Source of the DNA: Desulfovibrionales bacterium
GTDB lineage: Bacteria > Desulfobacterota > Desulfovibrionia > Desulfovibrionales > Desulfonatronaceae
DNA: 64,000 bases
Reading direction: 5' to 3'
Assembly: GCA_007693505.1 (NCBI GenBank)
Contig: REDL01000045.1
Span: 124,001-188,000 of the forward strand
Shown here one piece after another: positions 1 through 64,000 of this stretch. How positions within the stretch are numbered: position 1 is the stretch's first letter; each line of letters starts with the position of its first letter. Both the position numbers and the translations under genes were made by a program. The notes under the pieces are model-generated. The model was not told the DNA's origin. It made no database searches and saw only the letters and a list, made by a program, of their open reading frames with translations.

Positions 1-130
1 CCGATTCCTGGTACAATTGTTTGAGTAGGAAGTTCCGACAGTGGAGCAACGTATGGCGCTCCTCCGGGCAATGAACCATTTTGCCGCAAACCGGACAAGC
101 CCGGATGTTGGATCGCCCCAAAGTAGCCAT
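1..130 (-). CDS. Small zinc-binding protein, N-terminal part (runs off window)
   Basis: The first 43 codons of a minus-strand gene are visible; the rest lies beyond base 1. The peptide has a CPVC pair (residues 12-15), a further Cys at 21, His at 26 and 30 and Cys at 31, which looks like a small zinc-binding site; the family is not recognised. Its ATG (130-128) shares one base with the TGA stop of the upstream response regulator (TGATG), so the two are probably translationally coupled and functionally linked. That coupling is the main support for the start. Confidence 0.5.
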   Translation of the reverse strand, partial: MATLGRSNIRACPVCGKMVHCPEERHTLLHCRNFLLKQLYQES

Positions 131-1386
131 CAGTCATTCGCTATTTGGTTGAGAGCCTTATTGTTTTCAGCAACCTTGGCCGACTTATCGTCGTTCCAAT
201 CCACTTTGGTGAACAGCCGATACAGGTCCAGCGCTTCGGAATGATCAGCGTTCAATTCAAGGCACTTCCGGATGCTGCTCAAAGCATCATCGAATCGTTT
301 GGCAAACATCTGGGCCTTGGCCAGGTTGTAATAGATGTTCTCGTCCTGGGGAGAAAGCTTGAGGGCATTGATGTATGCGTGAACGGCTTCGACATACAGT
401 TTCTTGTGCCTCAACTCGATGCCCAGAGTATTGTAGGCGTTGGGCGCATGGATATCCTGCTTGGTAATCTTGGCGAAAACCCGTTTCACTTCGGCAAACT
501 GATCCATCCTGGCATATTCATCAGCGGCTTTTTGCAGATATTCTTGATAATTTTGCATGTCTCCCCGCCCGCGATAGGCTTCGGCGAGTCCCTCGTAGGC
601 CTTGATGAACAAGCTATTGAGTCGCAAGGCGTTGTTGAAGGCGACAATGGCCTTGCCGAATTTTCGTTCCAGCAGGTACTGCATACCCATTTCAAAGTAC
701 CGCCGAGCCTCGTCACTTCCTTCGCTCTCCTTTTCAGCCACGATCTCCTTGAATTCACCAATGGCCGCCGCGTAATCCCCCGTAGCCAAGAGGCTTTGCC
801 CCTGGGCCAACAACTCCTCGCTCACATGAACGGCGTCGGCTTCCGGTTTGATGCGCATATGGCGCTTAAGCGTGTCCAGAGTGTACGGCCTGATGATGAA
901 CCCGGTACACCCGGCGGTGATGACGTCAACGACGAAATGCTCGGCGGATACATCGGAAATGACAAGCATGTTCAGTGGCGTGGCCCGCAAGTACTTGCGG
1001 ATCTGAAAAATCAGATCGGACAGATTGCATCCGGAAACAGATGAGTCGAGGATAATGGTCTGAATGGAGTTGTGCCGAATGAAGTCCAGAACTGCTCCGG
1101 CCGAAGTCAGGCGACAATTCATGATCATCCCCAACCTGCGGAGGTTTTCTCGGTCCTGCTCAAAGTTCACGTCATTGGATGTGGCGATGACGTAGGCAGG
1201 GAGCAGACTCCCGGGGGGGCTGCTGGAAGAGCCTAGCGTTGGTGCGACCGGGAGCCTTGTTCCGGTCTGGGTGGGTGCGTCGCTCGGTTGGTGAAGACCT
1301 GATTGACGCGACGCGGATTGAACCGGTTGCGGGCGTACATATTTTTTTTCCGGTGTGGAAGCAGGGGGTACTGGGGGCGATTTCAT
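130..1386 (-). CDS. Response regulator receiver domain with C-terminal TPR repeats
   Basis: This 418-residue protein begins with about 60 low-complexity, Pro/Ser-rich residues. A CheY-like receiver follows (about 63-175) and then TPR-type helical repeats to the end, with repeated A..F..AL/L..NP-like periodicity. The phosphoacceptor Asp114 (IILD) and the Ser144 switch position are present, but the normally invariant Lys is Arg166 (IIRPY), so phosphotransfer chemistry may be altered. There is no DNA-binding or enzymatic output domain, so the output is probably protein-protein contact through the TPRs. It is coupled to the zinc protein that starts at 130. Confidence 0.8.
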   Translation of the reverse strand: MKSPPVPPASTPEKKYVRPQPVQSASRQSGLHQPSDAPTQTGTRLPVAPTLGSSSSPPGSLLPAYVIATSNDVNFEQDRENLRRLGMIMNCRLTSAGAVLDFIRHNSIQTIILDSSVSGCNLSDLIFQIRKYLRATPLNMLVISDVSAEHFVVDVITAGCTGFIIRPYTLDTLKRHMRIKPEADAVHVSEELLAQGQSLLATGDYAAAIGEFKEIVAEKESEGSDEARRYFEMGMQYLLERKFGKAIVAFNNALRLNSLFIKAYEGLAEAYRGRGDMQNYQEYLQKAADEYARMDQFAEVKRVFAKITKQDIHAPNAYNTLGIELRHKKLYVEAVHAYINALKLSPQDENIYYNLAKAQMFAKRFDDALSSIRKCLELNADHSEALDLYRLFTKVDWNDDKSAKVAENNKALNQIAND

Positions 1387-1716
1387 GATCGAAAAGGTTG
1401 TCTCACAGAATCAAGAGGTCTCCAATTCTGCCTAACCGGCTTGGTCCCTGAAATCAAGACGGTGAACAGCCGCTATGTGAGCCCACGGAAAACGCTTCCC
1501 GCATGTTTCAATTGTCAATGCAGAATCTGGTCTGAGTGTCCAAGACACCTCCTGTGCAGGGGAGATCCTGCAAAAAACAGCAACAATCGCAGCCAAAGCG
1601 CAGCGAGGAACATCAATAATGACCAAACGAAAAGCCCCCATAAACGGACAAATTCCCGCTCACCTTGCGACTCTCGGGGGACATATCCCCAAAATTTTGC
1701 GGCCTTGGAGTTTCGC
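1387..1716. other. Intergenic stretch without a supported gene
   Basis: These 330 bases separate the Lon-like gene from the response regulator, both on the minus strand. A minus-strand open frame here encodes one strongly hydrophobic run (about 1560-1650) but has no credible start codon or ribosome-binding site. A small dyad (GGGG/CCCC around 1676-1700) lacks the T-run of a terminator. The promoter of the response regulator should lie here, but no -35/-10 pair is convincing. Confidence 0.4.
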
Positions 1717-4200
1717 TCACCGACGTTGAACCTCCGAGGCGGGTGACGGGACAGGGGTTTTCGTGCCCTTGGCCGCCCTGGTCGCCCTTTGTCGTGGTCT
1801 GCGAAAGGAAGAATCCCTGGTCGCCAGTTCCTCCAGTTCCTTGATTCGATCATCCGCTAGACGGTACAGGCTTCCTGCACTGAACGAGCCGTTCTTCAAG
1901 CGACGTCCGGCAGGCAGACCCGTCAGGACTTCCAGGGCCTGTTCAATGCAGCAGACCGGATAGATATGAAATCGCCCCTCGTCCACGGCCTGCACGACAT
2001 CCTGCTTGAGCATCAGGTGCACCACATTGTCCTCGGGCAAAACAACGCCCTGTTCACCGGTCAAACCACGGCGACGACAGACCTCAAAAAACCCCTCCAC
2101 TTTCCGCGTCACTCCTCCAACGGCCATGATTGCCCCAGACTGACTGACCGCACCGGTAAAGGCCAACGCCAGGTTGTTCGGATGTCCGGAAAGGGCTGAA
2201 ATCAACGCGGCCAGCTCCGCTCCAGACGCAGAGTCGCCGTCCACCTGGGCGTAACTCTGTTCAAAACACAGGCTGGCGTTGAGGACCACCGGCTTGTTTT
2301 GGGCAAAAAGCTTGAGCAGGTAGCTCTTCAGAATCATCATCCCCTTGGTGTGAATAGGCCCTCCAAGCTCGGCCTCCCGCTCCAGGTCGATAATTCCGCC
2401 ATGCCCAACACCCACGCTGCAGGAAATCTGATGTGGCAGTCCCAACTCATAGTCGCCCAAAAAAGTGACGGAAAGCCCGTTGGCCTGCCCGACCGCTCTC
2501 CCGGTAGTGGCCACCTTGATCAATTGCCGGTCGTACTCAGAGAGGAATTCCTCCTCGTAAAGGTTTGCTCGGTAGTTGCGAGCTTCCCACGCCTCCTCCA
2601 GGAGAGGCCTGTCTACCATGAGGGCTTGGCGCATGGTCCCCATGGCCGAGGCCTCGATCATCACTTCGCGCACAATGGGCAATCGCAACGACAGCTTCTT
2701 CTGGTCCTCAGCCAGCCTGGAGGCATAATCCACCAGCCAGGCTAGTGCTTCCCGGTCAAAGGGTAACAGGTCGTCTTCACGAATCACTCGACCCATGGTC
2801 TGCACGTACTTACGGATTGAATCTGCGGTGCGTGTCACGGTGTCCTGAATCTGTCCCTTGATCTTGAACAGCTTTGAAAACCGGTCATCATAAGCCTGAA
2901 GCAGGTCATAGGCCTCGTCCGTGCCGACGAGAATAACTTTGACCTGCAAAGCGATGGTCTCAGGAGTGATGGTTTTGGTCCGGATGGTTTCATGGTGATC
3001 CCCGGGATCTTCAATGCGGATCTGCATGGAACGCAGGGCCCGCAACAGTCCTTCCCAGGCTTGAGGATGCTGCAGCACATCTTCAATGTGCAAGACAAGG
3101 AAACCGCCGTTGGCCCGATGAAGCGCCCCGGCTTTGAGCAAGGAGAAGTCGGTGAACAGGGCGCCCCACTCAGCCTCCCGCTCGATGCAACCCAGCAAAT
3201 TGAAAAACGTGGGGTTATCCTCGATTATAATGGGGGCCCCGTCCAGACGGCTGTTGTCCACGAAGAGATTGACCGCGTATCGTTCGAAAAAAGCATCCGC
3301 AGAGACCATGACCTCAGGCCCGCCCCCCTGGCTTGGGGATTCTTTGGGTTTGAACTGGTCAAGGTTGTCCAGAAGATCACCTCGCAAAGAGGTCAAATAG
3401 TCATGGATCCGTTCATGGCTTGCATGCTGAGCCGTAAACGGATCCAGGGTTTCCATCAACACTTGTTCCAGTACCTCGCGTTCCAGCACCCGTTCAGATT
3501 CCCGTAAAGCCTGTTCCTGAGCATTGATCTGGCGCAACAACCCGAGCATGGCATCCAGGGTCTGATCTCCCTCGTTGCGCAGCTTCTGGCGAGTCCCCGT
3601 ATCCAGCTTTTCCACGTCTCCACTGCTTAAGACTTTCCCGTCCACGACCGGAAACAGATTGACGTTGCCCTGTTCATCGAAGGAGACATTAAAGCCGTGG
3701 ACGTCGGCCTGCTCCTCCATCTGCAAAATCAACTCCTCTTTGGAATTTTGAAACTGACGAACCAACTTTTCTTTTCGTCGCAAATACTGGTCCTGACCAA
3801 ATCGATTCGGAACTTCATCGCGGATACGATTCACCACAGCGGCCAATTCCGTTTTAAACCCCTTGGCGGAGCCAGAAGTCAAAGAAACGGCCAAGGGACG
3901 ATCCGGGTCCTCAAAATTATACACGTAGATCCAGTCCGGCGGCGTGTCGCGCTGGGCGGCTCGCGGAAGAAGAAAATTCTGAACAAGATAGGTTCGACCT
4001 AATTGCGGTTCACCGACCACAAAAATATTGTATTCTTTCTTGGAAATATTCAGGCCCAACTCCAGAGCATGCAGGGCCCTGGGTTGCATGGGTGGAGCCG
4101 GTTGCGCACGTGGAATCTCGGTACTGTCGGCATAGCTGATGCGCTCGGGCAAGAGCCGGGCGCGTAGTTTTTGCGAAGGTAAAGCTTTTGGTGTTGCCAT
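1717..4200 (-). CDS. Lon-like AAA+ ATP-dependent protease (YcbZ/LonB type)
   Basis: This 827-residue protein combines a central AAA+ ATPase with a C-terminal S16 (Lon) protease domain; the long N-terminal substrate-binding domain of LonA is absent. The nucleotide loop is GEPQLGRT (63-70), an Arg-containing variant of the usual GxxGxGKT. The serine of the catalytic dyad is Ser657 in DGDSAS and the lysine is Lys700 in GGVTRK. Their spacing of 43 residues equals that of Ser679/Lys722 in E. coli Lon. The C-terminal tail is basic. It probably acts in cytoplasmic protein quality control; its substrates cannot be inferred here. Confidence 0.88.
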   Translation of the reverse strand: MATPKALPSQKLRARLLPERISYADSTEIPRAQPAPPMQPRALHALELGLNISKKEYNIFVVGEPQLGRTYLVQNFLLPRAAQRDTPPDWIYVYNFEDPDRPLAVSLTSGSAKGFKTELAAVVNRIRDEVPNRFGQDQYLRRKEKLVRQFQNSKEELILQMEEQADVHGFNVSFDEQGNVNLFPVVDGKVLSSGDVEKLDTGTRQKLRNEGDQTLDAMLGLLRQINAQEQALRESERVLEREVLEQVLMETLDPFTAQHASHERIHDYLTSLRGDLLDNLDQFKPKESPSQGGGPEVMVSADAFFERYAVNLFVDNSRLDGAPIIIEDNPTFFNLLGCIEREAEWGALFTDFSLLKAGALHRANGGFLVLHIEDVLQHPQAWEGLLRALRSMQIRIEDPGDHHETIRTKTITPETIALQVKVILVGTDEAYDLLQAYDDRFSKLFKIKGQIQDTVTRTADSIRKYVQTMGRVIREDDLLPFDREALAWLVDYASRLAEDQKKLSLRLPIVREVMIEASAMGTMRQALMVDRPLLEEAWEARNYRANLYEEEFLSEYDRQLIKVATTGRAVGQANGLSVTFLGDYELGLPHQISCSVGVGHGGIIDLEREAELGGPIHTKGMMILKSYLLKLFAQNKPVVLNASLCFEQSYAQVDGDSASGAELAALISALSGHPNNLALAFTGAVSQSGAIMAVGGVTRKVEGFFEVCRRRGLTGEQGVVLPEDNVVHLMLKQDVVQAVDEGRFHIYPVCCIEQALEVLTGLPAGRRLKNGSFSAGSLYRLADDRIKELEELATRDSSFRRPRQRATRAAKGTKTPVPSPASEVQRR

Positions 4201-4824
4201 GATGAGATGTGATGCCCTCCAACCAGTTGTATTGCTTTGAAAAAAATCAAATACCTTGAAGCCCAGTTGCAGCCCCAGTTACAGCCACAGTTGCAGCCTT
4301 GGGTCGGGACAAATCCTCCATGCAGAACGACAAAACGGACCTCCACCCGGAACGGGCCCTGTTCCATGAAAAACGTCCGTGAACTGGCCACGGACGAAAA
4401 ATCCAGAAAATCCCTGCAGCCTTTATCACCAACCTGCTGACCCCTGATCTCTGGCTTGGCGCATCAATTTCGTTAATGAAGGGTCCGAGTTCTCGCTCCC
4501 GCCCTATCCCCGGGCAAAAATGTCTCTTATTCGCTTCCAGGGTGCTTGTCATCCCGATCGGAAAGGTCTACGAGATGCCTTGCAAAAATGTGATCTTCCG
4601 CACGGCGGCAACCTTGGCCAACGTTTTTTCCATTGCCTCGTTGACTTGCTCAGGAGCGCTGTGCTAGACGCCAGAGGCATGTGAATGTTTGCACGAATCA
4701 AAGAACAGAAGCGAACCCATCCGGGCAGATCATTTTGATCATATCCTCTGATTGTTGTGTTGGCTTCCCGGCAATATACGCAAGGGGTAAAAAAGGTCGC
4801 CTTCACGCAAGTGAGTCGCTCACC
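4201..4824. other. Long intergenic region between Lon-like gene and atpZ
   Basis: This divergent region of 624 bases carries three tandem 12-base repeats (4264-4299) and must hold the promoters of the Lon-like gene (minus) and of the atpZIBE operon (plus). A plus-strand frame of 54 codons (4520-4684) is open, but it lacks a clear ribosome-binding site and matches no family I recognise, so it is not called. No RNA gene or convincing Rex operator was found. Confidence 0.4.
4264..4299. repeat. Three tandem 12-bp repeats (CAGTTGCAGCCC-like)
   Basis: Three contiguous 12-base units, CAGTTGCAGCCC, CAGTTACAGCCA and CAGTTGCAGCCT, lie about 65-100 bases upstream of the Lon-like start codon. They differ at only two positions. 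Direct repeats at this distance may be regulator-binding sites or a simple slippage product; no regulator can be named. Confidence 0.7.
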
Positions 4825-5100
4825 ATGTTTTTTCGATCTAATTCCAAGTACAAAGACCTGATGCAGCCTTTCTCCCAGGCAGGTCTTTTGGGCATCCATC
4901 TCGTAGCCTCAACATTCGTAGGAGCGCTTATCGGATGGTATCTCGACAAATGGCTGGATACCCAGCCCAAGCTTTTTTTGCTTTTTTTGGTTTTCGGGAT
5001 CATTGCCGGCTTCAAGAACATGTATATGGAAACCAAAAAAATTCAGAGACAACTGGAAAAACAGGATGCGGCAGCTCGGCAGAATAAACCTCAAGATTGA
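4825..5100 (+). CDS. atpZ: AtpZ/AtpI-family ATP synthase accessory protein
   Basis: This 91-residue membrane protein has two hydrophobic segments (about 19-40 and 48-70) around GWYLDKWLDTQP, the pattern of the ATPase_gene1/AtpZ family. AtpZ proteins work with AtpI in divalent-cation handling or in assembly of the c-ring. ATG 4825 was chosen because upstream in-frame codons are not protein-like. Its end overlaps the next gene, and it opens the atpZ-atpI-atpB-atpE operon. Confidence 0.8.
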   Translation: MFFRSNSKYKDLMQPFSQAGLLGIHLVASTFVGALIGWYLDKWLDTQPKLFLLFLVFGIIAGFKNMYMETKKIQRQLEKQDAAARQNKPQD

Positions 5101-5497
5101 AACTTTTCTCCGAAGGAGTGGTTTCCATCTGGATGACGTGCGCATCCTGGTTCGCAATCAGATATACCTATTTTTTCTTGGTTGCGCCCTCGTGGTTCTT
5201 TTCAGGCTGGCACCTTGGGCTGTTGCCTTTGGGGCGGGGTGCGCACTCAGTACGTTAAATTTCTGGCACTTGGCAAAAGGTTTGCAATCCATTGTACATA
5301 ACCCCGATGGTGCCGTCGCCGCTTCGTTGATCCGGTTCTATGGTCGCTTGGCCTTGAGCGGGCTGGCTCTTTTTGGACTGATCATCTGGGCGAGTCTGCC
5401 CTTGGCAGCCCTGATCGCCGGGCTGTCGACGGTTATCGTGAATATTTTGTTCTGGGGCGTGTTCCGGTTTCACCGGCAAAAAGTGAAGGAGGCTTGA
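5066..5497 (+). CDS. atpI: ATP synthase subunit I (AtpI)
   Basis: This protein of about 143 residues has four hydrophobic segments, typical of AtpI, which helps assemble the c-ring in bacteria. It overlaps the end of atpZ by 35 bases when started at ATG 5066, which has a weak ACAGG upstream. The TGA (5495-5497) lies five bases before the atpB ATG, so the genes are co-translated. A start further downstream near 5130 would remove the overlap but has a poorly placed ribosome-binding site. Confidence 0.75.
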
Positions 5498-5502
5498 CCA
5501 AC

Positions 5503-6195
5503 ATGGCTGGAGACATTCAATACGTACTCATTTTGAAAGAAGGCCTGGATGCGGTGGGAGTTCATTTTCCCAAGGAGTACATCCACATCGTGTACTCGTG
5601 GGTCATCATCGCCGGGCTGATCCTTCTTGGCTGGCTGGCCACCAGGAAGCTCACTCTCGTTCCAGGAAAAAGCCAAAACGTCTGGGAGGCGATGATCGGG
5701 GGCATGGAGGACTTTGTCGTCCAGAACATGGGCGAAGCCGGTCGCAAGGTGTTCCCGGTGCTCTTTACCCTGTTCATCTACATTCTTTTCTGCAATCTTT
5801 CCGGCTTGATTCCCGGAGCGGACGCCCCGACGGCAAATATCAACACCAACATCGGCATGGCCATTTTTGTCTTCCTTTACTATAATTATTGGGGATTCAA
5901 ACTCCACGGTCTGCAGTATATCAAACACTTCACCGGTCCCTTCTGGTGGCTGGCCCCACTCATGCTGCCTATTGAACTGATCAGTCACTTGGCTCGGCCC
6001 TTGTCGCTCACCCTGCGACTCTTCGGAAACATCCGTGGCGAGGAGATCGTCATTGCCCTGATGTTCTTTTTGGCGCCGATCCTCGGCTCCCTGCCCATCT
6101 TCATGCTCTTCGTGCTGATGAAGACCATGCAGGCGTTCATCTTCTTCATGCTTTCCCTGATGTACCTCAAGGGAGCCTTTGAGGAAGCCCACTAA
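5503..6195 (+). CDS. atpB: F0F1 ATP synthase subunit a
   Basis: Subunit a forms the two ion half-channels facing the c-ring. The protein has about six membrane segments, and the fifth contains the signature LTLRLFGN with the essential Arg and the GEE that follows. ATG 5503 is preferred over the in-frame TTG at 5494 because AAGGAGG at 5487-5493 is correctly spaced from it. It lies between atpI and atpE in the F0 operon. Confidence 0.95.
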
Positions 6196-6231
6196 CCCAT
6201 GGGGGAAATGGTCATTTGGCCAAAACAATAA

Positions 6232-6582
<351 letters not shown>

Positions 6583-6615
6583 CATCAGATTTGAATCCGC
6601 TTTAATGCGAAAAAA

Positions 6616-6645
6616 GACCGCCCTCTGTCGAGGGCGGTCTTTTTT
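6616..6645 (+). terminator. Rho-independent terminator of atpZIBE
   Basis: A perfect 10-bp stem (GACCGCCCTC / GAGGGCGGTC) with a TGTC loop is followed by six T's. It ends the F0 operon before rex, so rex probably has its own promoter or depends on read-through. Confidence 0.92.
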
Positions 6646-6663
6646 CGCCACAGCCATGTTCTA

Positions 6664-6697
6664 CTTTTCACAACACCGAGTGCAACCCTGTGAAAAG
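6664..6697. promoter_or_regulatory. Inverted repeat CTTTTCACA...TGTGAAAAG at rex start
   Basis: Perfect 9-base arms (6664-6672 and 6689-6697) are separated by 16 bases, and the right arm covers the rex GTG start codon. The arms contain TTCACA and TGTGAA, the same sequence as Rex operator half-sites, but spaced further apart than the usual 18-bp Rex box. It may be an autoregulatory site or a structured leader. Confidence 0.4.
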
Positions 6698-7349
6698 CAA
6701 ACACATCCCCAGGGCAACGATCCAACGATTGGCCGTGTACCTCCAGGTACTCGAGGCGATGAGCAGTGAAGAAACTGAGGTCGTCTCTTCAGAAGCGCTT
6801 GCCCGAGCCTGTGACGTCAACCCATCTCAAATTCGCAAAGATCTTGCCTACTTTGGAGAGTTCGGCGTTCGAGGTGTCGGATACTACGTCTCCAAGCTGA
6901 TTCAATCCATCAAGGTTTCCCTAGGAACGGACCGCATTTGGCGCACCGCGCTCATCGGCGTGGGCAATCTCGGCCGCTCGCTGCTTCGCTACCAAGGTTT
7001 TCCAAAACGCGGTTTCAAGATCGTAGCCGCTTTTGACTGTGACCCGTTTAAAATCGGTGAAACCATTTCCGGTCTGGAGGTGATGTGTCCGCGACGGATG
7101 AAGGAAAACGTCAAGGATATGCGCATCGAGATCGGGATCATCACCACCCCCACGGACCGCGCCCAGCGAGCTGCCAACTACCTTGTTGAATCGGACATCC
7201 GCTGCATCTTGAATTTTTCCGCCACCCGAATTCATGTTCCAGATAATGTCTTTGTCGAGTATGTTGATTTTTTTCACCATCTCTACGCCCTGACCTTCAA
7301 GTTGAATACCGGGGCCATGCAGCAACTTGAAGCCTTCAACAGGAACTGA
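6690..7349 (+). CDS. rex: Redox-sensing transcriptional repressor Rex
   Basis: Rex binds DNA as a dimer when the NADH/NAD+ ratio is low and releases it when NADH rises. The protein has an N-terminal winged helix (about 1-80, with PSQIRKDLAYFG) and a Rossmann fold with GVGNLG (90-95). Its 219 residues are normal for the family. GTG 6690 is used and lies inside an inverted repeat. The position behind atpE matches other Desulfovibrionales, where Rex controls energy genes. The stop TGA is immediately followed by the ATG of the next gene. Confidence 0.95.
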   Translation: MKSKHIPRATIQRLAVYLQVLEAMSSEETEVVSSEALARACDVNPSQIRKDLAYFGEFGVRGVGYYVSKLIQSIKVSLGTDRIWRTALIGVGNLGRSLLRYQGFPKRGFKIVAAFDCDPFKIGETISGLEVMCPRRMKENVKDMRIEIGIITTPTDRAQRAANYLVESDIRCILNFSATRIHVPDNVFVEYVDFFHHLYALTFKLNTGAMQQLEAFNRN

Positions 7350-7874
7350 ATGACCGTCACGGCCCTCGTTCACCCCAAGATTCAGTCTCTTCAGTCCTTC
7401 CTTCCCACTGTTGGACACACTCCTGACGTTCTTGTTTTCACCAACGGCTGCTTCGATCTGCTCCACGCCGGACATGTTCACCTCCTCCGGCGGGCCCGCA
7501 CCTATGGTGACGCGTTGATCGTCGGCCTGAATAGTGACGCATCCATCCGCAGACTCAAAGGTCCGTCACGCCCCATCACACCACTCGCCCAACGAGCCTA
7601 TGTCCTTGCCGGACTGGAATGCGTGGACGGCGTCATCCCCTTTGAAGAGGATACCCCTCTGGAACTGATTAAGGCCCTGCGCCCCCAGGTGTTAATCAAG
7701 GGCGGGGATTGGCCCAAAACGCATATTGTCGGAGCTGCTGAGGTTGAATCCTGGGGAGGAAGCGTCTTCAGTCTGGACCTGTTGCCAGGGCATTCGACCA
7801 CCGCCATCGTGGAGCGGATTTTACGCACATCCACCTGCCAGGATCCAGGCTGCGAGCACACCTCCAACGGGTAG
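7350..7874 (+). CDS. rfaE2: D-glycero-beta-D-manno-heptose 1-phosphate adenylyltransferase
   Basis: This 174-residue cytidylyltransferase-like enzyme activates heptose-1-phosphate with ATP to ADP-heptose for lipopolysaccharide core. [13 protein letters not shown] carries the HxGH nucleotide-binding motif. It corresponds to the C-terminal half of E. coli HldE; the kinase half is absent and is not encoded nearby. Its ATG abuts the rex stop (TGAATG), so the two are co-transcribed although functionally unrelated. Confidence 0.88.
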
Positions 7875-8051
7875 TGCTTCCAGAATGGATTTGTCTGGAA
7901 CCCCTTGATTCAGCTGGAGCATTCACTTGGAGCCCTCTCCTGGGGCATCAGTTGACAGACTCCCGTCTTCCGGCCACAAAAGCCCTTTTCCGTGGCCGTC
8001 GCCTACAGCGACCCTCTAATCACGTATTTGTTCACTCCAGGAGAACGATCT

Positions 8052-9398
8052 ATGGATAACCGCATCAACCTGCCTGAAGCAGACATGCCCCGCCAGTGGT
8101 ACAATGTCTTGCCTGACCTCTCTCCCGCATTGGCTCCACCTCTGGACCCGACAACACAGCAACCCCTGGGACCGGAAAAGCTGGCCGCCATTTTTCCCAT
8201 GTCCGTTATCGAACAGGAGATGTCCACGCAGCGCTGGATCGATATCCCGGAGCCGGTTTGGGACATCTATCGTCTGTTCCGTCCGACACCCCTGGTCCGT
8301 GCCCATCGCCTGGAGCGGGCCATCGGAACCAAGGCCAGAATCTACTACAAGAACGAATCCCTTTCCCCGGCCGGCTCCCATAAGCCGAATACGGCGATTG
8401 CCCAGGCCTACTACAACAAACTGGAAGGCGTACGCCGCCTGACCACCGAAACCGGAGCCGGACAGTGGGGTACAGCCCTGTCCTTTGCCTGCAAGATGTT
8501 CGGCCTGGAGTGCACCGTGTACATGGTTCGCTGCAGTTATGAACAAAAACCCTATCGCGGGGTTCTGATCCGCTCTTATGGCGCGGAAGTTTTTCCGTCT
8601 CCTTCGGACCGGACCAACGCCGGCCGGGCTGTTCTGGCTGAAAAACCTGATTCCGGGGGCAGTCTTGGCTTGGCCATTTCCGAGGCCGTGGAGGATGCCG
8701 CCACCCACGACGATGCAAAGTACTCGTTGGGCAGCGTCCTCAACCATGTCCTGCTGCACCAAACCATTGTCGGCCTCGAAATCAAGAAACAGTTGGCCTT
8801 GGCCGGGGAGACTCCGGATGCACTGGTGGGCTGTGTGGGTGGAGGCAGCAATTTCGGGGGGCTGGTGTTGCCTTTTGTGCCGGAAAGAATGCATGGGAAA
8901 GGTCCGCGCTTCGTGGCCGTGGAACCCAAGGCCTGTCCGACCCTGACCAAAGGTGAGTTCCGTTACGATTACGGAGACATGGCCAAGATGACCCCGTTGC
9001 TGAAGATGCACACCCTGGGCTCGGGCTACTTCCCGCCGCCCATCCATGCCGGGGGCCTGCGCTACCACGGTGACGCTCCCATCGTTTCCCACCTCGTAGA
9101 CCAGGGCCTGGTGGAACCCCGCGCCTACTACCAGAACGACGTATTCGAGGCAGCCAAGCTGTTCCTCCAGACCGAAGGCTTCCTGCCCGCCCCGGAAACC
9201 TCCCACGCCATCAAGGCCGCCATGGACGTGGCCAAGGAAAGCGACCCTGGTTCGGTCATCGTCTTTCTCTACTCCGGCCACGGTCTGCTTGATCTCGGGG
9301 CCTACGACGCCTTTAATCAGGGGAAGCTCAAGGACGATGAGTTCGCCGAATGCGACCTGCAAAAAGCCTTGGCAACGTGTCCAAAGATCAATGTGTGA
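8052..9398 (+). CDS. trpB: TrpB2-type tryptophan synthase beta chain
   Basis: This 448-residue PLP enzyme condenses indole with serine. It is the longer TrpB2 form, with an N-terminal extension (RWYNVLPDL-like) absent from TrpB1. The PLP lysine lies in [10 protein letters not shown], with TETGAGQWG and the glycine-rich phosphate loop [14 protein letters not shown] 8052 is supported by AGGAGA at 8039-8044. No trpA or other trp gene is adjacent, so it may salvage indole, as proposed for other stand-alone TrpB2 proteins. Confidence 0.92.
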
Positions 9399-9440
9399 TA
9401 CCGAGTGGATAAACAAGCCATACGTATGAGGAACAGCCGA

Positions 9441-9486
9441 GCCTGGATATTTTGAAAGTCGACTTTCAAAATATCCAGGCTTTTTT
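9441..9486 (+). terminator. Very strong hairpin terminator after trpB
   Basis: A perfect 40-base palindrome (9441-9480), with 20-base arms centred on GTCGAC, is followed by six T's. It isolates trpB from the permease operon downstream. Confidence 0.93.
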
Positions 9487-9531
9487 CAAACTCAACGTTC
9501 ATTTTCTCCACATCCAGCCCCCTCCTGCTCC

Positions 9532-10431
9532 ATGATCGACGCCCTGTTGCACGCCAAGATGATCTTTTTGAGCATCGTCTTTGAATCCTTTCCCTTCATC
9601 CTGATGGGGGCGCTATTTTCCTCGCTGGTCCTGGTGCTGATTCCGGAGCATTTTTTTCGGCGCTGGCTGCCGGAAAATCCCTGGCTCTCCCTGCTCCCGG
9701 CGGTGCTGCTCAGCGCCCTGTTCCCCATCTGTGAGTGCGCCATCATTCCGGTGATCCGCAGCCTGGTGCGCAAGGGCATGCCTCTGGCTGCCGGTGCGGT
9801 CTTTCTTGTGGCCGCGCCGGTGCTCAACCCGGTGGTGGCCGCCTCCACTCTGTTCGCTTTTGGCCTGAACCCGGATGTGCTGATCCTGCGTCTCGCCCTG
9901 TCCGCGGTGGCCGCCTTGCTGGTCGGCTCAGTGGTCTGCCTGCTGCGCGGCAGCCTGGAAAAAGACTTTCCTCGTGAACTGCCCATGGATCACGGCCACG
10001 CGCCCAAAAGCCTGCGGCAGGTCGCGACGTGGCACGAAATCGGTCGGCACACCGCGTCCGAATTTTTCACCGTAGGCTGCTATTTCATCTTCGGTGCGCT
10101 GATTGCCTCCCTGTTCCAGACCTTTCTGCACCAGGCCGTGCTTCTGGACATTGGCTCCGCGCCGTGGTCCTCCACCGTAGTGATGATGATCCTGGCCTAT
10201 CTTCTGTCCCTGTGCTCCGCCGCGGACGCCTTTGTGGCCGCATCCTTTGGCGCGGCCTTCACCCTGCCCGCGCTGCTGGCCTTCCTCGTCTTCGGCCCCA
10301 TGCTGGACCTGAAAAACACGGCCATGCTCCTGGGGTACTTTCCGGCCCGGTTCGTCGCCGTGTTCATCCTCAGCGGTACCCTGGCCGTTTTCCTCCTGGT
10401 AATGGGCTTGCATTTCCTGGGCGTCCAGTGA
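9532..10431 (+). CDS. YraQ/ArsP-type (DUF318) permease
   Basis: This 299-residue inner-membrane protein has about eight hydrophobic segments. The family hallmarks are FPICECAIIP in the first half and LSLCSAADAFVAA in the second. PF03773 permeases include ArsP, which exports organoarsenicals, but most members have no assigned substrate. The gene is followed 13 bases later by its usual partner of the TIGR03943 family. No Shine-Dalgarno sequence is obvious. Confidence 0.82.
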   Translation: MIDALLHAKMIFLSIVFESFPFILMGALFSSLVLVLIPEHFFRRWLPENPWLSLLPAVLLSALFPICECAIIPVIRSLVRKGMPLAAGAVFLVAAPVLNPVVAASTLFAFGLNPDVLILRLALSAVAALLVGSVVCLLRGSLEKDFPRELPMDHGHAPKSLRQVATWHEIGRHTASEFFTVGCYFIFGALIASLFQTFLHQAVLLDIGSAPWSSTVVMMILAYLLSLCSAADAFVAASFGAAFTLPALLAFLVFGPMLDLKNTAMLLGYFPARFVAVFILSGTLAVFLLVMGLHFLGVQ

Positions 10432-10444
10432 GATATTCCTTTGC

Positions 10445-11500
10445 ATGACCGCCGTGAAACATCATACCCGTGACGCCGGGCCAGGCCCAAGCACAGGTCC
10501 AGGCACAGACCCAGGCCGCAACCAGGAACGACATCACCTTTTTTTCGGATTGTTCCAAGTTTTGTTGCTTTTGGGCCTTGCCGCTCTCCAAGCCGTTTTG
10601 CTGCTAAGCGGAGCCATCCATCTCTATATGGCCCCGAAAATGCAGACGTTCGTGATTTTTTCCACTACGGCCTTCGTCCTGATGGCCCTGCACGGCCTGT
10701 GGACCTTGCTGGCTCCTGGAGCTGGGGCGGCGGCCCGATGCGGTTGCAGTCACGACCATGAACCATCGCCAGCCGGCAAGATCGCCATGGTGGTCTTGTT
10801 CGGATTGGTCCTGACCGCGGGCTTTTTTTTGCCGCATCAGGTTCTGGACAGCAGGGTGGCGGAAAAAAAGGGCATCTCGCTCAGCCGCTCAGCGGCTCCG
10901 AGCGTCTTTGGCTCCAGCCGGGAAACGCGACTTCCTCCCGAAGACCATCTTTTTTTCCAGGAGGAAATTCCCTGGGACAGCGCTCAAGCCTGGGACGTCC
11001 CGTCCTCGGGTACGGGTCTGGGAGAGGAACAGGCGAGACTTCGCGAGGAGCTGGGTATCTGGTATGATCGCGATCTCTATCAGGAGCTGTCCGAAGAACT
11101 CCTGGACCGCGACGTACTGCGGATCACGGATGATGACTTCCTGGACTCCATGCTGATCATTTCCGCGTATCTGGACCGCTTTCAGGGCCGGAGGGTGGAG
11201 TTTGCCGGGTTTGTGTACCACGACGGGACCATGGCCGAGAACGAACTGGCCGTGGCCCGGATCGCCATCACCTGCTGCCTGGCCGATGCCATGGTTTACG
11301 GCCTGCTGGTCCATACTGATGAGCCCCTCCCATCCAATGACACCTGGGTCCGGGTCCATGGACGAATCGCGGCGACACGGTTCATGGAAGAGGACATTCC
11401 ATTGATCCTGGCCGAACGGCTGGAAACCATCCCGGCCCCGGACCAGCCCTACGTCTATCCCCGCCTTTACTCCAGCTACGTTTTCGAAGACGGAAGCTGA
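10445..11500 (+). CDS. TIGR03943/YcgQ-family membrane partner of the permease
   Basis: This 351-residue protein has membrane helices near residues 32-56, 64-88 and 113-130, and a Cys/His-rich CGCSHDHE segment between them that could bind metal. A soluble C-terminal domain follows (about 200-345). Such proteins usually sit beside DUF318 permeases (YcgR/YcgQ in Bacillus), as here, and the pair is thought to form one transporter of unknown substrate. The gene is five bases upstream of the GNAT-deacetylase gene, which suggests one transcript. Confidence 0.75.
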   Translation: MTAVKHHTRDAGPGPSTGPGTDPGRNQERHHLFFGLFQVLLLLGLAALQAVLLLSGAIHLYMAPKMQTFVIFSTTAFVLMALHGLWTLLAPGAGAAARCGCSHDHEPSPAGKIAMVVLFGLVLTAGFFLPHQVLDSRVAEKKGISLSRSAAPSVFGSSRETRLPPEDHLFFQEEIPWDSAQAWDVPSSGTGLGEEQARLREELGIWYDRDLYQELSEELLDRDVLRITDDDFLDSMLIISAYLDRFQGRRVEFAGFVYHDGTMAENELAVARIAITCCLADAMVYGLLVHTDEPLPSNDTWVRVHGRIAATRFMEEDIPLILAERLETIPAPDQPYVYPRLYSSYVFEDGS

Positions 11501-11505
11501 CACAT

Positions 11506-13266
11506 ATGTTCCGCATCCGTCGTGTCCAGGACGCCACGTGGCCGGGGGACGCCTGGGTCATCGCCAAAGTCCAGGATATTCTGCGTGAGCAGTTCCCCTT
11601 GCTCGCCCCCGAGGATGTGGCCAAGCTGCCCGAGCAGTTGCTCGATCCGCTGAAATTTCGCTTCCGAACCATTCTCTTCGCCGCTGAAGGTTCGGGAAAT
11701 CGGTTGCAGGGCTTTGCTCTGTTCATGCACGCCCCGGACCTGCGCTTCGGATACCTGGACTTTATGTCCGCGGCCACCATGCAGACAGGACGGGGTGTGG
11801 GCGGGGCACTGTACGCCAGAGTCCGAGATGAAGCCAAGGCCTTGGAATTGAGGGGAGTATTCTTCGAGTGCCTGCCTGACGATCCGGCAATGTGCACCGA
11901 GCCTGCCATCTTACGTCAAAACAAGGCTCGGCTGCGTTTTTATGAACGCTTCGGGGCTAGGCCCATCATCGGCACGGCCTACGAGACGCCCCTCAAACCC
12001 GAGGACACCTGCCCGCCGTATCTGGTGGCCGATCTCCTGGACCGGAACAAACAGCTACGCCGTCGGGACGTCCGAAAAATCGTCAGGGCCATTCTGGAGC
12101 GCAAATACGCTGGAAGCTGCCCACCTGGTTACGTGGATATGGTCGTGGCCTCATTCCAGGACGATCCGGTACGCATCCGCGATCCGCTTTATGTCGCAGC
12201 GGGCATGGACCAGCCCGTTTCGCCGACATGGCCGGCAGGGGCCGTGCTGCAACAAGACAAAAGCATCGCCTTGGTGGTCAACGATCGACACGATATTCAT
12301 CACGTCCATGAGCGGGGGTATGTGGAAGCGCCGGTGCGCATCAGGTCTATTATCAAGGAGATCGAGCCGTTGGGCCTGTTTCAGCGCATCGGCGTCCGCC
12401 ATTTCGGCGAGGAGCACATTCTGGCTGTTCACGACCGCAAACTGGTGGAGTATCTGAAGCGGGCCTCGGCTCGGCTCAAGCCGGGCGAGTCGGTCTATCC
12501 CTATGTTTTTCCAATTCGCAATCAGGCCAGACCACCCAAGGAACTGCCGATCCGGGCAGGATACTTTTGCATCGACACCTTTACGCCCATCAACCGCAAC
12601 GCCTTTCTGGCGGCCAAGCGGGCCGTGGATTGCGCCCTGACGGCGGTCCAGGCCCTGCGCGAAGGCTACCGCGCCGCTTACGCCCTGGTACGTCCCCCGG
12701 GACACCATGCCGAGCGTCGTGTTTTTGGAGGATTCTGCTATTTCAATTCCGCCGCCGTGGCCGCCCAGAGCCTGAGCCAACACGGTCGAGTGGCAGTCCT
12801 GGACATCGACTATCACCACGGCAATGGTGCCCAGGACATCTTCTCCCATCGCCCTGACGTGCTCACCGTTTCCCTGCACGGCCATCCCCGCTTCGCCTAC
12901 CCCTATTTTAGCGGATACGCAGAAGAAAAAGGGGAAGGACTTGGTACAGGTTTCAATCTGAACTTTCCCCTGCCGGAAATCCTCAACGGCGAGGAGTACC
13001 GCGAGACTCTGGCCAACGCCTTGCGACGAATCAAGAAATTCTCACCCCGCACCCTGGTCGTTGCCTTGGGTTTGGATCCGGCCAAAGACGATCCAACAGG
13101 GTCTTGGAGCCTCACGGCCAACGATTTTGAACGAAACGGCCGGATGATCGGTGAACTCCGCTTCCCCACCTTGGTGGTCCAGGAGGGCGGCTACCGCATC
13201 CGCTCCCTTGGCGGTAATGCCAGACACTTTTTTCAGGGCCTGGCGATCGGAATGTTTGGCCGATGA
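11506..13266 (+). CDS. GNAT acetyltransferase fused to histone deacetylase-like amidohydrolase
   Basis: This is a single 586-residue polypeptide. Residues about 1-165 form a GNAT domain, with the acetyl-CoA loop QTGRGVGGALY at 93-103. Residues about 235-580 form a class II-type HDAC/acetylpolyamine amidohydrolase with every catalytic element: RPPGHHA (His400/His401), zinc ligands Asp435, His437 and Asp524, and the catalytic Tyr563 in GGY. Acetyl addition and removal are therefore joined. The substrate is unknown; histones are unlikely, and small acetylated amines or protein lysines are plausible. It is convergent with the kamA operon, 25 bases away, and co-directional with the permease pair. 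Confidence 0.87.
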   Translation: MFRIRRVQDATWPGDAWVIAKVQDILREQFPLLAPEDVAKLPEQLLDPLKFRFRTILFAAEGSGNRLQGFALFMHAPDLRFGYLDFMSAATMQTGRGVGGALYARVRDEAKALELRGVFFECLPDDPAMCTEPAILRQNKARLRFYERFGARPIIGTAYETPLKPEDTCPPYLVADLLDRNKQLRRRDVRKIVRAILERKYAGSCPPGYVDMVVASFQDDPVRIRDPLYVAAGMDQPVSPTWPAGAVLQQDKSIALVVNDRHDIHHVHERGYVEAPVRIRSIIKEIEPLGLFQRIGVRHFGEEHILAVHDRKLVEYLKRASARLKPGESVYPYVFPIRNQARPPKELPIRAGYFCIDTFTPINRNAFLAAKRAVDCALTAVQALREGYRAAYALVRPPGHHAERRVFGGFCYFNSAAVAAQSLSQHGRVAVLDIDYHHGNGAQDIFSHRPDVLTVSLHGHPRFAYPYFSGYAEEKGEGLGTGFNLNFPLPEILNGEEYRETLANALRRIKKFSPRTLVVALGLDPAKDDPTGSWSLTANDFERNGRMIGELRFPTLVVQEGGYRIRSLGGNARHFFQGLAIGMFGR

Positions 13267-13279
13267 GATGGTTCTCATC
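13262..13279. other. Short hairpin between convergent operons
   Basis: GATGAGA / TCTCATC arms with a TGGT loop overlap the stop codon of the GNAT-deacetylase gene. There is no T-run on either strand, so it is at best a weak transcript-end structure. Confidence 0.3.
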
Positions 13280-13291
13280 AGTGAAGAACAG

Positions 13292-13789
13292 CTACCAGGA
13301 TTTACAGTAGATATGCTTATGGTCGCCTGGTGCGTAGAAGTCCCTGAGCACAGCTTCCTGTGAATAACCGCAACGTTCGTAGAATTGTCGCGTCCTGCGG
13401 TAGAGGGTTTGAGATGATGTTTCGACATACATTCTGGTTCCGCCAAGACTTGTTGCTTCCGCCTCGCTTGCGGACATCAGGAGTTTGCCGAGACCCTGAC
13501 CTTGGACCTGAGGGTGGACGATAATCCAATAGAGGTCAAAACTGGACCCGGTACAAGGGATCGGGCCGAAGCAGGCATAGCCAGAGACATGACCCGCACT
13601 GTTCTCGGCCAGCAGGAAGTGGTACCCGCTGGACGGACCGTTGCATAACCGTTCCAAGACAAGCTCGGCAGCCACTGCCAGCTCCTGGGGACGGAAAAAG
13701 CCGGTTTGATCGGCCAGCCGACGAACCACGTCAATGTCCGATTTCCGAACTTCACGCCGGAATATGATCTGTTCCAAGGTGAACATCAT
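13292..13789 (-). CDS. GNAT-family N-acetyltransferase in kamA operon
   Basis: This single-domain GNAT of 165 residues has the acetyl-CoA binding loop QGQGLG and a typical C-terminal FYERCGY motif. It is shorter than AblB, the beta-lysine acetyltransferase of methanogens, so AblB identity is not claimed. It is the last gene of a four-gene overlapping operon and overlaps the preceding ATP-grasp gene by 38 bases. Context suggests that it acetylates the product of that operon. The start is either of two adjacent ATG codons. Confidence 0.82.
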   Translation of the reverse strand: MMFTLEQIIFRREVRKSDIDVVRRLADQTGFFRPQELAVAAELVLERLCNGPSSGYHFLLAENSAGHVSGYACFGPIPCTGSSFDLYWIIVHPQVQGQGLGKLLMSASEAEATSLGGTRMYVETSSQTLYRRTRQFYERCGYSQEAVLRDFYAPGDHKHIYCKSW

Positions 13790-14816
13790 CGCTCAAAAGT
13801 GTGTACTGTTGTACCCGACCTCCGTGGAGCGCATGGAACTGGCGCGACGCCGCCTGAAGAAGTCGCTCCATGATTTCCTTGAAACCCACCCCGGAAGCCA
13901 AGGCCGCGGCCTGATACCCGGCATCCGGGGATAGACACGGATTGGCGTTGACGTCGATAACCCAAGGCTGATTGTGCGCATCCACGCGGAAATCCACCCG
14001 GGCATAGCCGGACAGCCCGAACGCCAGCCAGCATTCACGGGCCAGGGCACGCAACGAATCCAGCAGAGCCATGTCCTGGCCTGAAAACGTCTGCCTCCGA
14101 ATTGTATTTTGGTATTCAAAGCTCTGCTCCAACCATTTGGCCCGGTAGCCGACCACTTTGGGCATTTCTGCCGGATAACCCGTAAATACCATTTCCGCCG
14201 GGCACAAGAACCGTGGAACCCCTGCCTCCTCGATCATGGCCAGACTGAATTCCCTTCCGGGAATATAGACCTCGGCAAACCATTCTCCGCCGAGTTGCGC
14301 CATATGCTGCTCAATGGCTTTCAGAAGCTTAGTCGGGCTTGAGGTCCTGAGGACATTGTCACCTTCCAGAGCGTGGGAAGCATGCTCCCAGACCGATTTC
14401 ACGATGTACACGCCGGGAAAGCAGGCTGAGCCAGCACCCTGGTTGTCAAGCCAGAGAGGACTTGGCAATCCACTGGCATGCAGAACGGACTTCGCGAGTA
14501 GCTTGCTGGTGGAATTCTGCAAAGCCGAAGCTGAACCGCCAGTAAAGGGAATCTTCATTTCTTCAAGCAATGCGGGAACCAAATGTGCGGACCTGGCTGA
14601 CCCCTCCAAGCTTTCCACAAGATTAAAAACTATTTCCGGTCTCTGCTCTGTCAGCAAAGATCTTGCCTGGCAAAGGTGCAGCGGCCAGTCCTGGATTTGC
14701 ACATCATGGCCCAAGCCGGCCAATGCAGACGCCACGGCCTGCACCTGGTCCATGACATCCGCGTCCGCCGGAGACGCTCCATCAGTGACCGGGTTGTGCA
14801 CCACCAAAATGTTCAT
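13752..14816 (-). CDS. ATP-grasp ligase (D-Ala-D-Ala ligase-like), second of pair
   Basis: This 354-residue protein has the D-Ala-D-Ala ligase fold: an N-terminal Rossmann-like part with IVFNLVESLEG, a central ATP-binding region and the Mg-binding C-terminal motif ARVDFRVD...WVIDVNANPC. Such enzymes form an acyl phosphate and then an amide bond. It overlaps the upstream ligase by four bases (ATGA) and the downstream GNAT by 38. It is clearly different from a housekeeping Ddl and no mur genes are nearby, so it probably joins two amino acids in a special pathway. Confidence 0.8.
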   Translation of the reverse strand: MNILVVHNPVTDGASPADADVMDQVQAVASALAGLGHDVQIQDWPLHLCQARSLLTEQRPEIVFNLVESLEGSARSAHLVPALLEEMKIPFTGGSASALQNSTSKLLAKSVLHASGLPSPLWLDNQGAGSACFPGVYIVKSVWEHASHALEGDNVLRTSSPTKLLKAIEQHMAQLGGEWFAEVYIPGREFSLAMIEEAGVPRFLCPAEMVFTGYPAEMPKVVGYRAKWLEQSFEYQNTIRRQTFSGQDMALLDSLRALARECWLAFGLSGYARVDFRVDAHNQPWVIDVNANPCLSPDAGYQAAALASGVGFKEIMERLLQAASRQFHALHGGRVQQYTLLSDDVHLGTDHIPA

Positions 14817-15832
14817 GCCGCCAGCACCAAATCCATTTTCTGAGAATGAGGCTGCGCTTGGCCCACCCGTTCAAGGGCGGACTCCATGATCATCCGAATC
14901 AGTTCACCATGCTCGATGCCCTGAAAGGCGCACATGATGGAAAGGTCCGAGCGAATGGGATGCAGGCCAGGCAGGGGGTTGATTTCCAGGATGCCGGGCA
15001 GTCCATCCCCACCGATCCGAATATCAACACGCCCTCCATCCCGACATCCCAACCCGCGCCAGGCATCCAGAGCCAGCCGGGAAAGCTTTGCCGCGGAATC
15101 ACCCTGGATCAGGGCATACCGGACACGGTCTTCATACGCTTCCTTGTTGTTCTGGGAGTAGATCAACTGATCCGCTCCTTCCAGAAGCAGGATTTCCATC
15201 ACCCCCAGCGCATGGGCCTTGGCACCGCTCCCCACGATCCCCACGGTGTACTCCCGGCCTGAAAGAAAGCGTTCCACGAGAACCGGCTGTCGAAAACCAT
15301 CCTGCAGCATCCGACAGACCCGGTACAGCTGCCCCCTGTTCCGGACTACACTGGTGCTGTGAATTCCCTTGCTGGTACCTTCGGCCACTGGTTTGACAAA
15401 CAATGGGTACTCCAGGTGAATGGAGCGCACGTCATCCATGGTCTCGGCTACGGCAAAATCCGGTGTGGGCAGGCTCAGATCCCTCAGGACGCGCTTGGTC
15501 ATGGCCTTGTGCAGACACAACCCTAAAACCATGGGATCGGAAAACGTACACGGTATTCCGTGGGCTTCCAACAATGCCGGAACCTGGGCTTCGCGGGCGA
15601 ACCCATGCATACCTTCGGCAATATTGAAAACCAGATCCCAACGCGTTCCCTCCACCAGACAGCGCATCAAGGCTGTCAGGTTGCCAATCCGTTCCGGAAC
15701 ATGGCCCATGACACGAATTCCAGCCTCAATGGCATCGATGGTGGCCGGGCTGTCGAATTCCGCGGTTTCTTCCAGACTATAACCACTGGCCAAATAATCC
15801 TGACGCAAGTCATAGGTCAGTCCGATCTTCAC
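14813..15832 (-). CDS. ATP-grasp ligase (D-Ala-D-Ala ligase-like), first of pair
   Basis: This 339-residue protein begins KIGLTYDLRQDY. It has DLVFNIAEG, the ATP-binding LFVKPVAEGTSKGI and the metal motif RVDIR...ILEINPLPGL, all typical of Ddl-like ATP-grasp ligases. The full catalytic core appears intact. It overlaps both neighbours by four bases (ATGA), so kamA, both ligases and the GNAT form one translational unit. The substrate is inferred to be beta-lysine or a derivative because of kamA; this is not shown by the sequence itself. Confidence 0.82.
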   Translation of the reverse strand: MKIGLTYDLRQDYLASGYSLEETAEFDSPATIDAIEAGIRVMGHVPERIGNLTALMRCLVEGTRWDLVFNIAEGMHGFAREAQVPALLEAHGIPCTFSDPMVLGLCLHKAMTKRVLRDLSLPTPDFAVAETMDDVRSIHLEYPLFVKPVAEGTSKGIHSTSVVRNRGQLYRVCRMLQDGFRQPVLVERFLSGREYTVGIVGSGAKAHALGVMEILLLEGADQLIYSQNNKEAYEDRVRYALIQGDSAAKLSRLALDAWRGLGCRDGGRVDIRIGGDGLPGILEINPLPGLHPIRSDLSIMCAFQGIEHGELIRMIMESALERVGQAQPHSQKMDLVLAA

Positions 15833-17199
15833 GCTACACCCCCGACATTCATTTCAGGTTCCATCGGGTCGTGAACCCGGTACAATTCCCCACTGTAGTT
15901 CCGGAGCAGCAGGTCCCGTCCGTCGCGCCCCTGAAGATATTCAGGACAGAGTGGGGTTTTTCCGCCACCCCCAGGCAGGTCAATCACATACTGGGGAATG
16001 GCGTAGCCCGAGGTATGACCGCGCAATCCACGAATCAACTCCAACCCCCAGTCCACGCGGGTCCGAAAGTGAGCGGTCCCCACGACCTGGTCGCAGTGAT
16101 ACAGGTAGTAAGGGCGGATGCGGTTGCGCAGCAACCCCTGAAAGAGACTGGTCAAGGCGGGAAGGGTATCGTTGATGCCTTTGAGCAACACGGTCTGGCC
16201 ACCAAGAACAACACCACCATCGGCCAGACGCGTGCAGGCGCGTTGGGATTCCGGGGTCAGCTCCTCGGCCAGGGTGCAATGAATACTGATGAACAGCGGA
16301 TGGTAACGGCGCAACATCTGAACCAGACGATTGGTAATCCGTTGGGGAAGTACCATGGGCGTCTTGGTTCCAATGCGGATGATTTCTACGTGGGAAATGG
16401 CTCTCAGGCGTTGGAGGAGATACTCCAGGGCATGATCCGCCATGGTCAATGGATCGCCACCCGAAATGAGCACATCCCGGATGTTTGCGTTGCGCTCAAT
16501 ATACTTGAGGGCTGGTTCCCACTGACTGGGGCCCCAGGTAAATTCCCGGGTGAGTTCCCTCTTGCCTACTCGACGTGAGCGGGTGCAATACCGGCAATAT
16601 GTGGAACAGAAGTCCGTGACCAGAAACAAAACCCGATCAGGATAGCGATGCACAATGCCCTGCACCGGACTGTCCCCTTCTTCACCCAGAGGGTCACCTT
16701 CCTCACAGGCCAGAATGATCCTCTCGTCCATGGTTGGAATGACGCAACGCCGCAGGGGCTGGTGAGGATCATTTCTGCTCAGCAAACTGGCATAATACGG
16801 GGTTACGGCAAATGGCAGCTTGTTCTTGCTGGGCGCCAAAGCCTCCCGTTCCCATGATGAGAGGTCGACGACTCTTTCCAGTTCCACAAGGGTTGTGATG
16901 CGGTGCTTCAGCTGCCATCGCCAGTCGTTCCAATGGGTAGGGCTCGCCTGCGGATAGTGTTCCGCAAGGAACGCAGCGGAACGAGAACTTAGCGAAAATG
17001 CCGACTTGTTGTTTTTTTGCCGCCTCAGGCCGTCCCCCCCATGCCCCATCACCGCAGAGATCAGATCGGAAACACCGGAAACAGAGCCTGGATGGGGTGC
17101 ATTACCGACCATCCGGGCAGGAGGCTCGACATCCAAATCCAGGATTTCGTCCATGATTGTCCTCGAATCCCTGGGATGCGCGCCCAGAGATGGTTGCAT
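15829..17199 (-). CDS. Lysine 2,3-aminomutase-family radical SAM enzyme
   Basis: The protein resembles KamA/AblA, which converts L-lysine to L-beta-lysine using a 4Fe-4S cluster, SAM and PLP. Cluster cysteines are Cys198, Cys202 and Cys205 (CSTYCRYC), and the PLP lysine is Lys414 in GGGGK. Asp370 and Asp407 have the same spacing (37, then 7 to Lys) as Asp293/Asp330/Lys337 of clostridial lysine 2,3-aminomutase, whose aspartates hold the substrate epsilon-amino group; this favours lysine as substrate. No EpmA or EF-P gene is adjacent. An alternative start, ATG 17154, has a better ribosome-binding site (GAGGA). Confidence 0.85.
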   Translation of the reverse strand: MQPSLGAHPRDSRTIMDEILDLDVEPPARMVGNAPHPGSVSGVSDLISAVMGHGGDGLRRQKNNKSAFSLSSRSAAFLAEHYPQASPTHWNDWRWQLKHRITTLVELERVVDLSSWEREALAPSKNKLPFAVTPYYASLLSRNDPHQPLRRCVIPTMDERIILACEEGDPLGEEGDSPVQGIVHRYPDRVLFLVTDFCSTYCRYCTRSRRVGKRELTREFTWGPSQWEPALKYIERNANIRDVLISGGDPLTMADHALEYLLQRLRAISHVEIIRIGTKTPMVLPQRITNRLVQMLRRYHPLFISIHCTLAEELTPESQRACTRLADGGVVLGGQTVLLKGINDTLPALTSLFQGLLRNRIRPYYLYHCDQVVGTAHFRTRVDWGLELIRGLRGHTSGYAIPQYVIDLPGGGGKTPLCPEYLQGRDGRDLLLRNYSGELYRVHDPMEPEMNVGGVA

Positions 17200-17225
17200 G
17201 TTGCCTACAAGGTCAACATGCCGAA

Positions 17226-17241
17226 AGCAATCATTGGGCCA
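17226..17241 (-). promoter_or_regulatory. Sigma-54 (-24/-12) promoter of the kamA operon
   Basis: Read on the minus strand, this is TGGCCCAATGATTGCT. It matches the RpoN consensus TGGCAYRNNNNTTGCW at every defined position but one (A to C), with correct spacing between the GG and GC dinucleotides. Transcription would start near 17216, giving a short leader before kamA. The gene immediately upstream encodes a sigma-54 activator. Confidence 0.72.
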
Positions 17242-17288
17242 AATCTAATTACCTGAAAAAAATGAATAAATTAAAAAAGAACGTGCGG

Positions 17289-17314
17289 GAATGAGAAATA
17301 CAATTTCTTCATTC
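17289..17314. promoter_or_regulatory. Dyad upstream of kamA promoter, candidate activator site
   Basis: GAATGAGAAAT (17289-17299) and ATTTCTTCATTC (17303-17314) form an inverted repeat that is perfect apart from one inserted base. It lies about 50-70 bases upstream of the -24 element, where a sigma-54 activator could bind. It is assigned by position and symmetry only. Confidence 0.4.
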
Positions 17315-17465
17315 AGGGCACCTTAATCAGCCGGCTGAGGTCAGAGGCCTCCCCTGTTGAAAAAACAATGAGAAAAAAACAGGAAGTCGTGTTGCCGATT
17401 TTTTAAAAACAAGAAATACCGCTTCATAACCTTCGCAAGGCGGCTTATTTGCATTACTGGATCAG

Positions 17466-18869
17466 CTACTTGAAATCCTCCTTGCGGAGCCTGTAGCGAT
17501 TCATCAGATTATGCAATTGACGCGGAGTGATGCCGATGTGCATGGCGGACTGCTTGATGCTTCCTCGATATTCGGCCAGAAGTACCTTGAGATAGGATCG
17601 CTCCACATTCTCCAGCGCCAGACGCCTGACCTCGGACAACGGCTGAGAAATATCCAGAGCCATGGTTACCCCCTGCCCGACGCCTTCGAACATTTCCTGA
17701 GGAAAACTTTCCGGTGTCAGAACATGGGAGCGCTCCAAAAGAAACGCCCTCTCAATAATATTTTCCAGTTCACGCACATTGCCCGGCCATTCATAGCGAG
17801 TCAGAACGGGGAGAACCAATGGGTGCACACCGAGAATTTCTTTGACATGCAGCGTGTTCAGCTGTTTCAGAAAGTGGTCCACCAGGAGAGGAATGTCTTC
17901 GCGACGCTCCCGCAAGGGCGGAACCTCGATGGGAAAAACATTCAGGCGGTAAAATAGGTCCGTGCGGAACATTCCTTGAGCGCTCAGGGATTTCAAGTCT
18001 TCATTGGAAGCGGTAATAATGCGGGCCTCCAGGCGAATGTCTTTTTCGCCCCCCACCCGTTGAAAGACTTTGTCCTGGAGCACCTGGAGCAACTTGATCT
18101 GCATGGCCGGGCTGATGGTACTGATTTCGTCCAGGAAGACCGTACCACCTGCACCCAGTTCAAACTTACCCAGCTTGCGTCGCACAGCACCAGTAAAAGA
18201 ACCTTTTTCATGTCCGAACAGTTCACTTTCAATCAACGTTTCCGGAATGGCCCCGCAGTGCACACCGATGAAAGGGAATTGGGCCCTGGCGCTATGCGAG
18301 TGAATGCTGCGTGCAATGACTCCCTTGCCCGTCCCGGTTTCCCCGCAGAGCAGAACCGTAGTGTTGGACTTGGCCACAACCTGGACCTTTTCATGCACCT
18401 TGCTCATAGCTGTGCTGCGCATGTCGCCCATGCGCAGCAGCCCGCCCGTCATGGCTTCATCGCGAAAATGGTCCAGCTCCGACTGGACCTTTAAGGACTC
18501 ATACAGGCTCTCCATCACAAACAGCAGTTCATCCTTATTCAAAGGATACGTGAGATAATTTCCGGCACCAGCCTTGACAACGAACACGGCGTCCCGGATG
18601 CGCCCTTGCGGGGCCAGGACAATAATTTCCGCATGAGGATTATTGCGCCAGTAACACTGCAGTTCCTTGCGATAATCAGATACGGTCTTGTCCGGCTGGA
18701 TATTCAAAAAATCAAGATCCACCAGCACAAAATCATACTCATTGTGCGAAACCTTGTTCTGGAGTTGAACCTTTGAGCCGACGACATCCACCGTGCCGTC
18801 GGGAGCAAAGGCCTCACTCACGACTTTCAGACTGGCAACATCATTGGAGGCAAGGAGGATGCGTTTCAT
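17466..18869 (-). CDS. Sigma-54-dependent activator with degenerate receiver domain
   Basis: This 467-residue protein has an N-terminal receiver-like domain (1-125), an AAA+ sigma-54 interaction domain (about 145-375) and a C-terminal Fis-type helix-turn-helix. The AAA+ part has Walker A GETGTGKG, the sigma-54 contact loop GSFTGA (a variant of GAFTGA) and WPGNVRELEN. The receiver keeps Asp51 (VLVD) but its acidic pair is reduced to Asn9-Asp10, so phosphorylation may be atypical. No histidine kinase is adjacent. It lies directly upstream of kamA and its sigma-54 promoter, which makes kamA a likely target. Confidence 0.9.
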   Translation of the reverse strand: MKRILLASNDVASLKVVSEAFAPDGTVDVVGSKVQLQNKVSHNEYDFVLVDLDFLNIQPDKTVSDYRKELQCYWRNNPHAEIIVLAPQGRIRDAVFVVKAGAGNYLTYPLNKDELLFVMESLYESLKVQSELDHFRDEAMTGGLLRMGDMRSTAMSKVHEKVQVVAKSNTTVLLCGETGTGKGVIARSIHSHSARAQFPFIGVHCGAIPETLIESELFGHEKGSFTGAVRRKLGKFELGAGGTVFLDEISTISPAMQIKLLQVLQDKVFQRVGGEKDIRLEARIITASNEDLKSLSAQGMFRTDLFYRLNVFPIEVPPLRERREDIPLLVDHFLKQLNTLHVKEILGVHPLVLPVLTRYEWPGNVRELENIIERAFLLERSHVLTPESFPQEMFEGVGQGVTMALDISQPLSEVRRLALENVERSYLKVLLAEYRGSIKQSAMHIGITPRQLHNLMNRYRLRKEDFK

Positions 18870-18896
18870 GGGAGGGACTGAGTATCGACAAGCAGC

Positions 18897-19649
18897 TCAG
18901 CAGACTCGATGCTGCCAAGCAACTTCAGCCTGAAAAACGGACTGCGCAGGAGGAGTGCGCAGACCGACTATGGTCTGGCGGCCAGAAGGACATCGTGACT
19001 GGGCCTGAATGGAAATACGCTCACCGAGCAGGGTCTCTGCAAGATAGTCAATGCGAATCGATCGAATCTGCTCCATTTCATGTTGGCCTTGACCAAAACT
19101 GTCCAGAATCCAGCGGACATAGGCTGCGTTGTTCACATGTTGGTTCACGTCCAGGTCGCTATAAGGCACGGTGATGACACCGAGTTGCCGCATTTCTTGG
19201 GCGGAACATTGCTTTTCAAGAATACCACCCTCCACCTCCGGTTCGTTGGGCATGACAATGTGTTCCAGGAAAGGCCCAGGCCGGACTGGACGCCGTTTTG
19301 CCGCGTCCAGGATCACCCAGGCCGAGATCCCTGAGCCGAATTCCCCCCCGGCCGGGTCCAGTAGCCGGAAATGGCGCATTGCGAAGAGCCGGTGGACTCC
19401 CTGGGGCCAAGTGCGAACCACGAACTCCCGACCCCAGGCCGGATATTGCCCAATCTGCATCCAACAGCGCGACAGCACCCAAAAGCAACCATGTGCCCCA
19501 AGAGCAGCCCGGCCCACGCCCAGTTCCTGGGCATGGTGACCGGCAGCTTCCTGAAAACAGGAAAAGAGGGCGTCCAGTCGAGCCAAACCGAACAGATCCG
19601 CATCACTGGTCCGGACCCGAAACATCTCCGTCCAAACTGATTGTCTCAC
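18897..19649 (-). CDS. Acyl-ACP thioesterase (FatA/FatB-like)
   Basis: This double hot-dog protein of about 250 residues resembles bacterial acyl-ACP thioesterases that release fatty acids from acyl carrier protein. It shows TSDADLFG near the N-terminus and PYSDLDVNQHVNNAAYVRWILD, which carries the conserved Asn/His of the second hot-dog domain. GTG 19649 overlaps the stop of the upstream epimerase (GTGA) and keeps the conserved WTEMFRVR; ATG 19625 is the alternative. It is followed 27 bases later by the sigma-54 activator gene. Confidence 0.78.
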   Translation of the reverse strand: MRQSVWTEMFRVRTSDADLFGLARLDALFSCFQEAAGHHAQELGVGRAALGAHGCFWVLSRCWMQIGQYPAWGREFVVRTWPQGVHRLFAMRHFRLLDPAGGEFGSGISAWVILDAAKRRPVRPGPFLEHIVMPNEPEVEGGILEKQCSAQEMRQLGVITVPYSDLDVNQHVNNAAYVRWILDSFGQGQHEMEQIRSIRIDYLAETLLGERISIQAQSRCPSGRQTIVGLRTPPAQSVFQAEVAWQHRVC

Positions 19650-20566
19650 TGGGTTTTGACCTGCCTGATGATATCCTGCAAGGCTCCTTCCAGGAGGCCA
19701 AAACGAAAGGCAAATCCGGCATCGGTCAGTGCTTTGGGCACAATCTTCGGCCCCTGAAGGACAACCTGGGCAACCTCTCCCATGGCAAGTTTGAGGACGA
19801 ACGCCGGGACCGGGAAGATTGTCGGTCGCCGCAGCAGCCCGCCCAAGGCTCGGGTAAAGTAGGTATTTGAGGCCGGCTGGGGTGCGCAACAATTCACCGG
19901 CCCGTCCAATTCAGGATGTTGAGCCATAAACTCCATTGCCCGGCATAGATCAAGAACGTGTATCCATGGAAACCATTGCTCTCCACTGCCCAGGCGACCG
20001 CCCAGCCCTTTGCGAAAGAGAGGAAGCAACTGGGCCATGGCCCCGCCGTCCGGCCCCAACACCGTCCCGAACCGGGCGATGACCACACGCACACCAAACA
20101 CACGGGCTTTTTCCGCTTCAGCTTGCCAAGCCTGTGCCACATCAGCCAGGAAGCCGGTGCCGGCAGGACCATCCTCGGCAAACTCCCTGGTGGAATCCAA
20201 CGGATAGTACCCCACGGCATTGGCATTAATCAAAACCTTGTCCCGGCCGTGCACCCTGGATAGGGCCTGGACGGCCATGCGTGTGGACTGCAACCTGGTG
20301 TCAAGAATCTCTTTTCTGGTCGCGTTGTTCCACCTGGTCATGATCGACCGCCCCACCAGGTTGATCACCACATCAGCCTGCCCAGCCCTGGTTTGCCAAT
20401 CACCCAGTTGCAACGGATCACCATGAACGCCCGCACACCCAGCCGGAAGCCGTTCCAGGCTTTTCGGGCTGCGCCCCAACGCTTCCACCGTGTGACCTTG
20501 CTGCAGTAGCCAATTGATCAAATGCTTGCCGACAAACCCGGTCCCTCCCAGGATAAAAAAATGCAT
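19646..20566 (-). CDS. TIGR01777-family NAD(P)-dependent epimerase (YfcH-like)
   Basis: This 306-residue extended short-chain dehydrogenase-like protein has the N-terminal dinucleotide motif GGTGFVGK, INLVGRSI, and a C-terminal DUF1731-type tail (RRPTIFPVPAFVLKLAMGE). The substrate of the family is not established. ATG 20566 is supported by GGGAGG five bases upstream. It is translationally coupled to the thioesterase downstream. Confidence 0.87.
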   Translation of the reverse strand: MHFFILGGTGFVGKHLINWLLQQGHTVEALGRSPKSLERLPAGCAGVHGDPLQLGDWQTRAGQADVVINLVGRSIMTRWNNATRKEILDTRLQSTRMAVQALSRVHGRDKVLINANAVGYYPLDSTREFAEDGPAGTGFLADVAQAWQAEAEKARVFGVRVVIARFGTVLGPDGGAMAQLLPLFRKGLGGRLGSGEQWFPWIHVLDLCRAMEFMAQHPELDGPVNCCAPQPASNTYFTRALGGLLRRPTIFPVPAFVLKLAMGEVAQVVLQGPKIVPKALTDAGFAFRFGLLEGALQDIIRQVKTQ

Positions 20567-20590
20567 GATACCTCCCATGTACTGTTCTGA

Positions 20591-21085
20591 TTATGCAGTG
20601 CAACGGCTTGAGCACGAACAGGAAACGCCCTCAATTTCGAGCAGGTAGCGTTTCAGATCCAAGCCAGGCCCAAAGCCGGTCAGTTGCCCATTTTTGCCCA
20701 GCACCCTGTGGCAAGGGAAGAGCAACGGCCAGGGATTACGGGCCATGACCCGACCCACTGCCCGTGCGGCCCCGGGGTGTCCACTTTCCGCCGCCAACCT
20801 CCCGTAACTGGACCATGCCCCGAACGGCACCATTCGCAACCGCTGGAGAATGCGCAACGTAAAGTCGCTCATTCCCGTATCAGCCAAAGGGACTTCCGGC
20901 CAATCAGGCTCCCGCCTGCACAAATATCGCAGAAGACTCTCCTGAAACGGTTTGGCCCATTTGGTCCTGATCGAGGACAGGTCCCCAGCTTCGGACCAGC
21001 GCAGGGCAATGGATTGCAGGCGGTCCGCCTCCCAGGAAAGATTCACGGTCAGCGGTTCGACGCGGATAATATCGTGTTCGGGCAT
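20591..21085 (-). CDS. Methylated-DNA-protein cysteine methyltransferase-like protein
   Basis: This 164-residue protein is of the Ogt/MGMT family, which repairs O6-alkylguanine by transferring the alkyl group to an active-site Cys. The PCHRV active site is present, as is the helix-turn-helix region VPFGAWSSYGRLA that binds DNA. The N-terminal domain is short. ATG 21085 has GGGAG eight bases upstream and overlaps the end of the preceding radical SAM gene by 37 bases. Confidence 0.85.
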   Translation of the reverse strand: MPEHDIIRVEPLTVNLSWEADRLQSIALRWSEAGDLSSIRTKWAKPFQESLLRYLCRREPDWPEVPLADTGMSDFTLRILQRLRMVPFGAWSSYGRLAAESGHPGAARAVGRVMARNPWPLLFPCHRVLGKNGQLTGFGPGLDLKRYLLEIEGVSCSCSSRCTA

Positions 21086-22056
21086 GCCAGTTGCTCCCTC
21101 ATCGCTTCGGATGATCCCAGTTTCGATATGACGAACGTTGTCGATGTGGCGGACCTTCTGCCCTGACGCAGGTCGACCGTCTCCATGCCCAGGTGCAGGG
21201 CATCGAGAATGGCCCGCTTGTTTCCAGCCCACGTTGGCGCCAGCAGCTCCCCGGCACGGGGATCAGCGTTCAGGCGATGGACCAGGACATCCGGCCTGAG
21301 GCATTCCAAACCATGAATCACGTCCCGGACATAGACCTCCATGGCTGGCGGGACGTACCCCCCCCTTCGCCAGACCCGTTCCAGGCCGCTCCCCCGGGCC
21401 ACGAAAAGATTGTGGAACTTGATGCCGGCGATGGGCAAGCCATTCACGGCCTCAATGGTATTCATAAAATCTCCGCTGGTTTCACCAGGCAGCCCGTGCA
21501 TCACATGGACACAGACCCGGAGCCCCTGAGAGTGGGCTGATTCCACGCAACGGGCAAAACAGGCGAAATCATGTCCACGACGAATGCGTCGCAAGGTCTG
21601 ATCGTTGGCGGATTGCAGCCCGATGTCCAGCCAAATCTCCGAAAAACCGCTCTCCTTGATGCAACGAAACTTCTCTTTGTCCAGACAGTCTGGGCGCGTG
21701 CCAAGCCCCAAGAGTCGAGCACCGGGAAGCTTGCTCAACTCGTCCAGCAGACCTTCAAGGCGCCCAAGTGATCCGTATGTATTACTGTAGGACTGAAGAT
21801 ACGCCCAGTAGACAATGTGGCTGTATTTCTCTTCCAGGCGCCGTGTCAGATGGGCCCACTGGGCCGCTAGGGGCAGGCCATGGCCAAACAGACCGGTACC
21901 GGCGCCAGAGGGGGCACAAAACAGGCACCCTTGTCGAGCAAGGGTGCCATCCCGATTTGGACAAGTGGAACCGGCGTCCAGGGGAATTTTTTGAACGCGT
22001 ACTCCGTACTTGGAGCGTAAATACCCGGAAAGGGCAGTATAATATGGAAAATCCAC
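21049..22056 (-). CDS. TIGR01212/YhcC-family radical SAM protein
   Basis: This 335-residue radical SAM protein has cluster cysteines in CPNRDG...GCLFC, the spaced pattern of the YhcC family, rather than classic CxxxCxxC. Further family features are IVYWAYLQSYSNTYG, GTRPDCLD and HVMHGLPGE. The biochemical role of the family is unresolved. A GTG start at 22056 is used. It heads a minus-strand run that continues with the MGMT, epimerase and thioesterase genes and is divergent from mreB. Confidence 0.87.
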   Translation of the reverse strand: MDFPYYTALSGYLRSKYGVRVQKIPLDAGSTCPNRDGTLARQGCLFCAPSGAGTGLFGHGLPLAAQWAHLTRRLEEKYSHIVYWAYLQSYSNTYGSLGRLEGLLDELSKLPGARLLGLGTRPDCLDKEKFRCIKESGFSEIWLDIGLQSANDQTLRRIRRGHDFACFARCVESAHSQGLRVCVHVMHGLPGETSGDFMNTIEAVNGLPIAGIKFHNLFVARGSGLERVWRRGGYVPPAMEVYVRDVIHGLECLRPDVLVHRLNADPRAGELLAPTWAGNKRAILDALHLGMETVDLRQGRRSATSTTFVISKLGSSEAMREQLACPNTILSASNR

Positions 22057-22191
22057 ACCAAATCACCTGGAGGTGAGAGACTCGACTGGGGCGGAGAGAC
22101 GGGTACCGCCTTGCTTGCACTTGCCGGATTTGCTAAGTTCGCGGACTTTAATCCTGCTCACCGTATGCCATTTTATCTTATCCCCAAGTGA

Positions 22192-24079
<1,888 letters not shown>

Positions 24080-24082
24080 TCC

Positions 24083-24568
24083 GTGTCCACCGTCATCGGC
24101 CTGACCCCGATGCGAGTTTTCTGGACCGTTTTTATCGTGCTGGCGGTCTGGTTGCAGCTTTTTGTCCCTGGGTCCGATTTTTTCGCTTCCGGAATTGTGT
24201 TGTGCCTACAGCAGGAGCGGTTTCGTCGCGTCCTCGGACTGACGCTCCTGGCAATTCTGATCCAGGAGGCTCCCGGTGCATTGGCCTTTGGTGCGGGTGT
24301 CCTGAGATATGGTGCGCTTATCGGCATTTTTTTCCTTGGTCGCAGCCTTTTCGAACCCCGAAGTCCGGTTTTCATTTTGCTTTTGGCCATCGTGTTTACA
24401 ATCTTGCAACTTATCATCCTCCATACCATGGCCGGACTGCAGTCCTTGAGCATTTACGGACAGCGCTTGCTCTTGGAGGGGATGATTATGTTTTGCATGT
24501 TTGTTGTGGGCTGGTGGATATTGGACACCGTATACCGCTTTGCTACCCGCTATGCATCTCAATCGTGA
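24083..24568 (+). CDS. mreD: MreD-like cell-shape membrane protein
   Basis: This 161-residue, highly hydrophobic protein has about five membrane helices. Sequence identity to MreD is low, as is usual for the family, so the call rests on topology, length and its place between mreC and mrdA. The start is GTG 24083, three bases after the mreC stop, and its end overlaps mrdA by 17 bases. Confidence 0.8.
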   Translation: MSTVIGLTPMRVFWTVFIVLAVWLQLFVPGSDFFASGIVLCLQQERFRRVLGLTLLAILIQEAPGALAFGAGVLRYGALIGIFFLGRSLFEPRSPVFILLLAIVFTILQLIILHTMAGLQSLSIYGQRLLLEGMIMFCMFVVGWWILDTVYRFATRYASQS

Positions 24569-26369
24569 CGCCGACCTTCAACAAACGCCCAAGAACGGCC
24601 TGTTGCTCCTGCAGCTTTTAGTCCTGGGGATGTTTCTCGTCTTCACCCTGCGCTTCTGGTATCTGCAATTGCATAGAGGCCAGGAATTTGCGGAAAGGGC
24701 GGAAAACAATCGCATCCGCCAGCAACAGGTTTACGCGCCACGAGGGTTGATTAGGGATCGTAGCGGAGTGTTGTTGGCTGTAAACGAACCCGCTTACGCT
24801 TTGGCCATTGTCCGTGAAGACTCGCAGGACATTCCTGCTGTCCTGGGGCAAGTCAGCGAATGGCTTGACCTGGACAACGACCAACTCCTGGAGACCTTTG
24901 AGCTGGGGCGCTTGCGCATCAGACGATTTCAACCGCAAATCCTCGTCCACTCCCTGACCTTCGAGCAGTTGGCCACCATTGAGGCCAATACCATGACTTG
25001 GCCTGAACTGAAGATTGTCACCAAACCAAGACGGTCTTACCCGCAAGGCCCTCTTTTGGCCCATGTCATCGGATATGTGGCTGAGGCCAATGAGCAGGAG
25101 ATGAATGCCGACCCAGAACTCACTCTGGGCGACAGCATCGGCAAGAAGGGCATCGAATTGACAATGGAAAGAATCTTGCGCGGACGTAAGGGGCTGCGCC
25201 AAGTAGATGTCGACGTTGCGGGACGTCACCTGGGCTCCACATTGCTGGCCCCGCCCCAGGCCGGCAATGATGTCCGCCTGAGTATCGATTTGGAATTACA
25301 GCATTTTGTCGATCAAACCTTGGGCGAGCATGTCGGCTCGGTGATCGTCATGGAAGCCGATACCGGGCAGGTTCTTTCTCTGGTCAGCAAGCCGGCCTTT
25401 GACAACAATTTGTTTGTTGCCGGCCTCAGCCACGCCGACTGGGCGTTATTGCGGGACAATCCCGCTCACCCCCTGCAGAACCGGGCAATCCAGAGCGCGT
25501 ATCCACCGGCTTCGGTCTTCAAGTTGGTTATTGCCGGAGCCGCCTTGACGCATCAGATCGCCGCACCCACTGACCGCGTTTTTTGTTCCGGAGGACTTCG
25601 GCTGGGCAATCGCCTTTTTCGGTGCTGGCAACGGCGCGGCCACGGCTGGATGGACATGAACGAGGGCCTGGTTCAGTCCTGCGACGTCATCTTCTATACA
25701 TTTGGAGACAAGCTGGGAGTGGACCGGATGCATCCCTACGCCGTGGAGAGCGGATTCGGCGTGCGGACCGGAATCGACCTGCCCCATGAATCCATGGGAC
25801 TGGTCCCCAGCCGTGATTGGAAACGACGTCGCTTCAATGAACCCTGGCATGGGGGAGATAACCTGAACATGTCCATCGGACAGGGCTACATGTTGACCAC
25901 GCCGTTGCAAGTGGCCCGATACACCGCGGCCCTGGTTAACGGCGGCAAGCTGCTCAAACCCCAGCTTCTGGCCGATGCCCCCCCTGAAGTCCAGGGAGAG
26001 CTCCCCTTGCAGTCCGGGCATCGGGATTTCCTGGTCCAGGCCATGGTCAATACCGTTGAGGGCTCCCGGGGGACGGCCCGGCGGATTGCCAAGCCCGGTG
26101 TCCGTCTCGGGGCCAAGACCGGTACTGCCCAGGTTGTTCGGCTGATGAGCGAATTCGAACGCGTCGATCTCGAAGACATTCCCTACCATTTTCGCCACCA
26201 TGGCTGGATGAGCTCGTTCGGCCAACGGGACGGACGCAGCTACGTCATTGTGGCCATGGTCGAACATGGCGGGGGTGGCGGATCGGCAACCGGTCCAATC
26301 ATCAAATCCATTTATGACTACCTGTTTCCGGACATTCAACCCGCCGACGAGTCCCATGAGCCCGATTGA
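24552..26369 (+). CDS. mrdA: Penicillin-binding protein 2 (peptidoglycan transpeptidase)
   Basis: This 605-residue class B PBP has an N-terminal membrane anchor, a pedestal domain (about 50-210) and a transpeptidase domain. The catalytic triad motifs are SVFK (SxxK), SCD and KTGTAQ. It crosslinks peptidoglycan for elongation together with RodA, encoded next. ATG 24552 lies in the end of mreD. The length and motifs indicate a complete gene. Confidence 0.95.
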   Translation: MHLNRDADLQQTPKNGLLLLQLLVLGMFLVFTLRFWYLQLHRGQEFAERAENNRIRQQQVYAPRGLIRDRSGVLLAVNEPAYALAIVREDSQDIPAVLGQVSEWLDLDNDQLLETFELGRLRIRRFQPQILVHSLTFEQLATIEANTMTWPELKIVTKPRRSYPQGPLLAHVIGYVAEANEQEMNADPELTLGDSIGKKGIELTMERILRGRKGLRQVDVDVAGRHLGSTLLAPPQAGNDVRLSIDLELQHFVDQTLGEHVGSVIVMEADTGQVLSLVSKPAFDNNLFVAGLSHADWALLRDNPAHPLQNRAIQSAYPPASVFKLVIAGAALTHQIAAPTDRVFCSGGLRLGNRLFRCWQRRGHGWMDMNEGLVQSCDVIFYTFGDKLGVDRMHPYAVESGFGVRTGIDLPHESMGLVPSRDWKRRRFNEPWHGGDNLNMSIGQGYMLTTPLQVARYTAALVNGGKLLKPQLLADAPPEVQGELPLQSGHRDFLVQAMVNTVEGSRGTARRIAKPGVRLGAKTGTAQVVRLMSEFERVDLEDIPYHFRHHGWMSSFGQRDGRSYVIVAMVEHGGGGGSATGPIIKSIYDYLFPDIQPADESHEPD

Positions 26370-27471
26370 CCGTCGCTTATTCACCCATTTTGACTGGACC
26401 CTGGCCGGGCTCGCACTGATCCTGTTCGCCATGGGCGTCGTCAATCTCTACTCCGCCAGCGGCTTTCGGATGGAAGAGGGGCTTACCCTCACGTCGTTTT
26501 ACCGCAAGCAGCTCTATTGGGGAATAATTGGTCTGGCCGGGATGATCGCTTTTCTGGTTTTCGACTACCGCCATTTACGGATGCTGGCCTGGCCGCTATT
26601 CCTGGCCACCATGCTGGCCCTGATCGCAACCCTGTTCTGGGGTAAAACCATCATGGGCGCCCGCCGCTGGCTTGATCTGGGCCTGTTTCATTTCCAAGCC
26701 AGCGAATTTGCCAAGATATCCCTGCTGATCCTCGGAGCGAAACTGCTTTCCCAGGATCAAGGCAAGCTCGGGTGGAATCAGCTGTTGATTCTCGGAGGCA
26801 TTGCTCTTGTACCGGCACTTTTGGTGCTCAGGCAGCCCGACCTGGGCTCGGCCATCACACTACTGCTTATCCTTGGCGGGATGATCATGTTCCGGGGGGT
26901 TCATGGCTCCGTGCTCAAGGTCGTTCTGCTCATCGTTCCCTTTTTGCTGCCCCTCGGTTGGCATTTACTGCACGACTACCAACGTCAGCGCATACTGGGG
27001 TTTCTTGATCCGACCAACGATCCGCTCGGGGCTGGATACCATATCATTCAATCGCAAATTGCCATTGGATCCGGACAGGTATGGGGTAGAGGCTTTCTGG
27101 AGGGCACCCAAAGTCAATTGCGATTTCTTCCGGAAAAGCATACTGACTTCGCTCTGGCTGTTTTTGGTGAAGAGTGGGGATTCATCGGCTGTCTGATCCT
27201 GTTGCTTCTGATCAGCCTGTTCTTGTTGAGCATCATCCGGACAGCCGCAGAGGCCAAGGACGGGTTCGGTTGCTATCTGGCCGTAGGCGTCTTTTTTTAT
27301 TTTTTCTGGCAGATTCTGATCAATATCGGCATGGTGCTTGGGCTGATGCCGGTTGTCGGCATCCCCCTTCCGCTGATCAGCTACGGTGGAACGTCGACCA
27401 TGACCAGTTTTTGCCTCATCGGGCTGGTGCTCAGCGTCTCCATGCGCCGTTTCTTTTTCAAAAAAAATTAA
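26356..27471 (+). CDS. rodA: Peptidoglycan glycosyltransferase RodA
   Basis: This 371-residue SEDS-family polymerase has about ten membrane helices. Signature stretches include LYSASG near the N-terminus, EKHTDFALAVFGEEWGF, and the C-terminal PLPLISYGGTS. It pairs with PBP2 encoded immediately upstream, overlapping it by 14 bases. It completes the elongasome operon. Confidence 0.95.
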   Translation: MSPIDRRLFTHFDWTLAGLALILFAMGVVNLYSASGFRMEEGLTLTSFYRKQLYWGIIGLAGMIAFLVFDYRHLRMLAWPLFLATMLALIATLFWGKTIMGARRWLDLGLFHFQASEFAKISLLILGAKLLSQDQGKLGWNQLLILGGIALVPALLVLRQPDLGSAITLLLILGGMIMFRGVHGSVLKVVLLIVPFLLPLGWHLLHDYQRQRILGFLDPTNDPLGAGYHIIQSQIAIGSGQVWGRGFLEGTQSQLRFLPEKHTDFALAVFGEEWGFIGCLILLLLISLFLLSIIRTAAEAKDGFGCYLAVGVFFYFFWQILINIGMVLGLMPVVGIPLPLISYGGTSTMTSFCLIGLVLSVSMRRFFFKKN

Positions 27472-27532
27472 CATCGCAGAGCATCCGAACATGTGTGCGC
27501 TTTTTTCTAAAGACAACAAAGGAACTCCAGTC

Positions 27533-27928
27533 ATGGCGAAAGATGAAATCAACGCCTTCCTGGGCCCAGGAACGACCTACGAAGGCAAACTGCATTTCCA
27601 TGGGGCAGTGCGCATCGACGGCACTTTTCTTGGCAAAATTGATTCCCAAGGCACCTTGATCGTCGGCCAGGATGCCCGGATTGATGGCGAGGTCAGCGTG
27701 GGGAGTCTGTTGCTCAGCGGCCAACTCCAGGGACGTGTCACCGCCGAGGAAAAAATCGTGTTACACAAGACGGCTCGACTCATTGGCGCGTTACGAACAC
27801 CATCCCTGATCATCGAAGAGGGAGCTCTTTTCGATGGGGATATCGCAATGTCCGAATCCAGCACGCTCGACCCGGCCGATCCCGCAGCACCATGTTCCGA
27901 CACTGATTCTCCCCCCGCGCTGGACTGA
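27533..27928 (+). CDS. Bactofilin (polymer-forming cytoskeletal protein)
   Basis: This protein of about 131 residues has the right-handed beta-helix repeats of the bactofilin (DUF583) family, with GxxxxGxI/V periodicity, for example LHFHGAVRIDG and GTLIVGQDARIDGEV. Bactofilins polymerise without nucleotide and help place wall enzymes, which fits the location behind rodA. ATG 27533 has AAAGGA at good distance; an in-frame ATG at 27491 would add 14 residues. The acidic Pro/Ser-rich tail is probably disordered. Confidence 0.88.
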   Translation: MAKDEINAFLGPGTTYEGKLHFHGAVRIDGTFLGKIDSQGTLIVGQDARIDGEVSVGSLLLSGQLQGRVTAEEKIVLHKTARLIGALRTPSLIIEEGALFDGDIAMSESSTLDPADPAAPCSDTDSPPALD

Positions 27929-27962
27929 CAGGAAGATCTTCCATGAAAAAAATGAAAACCTT

Positions 27963-27991
27963 TTGACAGGAAGTCTAAAATTCGCTAGAGG
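27963..27991 (+). promoter_or_regulatory. Possible sigma-70 promoter of the F1 ATP synthase operon
   Basis: A consensus TTGACA (27963-27968) is followed after 17 bases by TAGAGG (27986-27991), a weak -10. It lies about 50 bases before the first stalk-subunit gene, in the only sizeable gap between bactofilin and the operon. Confidence 0.35.
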
Positions 27992-28041
27992 CCAACTGGC
28001 TTGCACTAAAATTCACATACTCACCACCCGGAGGGCAGACT

Positions 28042-28467
28042 ATGATTGATGTCAACATTTCGGTTTTCATTCAGCTGATCAACTTTTTCATTGTTCTGGC
28101 TGTGCTCAATGCGGTTCTCTATCGACCGATCCGGGCGGTCATCAAGAAACGCGCACAGCGTATGGCGTTGCAATTGCGCGACGTGGAAAACTTCACAGCT
28201 CAAGCTCAGGAAAAAATGGGGGCTTATACCAGCGCGTTGACCGCGGCTCAACAGCAGGGTGTGGAGATACGCACCAATCTCAAGGCTGAAGGCTACCAGG
28301 AAGAGTCAACCATGCTGGAGTCCGCCAACAAGGCTGCGGCCCAGGAACTGAAAGCGGCCCGTGATGACGCTGCCTCACAGGTACGTTCCGGTATAAAGAC
28401 CTTGACCCCCCGTGTCGACGGGTACGCCAAAAAGGTCACGGAAAAAGTCGTCGGCTGGGCCGTCTAA
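28042..28467 (+). CDS. atpF': F0F1 ATP synthase subunit b' (peripheral stalk)
   Basis: This 141-residue protein has one N-terminal membrane helix (INFFIVLAVLNAVLYRPI) and a long charged alpha-helix. It lacks the lipoprotein or signal features of the neighbouring b subunit. Two different b genes in tandem imply a b/b' heterodimer stalk. A GGAGGG Shine-Dalgarno precedes the ATG. It is the first gene of the second ATP synthase operon. Confidence 0.87.
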   Translation: MIDVNISVFIQLINFFIVLAVLNAVLYRPIRAVIKKRAQRMALQLRDVENFTAQAQEKMGAYTSALTAAQQQGVEIRTNLKAEGYQEESTMLESANKAAAQELKAARDDAASQVRSGIKTLTPRVDGYAKKVTEKVVGWAV

Positions 28468-28496
28468 CCGCATTGAATCGTAAGGAGGGCTTGGAG

Positions 28497-29063
28497 TTGA
28501 AACGCAACGTGGTAATTCTGATCACGGCTGCCCTGCTGCTGACCAGCTTTGGTCTGTTTTGGGCATCCGCTGGTGTGGAAGCAATGGCGAAATGGAGAGA
28601 TCTCGCTTGGCGCATCATCAACTTTATCATCTTCATTGGCATTCTCTACTGGGCTGCGGGGAAACGCATCGGCCAGTTGCTTACTTCGCGACGCGAGAAG
28701 ATCCGCGATGACCTTCTCGATCTGGACCAGCGTCGAACAGAGGCCGACAAAAAACTGCGTGAAGTCGAAAACCAGATCAAGGACCTGGACGCGGAACGCG
28801 AGCGTGTCCTGGCGGACTTCCAGAACCAGGGCAATGCCCTCAAGGAAGCAATCATTGCTCAAGCCCATGAAAAGGCAGCGCAAATTAAAGCCCAGGCAGA
28901 ATCAGCCGCGGCTCAGGAATACAAGTTGGCCACGGAACGACTCCGTGAAGAATTGGCAGACATGGTTGTGGAAACAGCTGAAAAGATGATTCAAAACCAG
29001 CTGACCAAGGAAGGCCATGAAAAATTGATCCAACAATCCTTAACAAGGGTGGTGCTGCATTGA
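28497..29063 (+). CDS. atpF: F0F1 ATP synthase subunit b
   Basis: This subunit of about 188 residues has an N-terminal hydrophobic stretch, a second helix (INFIIFIGILYWAA) that probably spans the membrane, and a long Arg/Glu/Ala-rich coiled coil. The first hydrophobic segment may be a cleaved signal. The start is TTG 28497, because AAGGAGG (28482-28488) is eight bases upstream of it. Its TGA overlaps the TTG of atpH. Confidence 0.88.
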   Translation: MKRNVVILITAALLLTSFGLFWASAGVEAMAKWRDLAWRIINFIIFIGILYWAAGKRIGQLLTSRREKIRDDLLDLDQRRTEADKKLREVENQIKDLDAERERVLADFQNQGNALKEAIIAQAHEKAAQIKAQAESAAAQEYKLATERLREELADMVVETAEKMIQNQLTKEGHEKLIQQSLTRVVLH

Positions 29064-29611
29064 TTGGTAACATCGTGGCGCGCAGATATGCCCGGGCACT
29101 TTTTTCCCTGGGTGTTGCCCAGGGAGACGCCGAACTTGTCGCCTACGGCGCGAATCTCTCCGGGTTGGCGAAGGCCCTGAACGAATCGCCGCAGCTAGAC
29201 CGCATCTTCCGCAATCCTGTTTTCAAGGTTGAAGAAAAAAAGGCGGTGGTTAACGCGATTCTTTCAAAAGTCAAAGCCAAGCAGATGATCATCAATTTTT
29301 GCCATCTGCTGGCAGACAACAACAGACTGGGTTTCCTTGCGGACATCCAGGCCTACTATGCGGAACTGCTGGACGAGCACCAGGGTATTTCGCGGGGCCG
29401 AATGATCACGGCTATTGATTTGGAGCCGGAAATCCAGAAAAAACTGAAGAAATCGCTGGAGGAAAAGACCAACCGCCAGCTGATTCTCGATTATGCCGTG
29501 GACCCGGGGATTTTGGGGGGCCTGGTGTTGAAGATTGGAGACAGGGTATTGGATGCCAGCCTTCGGGCCCAACTGGTCGCCATGAAAGAAACCATCAAGA
29601 GGGGTGAGTAA
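29060..29611 (+). CDS. atpH: F0F1 ATP synthase subunit delta
   Basis: This 183-residue OSCP/delta subunit links the b stalk to the top of F1. [12 protein letters not shown] at the N-terminus and [25 protein letters not shown] at the C-terminus are family signatures. The TTG start overlaps the atpF stop by four bases (TTGA). It is followed five bases later by atpA. Confidence 0.93.
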
Positions 29612-29616
29612 CGGCC

Positions 29617-31128
29617 ATGCAGATCAAAGCAGATGAAATCAGTAAAATCATTGAAAGCCAGATTCAAAACTACGAACAGCGCGTTGAAATGAGCGAAACC
29701 GGTGTCGTTCTCTCCGTAGGCGACGGTATTGCCCGAGTCTATGGCGTGGAAAATGCCATGGCCATGGAGTTATTGGAGTTCACCGGCGGCGTCTACGGAA
29801 TGGTTCTGAACCTGGAGGAGGACAACGTTGGTGTCGCGCTACTGGGCGAGGACACGCACATCAAGGAAGGAGACACCGTCAAGCGAACCGGACGGATCTT
29901 CTCCGTGCCTGTAGGTGACGCTGTCGTCGGCCGGGTCATTGACCCTCTCGGGAACGCGCTTGATGGGCTGGGGCCTATTGATTCCAAGGAAATTCGAAAA
30001 GTTGAAATCAAGGCCCCCGGTATCGTGGCCCGGAAGTCCGTACATGAACCCATGTATACCGGTTTAAAGGCCGTTGATGCCATGACTCCCATTGGCCGCG
30101 GTCAGCGCGAATTGGTCATCGGCGATCGCCAGATCGGGAAGACCGCCCTTTGTCTGGATGCCATCCTTGCTCAGAAAGAAAGTGACGTTTTCTGCTTTTA
30201 CGTGGCCATCGGTCAGAAAAAGTCAACTGTGGCCCTTGTTGTGGATACACTGCGCAAATACGGAGCCATGGAATACACCACGGTAATCTCTGCTACGGCG
30301 TCCGAACCGGCCTCGCTGCAATATATCGCCGCGTATGCCGGATGCACCATGGCCGAACACTACCGGGACAACGGCAAGCACGCTTTGATCATCTACGATG
30401 ATTTATCCAAGCAGGCCGTGGCCTACCGCCAGATGTCCCTGCTGCTGCGCCGTCCCCCGGGACGCGAAGCCTTCCCCGGCGACATCTTCTACAACCACTC
30501 CCGGCTGCTGGAACGCGCCGCCAAGGTCAACGACACCATGGGCGCAGGTTCCCTCACCGCCCTGCCGATCATTGAAACCCAGGCCGGCGACGTGTCCGCC
30601 TACATCCCGACCAACGTCATCTCCATCACCGACGGCCAGGTCTATCTGGAGCCCAGCCTGTTCTACGCCGGCGTCCGCCCGGCCATCAACGTCGGCCTCT
30701 CCGTCTCCCGTGTCGGCGGCGCCGCTCAGATCAAGGCCATGAAGCAGGTCGCCGGAACCTTGCGCCTGGATTTGGCCCAGTACCGCGAACTGGCCGCCTT
30801 CGCCCAGTTCGGTTCCGACCTGGACAAGTCCACCCAGCAGCGCCTCAATCGCGGCATGCGTCTCGTGGAACTTCTGAAGCAGCCTCAGTATCAGCCCATG
30901 ACCGTGGCTGAACAGGTCATCTCCTTGTACGCCGGAACCCGCGGCCTGATGGACGACCTTCCGGTGTCCGCCGTGGCCAAGTTCGAGACCGAACTGCAAG
31001 AGTACATGCGCAACCAACGCTCCGATATTCTGGACGACATCAAGACCAAGCAGGCCCTGGACGCGGATCTGGAAGCCAAGCTGCGTGAAGCCATCGAGAC
31101 GATGAAGAAGACCTTTCAGGCTGAATAA
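29617..31128 (+). CDS. atpA: F0F1 ATP synthase subunit alpha
   Basis: This 503-residue non-catalytic nucleotide-binding subunit has the P-loop [20 protein letters not shown] and the arginine-finger region [17 protein letters not shown]. The length is normal. The order atpF'-F-H-A-G-D-C matches the standard F1 operon. Codon use shifts to stronger C-ending bias in the second half, as expected of a highly expressed gene. Confidence 0.98.
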
Positions 31129-31145
31129 CCGTTGAGGAGAGTACA

Positions 31146-32027
31146 ATGGCTTCTTTGAAGGACATTCAGCGCAAGATCGGCGGGGTCAAGAAAACCAAGC
31201 AGATCACCAAGGCCATGAACATGGTCGCCTCGGCGAAATTGCGCAAGGCTCAGCAACGTATTGAGCAATTCAGGCCGTATGCGGACAAGTTCTACGAAAT
31301 GCTCACGGATTTGAGCGGCCGCACGGACACCTCGGCTCACCCGCTGCTTGAGGTGCGCGAGGAAATCAAGAAAGTCGTGATCGTCCTGGTCACTGCGGAT
31401 CGCGGATTGTGCGGCAGCTTTAACGTCAACCTGACCACCAAGGCCCGCAGGCTGGCGGCGGAGAAAGAAGCCGCCGGCAAGGAAGTGGAGATCGTCTGTG
31501 TCGGCAAAAAGGGCCGGGACGTGATGCGCAAGCAGCCGTGGCCCATCCGTGCCGATCACGTCAACGTGATGAACACCTTCGACTTCACCTTGGGCACGGA
31601 ACTGGGCACGAACCTGATGAACGGATATTTGAACCACGAGTTCGATGAAGTGGTCATCGTCTTCGGGAAGTTCATCAGTTTTGCCAAGCAGGAGGTCGTC
31701 TCCTTGCGTGTTCTGCCCATCGCCGCGGAAGCTGCCGAGGTGGAGGAAGTCCAGGGTCCCGCCAGCGAGTACCTTTACGAGCCCTCGGTGGAAGGCATTC
31801 TCGCCGAATTGCTGCCCCGGTTCGTGAACGTGCAGATATACAGGGGACTTCTGGATACGAACGCCAGCGAACATGCCTCCCGGATGCGGGCCATGGACAA
31901 CGCGACGAAAAATTGTGACGAATTGTCGAAATCTTTGACGTTGGTTTATAACAAGGCCAGGCAAAGCGCCATTACCACGGAGCTGATGGATATCGTCGGC
32001 GGCGCTGAAGCACTGAAATCAGCCTAA
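31146..32027 (+). CDS. atpG: F0F1 ATP synthase subunit gamma
   Basis: This 293-residue central shaft has long N- and C-terminal helices (KTKQITKAMNMVASAKLRKAQ, and the family end ITTELMDIVGGAEAL). TADRGLCGSFN is the conserved central motif. It lies between atpA and atpD with short spacers and a GAGGAGAG ribosome-binding site. Confidence 0.97.
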   Translation: MASLKDIQRKIGGVKKTKQITKAMNMVASAKLRKAQQRIEQFRPYADKFYEMLTDLSGRTDTSAHPLLEVREEIKKVVIVLVTADRGLCGSFNVNLTTKARRLAAEKEAAGKEVEIVCVGKKGRDVMRKQPWPIRADHVNVMNTFDFTLGTELGTNLMNGYLNHEFDEVVIVFGKFISFAKQEVVSLRVLPIAAEAAEVEEVQGPASEYLYEPSVEGILAELLPRFVNVQIYRGLLDTNASEHASRMRAMDNATKNCDELSKSLTLVYNKARQSAITTELMDIVGGAEALKSA

Positions 32028-32043
32028 AGAGGGGGCGTAGTAG

Positions 32044-33450
<1,407 letters not shown>

Positions 33451-33468
33451 GCTGGAAGGTGGCAGATT

Positions 33469-33876
33469 ATGGCCAAGACCATACACTTGGAAATCGTCAC
33501 TCCCGACCGGAAGCTCCTCAGTGAGGACGTCGAGTTTATTGGTGCCCCGGGGTACAACGGCGAGTTCGGCGTTCTGCCGGACCACGCTCCCTTTCTGTCG
33601 GCCCTGGGCGTCGGCAGTCTGCACTACAATAAGGATGGGCGAAAGCACTGGATTTTTCTCTCCGGCGGCTTTGCCGAGGTTTCCTCGAACAAGATGAGTG
33701 TTCTGGCGGAAGTTGCCGAACGTGCCGAGGAAATTGACCTGGAGCGGGCCAGAAAGGCCAAGGATCGTGCGGAAAAACGGATGATCGAGCAGAAAGCCCA
33801 GATCGACTTTGCCAGAACACAGGCATCCTTACAGCGTGCCCTGGCCCGGATGAAGACGCGCGACTTGGCTGTATAG
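33469..33876 (+). CDS. atpC: F0F1 ATP synthase subunit epsilon
   Basis: This 135-residue subunit has an N-terminal beta-sandwich (EIVTPDRKLLSEDVEF, PGYNGEFGVLPDHAPFL) and a C-terminal helical hairpin rich in Arg, Ala and Glu that can inhibit ATP hydrolysis. It is the last gene of the operon and is followed by a terminator. Confidence 0.96.
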   Translation: MAKTIHLEIVTPDRKLLSEDVEFIGAPGYNGEFGVLPDHAPFLSALGVGSLHYNKDGRKHWIFLSGGFAEVSSNKMSVLAEVAERAEEIDLERARKAKDRAEKRMIEQKAQIDFARTQASLQRALARMKTRDLAV

Positions 33877-33922
33877 CCGGTACATTGACGACGAACCATC
33901 CGGCAAGACCTGCCGGATGCGA

Positions 33923-33956
33923 CGAAAGCGGATCCTTGGATCCGCTTTCGTTTTTT
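33923..33956 (+). terminator. Rho-independent terminator of the F1 operon
   Basis: A perfect 13-bp stem (CGAAAGCGGATCC and its complement) with a two-base loop is followed by six T's. It separates the ATP synthase operon from the convergent GspE-like gene. Confidence 0.93.
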
Positions 33957-33995
33957 CAGCCTTGATTGCTGGATATGGACACGACCCTCCACAGC

Positions 33996-36272
33996 TCACC
34001 AGACGGCAATCCTGCGGACCTGATCAAGATCGCTGAATCCCTGGAGAACCTTGCGGATACCGTCCTGCATCAAGGTACGCATGCCCTGGACCATGGCTTG
34101 TCGGCGCAACGCGGTAGCCCCAGCTCGAGAAGCCACCATGGACCGAAGTTCGGGAGTCCCAACCAGGAGTTCATGGATGCCCATGCGTCCTTTGTACCCG
34201 GAATGCCCACACAGCGAACAGCCTACCGCCTTGAACAGGGTTGGCGGAGCACTGTCCAAACCCAGCTCGTCGACATACCCCTCTCCATAGAGTTGCCCCA
34301 GCTTTTCCAGATCTTCCGGGGAGGGAGTATATGGTGCTTTGCATTGCATGCAGAGGGTCCGCAGTAATCGCTGAGCCAGAACCCCCAACAAGGCGTCGGA
34401 AAAACTGATTGGGTCAATGCCCAAGTCCAGCAAGCGGACAACGGTCTCTGCAGCAGAGTTGGTGTGCAGCGTCGAAAAGACCAAATGTCCGGTAAGGGAA
34501 GCCTCAATACCAGCTTGGGCTGTCTCCGCGTCGCGCATTTCACCGATCATGATCACATCCGGATCGGCTCGCAAAAAAGAACGCAGTGCCGAGGCAAATG
34601 TTACGCCGATCTTGGGTTGAACCTGAAGTTGCTGCAACCCCTGTTGAGTCATCTCTACTGGATCTTCAGCTGTCCAGATTTTCAAGCCCGGTTGATTGAT
34701 ATGTCCAAGAGCCGCGTGCAATGTCGTGGTTTTTCCAGAACCGGTGGGCCCCACCACGAGAAAGATACCATGAGGCCGCGAAATCAACTCCAGCATCCGG
34801 TCCATGTTTTCCGATGATAAGGCCAGTTTATTCAGCGCGAGGACCTGGCTTGCGGCCAAGAGTCGCAAAACCGCGCTCTCTCCATTGACCGTCGGCAACG
34901 TTGCCACACGCAATTCCAGGGGCGTGCCTGCAAGGCGGACCAGACACTTGCCGTCCTGGGGTTTGCGGCGCTCGGTTATGTCCAGTCCGGACATCACCTT
35001 TATCCGAGCGATGACCGCTCTGACATGGCTGTCCGGAATCCGCAGGCAAGGTCGACACAAACCGTCCACGCGATACCGGACCAGGGCCGGAGCGCCACCT
35101 TTCTCCGGCTCAATATGAATGTCCGAGGCGTTCTGCCGATGGGCCTCCAAAATCATCTGATACACCAGTTGAATCACCGTGGCCGTATTCTCACTGAGGG
35201 TGTCGTCCAGATGATCCGCCTGTTCGCCCATCCCCCCCTCTTCTGCAAGCCGACAAACCAAATCAGCAATATCCGTCGCATCCTTGGCGCGCAGATCCTG
35301 GCCAAGATAAGCTTGGATATCCTTAGGCAGTCCGACATGAAAGACATAGCGCTCTGCCCGAATAATCTTTTGGATCTCCGTGATTCGCTGTATGTCTGTC
35401 GGATTGTCGATCAGGATCACGACTTCGTCCGCGTTGCCAGACAAGGGAACCCAGTTCTGATTCCGTAAATAATCCAAAGTTATATGTTCTACGAGATCCA
35501 GCGCCGGAGTCAAATTTGGGTCATAAGCGTGATAGGGAACCTGGTAGAACTGCTCCAGGGAGTGTCCAACCTCATCGGGTCGAAGACCGACGTCGTTGAT
35601 CAGTAGGCTGCAGACATCACCGCCCTCCTCGGCTACACGGCGGACAAGCTGATCCAGATGTTCCTTCGTGATCCGATTTTTGATCAACAACGCGTCAAAA
35701 GGGCCATTGGTGCCTTGGAACTCCCGTGAAAATTTTTGTCCAAGGATCGTCGCCAGCTTGGCGGCGTTTCGCTGATCAACCTCGCTGAACGCGGGACCGA
35801 CAGTGCAATTCAACAATTGCACCACACCGAGCCCGACACCTTTGAACGTAATGGGCACGACCACCATGGACCGACTTCGAAAGCCGGTCCGTTGATCAAA
35901 TGCCATGTTGAAACGCAAGGCCGGATGGATCCCTTGCAGCTCCTCGGTGTCGGTAACATCTTGAATCAGCAGCGGAACATGATTCAGGGCCACGTATCCG
36001 GCAATGGAGTTGGGAGAAAGAGGAAGACGAATTTCCTTGATCTCATCCCCGCTCTTGAACTTGGAAACAATGACCTGCTCTGTGCGCAAGCGTTGATAAA
36101 TGGTCAATCGTTCAGCGCGCAACAAAACCAGCAAAGACGCTTCGATCTCTGGAAGCAGGTCATCGAAGCGGTCCGCAAGGTAAATCTGTTCCACGACGGA
36201 ATTGAACAAGGCCTGGGCATCACAACCGGATTGAGGTCGTGAGTTCGGCAGGTTGAAGGAACTCGTGCTCAT
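33996..36272 (-). CDS. GspE/PilB-family secretion ATPase with N-terminal GAF domain
   Basis: This 758-residue protein has a GAF-like sensor domain (about 25-190), a linker resembling the GspE N-domain, and a GspE/PilB AAA-type ATPase (about 360-750). The ATPase has Walker A GPTGSGKTTT, the Asp box TAEDPVE, the His box LRADPDVIMIGEMRDAET and the zinc motif CMQC...CSLCGHSGYKGR. It could power type IV pilus assembly or type II secretion. No other pilus gene adjoins it; a prepilin peptidase lies at 53742-54530. It is four bases downstream of an NtrC-type regulator, so the two are co-transcribed. Confidence 0.9.
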   Translation of the reverse strand: MSTSSFNLPNSRPQSGCDAQALFNSVVEQIYLADRFDDLLPEIEASLLVLLRAERLTIYQRLRTEQVIVSKFKSGDEIKEIRLPLSPNSIAGYVALNHVPLLIQDVTDTEELQGIHPALRFNMAFDQRTGFRSRSMVVVPITFKGVGLGVVQLLNCTVGPAFSEVDQRNAAKLATILGQKFSREFQGTNGPFDALLIKNRITKEHLDQLVRRVAEEGGDVCSLLINDVGLRPDEVGHSLEQFYQVPYHAYDPNLTPALDLVEHITLDYLRNQNWVPLSGNADEVVILIDNPTDIQRITEIQKIIRAERYVFHVGLPKDIQAYLGQDLRAKDATDIADLVCRLAEEGGMGEQADHLDDTLSENTATVIQLVYQMILEAHRQNASDIHIEPEKGGAPALVRYRVDGLCRPCLRIPDSHVRAVIARIKVMSGLDITERRKPQDGKCLVRLAGTPLELRVATLPTVNGESAVLRLLAASQVLALNKLALSSENMDRMLELISRPHGIFLVVGPTGSGKTTTLHAALGHINQPGLKIWTAEDPVEMTQQGLQQLQVQPKIGVTFASALRSFLRADPDVIMIGEMRDAETAQAGIEASLTGHLVFSTLHTNSAAETVVRLLDLGIDPISFSDALLGVLAQRLLRTLCMQCKAPYTPSPEDLEKLGQLYGEGYVDELGLDSAPPTLFKAVGCSLCGHSGYKGRMGIHELLVGTPELRSMVASRAGATALRRQAMVQGMRTLMQDGIRKVLQGFSDLDQVRRIAVW

Positions 36273-36276
36273 CTTT

Positions 36277-37731
36277 TCACCGTGAGGTCAATCCATGCTT
36301 GTTTAACTTGTATTGCAACGTCCTGCGGCTGATCCCGAGAGCTTCGGCCGTTTTCCCGCGGTGGCCGCCTTGGGCTTCCAGGGCGGCTATCAACACGTGA
36401 CGCTCCGCAGTGTAGAATGTTGGTTCCGCTGGGACCTCTGAACCCCTGGGGAGATGGGAGGTTGTTTTGAGCGGTGCTCCGGCAGGGAAAAGAGCGCTCG
36501 AACCGGCTTCACGGATATGGTCGGGCAACAGATCCCGTGTCAGCATGTCCGAACGAGCCAGGATCAAGGCTCTCTCCAGCACGTTTTCCAGTTCGCGGAC
36601 ATTGCCTGGCCACCGGTACACCGCGAGTGCCTCCAGAAATCCAGGCGCCACATCCCGAAAGGGTTTGCGATTTTTCAGGGATAATTTGTGCAGCAGGTGA
36701 CGCGTCAGAAGCGGCAGGTCCTCGAGGCGATCGCGAAGCGGAGGAAGAGTAATTTCCAAAACGTTCAGGCGGAAGTACAAGTCCTCGCGGAACACGCCGG
36801 AAGATACCAGCTCGGGTAGATTTTGATGGGTCGCGGCAATGATACGCACGTCCACTTGCACGGATTGGGTTGCTCCCAGGGGTTCCACTGTGCGTTCCTG
36901 GACCGCCCGCAACAATTTGGCCTGCAGTGCCGGGGGCATGTCTCCCACCTCATCCAGAAACAGGGTTCCCTTCTCGGCCAGTTGAAACCGTCCGGGCTTA
37001 TTGCTCACCGCACCGGTAAAGGCGCCCTTGACATAGCCGAACAATTCACTCTCCAGGAGTTCTCCGGGCAGAGCCGCGCAGTTGATTTCCACCAACGGGC
37101 CGGCATGGCGCAGACTGGCGGCGTGAATTGCCTTGACAACCAGCTCCTTGCCGGTACCGGATTCACCCAGGACCAGGACCGTGGCCTCCGTCGGTCCAAC
37201 CTGACGAATCAATTCGCCAACGCGGTGCATGGCCGGACTCTGTCCCACCAATCTGGGGCTACCATCCTCGCCTCCCAACGCGCGGCGCAGGTCCTGATTT
37301 TCCCGAACCAGCCCAAGATACTCTCGAGCCTTGAGCAACACGGCCTTCAGCTCTTCGTTGTCAGCAGGCTTGGTCATATAGTCGAAGGCCCCCAGCTTCA
37401 TGGCCTCCACGGCCGAACCAACACTGCCGAAAGCCGTCAACATGATCACCGGAAGATGGGGATGCACTGCTTTTATCTCTTGCAATAGGTCGATGCCATC
37501 CCGATCCGGGAGACGGATGTCCAAAAGAACCGCATCCAGGTTCGACCTTTTTTGATAGATCTTCAGGCCTTCTGCACCATCGGAGGCCTCCAGAACGGTC
37601 CAGCCCACATCCTCCAGTACAGCGCGAACCATCAGCCGGTGGCCGGGTTCGTCGTCAATGACCAAAACGATGGGCTTGGCAGGGGACATCCTGACGGTGT
37701 GCGGGTCCTGTGAGGGAGGCGATGTGGTCAT
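36277..37731 (-). CDS. NtrC-type sigma-54-dependent response regulator
   Basis: This 484-residue protein has a canonical receiver (Asp26/Asp27, phosphoacceptor Asp71, Lys121), an AAA+ domain with GESGTGKE and GAFTGA, and a Fis-type helix-turn-helix at the C-terminus (RGKTAEALGISRRTLQYKL). It should activate RpoN-dependent promoters when phosphorylated. No histidine kinase gene lies in this window. The downstream GspE-like gene is presumably part of its regulon or operon. Confidence 0.93.
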   Translation of the reverse strand: MTTSPPSQDPHTVRMSPAKPIVLVIDDEPGHRLMVRAVLEDVGWTVLEASDGAEGLKIYQKRSNLDAVLLDIRLPDRDGIDLLQEIKAVHPHLPVIMLTAFGSVGSAVEAMKLGAFDYMTKPADNEELKAVLLKAREYLGLVRENQDLRRALGGEDGSPRLVGQSPAMHRVGELIRQVGPTEATVLVLGESGTGKELVVKAIHAASLRHAGPLVEINCAALPGELLESELFGYVKGAFTGAVSNKPGRFQLAEKGTLFLDEVGDMPPALQAKLLRAVQERTVEPLGATQSVQVDVRIIAATHQNLPELVSSGVFREDLYFRLNVLEITLPPLRDRLEDLPLLTRHLLHKLSLKNRKPFRDVAPGFLEALAVYRWPGNVRELENVLERALILARSDMLTRDLLPDHIREAGSSALFPAGAPLKTTSHLPRGSEVPAEPTFYTAERHVLIAALEAQGGHRGKTAEALGISRRTLQYKLNKHGLTSR

Positions 37732-37757
37732 ATTGGGATACCGTGGAAAACGTGATC

Positions 37758-37794
37758 AAAAAAAATCCCGCCTTCGAACCAAGGCGAAGGCGGG
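37758..37794 (-). terminator. Rho-independent terminator of ilvBNC
   Basis: On the minus strand, a perfect 10-bp stem (CCCGCCTTCG / CGAAGGCGGG) with an eight-base loop is followed by A and then eight T's. It lies between the ilvC stop and the regulator gene. Confidence 0.92.
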
Positions 37795-37849
37795 ACGGGT
37801 GGATGCATGAGTGGTCACGGCAAAAGCCGTTTGCGCCAGTGCGTACGGA

Positions 37850-38839
37850 CTATTTTTGCAACCAGGCCATCATTCCCCGCAACCGCTCACCAACCTCCTC
37901 GATGGGATGTTCTTCCACCTGGCGGCGCAATGCGTAAAAACCGGGACGACCAGCCTGATTTTCCAAGATCCACTCCTTGGCGAATTGGCCTTGCTGAATC
38001 TCCTCCAGAACCCGCTTCATCTCCTGCTTGACCCGACCGTCCACCAGTCGCGGACCACGGGTTAAATCGCCGTACTCTGCGGTATCGCTGATGGAATAGT
38101 GCATCTTCTTGAAACCGCCTTCATACAGCAGGTCCACAATCAGCTTCAGTTCATGCATGCATTCAAAATAGGCGACCTCAGGCTGGTAGCCGGCCTCAAT
38201 CAGTGTTTCATAACCAGCCCGAATCAGGGCACTGACTCCACCGCACAGCACAGCCTGTTCGCCAAAGAGGTCGGTCTCGGTTTCTTCCTGGAAAGTGGTC
38301 TGCAAGACTCCGGAACGGGTCGAACCGATACCCCGGGCATAGGCCAGGGCCGTGGCCAAAGCCTGGCCTGTTGCATCTTGATGGACAGCCACCAGTGCCG
38401 GCACACCACCGCCGCGTTCATATTCCCGGCGCACCAGGTGTCCCGGCCCCTTGGGGGCGACCATGACCACGTCCACGTCCTTGGGAGGCAGGATCTGGTT
38501 GAAGTGGATATTGAATCCATGGGCGAAAACCAGGGTTTTGCCCGCTGAGAGTTGCGGAAGGACTTCTTCCTGGTAAACCTTTGGCTGGTATTGGTCCTGA
38601 ACCAGAATCTGGATCACGTCGGCAGTCTTGGCCGCATCCGCGGCACTCAGGGGCTCAAAGCCGTGTTCCTTGGCCAGACGCCAGTTCTCCCCGCCGGAGC
38701 GTTGCCCAATGACCACCTTGCACCCGGAATCCCGCAGATTCTGGGCATGGGCATGTCCCTGGCTGCCATATCCGATGATCGCCACGGTTTTGCCGACCAA
38801 CGGCTCCAGCGGGGCATCCTGTTCATAGTATACGCGCAT
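37850..38839 (-). CDS. ilvC: Ketol-acid reductoisomerase (class I)
   Basis: This 329-residue class I enzyme isomerises and reduces acetolactate or acetohydroxybutyrate in valine and isoleucine synthesis. The Rossmann motif [13 protein letters not shown] and the C-terminal knotted domain with [19 protein letters not shown] and [10 protein letters not shown] (Mg ligands) are present. Start ATG 38839 is chosen because the protein aligns from VYYEQDA. It ends the ilvB-ilvN-ilvC order. Confidence 0.96.
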
Positions 38840-38973
38840 TCCTTCTTCTCTCCTGTTCACGATATGCATTGATATGTTAGGGTTCCCGCCACGTCACGTG
38901 GAATGACAGCGACGACACCACGATGGTTTTGAGCCAATTCTCAAAACTGCCTTGCCAGTCCATTTCAGGACGG

Positions 38974-39459
38974 TCATTCCATTTGCATGCTGCGGCGCAT
39001 GGCCACCGTGCCGGTGCGGGCGAACTCCTTGATGCCGAAACGCTGGAGCAGATTGACGATGGCCCTGATTTTGCCTTGGTCTCCAGTGATTTCCAAAGTG
39101 AGGTCGTTGCCGCTGACATCCACGACCTTGCACCGGAAAATATCCGCGATACGCAGAACCTCGGCCCGGCGTTCGTCTTCGGCATTGACCTTGATCAATA
39201 CCATTTCCCGCTCCACGGACTGCAGATGGGTCAGGTCCACGACCTTGACCACGGTTACCAATTTACGTAACTGCTTGATAATCTGCTCGATGATCTGCTC
39301 ATCGCCCGCCGTGGTGATGGTCATCAAGGAGATGCCGTCTTCCAGGGTCGGACCGACGTTCAAGGTTTCAATATTAAAGCCGCGACCACTGAACAGGCCG
39401 ACGACCCGGGACAGTACCCCCGGCTCATTTTCCACAAGTACGGACAGCACATGACGCAT
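38974..39459 (-). CDS. ilvN: Acetolactate synthase small (regulatory) subunit
   Basis: This 161-residue protein has an N-terminal ACT domain (LSVLVENEPGVLSRVVGLFSGRGFNI-type; valine feedback site) and a C-terminal ALS_ss_C domain. It activates the large subunit encoded 14 bases upstream and confers valine sensitivity. A gap of 134 bases to ilvC contains a small TTTTGAG/CTCAAAA hairpin. Confidence 0.95.
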   Translation of the reverse strand: MRHVLSVLVENEPGVLSRVVGLFSGRGFNIETLNVGPTLEDGISLMTITTAGDEQIIEQIIKQLRKLVTVVKVVDLTHLQSVEREMVLIKVNAEDERRAEVLRIADIFRCKVVDVSGNDLTLEITGDQGKIRAIVNLLQRFGIKEFARTGTVAMRRSMQME

Positions 39460-39473
39460 TGGGAGAGCCTCCT

Positions 39474-41168
39474 TTACACCAGCAGCATGTCGGTCAGCGC
39501 GGCGCCGGCCGGAACCATGGGATAGACGTTTTCTTCAGGCTCCACCACCACGTCGACGATGGCCGGCCCAGGAACCGCAAAGGCTTCCTTGAGCACTCGT
39601 TCCACATCCGCGGCCTTGGTCACCCGGAACCCGGCCGCACCGTAGGCTTCCGCCAGCTTCACGAAATCCGGATTGAGATGCATGCAGGTGGCGCAGTAAT
39701 TCCTGGCGTAAAAGAGCTCCTGCCACTGTCTGACCATCCCCAGGTAGCCGTTGTTCAGGATCACGATTTTCACGGGAATGTTGTAGCTCACCGCGGTGGC
39801 CATTTCCTGGATGTTCATCTGGATGGATCCGTCACCTGCGATATCGATCACCAGCCTGTCCGGAAAGGCCACCTGGGCCCCGATGGCCGCTGGAAAGCCG
39901 TAGCCCATGGTTCCCAGACCGCCGGAGGTCAGAAACGTCCTGGGGCGATGAAACCGCGAAAACTGGGCCGCCCACATCTGATTCTGCCCCACCTCGGTGG
40001 TGATGATCGCCTCGCCCTTGGTCAACTCGTAGATTTTCTCCACCACGAACTGCGGTTTGATTGGTTCATCCGCGTACGTATAGCGGACGGGATGATTACG
40101 TTGCCACTCGGCGAGCTGGTCCAGCCAGGGCTGGTGGACCGTGTTCCAGTCCGGCAGATCCGGGCAGATTTCCAACTCCTCGCGGATTCCACGCAAAGCC
40201 AGACGACAGTCAGCCACGATGGGCACATCCACGTTGACGTTCTTACGGATGGATGTTGGATCCACGTCAATGTGCACCACCTGAGCCGCCGGAGCGAAAG
40301 AGCTGATCTTGCCGGTCACTCGATCGTCAAACCGTGCGCCCACCGCCAAGAGCAAATCCGTATGGCCCACGGCCATATTCGCGGCATAGGTGCCATGCAT
40401 GCCCAGCATGCCCAGCCATAAGGGATCGTCGCCAGGGAAAGCACCGAGGCCCATCAATGTGGACGTGACCGGAATGCGTAAATTGCGGCAAAGCCACGTC
40501 AACTCCTCGGCGGCATCCGAAGAAATCACTCCCCCTCCTGAATACACCAGGGGGCGTTGGCTGCGACGCAGCAGTTCCGTAGCCTTGCGCACTTGACGAC
40601 GGTTGGGAGCCAAGTTGGGGTTGTAGCTCCGCATGGAGATGGACTCAGGGTACTCGAAAAGGGTCTTGGCCTGCAGCACGTCCTTGGGCAGATCCACGAG
40701 GACCGGGCCCGGACGTCCAGTCCGGGCCAGGTAGAATGCCTGCTTGACGATCCAGGCCAGATCCTTCACGTCCTTGACCAGGTAATTATGCTTCACGCAT
40801 GGCCGAGAGATGCCGACGATGTCCACCTCCTGGAATGCGTCATTGCCGATCAACGGCGTAGGGACCTGGCCGGTGATGATGACCACGGGGATAGAGTCCA
40901 TGTAGGCCGTGGCAATTCCAGTGACCGTATTCGTTGCGCCGGGTCCACTGGTGACCAGACAGACCCCGACCTGCCCTGTTGCCCGGGCATAGCCATCCGC
41001 GGCATGAATGGCCCCCTGTTCGTGGCGGACCAGAAAATGCCGGAGCGATGGATAATCCGGCAGGTGATGGTAGATATCGATCACCGCGCCGCCGGGAAAT
41101 CCAAAGATTGAGTCCACACCCTCCTGGCGCAGGCATTCCAGCAGGATTTGCGCCCCCGTGCGTTCCAT
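39474..41168 (-). CDS. ilvB: Acetolactate synthase large (catalytic) subunit
   Basis: This 564-residue ThDP enzyme condenses pyruvate into acetolactate. The catalytic Glu is in [19 protein letters not shown]; the FAD region and the ThDP-Mg motif ([12 protein letters not shown]...[10 protein letters not shown]) are intact. ATG 41168 has GGAGG upstream, within the end of the DUF465 gene two bases away. Confidence 0.97.
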
Positions 41169-41170
41169 GA

Positions 41171-41410
41171 TTACGCCTCCGATTTTCGATGCTCATCCAG
41201 GATGAACTGAATTTTTGTCTTTCCGGCCAGCTTCTTCTTTTTCAGGAGCTTTAATTCCGCATCCTCCGCTGGGGAAAGATAGGGCTTGCCCTCGAACCTG
41301 GCCAACTGCTTCTCATATTCCTGGTGCTCGTTCCACAATGTGGCAAGTTCCTCGTTTTGCGCTACCAGTTGGGTAATGAGTTCCACTTCATGCTGTTCCA
41401 TGGGCATCAC
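41171..41410 (-). CDS. DUF465 family small coiled-coil protein (YdcH-like)
   Basis: This charged helical protein of up to 79 residues contains [16 protein letters not shown] and [12 protein letters not shown], the signature of the YdcH/DUF465 family. The function is unknown. It overlaps the DUF167 gene by four bases and ends two bases before ilvB. Nearby Met codons (MMPM) leave the exact start uncertain by up to nine bases. Confidence 0.82.
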
Positions 41411-41748
41411 TCCTTCATGAGTTCGTCCGTGTTCCTTCTTTCTTTGCCCGTAGGAGCCAATCGCTCCCAGTCGGGTTCCCTTTCCGCGATAATCCGCAAC
41501 ATCTTTCTTCTGCCTGTTGCACCAACTGCCAGTTCCACCTGGTTGCGGCGCAGTCCCAACTGCTCGGCAACAAAAACGGTCACGGCGGCATTGGCCTTAT
41601 TTTCCATGGCGCGAGCAGCGATCCGTATCTTCAGCCGACCATCAAGAACCCCGACAACCGCGTTTTTCCTCGCGCCGGGCTGGACCCAGACGGGCAGGAG
41701 CCACTCCGTTGCATCACCACGAGGGGTTCGGTCGATGGAAGGAGGCAC
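41407..41748 (-). CDS. DUF167 (YggU) family protein
   Basis: This 113-residue protein has VQPGARKNAVVG, LKIRIAARAMENKANAA and VELAVGATGRRKML, the core of the DUF167 fold. The function is unknown. It is five bases downstream of the yggT-like gene, the usual pairing in proteobacteria. Confidence 0.88.
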   Translation of the reverse strand: MPPSIDRTPRGDATEWLLPVWVQPGARKNAVVGVLDGRLKIRIAARAMENKANAAVTVFVAEQLGLRRNQVELAVGATGRRKMLRIIAEREPDWERLAPTGKERRNTDELMKE

Positions 41749-41753
41749 CGCGG

Positions 41754-42053
41754 CTACATCCCCGCGGCAAACTGGTACAGGGACTGCACCACAAAAATTT
41801 GCACGAACCTGATCCCCAACAACACGGCTATGGGTGAAAGATCCAATCCGCCGACCACGATGAACGGTACCATGCTCCTGACCTTATGGAAGACCGGTTC
41901 GGTGAGCGAGCGCAGAGTGCGGACGATTGGATTGTAGGGATCTGGATTGATCCAGGACATCAGTGCGGAGATGATCACGATCCAGAAATAGACGGTCAGG
42001 ATCGAGTTCAGGACAAACGCCACCGCGTAAATAAAATTGGCCGTGAGACCCAT
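41754..42053 (-). CDS. YggT family membrane protein
   Basis: This 99-residue protein has two membrane helices and the conserved SWINPDPYNPIVRTLRSLTEP motif between them. YggT proteins are linked to osmotic tolerance and cell-division neighbourhoods. AGGAGT precedes the ATG. It is the first of the yggT-DUF167-DUF465-ilvBNC run. Confidence 0.9.
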   Translation of the reverse strand: MGLTANFIYAVAFVLNSILTVYFWIVIISALMSWINPDPYNPIVRTLRSLTEPVFHKVRSMVPFIVVGGLDLSPIAVLLGIRFVQIFVVQSLYQFAAGM

Positions 42054-42081
42054 TCAGACTCCTTGGAGGTTCTGGCTTGTT

Positions 42082-42741
42082 TCAGATGACTCGGTCGCGC
42101 TTCAGCAGCCACCGGCTGAGCACGTCGAAGCTTGGAATCAGGACGTGGCCACGCAACCGTTCGTTCTTGTAGGCCCAAAATCGAACCCTTGCCGAGGCCG
42201 CGGTCTGCTCGTCCACAACCGAGTCACCAATGAAGGCGATTTCCGAACGACGCAGACCCCACTTTCCGAGAATTTTGTTCAGTCCCTCGGGGTGCGGTTT
42301 GGGAAAGGCCACGGTTGCCGCTGTTTCCACGGGATAAAAAAAGCCGGACAGGTGATAGTGATCCAAAATCGCTCCCATGGTATCGGTCCGATTGGTGCAG
42401 ATGGCCAATCGGAGTCCCTTGGAGCGAGCCGTTCTCAGGAATCGCTCCAGTCCCGGCTCCAGTTGGAGATAGGGCATCAGATCCGTGTAGCGGATCTGTT
42501 TTTTTACGGCTTCCAGGTCATCCCAGAGATCAGCGGGAATGATCCGGCGCAAAGACTCATGCACCGAGTGGCTGTGCACATAGGCCGCCTCTTCGGCACT
42601 CATGACCGGCAGCCCCACTCCCCGCCGCAGGGTATTGTAAAAGACGGAGTTGGCCTGAAAGGAGTCCAGGATCACGCCGTCACAGTCCAGGATAATTCCT
42701 TTGAGTCCAGGGTCGGCGACCTGGTCTGGGCCGGTCCTCAT
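42082..42741 (-). CDS. HAD-superfamily phosphatase (phosphoglycolate phosphatase-like)
   Basis: This 219-residue HAD hydrolase has nucleophile motif I LDCDGVILDS, motif II CTNRTD, motif III Lys in FPKPHPEGL and motif IV GDSVVDEQTA, all intact, and a helical cap domain. Its substrate is probably a small phosphorylated metabolite. ATG 42741 overlaps the stop of the upstream hypothetical gene by four bases. Confidence 0.86.
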   Translation of the reverse strand: MRTGPDQVADPGLKGIILDCDGVILDSFQANSVFYNTLRRGVGLPVMSAEEAAYVHSHSVHESLRRIIPADLWDDLEAVKKQIRYTDLMPYLQLEPGLERFLRTARSKGLRLAICTNRTDTMGAILDHYHLSGFFYPVETAATVAFPKPHPEGLNKILGKWGLRRSEIAFIGDSVVDEQTAASARVRFWAYKNERLRGHVLIPSFDVLSRWLLKRDRVI

Positions 42742-43721
42742 GCTCGCTCCCCAAAGTCGGCACCGTTGCGGAATTCGTCGTCCTGAAGACAAGCCAGGAG
42801 GTAACCGCGTTCCAGCCAGGGTTTTCCCGCAGGACACCGTGTTGCTCCGACCAATTTCCAGCCAGGAGCGCGAACCATCCTCACCGCTTTGGCCTGAATA
42901 CTGGATAGGGCTCTTGCAAGGTCAACGGAGAGGCTTTCCGGCGGGTCGGTTTGTGGATCTTCAGGAACATCCGCCAAGGATGCAATGATTCCCGAGTGCG
43001 ATGTCAGCAGCAACGTTCCACGCGGAGCAAAAAAAAGCATGGCTTCCAGTACCAGGTTCCAGGGCATAACTGCTTCCCGGTTTTCGAAAACCACCTGGGA
43101 ACGACCTTCGGACAGGCCCTTGACCCCTTCGGAATCCTCCACACCCAGGGCCGAGTCCAACTTTTGCCATCCGGCATCAACGAGGTTTTGCAAGTGCCGG
43201 AGCTCCATATCCTGCTCTTCCATCTGCCAAGCGAGCAGCAACAACTGCTGGTACCGTACCGCAGGGTTGTCTCGATGCGGCGCTCCCCCGGTCAGTTCGG
43301 ACTGAATGGAGAGGGCCGAACCGGTATAGAAATCATTACCCGACAAGGCGTTGGTGTTGAGTGTGGCTCGGCTGGCGCCATGTTCTCGTGCAAACGCGGA
43401 GGACTCGCGGAGAAACGCCGTAGCCATGCCTTTGGAAAGCGGCGCTGTAGCAGGATACCATCGCCCCGGCACCCTGGAGGAACCATCCGCCATATCCTTG
43501 TCCGGATCAGGTATCACATGGACGCCGGGATCAAAAAAACACGCTTCAGCTGGAAGCGAAGCCGTCTCCATCTCAGGGTGAAGCCACGGAACGACGAGTA
43601 CCAGAGGCCGCATGTTCTCCAAAGAGAGCTCAGAATGTGTCAACGGCGCGACCGTGCCGGAGGGATGATTGAACGAATCAGGTGGTTGAGACGCACCCGA
43701 CTGGTTATCGGACATGTTCAA
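42738..43721 (-). CDS. Hypothetical protein coupled to HAD phosphatase
   Basis: This protein of about 327 residues has no domain I recognise. The first 35 residues are low-complexity. The central part is helical, with RYQQLLLLAWQMEEQDMELRHLQNLV suggesting a short coiled coil, and no membrane segment or catalytic signature is visible. It overlaps the HAD gene (ATGA), and its coding bias is normal for the window, so it is a real gene of unknown role. The Met at residue 3 is an alternative start. Confidence 0.6.
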   Translation of the reverse strand: MNMSDNQSGASQPPDSFNHPSGTVAPLTHSELSLENMRPLVLVVPWLHPEMETASLPAEACFFDPGVHVIPDPDKDMADGSSRVPGRWYPATAPLSKGMATAFLRESSAFAREHGASRATLNTNALSGNDFYTGSALSIQSELTGGAPHRDNPAVRYQQLLLLAWQMEEQDMELRHLQNLVDAGWQKLDSALGVEDSEGVKGLSEGRSQVVFENREAVMPWNLVLEAMLFFAPRGTLLLTSHSGIIASLADVPEDPQTDPPESLSVDLARALSSIQAKAVRMVRAPGWKLVGATRCPAGKPWLERGYLLACLQDDEFRNGADFGERA

Positions 43722-44212
43722 AATACCTCCGGTTGTTCGAACGGTCTGTCAGGATGCGCTGCATAACTTGAGCACCGGCCAGTGCAGGTCGGCATCTCTC
43801 GTGTACATAAATGTCCATGTAAAAAGATGCAATCAAAATCCACGCCACCCTTTGTGCGTTGATGCGCACGGCAAACCAGGCTCGGTTCAAGCCGGTGTGC
43901 CATGATCTCCACGAGCAGTTCGCGGGCTTCCGCCACGGACAAAGCCAACCGGTCAGCCTGCTCCATGACCATGTCGTAGGCATCTTCCCAGAACGAGACC
44001 ACCCGACACTGCATCGCATCGGAGCCCAGGGGGTGCCATGCCCAGGCCTTGAGGCAACGCGCCCGGACGGAAAAAAGACACGACCGAGCCGGAAAAAGAA
44101 GGATCTTGGGAGATGCGGGCAACATGACGGAGCAAATGCAAACCAGCCCTGACGCAGAGCATGGCGTGTGGCATGTTTTCGGCACATGCCGGGTTTTGTC
44201 AACATCTATCAC
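43718..44212 (-). CDS. Possible hypothetical protein, start and frame uncertain
   Basis: An open minus-strand frame shows good codon bias only in the middle (about 43890-44100, containing SFWEDAYDMVMEQADRLAL). The N-terminal part is Cys-rich and the C-terminal part is less convincing, and a second frame stays open over the same stretch. This may be a real small gene, a shortened remnant, or a frameshifted gene. No family or ribosome-binding site is recognised. Confidence 0.35.
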   Translation of the reverse strand: MIDVDKTRHVPKTCHTPCSASGLVCICSVMLPASPKILLFPARSCLFSVRARCLKAWAWHPLGSDAMQCRVVSFWEDAYDMVMEQADRLALSVAEARELLVEIMAHRLEPSLVCRAHQRTKGGVDFDCIFLHGHLCTREMPTCTGRCSSYAAHPDRPFEQPEVF

Positions 44213-44312
44213 AACCCGTTGAGATGGCCAAGCCTGTTTTTCTGGTGGAAATCATTGACCTCTCGGCCAAGGCGGAGTAAGGACCGTCCATGTTTCTCAA
44301 GGAGGAAATCGC

Positions 44313-44519
44313 ATGTTTGGAATAGGCATGACAGAACTCATTGTAGTGCTGGTGATCATCCTGATCATCTTTGGGGCCAACAAACTCCCGGAAATCGGCT
44401 CCGGCATGGGACGAGCCATCAAGAATTTCAAGAAGGCAACCACCGAGCCCGAAGAAATTGAGGTTTCCGCGCAAAAGAAAGAAGCGACGGAATCCAAAGA
44501 AGCTTCTAAGGAATCCTAA
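44313..44519 (+). CDS. tatA: Twin-arginine translocase subunit TatA
   Basis: This 68-residue protein has one N-terminal membrane helix (about 7-22), the FG hinge, the amphipathic helix [19 protein letters not shown] and a charged tail. TatA oligomers make the pore for folded, often cofactor-bearing, exported proteins. CAAGGAGG precedes the ATG. It is transcribed alone and has its own terminator; tatB and tatC are not in the window. Confidence 0.95.
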
Positions 44520-44588
44520 AAACTTTTTTTCAAGAATCGTTTCAGAGCCGCCATTGACGCCGACCGATCACCCCGCAAACAAAACTTC

Positions 44589-44631
44589 CGGGCAATCCTC
44601 CGCAAACGTCGGAGGCTTGCCCGTTTTTTTT
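44589..44631 (+). terminator. Rho-independent terminator after tatA
   Basis: 14-base arms (44589-44602 and 44610-44623) pair with a single mismatch around a seven-base loop, followed by eight T's. Confidence 0.88.
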
Positions 44632-44711
44632 CACGAATCCCCGATAACTGACACGCCCCTCCGACCCAGCCGTCACGACCTGCAACCGGATATTTTCCCA
44701 AAACCGTACCC

Positions 44712-45146
44712 ATGAAGACACGCCCCGCAACAAAAAAACAAACCCTGGCCCCGCCACCCCGCGAGACACCCGGCGCCCTGAGCGAAACCACACGAAGCAC
44801 GGCCCTGGCCGTGGCCGGGTGGTTGGGAGAAAAAAAGGCTGGGGACATAACCGGCCTGGACGTCACCCCGTTTTCCTCCGTGGCCGACGTCATGGTCATT
44901 TGCACGGCACAAAGCGCCCGCCATGCTCAAGCCCTGGCCGACTGGCTCTTGGAGTGTTATGCGGAACAGGGAATCGTTTATTTGGGCATGGAGGGATATG
45001 CTGAGGGCCGCTGGATTCTCGTGGATGGCAACGACATCCTCGTGCACATCCTTCAGGAAGAGAGCCGGGAATTCTATAACCTGGACAGCCTCTGGGCCAA
45101 TGCAGATGTGCTGTTTTCCCAGTCGGAACAAGGCGATCCAAACTAA
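44712..45146 (+). CDS. rsfS: Ribosome silencing factor RsfS
   Basis: This 144-residue protein includes about 25 extra basic, Pro-rich N-terminal residues. The RsfS/Iojap domain shows ITGLDVTPFSSVADVMVICTA, YAEGRWILVDGNDILVHI and REFYNLDSLW. It binds ribosomal protein L14 and blocks subunit joining in starvation. It starts soon after the tatA terminator. Confidence 0.93.
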   Translation: MKTRPATKKQTLAPPPRETPGALSETTRSTALAVAGWLGEKKAGDITGLDVTPFSSVADVMVICTAQSARHAQALADWLLECYAEQGIVYLGMEGYAEGRWILVDGNDILVHILQEESREFYNLDSLWANADVLFSQSEQGDPN

Positions 45147-45278
45147 GATCATCCTGGTGCGACAGTTTGGAGGGGGTACCCCGTTCGGGCTGCTGACCAC
45201 GGTTCGCTGGTCTTTGTCGAGGTGGACTCCAGCATATTCCTTGGTTCTCCTAACCCTACAAACCCAAATGGAATAGCC

Positions 45279-45521
45279 ATGAATGCTCGACAAAAGGCCT
45301 TGTTGCCGGTCAAACCCGCGCGCATGGAGATCATCTATCTCTATCCGTGCCCCTTCTGCGGACGCGAACTGCCCCTGGCCTCACCGACCCAGGCCTCAAT
45401 GGCCCATTGCGACATGTGCAAGAACCAGTTTCCCATCGTCCCCGTGGACGAGCGAATGACCCGCTTTCTGAAACTGATCAACGCCGATGGCAAGGCGGCC
45501 ATCGACCAGGACTACCTCTAG
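45279..45521 (+). CDS. Small zinc-ribbon protein
   Basis: This 80-residue protein has two Cys pairs, CPFC and CDMC, 24 residues apart, consistent with one zinc-ribbon site. The rest is basic at the N-terminus and ordinary at the C-terminus. The function is unknown; small ribbons of this type often act in nucleic-acid or ribosome contact. The spacing of 132 bases from rsfS suggests a possible own promoter. Confidence 0.65.
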   Translation: MNARQKALLPVKPARMEIIYLYPCPFCGRELPLASPTQASMAHCDMCKNQFPIVPVDERMTRFLKLINADGKAAIDQDYL

Positions 45522-45612
45522 CCCTGGAACCCTATTCCCGGCGGTCTCTCAACTGTGAAGCAGGAGCCCTTGTCCACAGCCCGCACCAAAATACCCACTA
45601 CAAAAGCAAAAA

Positions 45613-45635
45613 CTCCGACTTGAGGCGGAGCTTTT
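45613..45635 (+). terminator. Weak hairpin terminator
   Basis: CTCCG / CGGAG arms with an eight-base loop are flanked by an A-run on the left and C plus four T's on the right. It lies between the zinc-ribbon gene and the cysteine synthase fusion and is short for a strong terminator. Confidence 0.4.
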
Positions 45636-45740
45636 CATCGGTGCGCTTTTGAACTTTTTGTTGCGACGCGGCAGTTGGCAGTTTTCCAGCAGACTGGCAC
45701 GGCCGCCAGCGAGGCTTCATCCGAACGCCCCCCATATGCC

Positions 45741-48152
45741 ATGATTTACGATCACGTACTCTCCCTCATCGGGAACACGCCCCTGGTTCGTCTGAACAAG
45801 CTGAATCCCTTTTTTGGTGTCCAGATCGCGGCCAAGTTGGAGGAATGCAACCCCGGCGGCTCCATCAAGGATCGGGTCGCTCTGGCCATGATCGAACAGG
45901 CTGAAGCTTCCGGGGTATTGACTCCGGGCAAGGTGATCATCGAGGCCACATCCGGCAATACCGGCATTGGCCTGGCCATGGTCTGCGCGGTCAAGGGATA
46001 TAAGCTGATGCTGCTCATGCCGGAATCCGCCTCGGAAGAACGCAGGCGCATCATGCTTGCCTACGGGGCGACCATCCACCTGACACCGGGCCACCTGAGC
46101 ACGGATGGAGCCATCGAAGAAGCCTACCGCTTGAATCGTGAAGAACCGGATCGCTACGTCCTCATGGATCAGTTCAACAATCCGGCCAGCATTGTGGCGC
46201 ACTACCGAACCACGGCCCAGGAGATCTGGGACCAGACCGAGGGGCGAGTGACCCACGTCGTGGCCACCCTGGGCACGTCGGGGACCGTGATGGGCTTGAC
46301 GAAACGACTGAAGGAGCTCAATCCGGACATCTGCGTCGTGGCCGTTGAACCTTTTGCCGGACACAAGATTCAGGGCCTCAAGAATATGCAGGAATCCTAC
46401 CCGCCGGGGATCTATGACAAACACGCTCCGGATCGGATTCTGAACGTGGACGACGAGTCCGCCTTTGATTTGTGTCGCAAATTGGCCAGCCAGGAGGGTA
46501 TCTTTGCCGGGATGAGTTCCGGCGCAGCGCTCAGCGGAGCGCTCCAGTTGGCTTGTGAGCTGAACAACCGGGAGCACCGGCCGGCACCATCGGATCAGCA
46601 CCCTTTGGTGGTGACCATCTTCCCTGACGGCGGAATCCGCTACCTGAGCACCCCCCTCTTCGCCCCCCCCCAGGACCAGGGTGTCCGGGTTCGGGACCTT
46701 CGACAGCGCAAGCTGACGGCGATACGACCAGGCAAGACCGGAACGAGGCTTTTCACTCCCGGCCCAAGCCTGGATGACTGGGCTGATCTTGGAGCATGGC
46801 GCCGGATCGTACTCTTGGATGTGGTCGCCAGATTTCTGAACCAAAGGCACGCCGAGCAACACCATCACGCCGAGATCCTGGTGGGCGTGGCTGATTTGGA
46901 CGACCGAGCCGTTTTTGCCGCCCGCTCCGAATCCGCCAGCCTGGAAGCCTCCGGCCGGGAAATCCTGACCAGGATTCACGGGCTGGCCGGTCGTCTGGGC
47001 ATGGCCCCCCAGACCAACTTTCGCCCAGCAGGGCAATGCATCGCCTCATTGCTCCAGGCCTGCCGCAAACTCCTGAGCAAGGGACTCGGCTATGAAAAAC
47101 TGCGCTCCGTTTACTTCGATGTCCTTCGGGACAAAAAGTATGGAGACCTTCTTGGCGTTGACCCGGAAAAATTACGTACCGGACTGACCGTGGACCTGGA
47201 CGGCTACGCCAAGGATAACCCCAGAGACTTCACCCTGCTCAAACGGACCTCCCTGGCTGACCTCAAGGACGGACTCTTTCTCCAGACAGAGTGGGGCAAC
47301 GTTCGCCCCAGTTGGTATCTGCAAATGGCCGGAGTCGTTCTGGATGACCAGCTACCGGAACTGACCCTGGTCCTCGGAGACGACGATCATCGATTTCCGC
47401 ACCTGGAAAACCTCTCCTCCATCTGGCGCGGCGCGGGCATGGCCCAGCCTCAAGCCTGGATCACCGCCCAGTCCGCGGTCTGTTCCGAACCGGAACAGCG
47501 GTGCACCGTCACGTCACTGCTCGACAAGGGCATGCCGCCCCTGGCACTCCGATTCTGGCTCCTCTCCAGTTCCTATCACACGGCACTGTGCTGCTCCCCG
47601 GACAATCTGGGGATGTGGCTCAAGAACTGGCAACGCCTGCAACAAACCCTCGTCCGGCTGCACACTCTCGCTCCCGAGCATGTCCCCGAGGACGAAGCCG
47701 CCTCACGTCACGCCCGACCTCCCGAATCCGTCCCCAGCATTGGGGTGAACGTCGGCCAGTCCATCGGGCAAACCGTATTCAACGTCAAGCAAGCCCTGAC
47801 GGACTGCCTGGAAGACGATCTCAACCTTCCCCTGTTCTGGCCGGCAATGTTTCAGTGCACCCGGGAGATCAACACCGCGATCAACCAGGGCCGTCTCTCC
47901 GGATGCGAGGCCTCCACCTGCATCGACCTGTTTCGGCACATTGATGCCGTGCTGGGCGTTCTGGACTGGACCAGCATCCCCCTCCGCCCTGCGGACCTGC
48001 CGGACCACATCCGCGACCTCTGCACCCGACGCCAAACCGCCCGCCGCGAAAAGGACTTCGCCACAGCCGACGCCCTGCGCCGGGAAATCGAAGCCGCGGG
48101 CTTCCGCATCCAGGACACCCCGGACCGGACGCTGATCTTTCGCAATTCGTGA
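45741..48152 (+). CDS. Cysteine synthase fused to degenerate cysteinyl-tRNA synthetase-like domain
   Basis: This is an 803-residue two-part protein. Residues about 1-310 are a complete CysK/CysM-type O-acetylserine sulfhydrylase, with PLP Lys43 (GGSIKDR), TSGNTG and GTSGTVMG. Residues about 315-803 align end to end with cysteinyl-tRNA synthetase (DVVARFL, KLRTGLTVD...DFTLLK, FPHLEN, C-terminal REKDFATADALR), but HIGH is replaced by DLGA (349-352). Three of four zinc ligands are lost (Pro340, Met529 and Leu558; His554 kept) and KMSKS is absent. Aminoacylation is therefore very unlikely; a regulatory or tRNA-sensing role is an inference. ATG 45741 matches the usual CysM start; an in-frame TTG lies at 45675. 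Confidence 0.9.
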   Translation: MIYDHVLSLIGNTPLVRLNKLNPFFGVQIAAKLEECNPGGSIKDRVALAMIEQAEASGVLTPGKVIIEATSGNTGIGLAMVCAVKGYKLMLLMPESASEERRRIMLAYGATIHLTPGHLSTDGAIEEAYRLNREEPDRYVLMDQFNNPASIVAHYRTTAQEIWDQTEGRVTHVVATLGTSGTVMGLTKRLKELNPDICVVAVEPFAGHKIQGLKNMQESYPPGIYDKHAPDRILNVDDESAFDLCRKLASQEGIFAGMSSGAALSGALQLACELNNREHRPAPSDQHPLVVTIFPDGGIRYLSTPLFAPPQDQGVRVRDLRQRKLTAIRPGKTGTRLFTPGPSLDDWADLGAWRRIVLLDVVARFLNQRHAEQHHHAEILVGVADLDDRAVFAARSESASLEASGREILTRIHGLAGRLGMAPQTNFRPAGQCIASLLQACRKLLSKGLGYEKLRSVYFDVLRDKKYGDLLGVDPEKLRTGLTVDLDGYAKDNPRDFTLLKRTSLADLKDGLFLQTEWGNVRPSWYLQMAGVVLDDQLPELTLVLGDDDHRFPHLENLSSIWRGAGMAQPQAWITAQSAVCSEPEQRCTVTSLLDKGMPPLALRFWLLSSSYHTALCCSPDNLGMWLKNWQRLQQTLVRLHTLAPEHVPEDEAASRHARPPESVPSIGVNVGQSIGQTVFNVKQALTDCLEDDLNLPLFWPAMFQCTREINTAINQGRLSGCEASTCIDLFRHIDAVLGVLDWTSIPLRPADLPDHIRDLCTRRQTARREKDFATADALRREIEAAGFRIQDTPDRTLIFRNS

Positions 48153-48197
48153 GCGACGTGCTCTCAGAACATCATCCTGAAATGACCGGCCTTGTGC

Positions 48198-50018
48198 CTA
48201 CCGCCAATTCCGTTCCAGACTGATATCAAAGTACTTGCCAACGCCGTACTCCCGGCGACGGAAGAACTTGGCCGGGTCGGGGCCGATGATCTGCAGTTCG
48301 GGGTGGTGTTTTTGCATGTCCAGGGCAATTTTCATTTCCTTGGTGCACCCCGTGGAATAGGTGGCGTCCTTGCCGTTCCATACCGCGGGCATTTTCTGGC
48401 CCATCAGTTCGAAGCTGCGTTCAATATCCTCCACGGTTTGGAACCGCCAGATGTCGATGAACCCGCTCCGCTGGACCTTTTCCCACATGTACATCAAGTC
48501 ATCCCCATCCATGCCCGGCTCAAAGTGTTCCGCCGGGTTGATGATCAGCGATTGTTCCAGCCTGGAGCGCAGGTGCGCTGCAAAGGTGTTCAGCACGGCA
48601 ATGGCCGTTTTGGTTTGTCCGGGGATGGAGCCGATGATAGCGCTGTAAAACATCACGGTCTTGCCCGCGGCCCTGGTTTGACGCATGCTCTCGATCAGCT
48701 TCTCGGCCTTGACCAGCAGTTCCCTTTCCGTAACGTGCCTGATGCGATCAGAGCGGGGTTTGCATGAAAACGATACGGCCCCATCCTCGCCGCGATAAAA
48801 GGCGACGATGTCCCGGGTGAAGCGCTGGCTCACGCTGATCAGCCGGCGATAGTGGTCGGCACCGTTGGCCATGACCAGGTTTGCCTCCTTCCAGGCCCGG
48901 GCAAAGGTCAGGCTGGTCCGATAGAGGTTCAGACGCTCCCGGGTCCCGTCCGATATCACCAGGAGTTGATTCTCCCGAATCCGCTTCAGAAGTTCATTCT
49001 TGGAAACCTGGTTGTCCGTGAGATAAAAGGCGTCCGCCAGGGATTCGGCCAGCACGGGGTCATAGTCCGCGTCCCAGACCGTGGGGGCCATGAAGTCGAA
49101 CCCTTCCTTCATGGCCAGGATGACCCGGTGCCCCTGACGCATCAGGGAGCGGACGATCAGCAAATCAAAAAGCACCGCTCCACTTTCGCCGGGCAGATAC
49201 AGAATTTTCAAGGAGGCATGGCGTTTCTGAAACAGATAGCCCCGTAGTTCATCGAACTCCGGCCAGGCAACATCCAGCTCTTCCAGCAGCGTTTCGGCAT
49301 CCGGCTGAATTTCCTTGGACTCCCAAACCGGAAGCACATCGGTCCATTCAGCCACGGTCTTGTGCAGGCGAAACTCCTTGGCTTCCCAGATACCATGCAG
49401 GGTAGCCAGCCGCACCAAACGCTTGAGCTCCAGCAGGTCCAGATCTTCTCGGAGCTTGTCCATGCTGCTGCAAGCGATGAGATCTTGGGGACAGGCACTG
49501 ACGATCCGGCGATATAGCGCGGTCTGCGTAAAGGCGTATGCCCGGGCATTGGCCCGCCGTTTGCGATCCCGCAGGGGATCGTCCAGGCCGCTGTGACTCA
49601 TGAAGATCGTCAGCATCCATTTGACCAGACGGGAGGGAATGATGATGGATGAACGCAGGGCGCTGCGAAACTTGTAACGGCACAACGCAATAATCTTGTC
49701 CCGCAGGTAGGGATCGGATATCTGCTCACGAATCAGGCGGAAAATGCTCTGCCAATGGCGGGTGTATTCCGCGCGCAGATCCGGGGCCAGTTCCTGCTTG
49801 AGCAGAAACGACAACATCCAGTCCGTGCAGGCTGGAAAAAACTGGTCGTCGTCCAAATCCACCATGAAGCGAATCTGTTCCGGAGACGCGTTTTCTTCCG
49901 GATTTGTGGCGTGGTCCAGATTGTTCTCTGTAAGAAAGTGCAAAATCCAGGCGTCAAGCCGGGAATCCTGCCCCAGGCGGAAGTCCTGGGAGGAGCCGAT
50001 ATGCATCCGGGCGGTCAT
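48198..50018 (-). CDS. DUF89/ARMT1-like domain protein
   Basis: This protein of about 606 residues has a helical N-terminal half and a C-terminal half resembling the DUF89 (ARMT1/damage-control phosphatase) fold: ILYLPGESGAVLFDLLIVRSL, VISDGTRE and the late ANLVMANGADHYRRL. The family metal motif DNxGE is not intact (PGESG), so catalysis is doubtful. The start follows the NAD kinase stop by one base, implying coupling, which is interesting because DUF89 proteins act on damaged phosphometabolites. Identification is by motif resemblance only. Confidence 0.55.
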   Translation of the reverse strand: MTARMHIGSSQDFRLGQDSRLDAWILHFLTENNLDHATNPEENASPEQIRFMVDLDDDQFFPACTDWMLSFLLKQELAPDLRAEYTRHWQSIFRLIREQISDPYLRDKIIALCRYKFRSALRSSIIIPSRLVKWMLTIFMSHSGLDDPLRDRKRRANARAYAFTQTALYRRIVSACPQDLIACSSMDKLREDLDLLELKRLVRLATLHGIWEAKEFRLHKTVAEWTDVLPVWESKEIQPDAETLLEELDVAWPEFDELRGYLFQKRHASLKILYLPGESGAVLFDLLIVRSLMRQGHRVILAMKEGFDFMAPTVWDADYDPVLAESLADAFYLTDNQVSKNELLKRIRENQLLVISDGTRERLNLYRTSLTFARAWKEANLVMANGADHYRRLISVSQRFTRDIVAFYRGEDGAVSFSCKPRSDRIRHVTERELLVKAEKLIESMRQTRAAGKTVMFYSAIIGSIPGQTKTAIAVLNTFAAHLRSRLEQSLIINPAEHFEPGMDGDDLMYMWEKVQRSGFIDIWRFQTVEDIERSFELMGQKMPAVWNGKDATYSTGCTKEMKIALDMQKHHPELQIIGPDPAKFFRRREYGVGKYFDISLERNWR

Positions 50019-50019
50019 G

Positions 50020-50868
50020 TCAGCTGTCCCGCAGGAAGCCTTTGGCCTTGAGTTTCTGGAAGTAGGACGAACCGGGATAGCGGACCAGGTGCAAAAAACG
50101 GCTCGACATGGTGACCTGAACCAGATCTCCTTTGCAAAGCGGCCAGCCGGATTGTCCATCAAGGGTCAGGAAGGCCTCGGTTGTGTCCTCGTCAACCCGG
50201 ACCCCGATCAACTGGTCGGCCGGAAAGATGAACGGTTTGATCTCCGTGAGAAACGAGCAGATGGGGGTTGCGCAGATGACCTGCAACTCCGGATAGATCA
50301 ACGGCCCCCCGGCAGAGTAGGAATAGGCCGATGCGCCGGTGGGCGTGGAAAAAATCAACCCGTCGGCACGCAAGGCAGCGATCCTCTCAGTAGCAAAAAA
50401 CAGTTCCAGGTTGATCAATCGGGCCAAGTTGCTGCGCCCAACAACGATATCATTCACCGCAATGGCCGAGAGCATTTCCGCGTCGTCGCGGATCAATCGA
50501 ACATCCAGAAGCAGGCGCGTGGACACAACAGCACCCTGTTCAAGAATTTCCCTGAGCACCTCTTGCCAGACGTCTCGCGGGCACTCCGTTAAAAAGCCCA
50601 CCCTGGCAAAGTTGATCCCCAACACGGCCATATCGTTGGCGCAGATTTTTCTGGCCACGCTGATCATGGTTCCATCTCCGCCAAGAACCAGCGTCAGCGT
50701 TGGCGAGCGTCGCGGCAGGCAGGAGGAAATATCGTCCTCATTCTCCGTGACATGCACATCCAGGCCACGTTCAGCCAACCAACCGGCTATTTCCTCTGCC
50801 AGGCGAAGCGCTTCGCCATGCCCGCGCTTGACGACAATCAAAATGGACCGGGGAAGAATCCTGGTCAT
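50020..50868 (-). CDS. nadK: NAD kinase
   Basis: This 282-residue enzyme phosphorylates NAD to NADP. GGDGTM is the catalytic motif, with [17 protein letters not shown] and the [19 protein letters not shown]-binding region. ATG 50868 is supported by AGGGGGC seven bases upstream. It is coupled with the DUF89-like gene downstream and is divergent from pncC, another NAD-cycle gene. Confidence 0.95.
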
Positions 50869-51095
50869 TTCGCCCCCTTCGATACGGTTGCCCCAAAGGG
50901 CGATGCGTTTGGAACGCGAGAAAAAAACAGGTGCATGCGCTGGGTTCTCGCCGGCCTGAAAAACATGGGAAAGGCGCCGTGAAGAAAGATCAAAAATCCA
51001 TCTGGCCATTTGCCAGACAAGCCATTACCCTTTACGCATTCATGGATCAAGGAGCAGCAAAGCCGGGGCGATGCGACGCTGAGGAGGAGACGAGC

Positions 51096-51605
51096 ATGAA
51101 GACGACAAGCAGACCAGAACCCATGGATCGCATCAATGCTCTCGGCACCGCATTGTCCGCACACATGGCACTACTGGCTACCGCCGAATCATGTACCGGG
51201 GGCCTGATAGCCCACAAGGCCACCAATATCCCTGGCAGTTCCCGTTGGTTCGCCGGAAGCGTGGTCGCCTATTCCAACAGTATCAAACAGAATGTTCTGG
51301 GAGTGTCGGAGGCCACACTTTCGGCCCACGGAGCTGTCAGCAGGGAAACGGTCTTGGCGATGGTCCAGGGTGTCCGGGAACTGCTGGGTACCCAGGCCGC
51401 CCTGGCTGTTTCCGGTATTGCCGGCCCGGACGGGGGAACTCCGGAAAAACCGGTGGGTACCGTCTGGATGGCCTGGGCTTTGGACGAGACCCTGCACAGC
51501 GACCTGTACCGCTTTTCCGGGACCCGCTTGGAAATCAAGCAACAGGCCGCCGCAACGGCCATTGGAGGCATGCTGGCCATGCTGCATCACGCCGCAAACC
51601 GGTGA
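51096..51605 (+). CDS. pncC: Nicotinamide-nucleotide amidase (CinA C-terminal domain)
   Basis: This 169-residue stand-alone CinA C-terminal domain converts nicotinamide mononucleotide to nicotinate mononucleotide. Motifs are [22 protein letters not shown] (catalytic Ser/Thr region), [15 protein letters not shown] and [27 protein letters not shown] precedes the ATG. Its neighbour nadK points to NAD homeostasis at this locus. The stop overlaps the next start by one base (TGATG). Confidence 0.93.
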
Positions 51606-52165
51606 TGGAACCTATCATGCAAATATCCACAAGAGATGCAGCGATTCACTCCAAAGGTGCTTTGCTGTCGAAATTTCCACGGCGAACCACTCGTCCGCAG
51701 CCCTGTTTTGCCCACATGCACGCCAAGACGTTGTGTCATCACTTGTCAAGATTGTCCTGCGTCACCCTGCTTCGCGAAAACCAACACCAGCCGGAGCGTG
51801 ATTCTTCCCCGCTCCCATTTGATGTACCGGACGAGACCGGGCAACCGGCCCTGCGCTGCAGAGCCTGCGGCTGGGTAGTCACCGCGGAGGACCAGCGCAT
51901 CACGGTCAATGGCCGTCACGATCATGTCTTCTTCAATCCCCATGGGCATGTCTTCGAGATTGGCTGCTTTGCCCATGCTCCCGGAGCGGTTCCGGCCAGC
52001 TCTCCCAGCACCGAATTCTCCTGGTTCCCCGGTCTCACCTGGCAGGTCGTCGCCTGCGCGGCCTGCGGAGCACACCTTGGGTGGCGCTTCCAGGACGTTC
52101 AGGATTCAGATTTTTTCGCCCTTATTCTTGATCGCCTGGTATTGGACAACAGTGCCGCTCCATAA
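51605..52165 (+). CDS. CULT domain (cereblon-like) protein
   Basis: This protein of about 186 residues has a C-terminal half (84-180) matching the CULT domain, the thalidomide-binding fold of cereblon. Zinc ligands are Cys85/Cys88 and Cys151/Cys154. The aromatic cage is Trp140, Trp146, Trp160 and Phe162, with exactly the spacing of Trp380, Trp386, Trp400 and Phe402 of human cereblon, and the cysteines also keep register (391/394). Single-domain bacterial homologues such as Magnetospirillum MsCI4 are known, but their role is not. The N-terminal 80 residues are poorly typed; the start may instead be ATG 51617 or an internal Met. It is coupled to pncC. Confidence 0.85.
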   Translation: MEPIMQISTRDAAIHSKGALLSKFPRRTTRPQPCFAHMHAKTLCHHLSRLSCVTLLRENQHQPERDSSPLPFDVPDETGQPALRCRACGWVVTAEDQRITVNGRHDHVFFNPHGHVFEIGCFAHAPGAVPASSPSTEFSWFPGLTWQVVACAACGAHLGWRFQDVQDSDFFALILDRLVLDNSAAP

Positions 52166-52405
52166 CACTTCAAATTCAAAGAGAAAAGATCGAGGGAGAA
52201 GGCTGTTCAACTTCGTTTTTCAGTAAAAGCTCATGCCATCTTTGCCGTATCCGCACAAACGTCCACCCCGATATCCTCTCCTGAGCCAGCATCCATTGCA
52301 ATCACAATCCTAACTCATAAAAAAACCAATCACTTTTGCATGCTCCGTTTCCATCCCGGTTCGTTCTACAGGCATGAATTGAGTACCAAACCACCTTGAG
52401 TGAAA

Positions 52406-53041
52406 ATGATGCGCTGCTTTATTGGATTGCCCTTGCCTGAGAGCTATCAACAGTTATTGGCGCAATTCATCCAGACTTGGCAACCGAAACTGGCCGCCGC
52501 GTCAGCTGGCGGAGTGTCCTGGACCAGACCGGGAAATTGGCACCTGACGTTGAAATTTCTGGGAGAACTTTCGGAAGAACAGGTAACGCGTCTTGGTGAC
52601 GACCTGTTTCAGGCGACATCAATTTCTGGCGCAGGGGAGGTTCTTGTCGTCCAAGGACGCGGTGGTGGTTTTTTTCCTGATTTACGCAGACCCCGGATCC
52701 TCTGGGTTGGTCTCGGCAAAGGAGCAAGGGAAGTCGGCCACCTGGCCTTCAGGGTCGAAAACAGCTGCGCAAGCATGGGATTTGCCCGTGATCAACGTCC
52801 CTTTCTGGCGCACCTGACCGTGGCCCGGATCAAACGGTCGGCCAAAACCCGCGGAACCCTGCAACCGCATGCCTGTGAGAACATCCGGCACCAACCGGAC
52901 TGGATCGAGGTGCTGCAGGCGCTGGACAGCATTTCCTGGCCGGAAATCGTCATCGATCGGATGGTGCTCTGGGAAAGCCGATTGACCCCGGAAGGACCGA
53001 TCTACCGGCCGCTCAAGGAATGGAGCCTTACAGGCCGATGA
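52406..53041 (+). CDS. thpR: RNA 2',3'-cyclic phosphodiesterase
   Basis: This LigT/ThpR-type 2H phosphoesterase has about 211 residues and both HxT/S motifs, HLTLKFLG and HLTVARIK, in the right order. It acts on 2',3'-cyclic ends of RNA such as tRNA fragments. The start is uncertain within nine bases (GTG 52400, ATG 52406, ATG 52409). A strong terminator follows directly. Confidence 0.9.
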   Translation: MMRCFIGLPLPESYQQLLAQFIQTWQPKLAAASAGGVSWTRPGNWHLTLKFLGELSEEQVTRLGDDLFQATSISGAGEVLVVQGRGGGFFPDLRRPRILWVGLGKGAREVGHLAFRVENSCASMGFARDQRPFLAHLTVARIKRSAKTRGTLQPHACENIRHQPDWIEVLQALDSISWPEIVIDRMVLWESRLTPEGPIYRPLKEWSLTGR

Positions 53042-53046
53042 AAAAA

Positions 53047-53081
53047 GCCCAATTGCCGCAACACGGCAATTGGGCTTTTTT
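53047..53081 (+). terminator. Rho-independent terminator after thpR
   Basis: A perfect 12-bp stem (GCCCAATTGCCG and complement), a CAACA loop, six A's before and six T's after make it usable from both strands. Confidence 0.93.
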
Positions 53082-53158
53082 GAATAGACTGTTGCATTCG
53101 GACTTTTTCTAACACGTGGCTTGCGAGCAGTACGCCGATGCAACACGCGTTCACGGAT

Positions 53159-53653
53159 TTACAGATAGTCTCCGCGATTGAATTTGATCCGCTCGGTCAC
53201 GGCCAAAACGTCCAGTTCATCAAGAATGCCGCGCAATTCCGGAGACACGGGCTGGGGCGGGGTTTGCTGGGGCCAATTGGCCTTCAGTGCGCCGATTTCC
53301 GTGGAAATCTCATCGAGAATACCGTTGGCATGGCGCAAGCCCGCAGGTTCCGAGGACAACTGGTGGGCATATTTTTCCCACCTGGAAAGCAAATTGTCGA
53401 GGGTGTCCATGGCCTTGCTCTCGAATCCCGAGGATGATTCGGCGGGGAACAGCATCTGGGTCGGAGTCAAATGCATCGGCCCTTCCGCATTCAGGGGCCG
53501 TTCCGCACCGAATGGAGCGCCTTGACCGGGCGCGGCAGTTTCCGTAGCGCGCTGCAGCAGATCCGCAAACCGCTCACTGCCTCTGTTCACCCTGCGGACG
53601 TCGCGCTCCGCATCCGCTTTCACCAGCGATGATTGATCTGGATTGATTTTCAT
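53159..53653 (-). CDS. Hypothetical protein upstream boundary of prepilin peptidase operon
   Basis: This 164-residue, mostly helical, soluble protein is rich in Glu, Ala and Pro, with no signal peptide, membrane helix or recognised motif. AGGAGC sits eight bases before ATG 53653. It is the next gene after prepilin peptidase in the same direction (88 bases apart), so a link to pilus or secretion is possible but unsupported by its own sequence. Confidence 0.6.
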   Translation of the reverse strand: MKINPDQSSLVKADAERDVRRVNRGSERFADLLQRATETAAPGQGAPFGAERPLNAEGPMHLTPTQMLFPAESSSGFESKAMDTLDNLLSRWEKYAHQLSSEPAGLRHANGILDEISTEIGALKANWPQQTPPQPVSPELRGILDELDVLAVTERIKFNRGDYL

Positions 53654-53741
53654 GGGGGGTGCTCCTGGATGGAGGTGGAATCCGTATGCTCTGTGGCTAT
53701 GCAAAGAGGTTGCCATTTTTTCGGACATGCGTCCACCGGCC

Positions 53742-54530
53742 TTAGCCCATTGGGAGAAAAATCCGCATCAGCTCTGGACCATAGAGAATTTGCAGCATGG
53801 CTCCCAGACTGAGAAACGGCCCAAAAGGAATCCGGGTGCGCATGCCCTGATGGGCATTTTTTGCCATATAGGCCAAGCTGGCCGCCAGTGCCGTGAAGGC
53901 GGCCAGGAAAATCATCATCGGCAGACCCTGCCAGCCCACCAAAGCCCCAAGCATCAGCATCAGCTTGATATCCCCGGTTCCCAGTCCCTCGACTCCACGC
54001 AACAAATAATACCCTTTCTGCAAAGCCCAAAAGACTCCTGCTCCGATCAGCGCACCAAGCAGGGAGTCCATCCAGGACATGTTCGTCACCAGCACCGTTC
54101 CGGCAAACGCCAGAATCGCCCCAGGGTAGGTGAACACGTCTGGCAGGATGAATTCCTGAAAATCGATAAAACTCATGATGATCAGCAGCCCACCGGCGAC
54201 CATGTACAACAACCACTCCCAACCCGGACCGAATTGGATTGCCAAAAGCAACGCCCAGCACCCCGAAACAGCTTCCACAATGGGATAGCGCCAGGAGATG
54301 GCCTGCTTGCAAGCCCGGCACCGCCCACGCAGCAGAATAAAGCTGATAAGCGGGATGTTTTCCCACCAGGAGAGCGCGTTGCTGCAATGCGGACAATGCG
54401 ATGCCGGCAGAACCACGGACTGTCCAGTCAAATAGCGGTGGATGCAGACATTATAAAAACTGCCCAGCACCAGGCCCAGAGCCAGGGCAATCAGCGGAAA
54501 GGAAACCATCAAAACGTCCAACGCGGGCAC
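53742..54530 (-). CDS. Type IV prepilin peptidase / N-methyltransferase (A24 family)
   Basis: This 262-residue membrane enzyme cleaves and N-methylates prepilins and pseudopilins. The N-terminal cytoplasmic loop has CPHC...CRAC zinc pairs. The catalytic aspartates are in FIDFQEFILPD and in GTGDIKLM. It has about seven membrane helices. It would serve the same machinery as the GspE/PilB-like ATPase at 33996-36272. Confidence 0.93.
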   Translation of the reverse strand: MPALDVLMVSFPLIALALGLVLGSFYNVCIHRYLTGQSVVLPASHCPHCSNALSWWENIPLISFILLRGRCRACKQAISWRYPIVEAVSGCWALLLAIQFGPGWEWLLYMVAGGLLIIMSFIDFQEFILPDVFTYPGAILAFAGTVLVTNMSWMDSLLGALIGAGVFWALQKGYYLLRGVEGLGTGDIKLMLMLGALVGWQGLPMMIFLAAFTALAASLAYMAKNAHQGMRTRIPFGPFLSLGAMLQILYGPELMRIFLPMG

Positions 54531-54566
54531 CCCGCCATTTACCTGAATGTTGAAAAGTCCTTGTCC

Positions 54567-54625
54567 ACAGCCCGTTCAAAAAAGCCGTGCGCAAGGAACA
54601 ATTGAGATTTTTTCCAACGGGCTGT
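54567..54625. repeat. 10-bp inverted repeat at end of argC
   Basis: ACAGCCCGTT (54567-54576) and AACGGGCTGT (54616-54625) are perfect complements 39 bases apart, and the right arm touches the argC stop codon. A shorter form, CTTGTCCACAGCCCG, recurs near 45570. It may be a transcript-end hairpin or part of a dispersed repeat. Confidence 0.5.
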
Positions 54626-55704
54626 TACGGGACCAACGGTGCGACAGGCAGTCCCTGAGCCGGGTCAAGGCCGAGCATCAGGTTGGCGTTGACCAGGGCT
54701 TGGCCGGACGCTCCGCGGCAGAGATTATCGATGACGCTGACAATCACCAGCCGGTTGGTCCGCGTATCCACCAGCAAGCCAAGGTCGCAGAACATGGTCC
54801 CGCGAGTGAAACGGGTTTCCGGCCATGTTCCCTGCGGATGGACGCGCACCCAGGCTCCGGCACTCGGCCCGAGGATTTCGGAGCAACCCGCATAGAAATC
54901 CTGGTAGACTTTCCGAATCTCCGTGGCGGAGGTGGGCCGATGCAACCGGGTGTACACCGTGGACAGGATTCCCCGATCAATGGGCAGCAGGTGTGGATTG
55001 AAGGACACAGTGACTGGGGTTTTAGCCAGCTTGCCCATTTCCTGCTCAATTTCCGGGGTGTGCCGATGCGTGCCCAGGCTGTAGGCCCGAAAGGTGTCGT
55101 GCACCTCGCAGAACAGTGTGGCTGTTGCCGCCTTGCGCCCGGCACCGGATGCCCCGGACTTGGAGTCGGCCACGATCCCTTCCGACTCCACCAATCCGGC
55201 CCGCAGTGCCGGAGCCAGAGCCAGCAATACGCTGGTGGGATAACAGCCAGGGTTGGCCACCAGATCCGCCTGGGCAATGTCCCGCGCGTACAGTTCCGGC
55301 AAGCCATAGACCGCCTGCTGAAGCAGCCCGACATGCCGATGTTCCATGTTGTACCACTGGGCATAGACGTGAGGATCATGAAGCCGAAAATCCGCGCTCA
55401 GATCCACCACCTTGAGGCCTTTTTTCAGCAAGGTCGCGGCCATGTCCATGGCCGTCCCGTGCGGAACGGCCAGAAACACCAGTTTGCACGCCCCGGCCAA
55501 GTCATCCGGGTCCGGTTGGGTGATCACCAGCTTGGCCAGCGTGGTCCCGGCAAGATGGGGCAGCAATTGCCCCAGGGTCTTCCCTGAGCCACTCCGGCTG
55601 GTGGCGCGAACCAGTTCCATTTCCGGATGCGCGGCCAAAAAACGGCACAGTTCCATGCCGGTATATCCAGCCACGCCGACAAGTCCTACGGGGATGCGAT
55701 GCAT
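54625..55704 (-). CDS. argC: N-acetyl-gamma-glutamyl-phosphate reductase
   Basis: This 359-residue NADPH enzyme carries out the third step of arginine synthesis. It shows GVAGYTGMELCRFLAAHP (Rossmann), the active-site Cys in ANPGCYPTSV and the catalytic His in THRHTPEIEQE. The length fits the longer argC form. No other arg gene is adjacent. Confidence 0.95.
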   Translation of the reverse strand: MHRIPVGLVGVAGYTGMELCRFLAAHPEMELVRATSRSGSGKTLGQLLPHLAGTTLAKLVITQPDPDDLAGACKLVFLAVPHGTAMDMAATLLKKGLKVVDLSADFRLHDPHVYAQWYNMEHRHVGLLQQAVYGLPELYARDIAQADLVANPGCYPTSVLLALAPALRAGLVESEGIVADSKSGASGAGRKAATATLFCEVHDTFRAYSLGTHRHTPEIEQEMGKLAKTPVTVSFNPHLLPIDRGILSTVYTRLHRPTSATEIRKVYQDFYAGCSEILGPSAGAWVRVHPQGTWPETRFTRGTMFCDLGLLVDTRTNRLVIVSVIDNLCRGASGQALVNANLMLGLDPAQGLPVAPLVP

Positions 55705-55904
55705 GGTTCTCTCTACGGTTGATGATTTCAGAAAAACTCTTTTGGTGGAGTGTTAAAATTCCTCATCCAACAAGTATGTTCAAAAAACCAAGGGCAAGAA
55801 GCAATCCGGCAGTTATTTGGAGCGTCTCGTACCGAATACGAGAAGGCGCCGATGACAAAAACAGGTACCGGAGCAACGATGCAGCAATTGGGAATTTTTC
55901 TCTG

Positions 55905-56282
55905 CTATGACGATTTCCGCACATAGTGCATACGCAACTCAAAGAGCATGTCCTTGAGAAGCTTGGATTCTTCGAGGTCCAGGTTTCCTTTGGTTTTTTC
56001 CTCGAGCATGGCCAGAATATCGATGGTGTGCTTGGCCATTTCGATATTTTCCGCGTTTTGTCCGGTGTCCGGATCCGGCACCTCACCCAGGTGGACCAGG
56101 GCGGAGGAGCTCAGGGACAGAACAAAGGTGGGAAAGCAGACCTGGGGCATGACACACCGTTGAAACGCCCCGATCCCGGATTCATGATCCGCCTGGGCCT
56201 GTTCCACGACGGAGGCCCTTTGCATCCCCTCCGCCTCGTCATGATCAGTGCGCCTATCCGTGCTCTTGGTCTCTTCGGTCAT
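55905..56282 (-). CDS. DUF1844 family protein
   Basis: This 125-residue protein has a charged N-terminal tail (about 45 residues) and a core TFVLSLSSSALVHLGEVPDP...AKHTIDILAMLEEKTKGNL typical of DUF1844. The function is unknown. The ATG has AGGAAGG upstream and follows the aminotransferase gene by 63 bases. Confidence 0.87.
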   Translation of the reverse strand: MTEETKSTDRRTDHDEAEGMQRASVVEQAQADHESGIGAFQRCVMPQVCFPTFVLSLSSSALVHLGEVPDPDTGQNAENIEMAKHTIDILAMLEEKTKGNLDLEESKLLKDMLFELRMHYVRKSS

Positions 56283-56345
56283 CGTGCACCTTCCTTGTGG
56301 CGTGCCCTCAACACGGTCAACCGTCGCGGCACATTCCTGTTTCAC

Positions 56346-57530
56346 TTAAATTCGTTCCAATTCCAGATCCGGAACATTCAGCCCATCCAAGGCCTGCTCA
56401 TAGGCGGCCAGGCCAGATTCCAGATAGTCACGACTGGCTGTATGTCCGCCGCAACCATTGAACGCCTGCCGCAGGGCATACAGTCCAGCCAGGATGTCCG
56501 CGAAGTCCACATGCCCCATGTGCCCGACACGAACAATTCGCCCCTTGAGGTGATCCTGTCCACCAGCCATGACCACACCGTACTTCTCGGCAGCGATCTG
56601 CAGAAGCCGCTGGGCGTCGATCCCAGCGGGAACCAAGACGCTGGTCAGCCCCCACGTGTATTGGCTTTGCACCAGCAATTCCAGCCCCAAAGCCCCCACA
56701 GCAGTCCGGGTGAGTTGGGTCAGAGCCCACTGCTGGCGAAAAATATCCTCCAGTCTTCGTTCCCGGAACAGTTGCAAAGAGACATCCAGACCCTTGAGCA
56801 AATTGATGGCCGGAGTGTAGAGTGTCTGGCTCTTCAGGCAGTTGTCCCGCTCCCGGCGCAGATCAAAGTAGGGAATAGGGCAGGGTTGACGCTCCACCGC
56901 GTTCCAGGCCCGCGGGCTCAGGGCAATGAAGGCCAGCCCTGGAGGAAGCATCAACCCCTTTTGCGAGCCTGTGAGCAGACAGTCCAGCCCCCATGCATCC
57001 ATGGGGCACGGCGAGATGGCCACGGCGGAAATGCCGTCCACAACCAGCAGAACATCCCGTGTCCTGGTCGTCTGTGCGATTTCCCGAACCGGATGTCGGA
57101 CGCCGGTGGATGTCTCCGAGGCCTGGACCAGCACGCCGCAGATGGTTGGATCAGCATCCAGAGCCTCGCGAATCGCTGCCGGTGAAACCGCTTGCCCCCA
57201 GGGCAGGCTGATCACCGCCACGTCCAGCCCCCTGGCAAGGGCGATGTCCTTCCAGCGTTGTCCGAACTTCCCGGCTTCCACCACCAAAACGCGCTCGCCC
57301 GGTTGAAACAGATTCCAGACCGCGGCGTTCATGGCTCCACTTCCGGAACAGGTCAAGGGGAGAACCGGCTGTTTTGTCCCAAAAAGCCACTGTAGGCCTT
57401 CCTGAATCCGGTGCAAAACAGCCTTGAAGCCAGGTTTGCGATGGTGAACCATATCCTGCGCCAACGCCAGCCGGACCTCTTCGGGTAACGGAGTCGGTCC
57501 GGGTGTCAGCAAACGAAGCTTATTTCGCAT
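56346..57530 (-). CDS. Class V aminotransferase (alanine/serine-glyoxylate type)
   Basis: This 394-residue PLP enzyme begins LLTPGPTPLPEEV; its PLP lysine is in TGSQKGLMLPPGLAF and the preceding DGISAVA holds the Asp that contacts the pyridine nitrogen. It is closest to the alanine-glyoxylate / serine-pyruvate family, which includes proteins once labelled soluble hydrogenase small subunit. The exact substrate is not resolved. The start ATG 57530 has AAGGAAG upstream. Confidence 0.9.
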   Translation of the reverse strand: MRNKLRLLTPGPTPLPEEVRLALAQDMVHHRKPGFKAVLHRIQEGLQWLFGTKQPVLPLTCSGSGAMNAAVWNLFQPGERVLVVEAGKFGQRWKDIALARGLDVAVISLPWGQAVSPAAIREALDADPTICGVLVQASETSTGVRHPVREIAQTTRTRDVLLVVDGISAVAISPCPMDAWGLDCLLTGSQKGLMLPPGLAFIALSPRAWNAVERQPCPIPYFDLRRERDNCLKSQTLYTPAINLLKGLDVSLQLFRERRLEDIFRQQWALTQLTRTAVGALGLELLVQSQYTWGLTSVLVPAGIDAQRLLQIAAEKYGVVMAGGQDHLKGRIVRVGHMGHVDFADILAGLYALRQAFNGCGGHTASRDYLESGLAAYEQALDGLNVPDLELERI

Positions 57531-57573
57531 TGCAAATCTTCCTTTTGTCACTCAAGTCAGCCATGTTCATACC

Positions 57574-60282
57574 TCACGCATGTCCTGTAGCCCAGTTCGG
57601 CCCACAGCCCCAGTCCACAATCAACGGCACATCCAGCTGAACAACCGAGGCCATCAGCTCCGCCACCCGTTCACCAACCCGCTGCCCCTCGGCTTCCGGG
57701 ACCTCCAGAAGCAGTTCGTCATGGACCTGAAGGACCATGCGGGCGTTAGCGGCCCGCAACATTTCGTCCCCATGCACGCGGATCATGGCCATCTTGATGA
57801 TGTCCGCGGCCGACCCTTGGACCACGGTATTGATGGCCATGCGCCGGGCAATCTGGGCGAGGTTGTCATTGCGGGAGTTGATGTCCGGCAGTGTTCGCCG
57901 CCGGCCGGCAAGGGTAAACACCGCCCCCTGGTCCTTGGCCTTGGTCATGACCTTGTCATAAAAGTCGCGTACGTTTTGCAGCCTGTTGAAGTACAGGGCC
58001 ATGAAATCCTTGGCCTGCTGCTGGTTGATGCCCAATTCCCGACCCAGCTTTTGAGGTCCCATGCCGTACAGCAAGCCGAAATTGATGGTCTTGGCTTTGC
58101 GCCGCTCTTCAGCCGTAACCTGCTCCGGATCCTTGGCAAAGAGCAGGGCCGCCGTACCGGTGTGCACGTCCACTCCCCGTGCAAAAAGATCACGCAGGTG
58201 TACATCCTTGGAGAGATGAGCCAAAACCCGCAGCTCGATCTGGGAGTAGTCCGCGCTGATCAACTGATGGCCGGGCGGTGCCGTGAAACAGGCGCGCATC
58301 CGTTGCCCCTGTTCCCCACGGATCGGAATGTTTTGCAAATTCGGGTTGCTGGAGGACAGCCGGCCCGTAGCCGTGGCCAATTGATTGAACGTGGTATGCA
58401 CCCTGCCGGTTTTGTCCGCCAGCCTGGGCAACGGCTCCAGGTATGTAGACCGCAATTTCTCCAGTTTCCGGTATTCCAGGATCTCCGGAACTATGGGATG
58501 TTCCGGAGCCAGACGTTCCAGGACATCCACGCTGGTGGACCGGCCACCGCCGGGAGTCTTGCGCCCGGTCTTCAGCCCCAGGCGCTCAAAGAGCACTTCA
58601 GCCAGTTGCTGGCTGGAGCGTAAATTGAACGATGTACCAGCCCGTTGAAAGATGGATTGGGAGAGGCGTTCCAGTCCCGCCTGGACTTCGTCCAAAAAAG
58701 CGCCCAGAGCGTGTTGATCCAAAAGCACACCGGTTTGCTCCATGTCCACCAACACCGGGATCAACGGCATTTCCAGGGTGGCGATGAGTTTTGCAAACCC
58801 AGCCTGGGCCACACTGTCATGCAACGATTCGGCCAAGTGCAGCGTCAGCAGGGCGGAGTCGGGCTTCTCCGCGGACACCAGATCCGTAAGCTGATGACCA
58901 TACCGGCGAACCAGGGCCTGCGGACTGTAGTCCCGTTCCTCAGGCTGGAGCAGGTAGGCTGCCAAGCTGACGTCGAAGCGGTGGTCCATGGACACCATGG
59001 TCCAGTGCACATGTTCGGCCAGCAATGTCTTCCAAGAATGGGCCGCGACCATGGACGCCGACCGCAGCGCATCCACCAGTTCCTGGGTTTCCTTCCCGGA
59101 CACGCCGGGCCACAACCACTCGCGCCCTTCCACCCCCAGCAGCCATCCCACCGCGGTCACGGCCACCCCCACTCGCTTTCCGGCAAAATCCGGCAGGACC
59201 GTCATCCGCTCCATGACGTGTTCGGGTGTTGGACGTCCTTCATGACCAGATGGGTCAATGGAAATGTTTGCATCGGTTGACTGATGATTTTCCGGTTTTT
59301 TCGCCTTTTGGGATTTCTCCTGAGGTGATTTCCGGGACTGGGGAGACAACAGTTCGCCCTGGCGCAACGACCCCTCGAAGATCGGCTTTTTTTCAGCCAT
59401 GGCCAGGGTGGCCATCTCCCGCTCCAGGGAGCGAAATTCATACTGGCGCAAAAACGCCTGCAACAGGGACTGATCCCACGGGCGGCAACGATACTCCTCC
59501 AGTCGCGCATCGGGATGCAGATCCGTGCGCAACCGGGTCAGCTCCCGATAGGTGAAAATATCTTCCAGGCTGGATTCAACTTTTTTTTGCTCCCGAGGGG
59601 ACAACATGCCCACGTTGTCCCGCAGCGCCTCCAGGGACGGAAAGCGCTGCATCAGGCTCTTGGCCGTCTTCGGTCCGACCCCGGGGATGCCTGGGATGTT
59701 GTCCGTGCTGTCACCGGTCAGGGCCTGAAAATCAGGCCACTGTCCCGGAGCCATGGCCTGTTCCTGGTAAAAAACATCCTTGGTGACCAGTTTTTCGTTT
59801 TTCACTCCGGGATCCCAGAGCACGACGTTGTCATCCAGGCACTGCAACAGGTCTTTGTCCGAACCGACAATGACCACCGGGCGCTCGGCCTTGAACCGGT
59901 CACACAGGCTGGCGATCAGGTCGTCCGCCTCCACCCCCGCGGAAACCTGGGTGGTCAGGCCGAACAGTCCCACGCCGTGGATCAGCGGCTTGATCTGCTG
60001 AACCAATGGCTCCGGAGTCTTGGGACGCTGGGCCTTGTACGGGGTGAACAGTTCATGTCGAAACGTGGGACCGGGTCCGTCCAGGAAAAACCCGGCATAT
60101 TGCGGGTGTTCCTCGCGACGCAGGCGCATCAGCAGGCGCAGAACGATGAACAGGGCATTGGTTGGGAAGCCGTCTGAACGCTTCAAATCCGGAAAGGCGT
60201 AAAAAGCGCGATACAGAAATGATGTTCCGTCAATAAGAAAAACAGGGTCCGTGTCCAGACCGAGGCGGGATTTCAGGCTCAT
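57574..60282 (-). CDS. polA: DNA polymerase I
   Basis: This 902-residue protein has an N-terminal 5'-3' exonuclease (FLIDGTSFLYRAFYAF, GSDKDLLQ, PGIPGVGPKTA), a central 3'-5' exonuclease-like domain and a C-terminal polymerase (YSQIELRVLAHLS, RRKAKTINFGLLYGM, VHDELLLEVPE). The central domain lacks the DxE and other acidic residues seen in E. coli, so proofreading is probably lost, as in Taq polymerase. An insert of about 60 polar residues joins the exonuclease domains. Confidence 0.96.
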   Translation of the reverse strand: MSLKSRLGLDTDPVFLIDGTSFLYRAFYAFPDLKRSDGFPTNALFIVLRLLMRLRREEHPQYAGFFLDGPGPTFRHELFTPYKAQRPKTPEPLVQQIKPLIHGVGLFGLTTQVSAGVEADDLIASLCDRFKAERPVVIVGSDKDLLQCLDDNVVLWDPGVKNEKLVTKDVFYQEQAMAPGQWPDFQALTGDSTDNIPGIPGVGPKTAKSLMQRFPSLEALRDNVGMLSPREQKKVESSLEDIFTYRELTRLRTDLHPDARLEEYRCRPWDQSLLQAFLRQYEFRSLEREMATLAMAEKKPIFEGSLRQGELLSPQSRKSPQEKSQKAKKPENHQSTDANISIDPSGHEGRPTPEHVMERMTVLPDFAGKRVGVAVTAVGWLLGVEGREWLWPGVSGKETQELVDALRSASMVAAHSWKTLLAEHVHWTMVSMDHRFDVSLAAYLLQPEERDYSPQALVRRYGHQLTDLVSAEKPDSALLTLHLAESLHDSVAQAGFAKLIATLEMPLIPVLVDMEQTGVLLDQHALGAFLDEVQAGLERLSQSIFQRAGTSFNLRSSQQLAEVLFERLGLKTGRKTPGGGRSTSVDVLERLAPEHPIVPEILEYRKLEKLRSTYLEPLPRLADKTGRVHTTFNQLATATGRLSSSNPNLQNIPIRGEQGQRMRACFTAPPGHQLISADYSQIELRVLAHLSKDVHLRDLFARGVDVHTGTAALLFAKDPEQVTAEERRKAKTINFGLLYGMGPQKLGRELGINQQQAKDFMALYFNRLQNVRDFYDKVMTKAKDQGAVFTLAGRRRTLPDINSRNDNLAQIARRMAINTVVQGSAADIIKMAMIRVHGDEMLRAANARMVLQVHDELLLEVPEAEGQRVGERVAELMASVVQLDVPLIVDWGCGPNWATGHA

Positions 60283-60299
60283 GGAGATTCAAAAGGTGC

Positions 60300-61313
60300 T
60301 TAGGGCACGGCCATGACGTTCTTCAGCAAGGGCACGATGCGCTTGGAGAAACGTAGCCGCGCCCAGACAAATTCTTCGGGATCGTGTTCACCGATGTTGG
60401 CCAGTGGAATTTCCGCGCGGGCCATGGTGGCGTGCCCGCCGGCCGAGCCCACATCTCCGAAGAGCTTCTGGGCCAGTTTGCCGATATCCTGGTGCACTCC
60501 GTCGCCCCGAAAAATCAAGACCAGGGTCTCGTCGCTGACCCCGCAGGTGACGGTCCAGGATATCCCGTAGAGACGCAGAAAAAAATCTCCGAGAATGACC
60601 AGAATATCCGGAGAGTCCAGCCGGCCCATGAAGACGTGCAGACAATTCCCGTTGACCCGCAGCTTGCGAAAAGCCAGGGAAAAATACTTCAACCAGTCCA
60701 GCCGAAATTCACTGCGGGAGATTTTCCGCAGCAGGTTATGGTTGGCAAATTTGCTCAGATACCGGAAGGCACGAACATCGGTATCCGAGAATTGCCGTTC
60801 GAAGCTCTGGGTATCCGTCTTGATGCCGTACAGCAATGCCGTGGCCAGCAGGGCCCCGGGGCGGATCTTGAGGCTGTACAGATATTCCGTGAGCATCGTG
60901 CTGGTGGCCCCATATCCGGGCTGGATATCCTTGAATTCAGCCTGGACAGGACTTTCCGGAACCAACGGATGATGGTCGATGACCAGGGAAAAGGAATGCT
61001 CTTTGAACGCCGGGTGGTGATGGGGTTGCGAATCCACCAGCGCAAAGTGGTCGTACTGGGCAGCCAGGTTGGGTGTCAGGCGCTGGGTGGGAATCCGCAG
61101 GGTCTTGATCATGGTCAGGTTGTCCGGCCGGGAAATTTCGTTGACTTGAGCGCTGTCCACTTGGGCCACCTTCCGGGTCATGATCCGCTTGAGGGCCTGG
61201 GCGGAGGCCAGGGCGTCCGGATCGGCGTTCATCATGATCAGCCAGCGGTCGGACTTGCGCCACAGCCTGGTCAGGGCTTCGAGTTTCGTTTCCAGAGAAC
61301 GGAAGTAGGCCAT
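60300..61313 (-). CDS. DHH-family phosphoesterase
   Basis: This 337-residue protein has DHH-domain metal motifs NADPDALASA (29-38), the Asp in ALVDSQPHHH and the DHH signature VIDHHPLV, then DHHA1 with SAGGHATMARAEI. Relatives degrade short oligonucleotides or cyclic dinucleotides (NrnA, GdpP-type), but there is no GdpP membrane or PAS region. Its ATG abuts the cobU stop (TGAATG). The substrate is undetermined. Confidence 0.88.
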   Translation of the reverse strand: MAYFRSLETKLEALTRLWRKSDRWLIMMNADPDALASAQALKRIMTRKVAQVDSAQVNEISRPDNLTMIKTLRIPTQRLTPNLAAQYDHFALVDSQPHHHPAFKEHSFSLVIDHHPLVPESPVQAEFKDIQPGYGATSTMLTEYLYSLKIRPGALLATALLYGIKTDTQSFERQFSDTDVRAFRYLSKFANHNLLRKISRSEFRLDWLKYFSLAFRKLRVNGNCLHVFMGRLDSPDILVILGDFFLRLYGISWTVTCGVSDETLVLIFRGDGVHQDIGKLAQKLFGDVGSAGGHATMARAEIPLANIGEHDPEEFVWARLRFSKRIVPLLKNVMAVP

Positions 61314-61826
61314 TCAGGACACCCCTTTCAGCCTGAGTGGTAATCCGGCGACAATCAGGACCACTTCATCGGCCAAGCTGGCCATCTGCTGGTTCATGGA
61401 CCCTAATGCGCGCACAAACTGTCGGCCCAGAGGCGTGACCTGGATCGGTCCAAGGCCGATTTCCGAGCTGACAAAAATCAGGTGCGTCTCATTGTTCTCC
61501 CCAAGAACTTCCAGCAGTTCCGCCCGCAGTCGGGCTTCCTGGTCGGCCTGGATGGCGGCAAACAGCCAAAAATCCAAGCTGTCCACCAGAATAGCCGCAT
61601 GGCCTGCCCGCTCCTGGAGCAAGACCTCGGGCAACTCAAGACCCGTCTCCCGGACCGGCAGGTCCGGCGGCCGCAGGCGGCGGTGATCACGAATGCGTCG
61701 CCGCATTTCCATGTCCCTGGCCATGGCGGTGCCCACGAACAGGCGGGGGCCGTCGACCTGAAGCAGGCGTTGCAGAGCCCAGGCGGACTTGCCGGACTTC
61801 TCTCCTCCGAGAATCAAGGTGATCAT
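61314..61826 (-). CDS. cobU: Adenosylcobinamide kinase / cobinamide-phosphate guanylyltransferase
   Basis: This 170-residue enzyme phosphorylates cobinamide and attaches GMP for nucleotide-loop assembly. The P-loop GGEKSGKS, the Ala/Thr loop FVGTA and a C-terminal NQQMASLADEVVLIVAGLPLRL are typical; in S. enterica CobU a His accepts GMP, and HRRLRPPDLPVRE carries it here. It overlaps the upstream CbiR-like gene by four bases. Confidence 0.9.
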   Translation of the reverse strand: MITLILGGEKSGKSAWALQRLLQVDGPRLFVGTAMARDMEMRRRIRDHRRLRPPDLPVRETGLELPEVLLQERAGHAAILVDSLDFWLFAAIQADQEARLRAELLEVLGENNETHLIFVSSEIGLGPIQVTPLGRQFVRALGSMNQQMASLADEVVLIVAGLPLRLKGVS

Positions 61827-62692
61827 CGACGACCCGTCATGGTGCGTAATATGTGCAATGATTCCATAAGTCCCTCCGGATAAAACACCTCGACCATCAC
61901 GACGCAATCCGTGTGCACATGATCAAGTATTTCCTCCAACAGAGCACGGCCGCGCTGATCCAACTCCGCAAGGGAACGATGCCCGTCCCGAGGCTGTCCA
62001 TCTGCGCCGGTTTGACCGGGAGCGCTGAGGTGGACCATGTGCACCCTCGGCCAGATACCCGGCAGTTGGTGTGTCTGCTGATCGGCGACAAGTAAATGCC
62101 CCAGATCCAGGCAGATACCCAGGTTGGAGGTCTGAATCAATGGCCACAGGCCGGCCAGATCGTTTTCCCGGGTGTTTTCCAGTAAGAGGGATCGCGGCGC
62201 CAGGCCGGCCGCTTCCCAGCGACGGATAAAATCCGCCAGAAGCTCGACATCCTGTCTCAAGCCTACGCCTTTTTCCGCCAAGGGGCAAACCGCGCCAGTG
62301 ACCTCAGTGACTTCCGCCGTGGCTTCACTGCCAACCCTGAGCGGAGCGAGAGGCGGCGGATGCAGGACGTAGGCCCAGGGCTGCAGAAAAACCACCTTGC
62401 GTTGAAGCGCGGAAACCGTGTTCCAGACTCTCTGCATACCATCGCTCCAGGGCAGATCCAGAGGGAGATGGACATGAAACCGCAGGCCGGTCCCGGCCAG
62501 CCAGGTCGGCAGATCCTGCTCCGTGTAGCCAAGGCAGGCCTCGGTTTGAAAAAAAAGCAGGCCAACCTCATCAACCAACATCCGGAGCCTGCTGCAGTTT
62601 TCCGCAATGTGCTCGGGCCAGACGAACGAGGGTGCGGCAATGCGGGCATGTCGCAAGTGAGGTCGTAGCGAGGGAGTGCAGACAGCCTTCAT
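61823..62692 (-). CDS. TIM-barrel protein, probable cobamide-remodelling phosphodiesterase CbiR
   Basis: This 289-residue protein has a xylose-isomerase-like TIM-barrel pattern, with metal-ligand strands LLLENTREND, GICLDLGHLL, HMVHLSAPG and VVMVEVFYPEG. CbiR, which hydrolyses the phosphoribosyl linkage of intact cobamides so that the lower ligand can be exchanged, belongs to this fold and would yield a cobinamide substrate for CobU. The overlap with cobU (ATGA) strongly favours this role. A generic sugar-phosphate isomerase/epimerase is the alternative. Confidence 0.68.
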   Translation of the reverse strand: MKAVCTPSLRPHLRHARIAAPSFVWPEHIAENCSRLRMLVDEVGLLFFQTEACLGYTEQDLPTWLAGTGLRFHVHLPLDLPWSDGMQRVWNTVSALQRKVVFLQPWAYVLHPPPLAPLRVGSEATAEVTEVTGAVCPLAEKGVGLRQDVELLADFIRRWEAAGLAPRSLLLENTRENDLAGLWPLIQTSNLGICLDLGHLLVADQQTHQLPGIWPRVHMVHLSAPGQTGADGQPRDGHRSLAELDQRGRALLEEILDHVHTDCVVMVEVFYPEGLMESLHILRTMTGRR

Positions 62693-63201
62693 CAGGAGAT
62701 CAATGGGTTCAGCTGGTGGCGATGCAAGGAAAAGGTTGACATGTGCGGAAATTCACAGCACAAGGAATGCGCGTTCCGGAAACCAGTAAGAAATGGCACC
62801 AAGCTTGCATTACTTTGCACATTGATCCGAACACTTTTATTTTCAGGCATGGTATTCCAGGGGCACCATAATGCGCACCGTACGTTTTTTCTTTCAGCAC
62901 CACTTCAATCCGCTGCACATCTACTGTAGACTCCGGGAAATCGGTGTGAACACCTGTACAGCCCAACGGGTCTGTACCGTATACGAACGTTTTGTCTACC
63001 GCGCTCTGCGGTTTTGATTTTCTCCACGTTCCCGGACCCACCCCGTTGACCCGGCCTTCTCGTGTCCGGACATTCCGGACACTGCCTGCGAGTAGCCCCC
63101 TGCATCTTGCTTCTTGCTTCTTGAAAATTGCACCGCCCCTGCCCCGCAGGGCATGTTGTTTTTCCCGATCGCGAAACACCTCCTGACCCTGCACGACCAC
63201 A
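62693..63201. other. Intergenic region upstream of the cbiR-like gene
   Basis: These 509 bases lie between the helicase end and the CbiR-like gene, both on the minus strand. I find no B12-box or other riboswitch core, no terminator with a T-run and no supported gene. Small dyads (GGTGTGAACACC near 62945) are of unclear value. An open minus-strand frame (62709-63347) overlaps the helicase and lacks protein-like character. Confidence 0.4.
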
Positions 63202-64000
63202 TCACGAAAAAAGCGTCCCCCGTTTTTCTCGCCGGACCGCCTGCTGCACGGTCCTGGTACAGTGCACCCCCTCTCGCGGCAGTTCCCGCAGAAAGCGGGA
63301 CGGTTGCAGCCGAAGACCACGCCCAAAAAGGCCGCGCTGTTCCGCATGGCTGAGAAAGAGCCAGTGTTTTGCCCTGGTCAGACCGACATAGAATAGACGC
63401 CGCTCTTCCTCCAGATCACGGGAAGCGCCGGGTATCGTTGCCCGGAGACCCTGATTGGGCAACTCCCCGGCACCCTCCTGTTCAGCTTCCTTCCGCCCTC
63501 CCAACAAATCCAGACCGAACATGGGCAAAAGGCCATCCTCCAGACACGGCAGAAAGACGGCCTCGAACTCCAGCCCCTTGGAGGCGTGCAAGGTCATCAC
63601 CTGAACCGTTTCGGCCCGGGCCCGGACCAGTTCCAGATCAGAATGGAAGTTGATCCAGGTCAGTACCCCGGCCCAGCCCTTGTTCCGGGCGTAGGCCTCC
63701 TTGAGTTGCAGAAATTCCCGGCTTTGCCAGAACATGCGGTCAAACGGCGGAACATCCTGTAGCACCGCAGCCAGGGTCGTCGGTCCTCTCACCAGGGCCT
63801 GCCCCAGCACCCGTTCGCCAACACGCTCTCCGAGTTGCCGGGATAACGAGCCCCTGGAGGCGTCATCCGTTGAACCGAAACCCAGCAGCGCGGAGGCAGC
63901 CTCCACCAGAAGGGCAACCCTGGGCTCTCGCCAGAACGGATCATTTTCCGGCGCGGAGCAGGGCACGCCAAGGCGTTGGATGGCCTGCGCAATTGGAGGA
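63202..64000 (-). CDS. UvrD/Rep-family DNA helicase, C-terminal part (runs off window)
   Basis: The last 265 or so residues of a superfamily 1 helicase are visible. They include motif V/VI regions VQVMTLHASKGLEFEAVFLP and EERRLFYVGLTRAKHWLFLSHA. The frame remains open to base 64000 and reads AQAIQRLGVP just before the edge, so the gene starts outside the window. Upstream domains, including Walker A, are not seen. It probably unwinds DNA in repair or recombination. Confidence 0.9.
   Translation of the reverse strand, partial: PPIAQAIQRLGVPCSAPENDPFWREPRVALLVEAASALLGFGSTDDASRGSLSRQLGERVGERVLGQALVRGPTTLAAVLQDVPPFDRMFWQSREFLQLKEAYARNKGWAGVLTWINFHSDLELVRARAETVQVMTLHASKGLEFEAVFLPCLEDGLLPMFGLDLLGGRKEAEQEGAGELPNQGLRATIPGASRDLEEERRLFYVGLTRAKHWLFLSHAEQRGLFGRGLRLQPSRFLRELPREGVHCTRTVQQAVRREKRGTLFS

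Follow-up and report, generated by a model that had tools for sequence, protein, structure and literature searches.

A widespread gene cassette of mostly anaerobic bacteria that may direct the synthesis of a beta-lysine-containing small molecule

Introduction

N-epsilon-acetyl-beta-lysine is a known osmolyte, and the AblA/AblB pathway for it is found in methanogens and in some bacteria. In the NAGGN (N-acetylglutaminylglutamine amide) system, ATP-grasp ligation is coupled to a GNAT acetyltransferase, sometimes within one fused protein. A third system, EpmA/EpmB, modifies elongation factor P (EF-P) and includes EpmB, a relative of lysine 2,3-aminomutase (KamA). Amidoligases with ATP-grasp domains were reportedly treated by Iyer and colleagues in 2009.

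The locus described here resembles each of the three systems in part. With AblA/AblB it shares a lysine 2,3-aminomutase and a GNAT, that is, the predicted formation of beta-lysine and an acetylation, but it adds two ATP-grasp ligases and a deacetylase. It is like the NAGGN system in outline, pairing ATP-grasp ligation with a GNAT, whereas no KamA is found there. As in EpmA/EpmB, beta-lysine would be made by a KamA relative.

Organization of the operon

The window (the whole stretch of 64,000 nucleotides that was analysed) contains four minus-strand ORFs in the order kamA-LigA-LigB-GNAT, overlapping by 4, 4, and 38 bases. The preliminary description took these genes as one unit; all four are present, and the set is conserved beyond the window. 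Its gene list was correct for these four but overlooked a convergent gene at 11506-13266, a GNAT-deacetylase fusion, which belongs to the cassette. The features are as follows:

11506..13266, plus strand: fifth gene, N-terminal GNAT domain plus acetylpolyamine-amidohydrolase-type deacetylase domain (PF00850), convergent with the operon
13292..13789, minus strand: GNAT acetyltransferase (PF13508/PF00583)
13752..14816, minus strand: LigB, D-Ala-D-Ala-ligase-like ATP-grasp ligase 2 (PF07478)
14813..15832, minus strand: LigA, first of the two D-Ala-D-Ala-ligase-like ATP-grasp ligases and marker of the cassette (PF07478; GTG start)
15829..17199, minus strand: KamA, lysine 2,3-aminomutase-like radical SAM/PLP enzyme (PF12544, PF04055, and TIGR00238 exceed their cut-offs)
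17160..17164, minus strand: putative ribosome-binding site GAGGA for a kamA start at 17154, read from the sequence
17227..17241, minus strand: candidate sigma-54-type -24/-12 promoter TGGCCC-N5-TTGC upstream of kamA (sequence motif)
17466..18869, minus strand: NtrC-type sigma-54 activator directly upstream, the probable regulator (PF00158 plus Fis HTH)

Pfam assigns radical SAM and LAM_C domains to KamA, Dala_Dala_lig_C to both ligases, and Acetyltransf to the GNAT. The true start of kamA is probably codon 16, an ATG at 17154, because a better ribosome-binding site precedes it and relatives start nearby. No RNA family was found by Rfam in 11000-19000.

KamA and the predicted beta-lysine step

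KamA aligns with the lysine 2,3-aminomutase 2a5h across residues 82-446 (E 1.8e-119) and belongs to the family TIGR00238 (323 bits, cut-off 199). The CxxxCxxC motif is present, its cysteines being kept in 102 aligned sequences with one gap, and Asp370, Asp407, and Lys414 do not vary among all 103 sequences aligned, which bears out the earlier reading of these residues as intact. We take these to be the cluster motif, the lysine that holds PLP, and the pair of aspartates in the lysine pocket. The score against the AblA equivalog TIGR03820 (430.8 bits) stays below the cut-off of 525.4, and that against EpmB (TIGR03821; 236.3 bits) stays below 369.3. A search for EpmA (genX) in the source genome found none above the cut-off; the best match reached 249.6 of 286.9 bits and is a 508-aa frame, as expected of a lysyl-tRNA synthetase. 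The cassette therefore differs from EpmA/EpmB on both components.

Elsewhere in the source genome lies a classical ablA-ablB pair, and the other KamA of this genome scores 743.9 bits against TIGR03820; the cassette would thus be a second beta-lysine route. In the KamA tree, the cassette KamAs form no clade separate from AblA, and the AblA of the source genome groups with the KamA of locus L084 (support 0.89) within weakly supported cassette branches.

The two ATP-grasp ligases

AlphaFold2 models of LigA and LigB have pLDDT values of 90.8 and 92.4. The closest solved folds of both are D-alanine--D-alanine ligases (Ddl), and the best Foldseek matches are likewise Ddl, with TM scores by query length of about 0.75 for LigA and 0.69 for LigB. 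Both are thus predicted from the models to have an ATP-grasp fold of the Ddl type, and they share the ATP-grasp core with Ddl. Against two Ddl family models (cut-offs 243 and 246 bits), LigA scores 131.4 and 109.1 bits and LigB 79.4 and 61.7 bits, below both cut-offs in each case.

The acceptor-site region also differs from Ddl. The conserved serine is followed by a hydrophobic residue in Ddl but by the acidic D296 in LigA, which is Asp in 99 of 100 aligned sequences and Glu in one; the preceding S295 is invariant. Judged from the sequence, D296 would suit a cationic acceptor, and we guess that it may contact the cation. LigB has an NxNPC motif in place of the NxxPG of Ddl, and its C294 is kept in 86 of 87 aligned sequences.

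The GNAT and the GNAT-deacetylase fusion

The solved chain nearest to the GNAT is 2r7h (E 6e-41), a protein of D. alaskensis G20. The window GNAT has no match to the AblB family TIGR03827 (cut-off 205.1 bits) at E 0.001, and six of its 52 relatives touch that family (best E 5e-6). In contrast to AblA/AblB, the cassette GNAT thus lies outside the AblB family and the cassette KamA below the AblA cut-off. Synthesis of N-epsilon-acetyl-beta-lysine by the cassette was rejected on these family cut-offs and on the ablA-ablB pair elsewhere in the source genome. The NAGGN synthetase family TIGR03103 is absent from the NCBIfam matches of LigB and the GNAT and from the best 25 of the 35 matches of LigA; it is weakly touched by 3 of 52 GNAT relatives (best E 3.6e-4). 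On these matches, for LigA the best 25 of 35, NAGGN synthesis was rejected.

The deacetylase domain of the fifth gene matches PF00850 with 248.7 bits and is nearest to solved acetylpolyamine amidohydrolases (9gkz, the nearest, 6phr, and 3q9b). Its Asp-His-Asp zinc site and His-His dyad are invariant in 23 aligned sequences, and the Tyr is kept in 22 with one gap, so that all catalytic residues are present. By homology, the fifth gene encodes a member of the acetylpolyamine amidohydrolase/histone deacetylase superfamily with putative acetylpolyamine activity. Unlike known acetylpolyamine amidohydrolases, it carries an extra N-terminal GNAT domain and sits with beta-lysine and ligase genes.

In other genomes the fusion gene lies within the cassette, or its deacetylase is joined to the cassette GNAT. 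Deacetylase-GNAT proteins occur in L133, L140, and L150, and LigB-GNAT proteins in L032, L078, L135, L139, and L174. Among 199 genomes of the order, 39 carry the deacetylase fusion and 38 of these have LigA (Fisher p 1e-29); the two track each other also where the genes are unlinked. The phylum sample agrees, with LigA in 36 of 37 carriers (p 6e-17; G467, with a deacetylase domain only, left out). Among genomes with LigA, 11 of 49 in the order and 104 of 140 in the phylum sample lack the fusion.

Conservation and distribution of the cassette

The preliminary description had proposed a neighbourhood comparison, by which kamA and the ligases failing to co-occur would speak against a joint pathway. 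That comparison was made, and the linkage is widely conserved. A first look covered 30 loci, that of the window included: within the short fetched stretches kamA-LigA was seen at all 30, LigB at 29, and the GNAT at 27, a recurrence that is not due to chance. Each of the 47 order-level loci centred on LigA has kamA next to it, and 43 have LigB and the GNAT adjacent as well. Among genome-collection loci, kamA lies near LigA in 73 of 80 (54 of the 57 flanked by 2.5 kb on either side) and LigB in 65 of 80. The corresponding numbers for a divergent LigA set are 40 of 59 and 56 of 59; this set derives from 60 hand-picked regions of the 140 phylum genomes and G160, mostly the weaker half, and is not random. 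Linkage counts exclude L178, fetched for LigB, and L058-L062, which are Ddl-like.

LigA occurs in 49 of 199 order genomes, about a quarter, and in 140 of 395 phylum-sample genomes, a third. The order count is 54 matches minus five Ddl-like ones (G007, G021, G040, G120, and G187; E 2e-21 to 1e-23), and includes G080 on a contig-end fragment and G047 on two pieces. LigB was counted in 46 order genomes, all among the 49 with LigA, after four of 50 matches were left out as non-LigB (G003, G039, G051, and G160; E no better than 1e-31). Of the relatives, at least 577 in number, the best 80 were kept, and their titles name many phyla; they are mostly metagenome bins, so these phylum labels are possibly wrong.

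The gene content varies. L053 and L080 have kamA and LigA without LigB and the GNAT, and the full set is therefore not the minimum. LigA stands without kamA at L111, L156, and L158. At 14 of the 59 divergent loci the ligases lie behind a pyruvoyl arginine decarboxylase gene, with kamA elsewhere, and 11 of these 14 have an agmatinase-type gene; beta-lysine therefore need not be the sole building block. A need for agmatine from this decarboxylase was ruled out, the enzyme being found in just 22 of the 49 order genomes that have LigA.

Regulation and neighbouring genes

Of 98 kamA loci tested, 23 contain a close homologue of the NtrC-type activator within the stretch fetched. The -24/-12 motif, with at most one mismatch, was found in 17 of 98 kamA upstream regions, compared with 0.40 expected from shuffles.

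Genes for GGDEF, MutM, DUF47/PiT-like, and spermidine-type ABC transport proteins recur near the cassette in a few lineages only; these names were judged by eye from sequence, except for one ABC gene assigned by PF13416. An MFS-HEAT gene follows kamA-LigA in L146 and L161, with Pfam support for L146 only. No dedicated exporter recurs beside the cassette in the cluster table of neighbours.

A candidate pathway and its alternatives

We consider it somewhat probable that the cassette, carried mostly by anaerobic bacteria, is dedicated to making a small molecule, namely a small peptide that contains beta-lysine, stays in the cytoplasm, and has an amine open to acetylation; its substrates, order of steps, product, and role we infer throughout. 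KamA would convert L-lysine to beta-lysine, and LigA, the near-constant companion of KamA, would join it to a partner through an amide bond at the expense of ATP. LigB would attach a second residue, giving presumably a beta-lysine dipeptide or tripeptide, and the GNAT would place an acetyl group on a free amine of the resulting molecule. With the GNAT-deacetylase fusion, acetyl groups may be added or removed, thereby setting the charge of the molecule or dismantling it. The product is probably cytoplasmic because no exporter recurs beside the genes, and would stay there as a solute or polyamine-like protectant. The pathway would be under the control of the sigma-54 activator. Speaking for this reading are the linkage and shared presence of the genes, the gene fusions, the invariant lysine-pocket residues of KamA, D296 of LigA, the kinship of the deacetylase with acetylpolyamine amidohydrolases, and the promoter enrichment. 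Speaking against it are the divergent loci behind an arginine decarboxylase gene, the LigA genomes that lack the deacetylase fusion, the genomes with kamA and LigA only, the loci where LigA stands without kamA, and the KamA tree.

Acetylation might instead serve as a protecting step, a possible though rather unlikely explanation. The GNAT would block one amine, either on beta-lysine or on what LigA makes from it, LigB would then couple at the correct position, and the deacetylase would unblock, leaving a cationic, polyamine-like beta-lysyl peptide. Consistent with this are the loci in which the GNAT is fused, five times to LigB and three times to the deacetylase, as well as the acetylpolyamine type of the deacetylase, its tracking of LigA, and the arginine decarboxylase and agmatinase-type genes at divergent loci. 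The 104 of 140 LigA genomes of the phylum sample without such a deacetylase, however, imply that deacetylation cannot be a compulsory final step unless some other enzyme performs it, and agmatine from the pyruvoyl decarboxylase is not required.

We are equally doubtful that the product is a compatible solute, in the form of a beta-lysyl peptide, N-acetylated and zwitterionic, that builds up at high salt like N-epsilon-acetyl-beta-lysine or NAGGN. Two ATP-dependent ligations are expensive for a bulk solute, the titles of carriers include assemblies from fen, sludge, and groundwater, which are low-salt places, and the source genome already has the classical ablA-ablB pair. The roles as osmolyte, siderophore-like compound, or signal put forward earlier are not directly supported. 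On the other side, beta-lysine plus acetylation is the chemistry of a known osmolyte, and the lack of a recurring exporter is compatible with an intracellular solute. Ectoine synthase, taken as a salt marker, matched 0 of 199 genomes in the order sample, but no control genome matched either, so this count does not show absence.

An envelope modification, in which the Ddl-like ligases extend a cell-wall precursor by beta-lysine or some other residue in the manner of the D-Asp ligases of some Gram-positives, is improbable. Both ligases are closest to Ddl by sequence and fold, yet both miss the Ddl family cut-offs. LigA is patchily distributed inside a single order (49 of 199), and the cluster table of neighbours shows no recurring cell-wall gene. 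Least probable by far is modification of elongation factor P by KamA with unrelated neighbours, a possibility raised earlier to which the kinship of EpmB with KamA and the match to the EpmB model lend something. Against it stand the scores of KamA, 236 bits for EpmB (cut-off 369) versus 431 for AblA, the finding of no EpmA above the cut-off in the source genome, and the conserved linkage of kamA to the ligases.

To return to the dedicated peptide pathway, a more specific form of it can be offered tentatively, as somewhat doubtful: that the five-gene cassette makes an undescribed but common metabolite of anaerobes, an acetylatable, polyamine-like beta-lysine-based peptide whose charge would be switched by the GNAT and the GNAT-deacetylase.

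Implications

As the preliminary description had supposed, no pathway with this gene set was found described in the literature searched; it may have been mentioned by Iyer et al. (2009). The parts consulted of PMC2996986, PMC2922099, PMC4641369, PMC3543383, PMC5585712, and PMC12316311 contain no description of the cassette. It is invisible in genome annotation because its genes are annotated by family only (radical SAM, D-Ala-D-Ala ligase, GNAT, histone deacetylase).

Many oxygen-avoiding bacteria that carry the five-gene set may make a common small molecule. If the cassette makes one metabolite, the compound would be common to hundreds of anaerobic species, among them sulfate reducers, syntrophs, and their relatives, and would be a shared compound named by no annotation. 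Two new ligase specificities would follow, the puzzling "histone deacetylases" of these bacteria would be explained, and beta-lysine peptides would join bacterial primary or stress metabolism.

Gene organization and regulation of the cassette

The four cassette genes were recovered as minus-strand ORFs in agreement with the preliminary description, and their families were confirmed by Pfam and NCBIfam. Adjacent ORFs overlap by 4, 4 and 38 bases in the order kamA, LigA, LigB and GNAT. A fifth gene is convergent with the operon, and its two domains were assigned by domain search.

15829-17199, minus strand: kamA
14813-15832, minus strand: LigA, D-Ala-D-Ala-ligase-like ATP-grasp ligase
13752-14816, minus strand: LigB, a second such ligase
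13292-13789, minus strand: GNAT
11506-13266, plus strand: fifth gene, N-terminal GNAT domain and deacetylase domain
17227-17241, upstream of kamA: -24/-12 element, motif match

Translation of kamA probably begins at 17154, at an ATG preceded by GAGGA. An NtrC-type activator gene lies directly upstream of the operon. Of the 98 kamA genes tested, 23 have a close homologue of this activator in their fetched locus, and 17 have an upstream -24/-12 element that departs from the motif at no more than one position (0.40 expected from the same regions shuffled, relatedness being ignored). An ArsP/DUF1980-type permease pair (PF03773, TIGR03943; 9532-11500) lies immediately upstream of the deacetylase gene, and a TrpB-like PLP enzyme (TIGR01415, high score; 7992-9398) adjoins this pair.

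Enzyme residues and structure models

Residues 82-446 of KamA align with the solved lysine 2,3-aminomutase 2a5h. No substitution of the cluster cysteines, Asp370, Asp407 or Lys414 occurs among aligned relatives. Lysine is the likely substrate by residue comparison, because both aspartates belong to the known lysine pocket of 2a5h; alternatively, KamA may act on arginine. The solved folds nearest to the AlphaFold2 models of LigA and LigB (mean pLDDT 90.8 and 92.4) are D-Ala-D-Ala ligases, and both proteins score far under the D-alanine--D-alanine ligase (Ddl) family cut-offs. In a profile alignment with one Ddl, LigA Asp296 follows the conserved acceptor-site serine, where Ddl has a hydrophobic residue. 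Among 100 aligned LigAs, 99 have Asp here and one has Glu; such a residue would suit a positively charged acceptor, such as beta-lysine. LigB carries the motif NxNPC instead of NxxPG in Ddl, with Cys in 86 of 87 aligned sequences. The nearest solved chain to GNAT is 2r7h, which bears only the label "putative D-alanine N-acetyltransferase".

Conservation and linkage

LigA was used as the marker gene, and kamA, LigB and GNAT were counted as linked when within 7 kb of it on the same strand. After removal of Ddl-like matches, LigA occurs in 49 of the 199 Desulfovibrionales genomes, and all 46 genomes with LigB are among them. At least 577 LigA relatives exist in the genome collection; by title, the best 80 come from Deltaproteobacteria, Bacteroidetes, Planctomycetes, Spirochaetes, Acidobacteria, Fibrobacteres, WOR-3 and others. 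A LigA-type ligase (E 1e-60 or better) was also detected in 140 of the 395 genomes of the phylum sample, from whose more divergent half 59 divergent loci were chiefly picked.

Genes linked to LigA
Order loci (47): kamA 47, LigB 43, GNAT 43
Collection loci (best 80 of at least 577): kamA 73, LigB 65, GNAT 55
Divergent loci (59): kamA 40, LigB 56, GNAT 34

Linkage conserved across all three sets is far beyond chance. The co-occurrence anticipated in the preliminary description holds, with all four genes in 38 of the 40 order loci having at least 2.5 kb on both flanks; the other two (L053 and L080) contain kamA and LigA alone. The same pair without LigB or GNAT is seen in L093, L122, L132, L146 and L161, and may represent a minimal form of the pathway. 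The next gene in L146 and L161 encodes a large membrane protein, which in L146 has MFS and HEAT-repeat regions. Two fused LigA-type domains share one frame in L165 (6269-8299, 676 aa) and L197, with no kamA, LigB or GNAT close by.

In 14 of the 59 divergent loci (L168-L171, L177, L182, L209, L211, L212, L214, L216-L218, L222), LigA-LigB lies directly behind a pyruvoyl arginine decarboxylase, with GNAT in 8 and an agmatinase-type gene in 11; the decarboxylase and agmatinase-type families were confirmed on one example each. Deoxyhypusine-synthase-like genes are present in some of these loci. None of the 14 contains kamA, and a KamA was found somewhere in all 26 genomes checked, including 13 of the 14. 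Four unlinked KamAs tested fit AblA better than EpmB, and no AblB homologue was found around unlinked KamAs in 17 loci. A small MerR-type regulator adjoins unlinked kamA in decarboxylase-type genomes (L230, L237, L242; PF13411 just at cut-off in L237). The decarboxylase is not required, since only 22 of the 49 LigA genomes of the order have one. We take this arrangement to be one lineage's gene order, possibly hinting at polyamine-like chemistry.

The GNAT-deacetylase gene and fusion proteins

The deacetylase domain of the fifth gene, overlooked in the preliminary description, is closest to acetylpolyamine amidohydrolases. Its zinc ligands and His-His dyad are intact in 23 of 23 aligned sequences, and the Tyr in 22, with one gap. 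In other genomes the gene is part of the cassette itself, separating LigB from GNAT or kamA from LigA. A distance of at most 7 kb from LigA was seen in 12 of 47 order loci and in 15 of the best 80 of at least 577 collection loci. The fifth gene keeps company with LigA even when unlinked: 38 of 39 carriers among the 199 order genomes have LigA (Fisher p 1e-29), as do 36 of 37 in the phylum sample (p 6e-17), common descent being ignored in both. The one carrier among 150 order genomes without LigA is G035 (84% complete, 440 contigs). The converse association is weaker, the fusion being missing from 11 of 49 LigA genomes of the order and 104 of 140 of the phylum sample.

Cassette GNAT and deacetylase form a single protein in L133 (11996-14269), L140 and L150, where two GNAT domains flank one deacetylase domain in about 750-800 aa. 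In L032, L078, L135, L139 and L174, GNAT and LigB form one polypeptide, a fusion that links acetylation with the second ligation.

Comparison with known pathways and proposed role

The separate AblA and AblB in the same genome (C48) pass their cut-offs (743.9 bits against 525.4; 295.9 against 205.1), whereas cassette KamA (430.8 bits) and GNAT (under 205.1) do not. Action of KamA on EF-P is disfavoured, the score of KamA against EpmB (236 of 369 bits) and that of the genome's best EpmA match (250 of 287) both being under cut-off. A third KamA relative in this genome (C36; L225:3740-4813) matches arginine 2,3-aminomutase best by score, below cut-off. A full-text literature search, with subscription papers mostly outside its reach, found no description of this gene set, in line with the earlier statement that no such pathway was known.

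In the best-supported account of the chemistry, which we consider somewhat more probable than its opposite, lysine would first become beta-lysine, ATP-dependent ligation would then form one or two amide bonds, and the product would be reversibly acetylated and retained in the cell. The siderophore-like product suggested earlier is argued against, as no exporter recurs beside the cassette genes among neighbours of the fetched loci, which speaks against secretion. The osmolyte proposal survives in part: the product is possibly a solute, but the separate ablA-ablB pair makes this role less likely, as do the freshwater hosts named in the titles of the best 80 of at least 577 relatives. Two features, the deacetylase type and the arginine decarboxylase variant, suggest that the product acts like a polyamine. 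The product may serve as a solute or as a polyamine-like compound.

Follow-up and report, generated by a model that had tools for sequence, protein, structure and literature searches.

A CysM-type cysteine synthase fused to a decayed, putatively tRNA-Cys-binding cysteinyl-tRNA synthetase in Desulfobacterota

The fusion gene and its synthase half

Within the 64,000-nucleotide stretch of Desulfovibrionales DNA analysed here (the window), a single ORF, open throughout its 803 codons and preceded by an in-frame TTG at position 45675, joins a CysM-type cysteine synthase to a full-length domain resembling cysteinyl-tRNA synthetase (CysRS). This arrangement, proposed in a preliminary description made from the sequence of the window, is borne out by the ORF itself, by profile matches and by alignment (Table 1).

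Table 1. Features of the fusion gene, in window coordinates
Feature	Position	Strand	Remarks
Whole fusion gene	45741..48152	+	803 aa plus stop, ATG start
CysM-type cysteine synthase half, residues 1-308	45741..46664	+	PLP site intact
CysRS-like half, residues 334-800	46740..48140	+	profile matches, predicted fold
Dead HIGH motif D349-L350-G351-A352	46785..46796	+	alignment
KMSKS-replacing loop CSEPEQRC, residues 581-588	47481..47504	+	alignment
Family-specific motif YEKLRSVYFDVLRDKKYG, residues 451-468	47091..47144	+	
Family-specific motifs TVDL..Y.KDNPRDFTLLKR and TEWGNVRPSW, residues 481-525	47181..47315	+	
Anticodon-binding tail CysS_C, residues 752-796	47994..48128	+	R764, R768, F773, D777, R780, D792 retained

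An origin by chance or by a local frame accident was ruled out: both halves lie in one frame at all complete homologous loci (177/177), and dN/dS values of 0.02-0.30 indicate purifying selection on the CysRS half, which is usually less constrained than the synthase half. Operon context was set aside as a functional clue, the neighbours being lineage-specific housekeeping genes with no functional link. They include an ORF resembling RsfS (ribosome silencing factor) two genes upstream (44712-45146), RsfS also lying close to the fusion on several contigs of Desulfohalobiaceae, and two ordinary housekeeping ORFs downstream, recognised by eye as NAD kinase-like (50020-51009, minus strand) and CinA C-terminal-like (50931-51605, plus strand). 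Rfam and tRNA scans gave no matches.

The synthase half scores 357 bits against TIGR01136 (CysK/CysM; cut-off 344) and also matches PF00291. It is nearer to CysM (TIGR01138, 347 bits) than to CysK (TIGR01139, 316 bits), and since the former score falls below its cut-off of 394 we describe this half as CysM-like rather than as a CysM equivalog. The Schiff-base residue Lys43 and the SGNTG and GT(S/T)GT motifs are intact, the active-site residues are invariant across the fused family, and in a full-length model this half resembles CysM structures (TM 0.92, normalised to target length). With all PLP-site residues present the synthase appears to be active, as originally supposed. Lys214 is invariant in 155/155 fused proteins; we take its position to correspond to Arg220 of Mycobacterium tuberculosis CysM, the residue that reads O-phosphoserine. 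A search for serC (TIGR01364), used as a probe of the O-phosphoserine route, left the source genome itself also without a match.

The source genome also has a canonical cysK and a cysE-like gene. At least 11 Desulfovibrionales genomes with the fusion (G002, G007, G018, G025, G028, G032, G041, G046, G049, G065 and G103; 7 of the 11 at least 90% complete) gave no match resembling the cysE of the order, and none to a cysteine synthase besides the fusion; some cells may therefore have no cysteine synthase but the fusion, and the fused synthase may be able to work without O-acetylserine. These genomes, and the joining of a PLP synthase to a fold of the tRNA-Cys-binding type, could also be accommodated by tRNA-dependent cysteine synthesis, in which the CysM half would act on the aminoacyl group of tRNA-Cys held by the CysRS half. 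We consider this route very improbable, however, given that a normal cysS is present, that the free-substrate CysM residues are all intact and that we know of no tRNA-Cys-mischarging enzyme here.

Catalytic decay of the CysRS-like half

Residues were assigned by aligning the protein to the CysRS of E. coli and to that of the source genome itself, and motifs in 155 distinct fused proteins were compared with those in 42 real CysRS. The fused half contains PF01406, DALR_2 and CysS_C in CysRS order and is covered by TIGR00435 over its whole extent, at 112 bits against a cut-off of 340. In E. coli numbering, HIGH (37-40) reads D-L-G-A, KMSKS is deleted, and the zinc ligands Cys28, Cys209 and Glu238 are Pro, Met and Leu; every one of these assignments, made beforehand from the sequence, holds in the alignment. 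Of the zinc ligands only the fourth, His234, survives in the window protein; it is invariant in the family (155/155). That the attached synthetase is dead, also claimed at the outset, agrees with the absence of a complete HxGH and of a complete KMSK from all fused proteins (0/155 for each), where each occurs in 41/42 real CysRS. To this we add that full motif loss is not universal within the family: all four zinc ligands (CCHE) persist in 44/155 fused proteins, from other lineages, versus 41/42 real CysRS, and KMS is retained in 25/155.

Modelled alone by AlphaFold with 95 homologues, the CysRS half yields a complete CysRS fold (pLDDT 91.9, pTM 0.91), in keeping with the likeness to CysRS noticed earlier along the full length, anticodon-region tail included. 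The top Foldseek match is chain B of 1U0B, a CysRS-tRNA-Cys complex (E 4.7e-25), and VIA-align gave Z of 32-33 against the best CysRS structures, with rmsd values of 5.9 Å for 1U0B (423 residues aligned) and 2.7 Å for 8QHP (382 residues aligned). The full-length model has a pTM of 0.64 and low confidence at residues 450-493, and its placement of the two halves is not reliable.

Fixed in the fused family and absent from real CysRS are R43, K137, S141, T168, L171, T182, R186, L189, T196 and V201 (E. coli positions), which sit in the motifs YEKLR..YFDV.RD..YG, TVDL..Y.KD.P.DFTLLKR and WGNVRPSW. Because these residues are located in the catalytic body and not in the tail, the old active-site side has probably been rebuilt for something, the candidate partners being the tRNA CCA end, some other ligand and the synthase half. 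Under the second of these, the pocket formed by the YEKLR, DFTLLKR and GNVRPSW residues would bind or convert a different small molecule, and zinc-complete, KMS-like lineages may activate cysteine for a non-tRNA acceptor, like the cysteine:GlcN-Ins ligase MshC. Such a role would account for R43, K137, T168, R186 and the other family-fixed residues, and for the partial survival of CCHE and KMS; we nevertheless regard it as improbable, since no family member has a complete HxGH or KMSK, the zinc and ATP sites are missing from Desulfovibrionales copies, and the fusion keeps an anticodon tail that MshC-like enzymes lack. MshC, an enzyme with an active adenylation site, is likewise paralogous to CysRS and shares the catalytic fold, but the profile is matched by its chains at positions 8-358 only and the tail is missing, whereas the fused domain has the tail and lacks the ATP motifs.

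Distribution and history

Surveying for the fusion together with a separate active cysS, as had been suggested beforehand, we found the former phylum-wide: it occurs in 83/120 Desulfovibrionales genomes (partial contigs counted) and, in a phylum-wide sampling of Desulfobacterota, in many families. Its matches score well above real CysRS, with open frames mostly of 760-880 aa. When one genome per species was scanned, 497 relatives emerged, of which the best 80 nearly all bear Desulfobacterota or old 'Deltaproteobacteria' names; plasmids gave one weak CysRS-like match only, in Paenibacillus. The one CysRS-like domain that lacks a synthase half is truncated at the end of its contig, and extra N-terminal domains suggested by open frames of 1383-1485 aa were taken, from their composition, for shadow frames of GC-rich DNA. 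One Desulfohalobiaceae MAG, probably our genome G033, holds two fusion copies (L062 and L066, on JAIPEP010000080 and JAIPEP010000175). The fusion is missing from some genera (f5/g10 and f4/g9), whose cysteine synthases are other ones. Loss of the CysRS half alone in Desulfovibrio-like genera was rejected: their standalone synthases share only about 40% identity with the fused half, no remnant lies near them, and they are therefore other enzymes.

As to the separate gene, the source genome carries a bona fide cysS (535 bits), and 378/395 Desulfobacterota genomes sampled have a TIGR00435 match above cut-off; the fused domain is therefore not the usual CysRS of those cells. Genomes of family f33 (for example G216, G338 and G450) have two TIGR00435 matches each (E <= 1e-70) and are not among the genomes listed as matching the fused-domain profile; this family possibly carries a second, different CysRS paralogue.

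In a tree of 68 fused and 24 real CysRS sequences, with motif columns left out, the fused domains form one clade apart from real CysRS (support 100, from a quick method whose support is less safe on long branches), and the sampled Desulfovibrionales form one clade (100, by the same quick method) on a branch of length 1.42. The changes needed on this tree number four for the zinc site, five for the KMSKS-like motif, five for H37 with G39, and one for the anticodon set. Judged from these sequences, the fusion is a single ancient lineage across Desulfobacterota, and the parsimonious story would be that a CysRS copy became joined to a CysM-type synthase once, early in the phylum, after which the activation chemistry decayed repeatedly while the anticodon module was kept. 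Within one fusion lineage the CysRS halves range from almost intact to wholly decayed, a natural series that shows what a synthetase retains once charging ceases to be its task.

Anticodon-recognition residues and a proposed role

The tail set of R423, R427 (R/K), aromatic 432, D436, R439 and D451 is kept in 151/155 fused proteins versus 41/42 real CysRS, and the window protein has R423, R427, aromatic 432 and D436 as functional CysRS do. We take R439 and D451 to be anticodon contacts also. In 1U0B, anticodon nucleotide G34 hydrogen-bonds Arg427 and Asp436 and stacks on Trp432, and Arg423 is part of a hydration network (PMC12684709). Retention among Desulfovibrionales is 97% for the five charged anticodon positions, 25% for the zinc ligands, 3% for HIGH and 0.5% for KMSKS; the corresponding values in other lineages are 99.7%, 81%, 38% and 37%. 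Retention of the anticodon positions in Desulfovibrionales exceeds that of five random invariant positions of real CysRS (P 0.002 for all, 0.0015 for polar and 0.004 for charged positions), these P values being indicative only, as the anticodon set was fixed after the alignment had been seen.

Because the anticodon residues were kept while catalysis was lost, a tRNA-binding role is favoured, and the best reading is that the domain has been selected as a tRNA-Cys-binding module and not as a charging enzyme. A structural relic, whose CysRS half would only stabilise or dimerise the synthase and whose tail residues would serve folding, is quite improbable: it would agree with the repeated decay of catalytic parts, with the lower constraint on the CysRS half than on the synthase half in most pairs and with the fact that the entire fusion can be lost, but not with the retention of the anticodon-contact positions, which far exceeds that of other invariant CysRS positions, nor with a full fold conserved phylum-wide.

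We therefore propose, with a probability of about one half, that an active CysM-type synthase and a catalytically inactive, CysRS-derived, tRNA-Cys-binding domain are combined in one protein so as to couple the synthase to tRNA-Cys. That the CysRS-like half binds tRNA-Cys we consider likely; the domain would then probably couple the activity or the location of the synthase to tRNA-Cys, that is, to its supply or charging state. In the simplest form, binding of (probably uncharged) tRNA-Cys would change synthase activity, and for such allosteric gating we would put the odds slightly below even. More tentative still is the broader proposal that a cognate uncharged tRNA directly gates a biosynthetic enzyme through a fused pseudo-synthetase, as an ancient post-translational counterpart of the T-box, widespread in Desulfobacterota. 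Several considerations weigh against the proposed coupling. Given the conserved catalytic-body residues, a different ligand or an interface between domains may be more important; the neighbouring genes offer no functional link, the modelled placement of the two halves is not reliable, and some genera do without the fusion. The tail residues, moreover, could be kept partly for folding.

The retained anticodon residues would also fit a tether or channel, in which binding of the domain to tRNA-Cys or to the real CysRS would serve only to place the synthase by the charging machinery, so that new cysteine is handed over while synthase activity stays unchanged. The covalent fusion kept in all 177 loci and the presence of a separate cysS accord with such a tether, yet it presupposes a complex, and by itself it leaves the rebuilt, conserved catalytic-body residues unexplained; we judge it unlikely. 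Among the ligands first suggested for a sensor that gates cysteine synthesis, tRNA-Cys is supported by the retained anticodon residues, while cysteine and an adenylate fare poorly: sensing of either is unlikely in Desulfovibrionales because the zinc/cysteine and ATP sites have been dismantled. If the domain senses tRNA-Cys, sulfate reducers would tie translation demand directly to cysteine synthesis through an enzyme rather than through transcription.

Degenerate synthetase domains that sense tRNA are represented by the HisRS-like domain of GCN2, a eukaryotic kinase with translation control as its output, whereas the fusion would affect at most one biosynthetic enzyme. The parallel drawn earlier with HisZ stands in spirit, as a works-like comparison: in a review of synthetase paralogues (PMC9437257), HisZ is a HisRS paralogue without adenylation activity attached to an enzyme in the synthesis of its cognate amino acid. 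It does not extend to mechanism, HisZ being a class II, separate subunit, partnered with HisG and mediating histidine feedback, whereas the fused domain is class I, CysRS-derived and covalently joined to a CysM-type synthase, with tRNA-recognition residues kept and the amino acid site lost. CysRS* of Desulfobacterales, a further CysRS homologue of this phylum, is described there as lacking an anticodon domain and charging SelC* (PMC9437257); the fused domain reverses this, keeping the anticodon domain and losing the chemistry. SepRS/SepCysS also links cysteine synthesis with tRNA-Cys (PMC5424206), by other enzymes and chemistry, whereas the fusion has a CysM-like synthase beside a normal cysS. 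The consulted portion of the review covers HisZ, MshC and CysRS* and leaves the fusion unmentioned (PMC9437257), and a full-text search of the open-licence literature returned no description of it. Retained tRNA recognition and covalent fusion would thus appear to be new features among synthetase paralogues in amino acid biosynthesis. Public annotation may hide the fusion: DVU0663 of D. vulgaris is, we presume, this fusion. That gene is annotated as plain cysK (PMC3431258).
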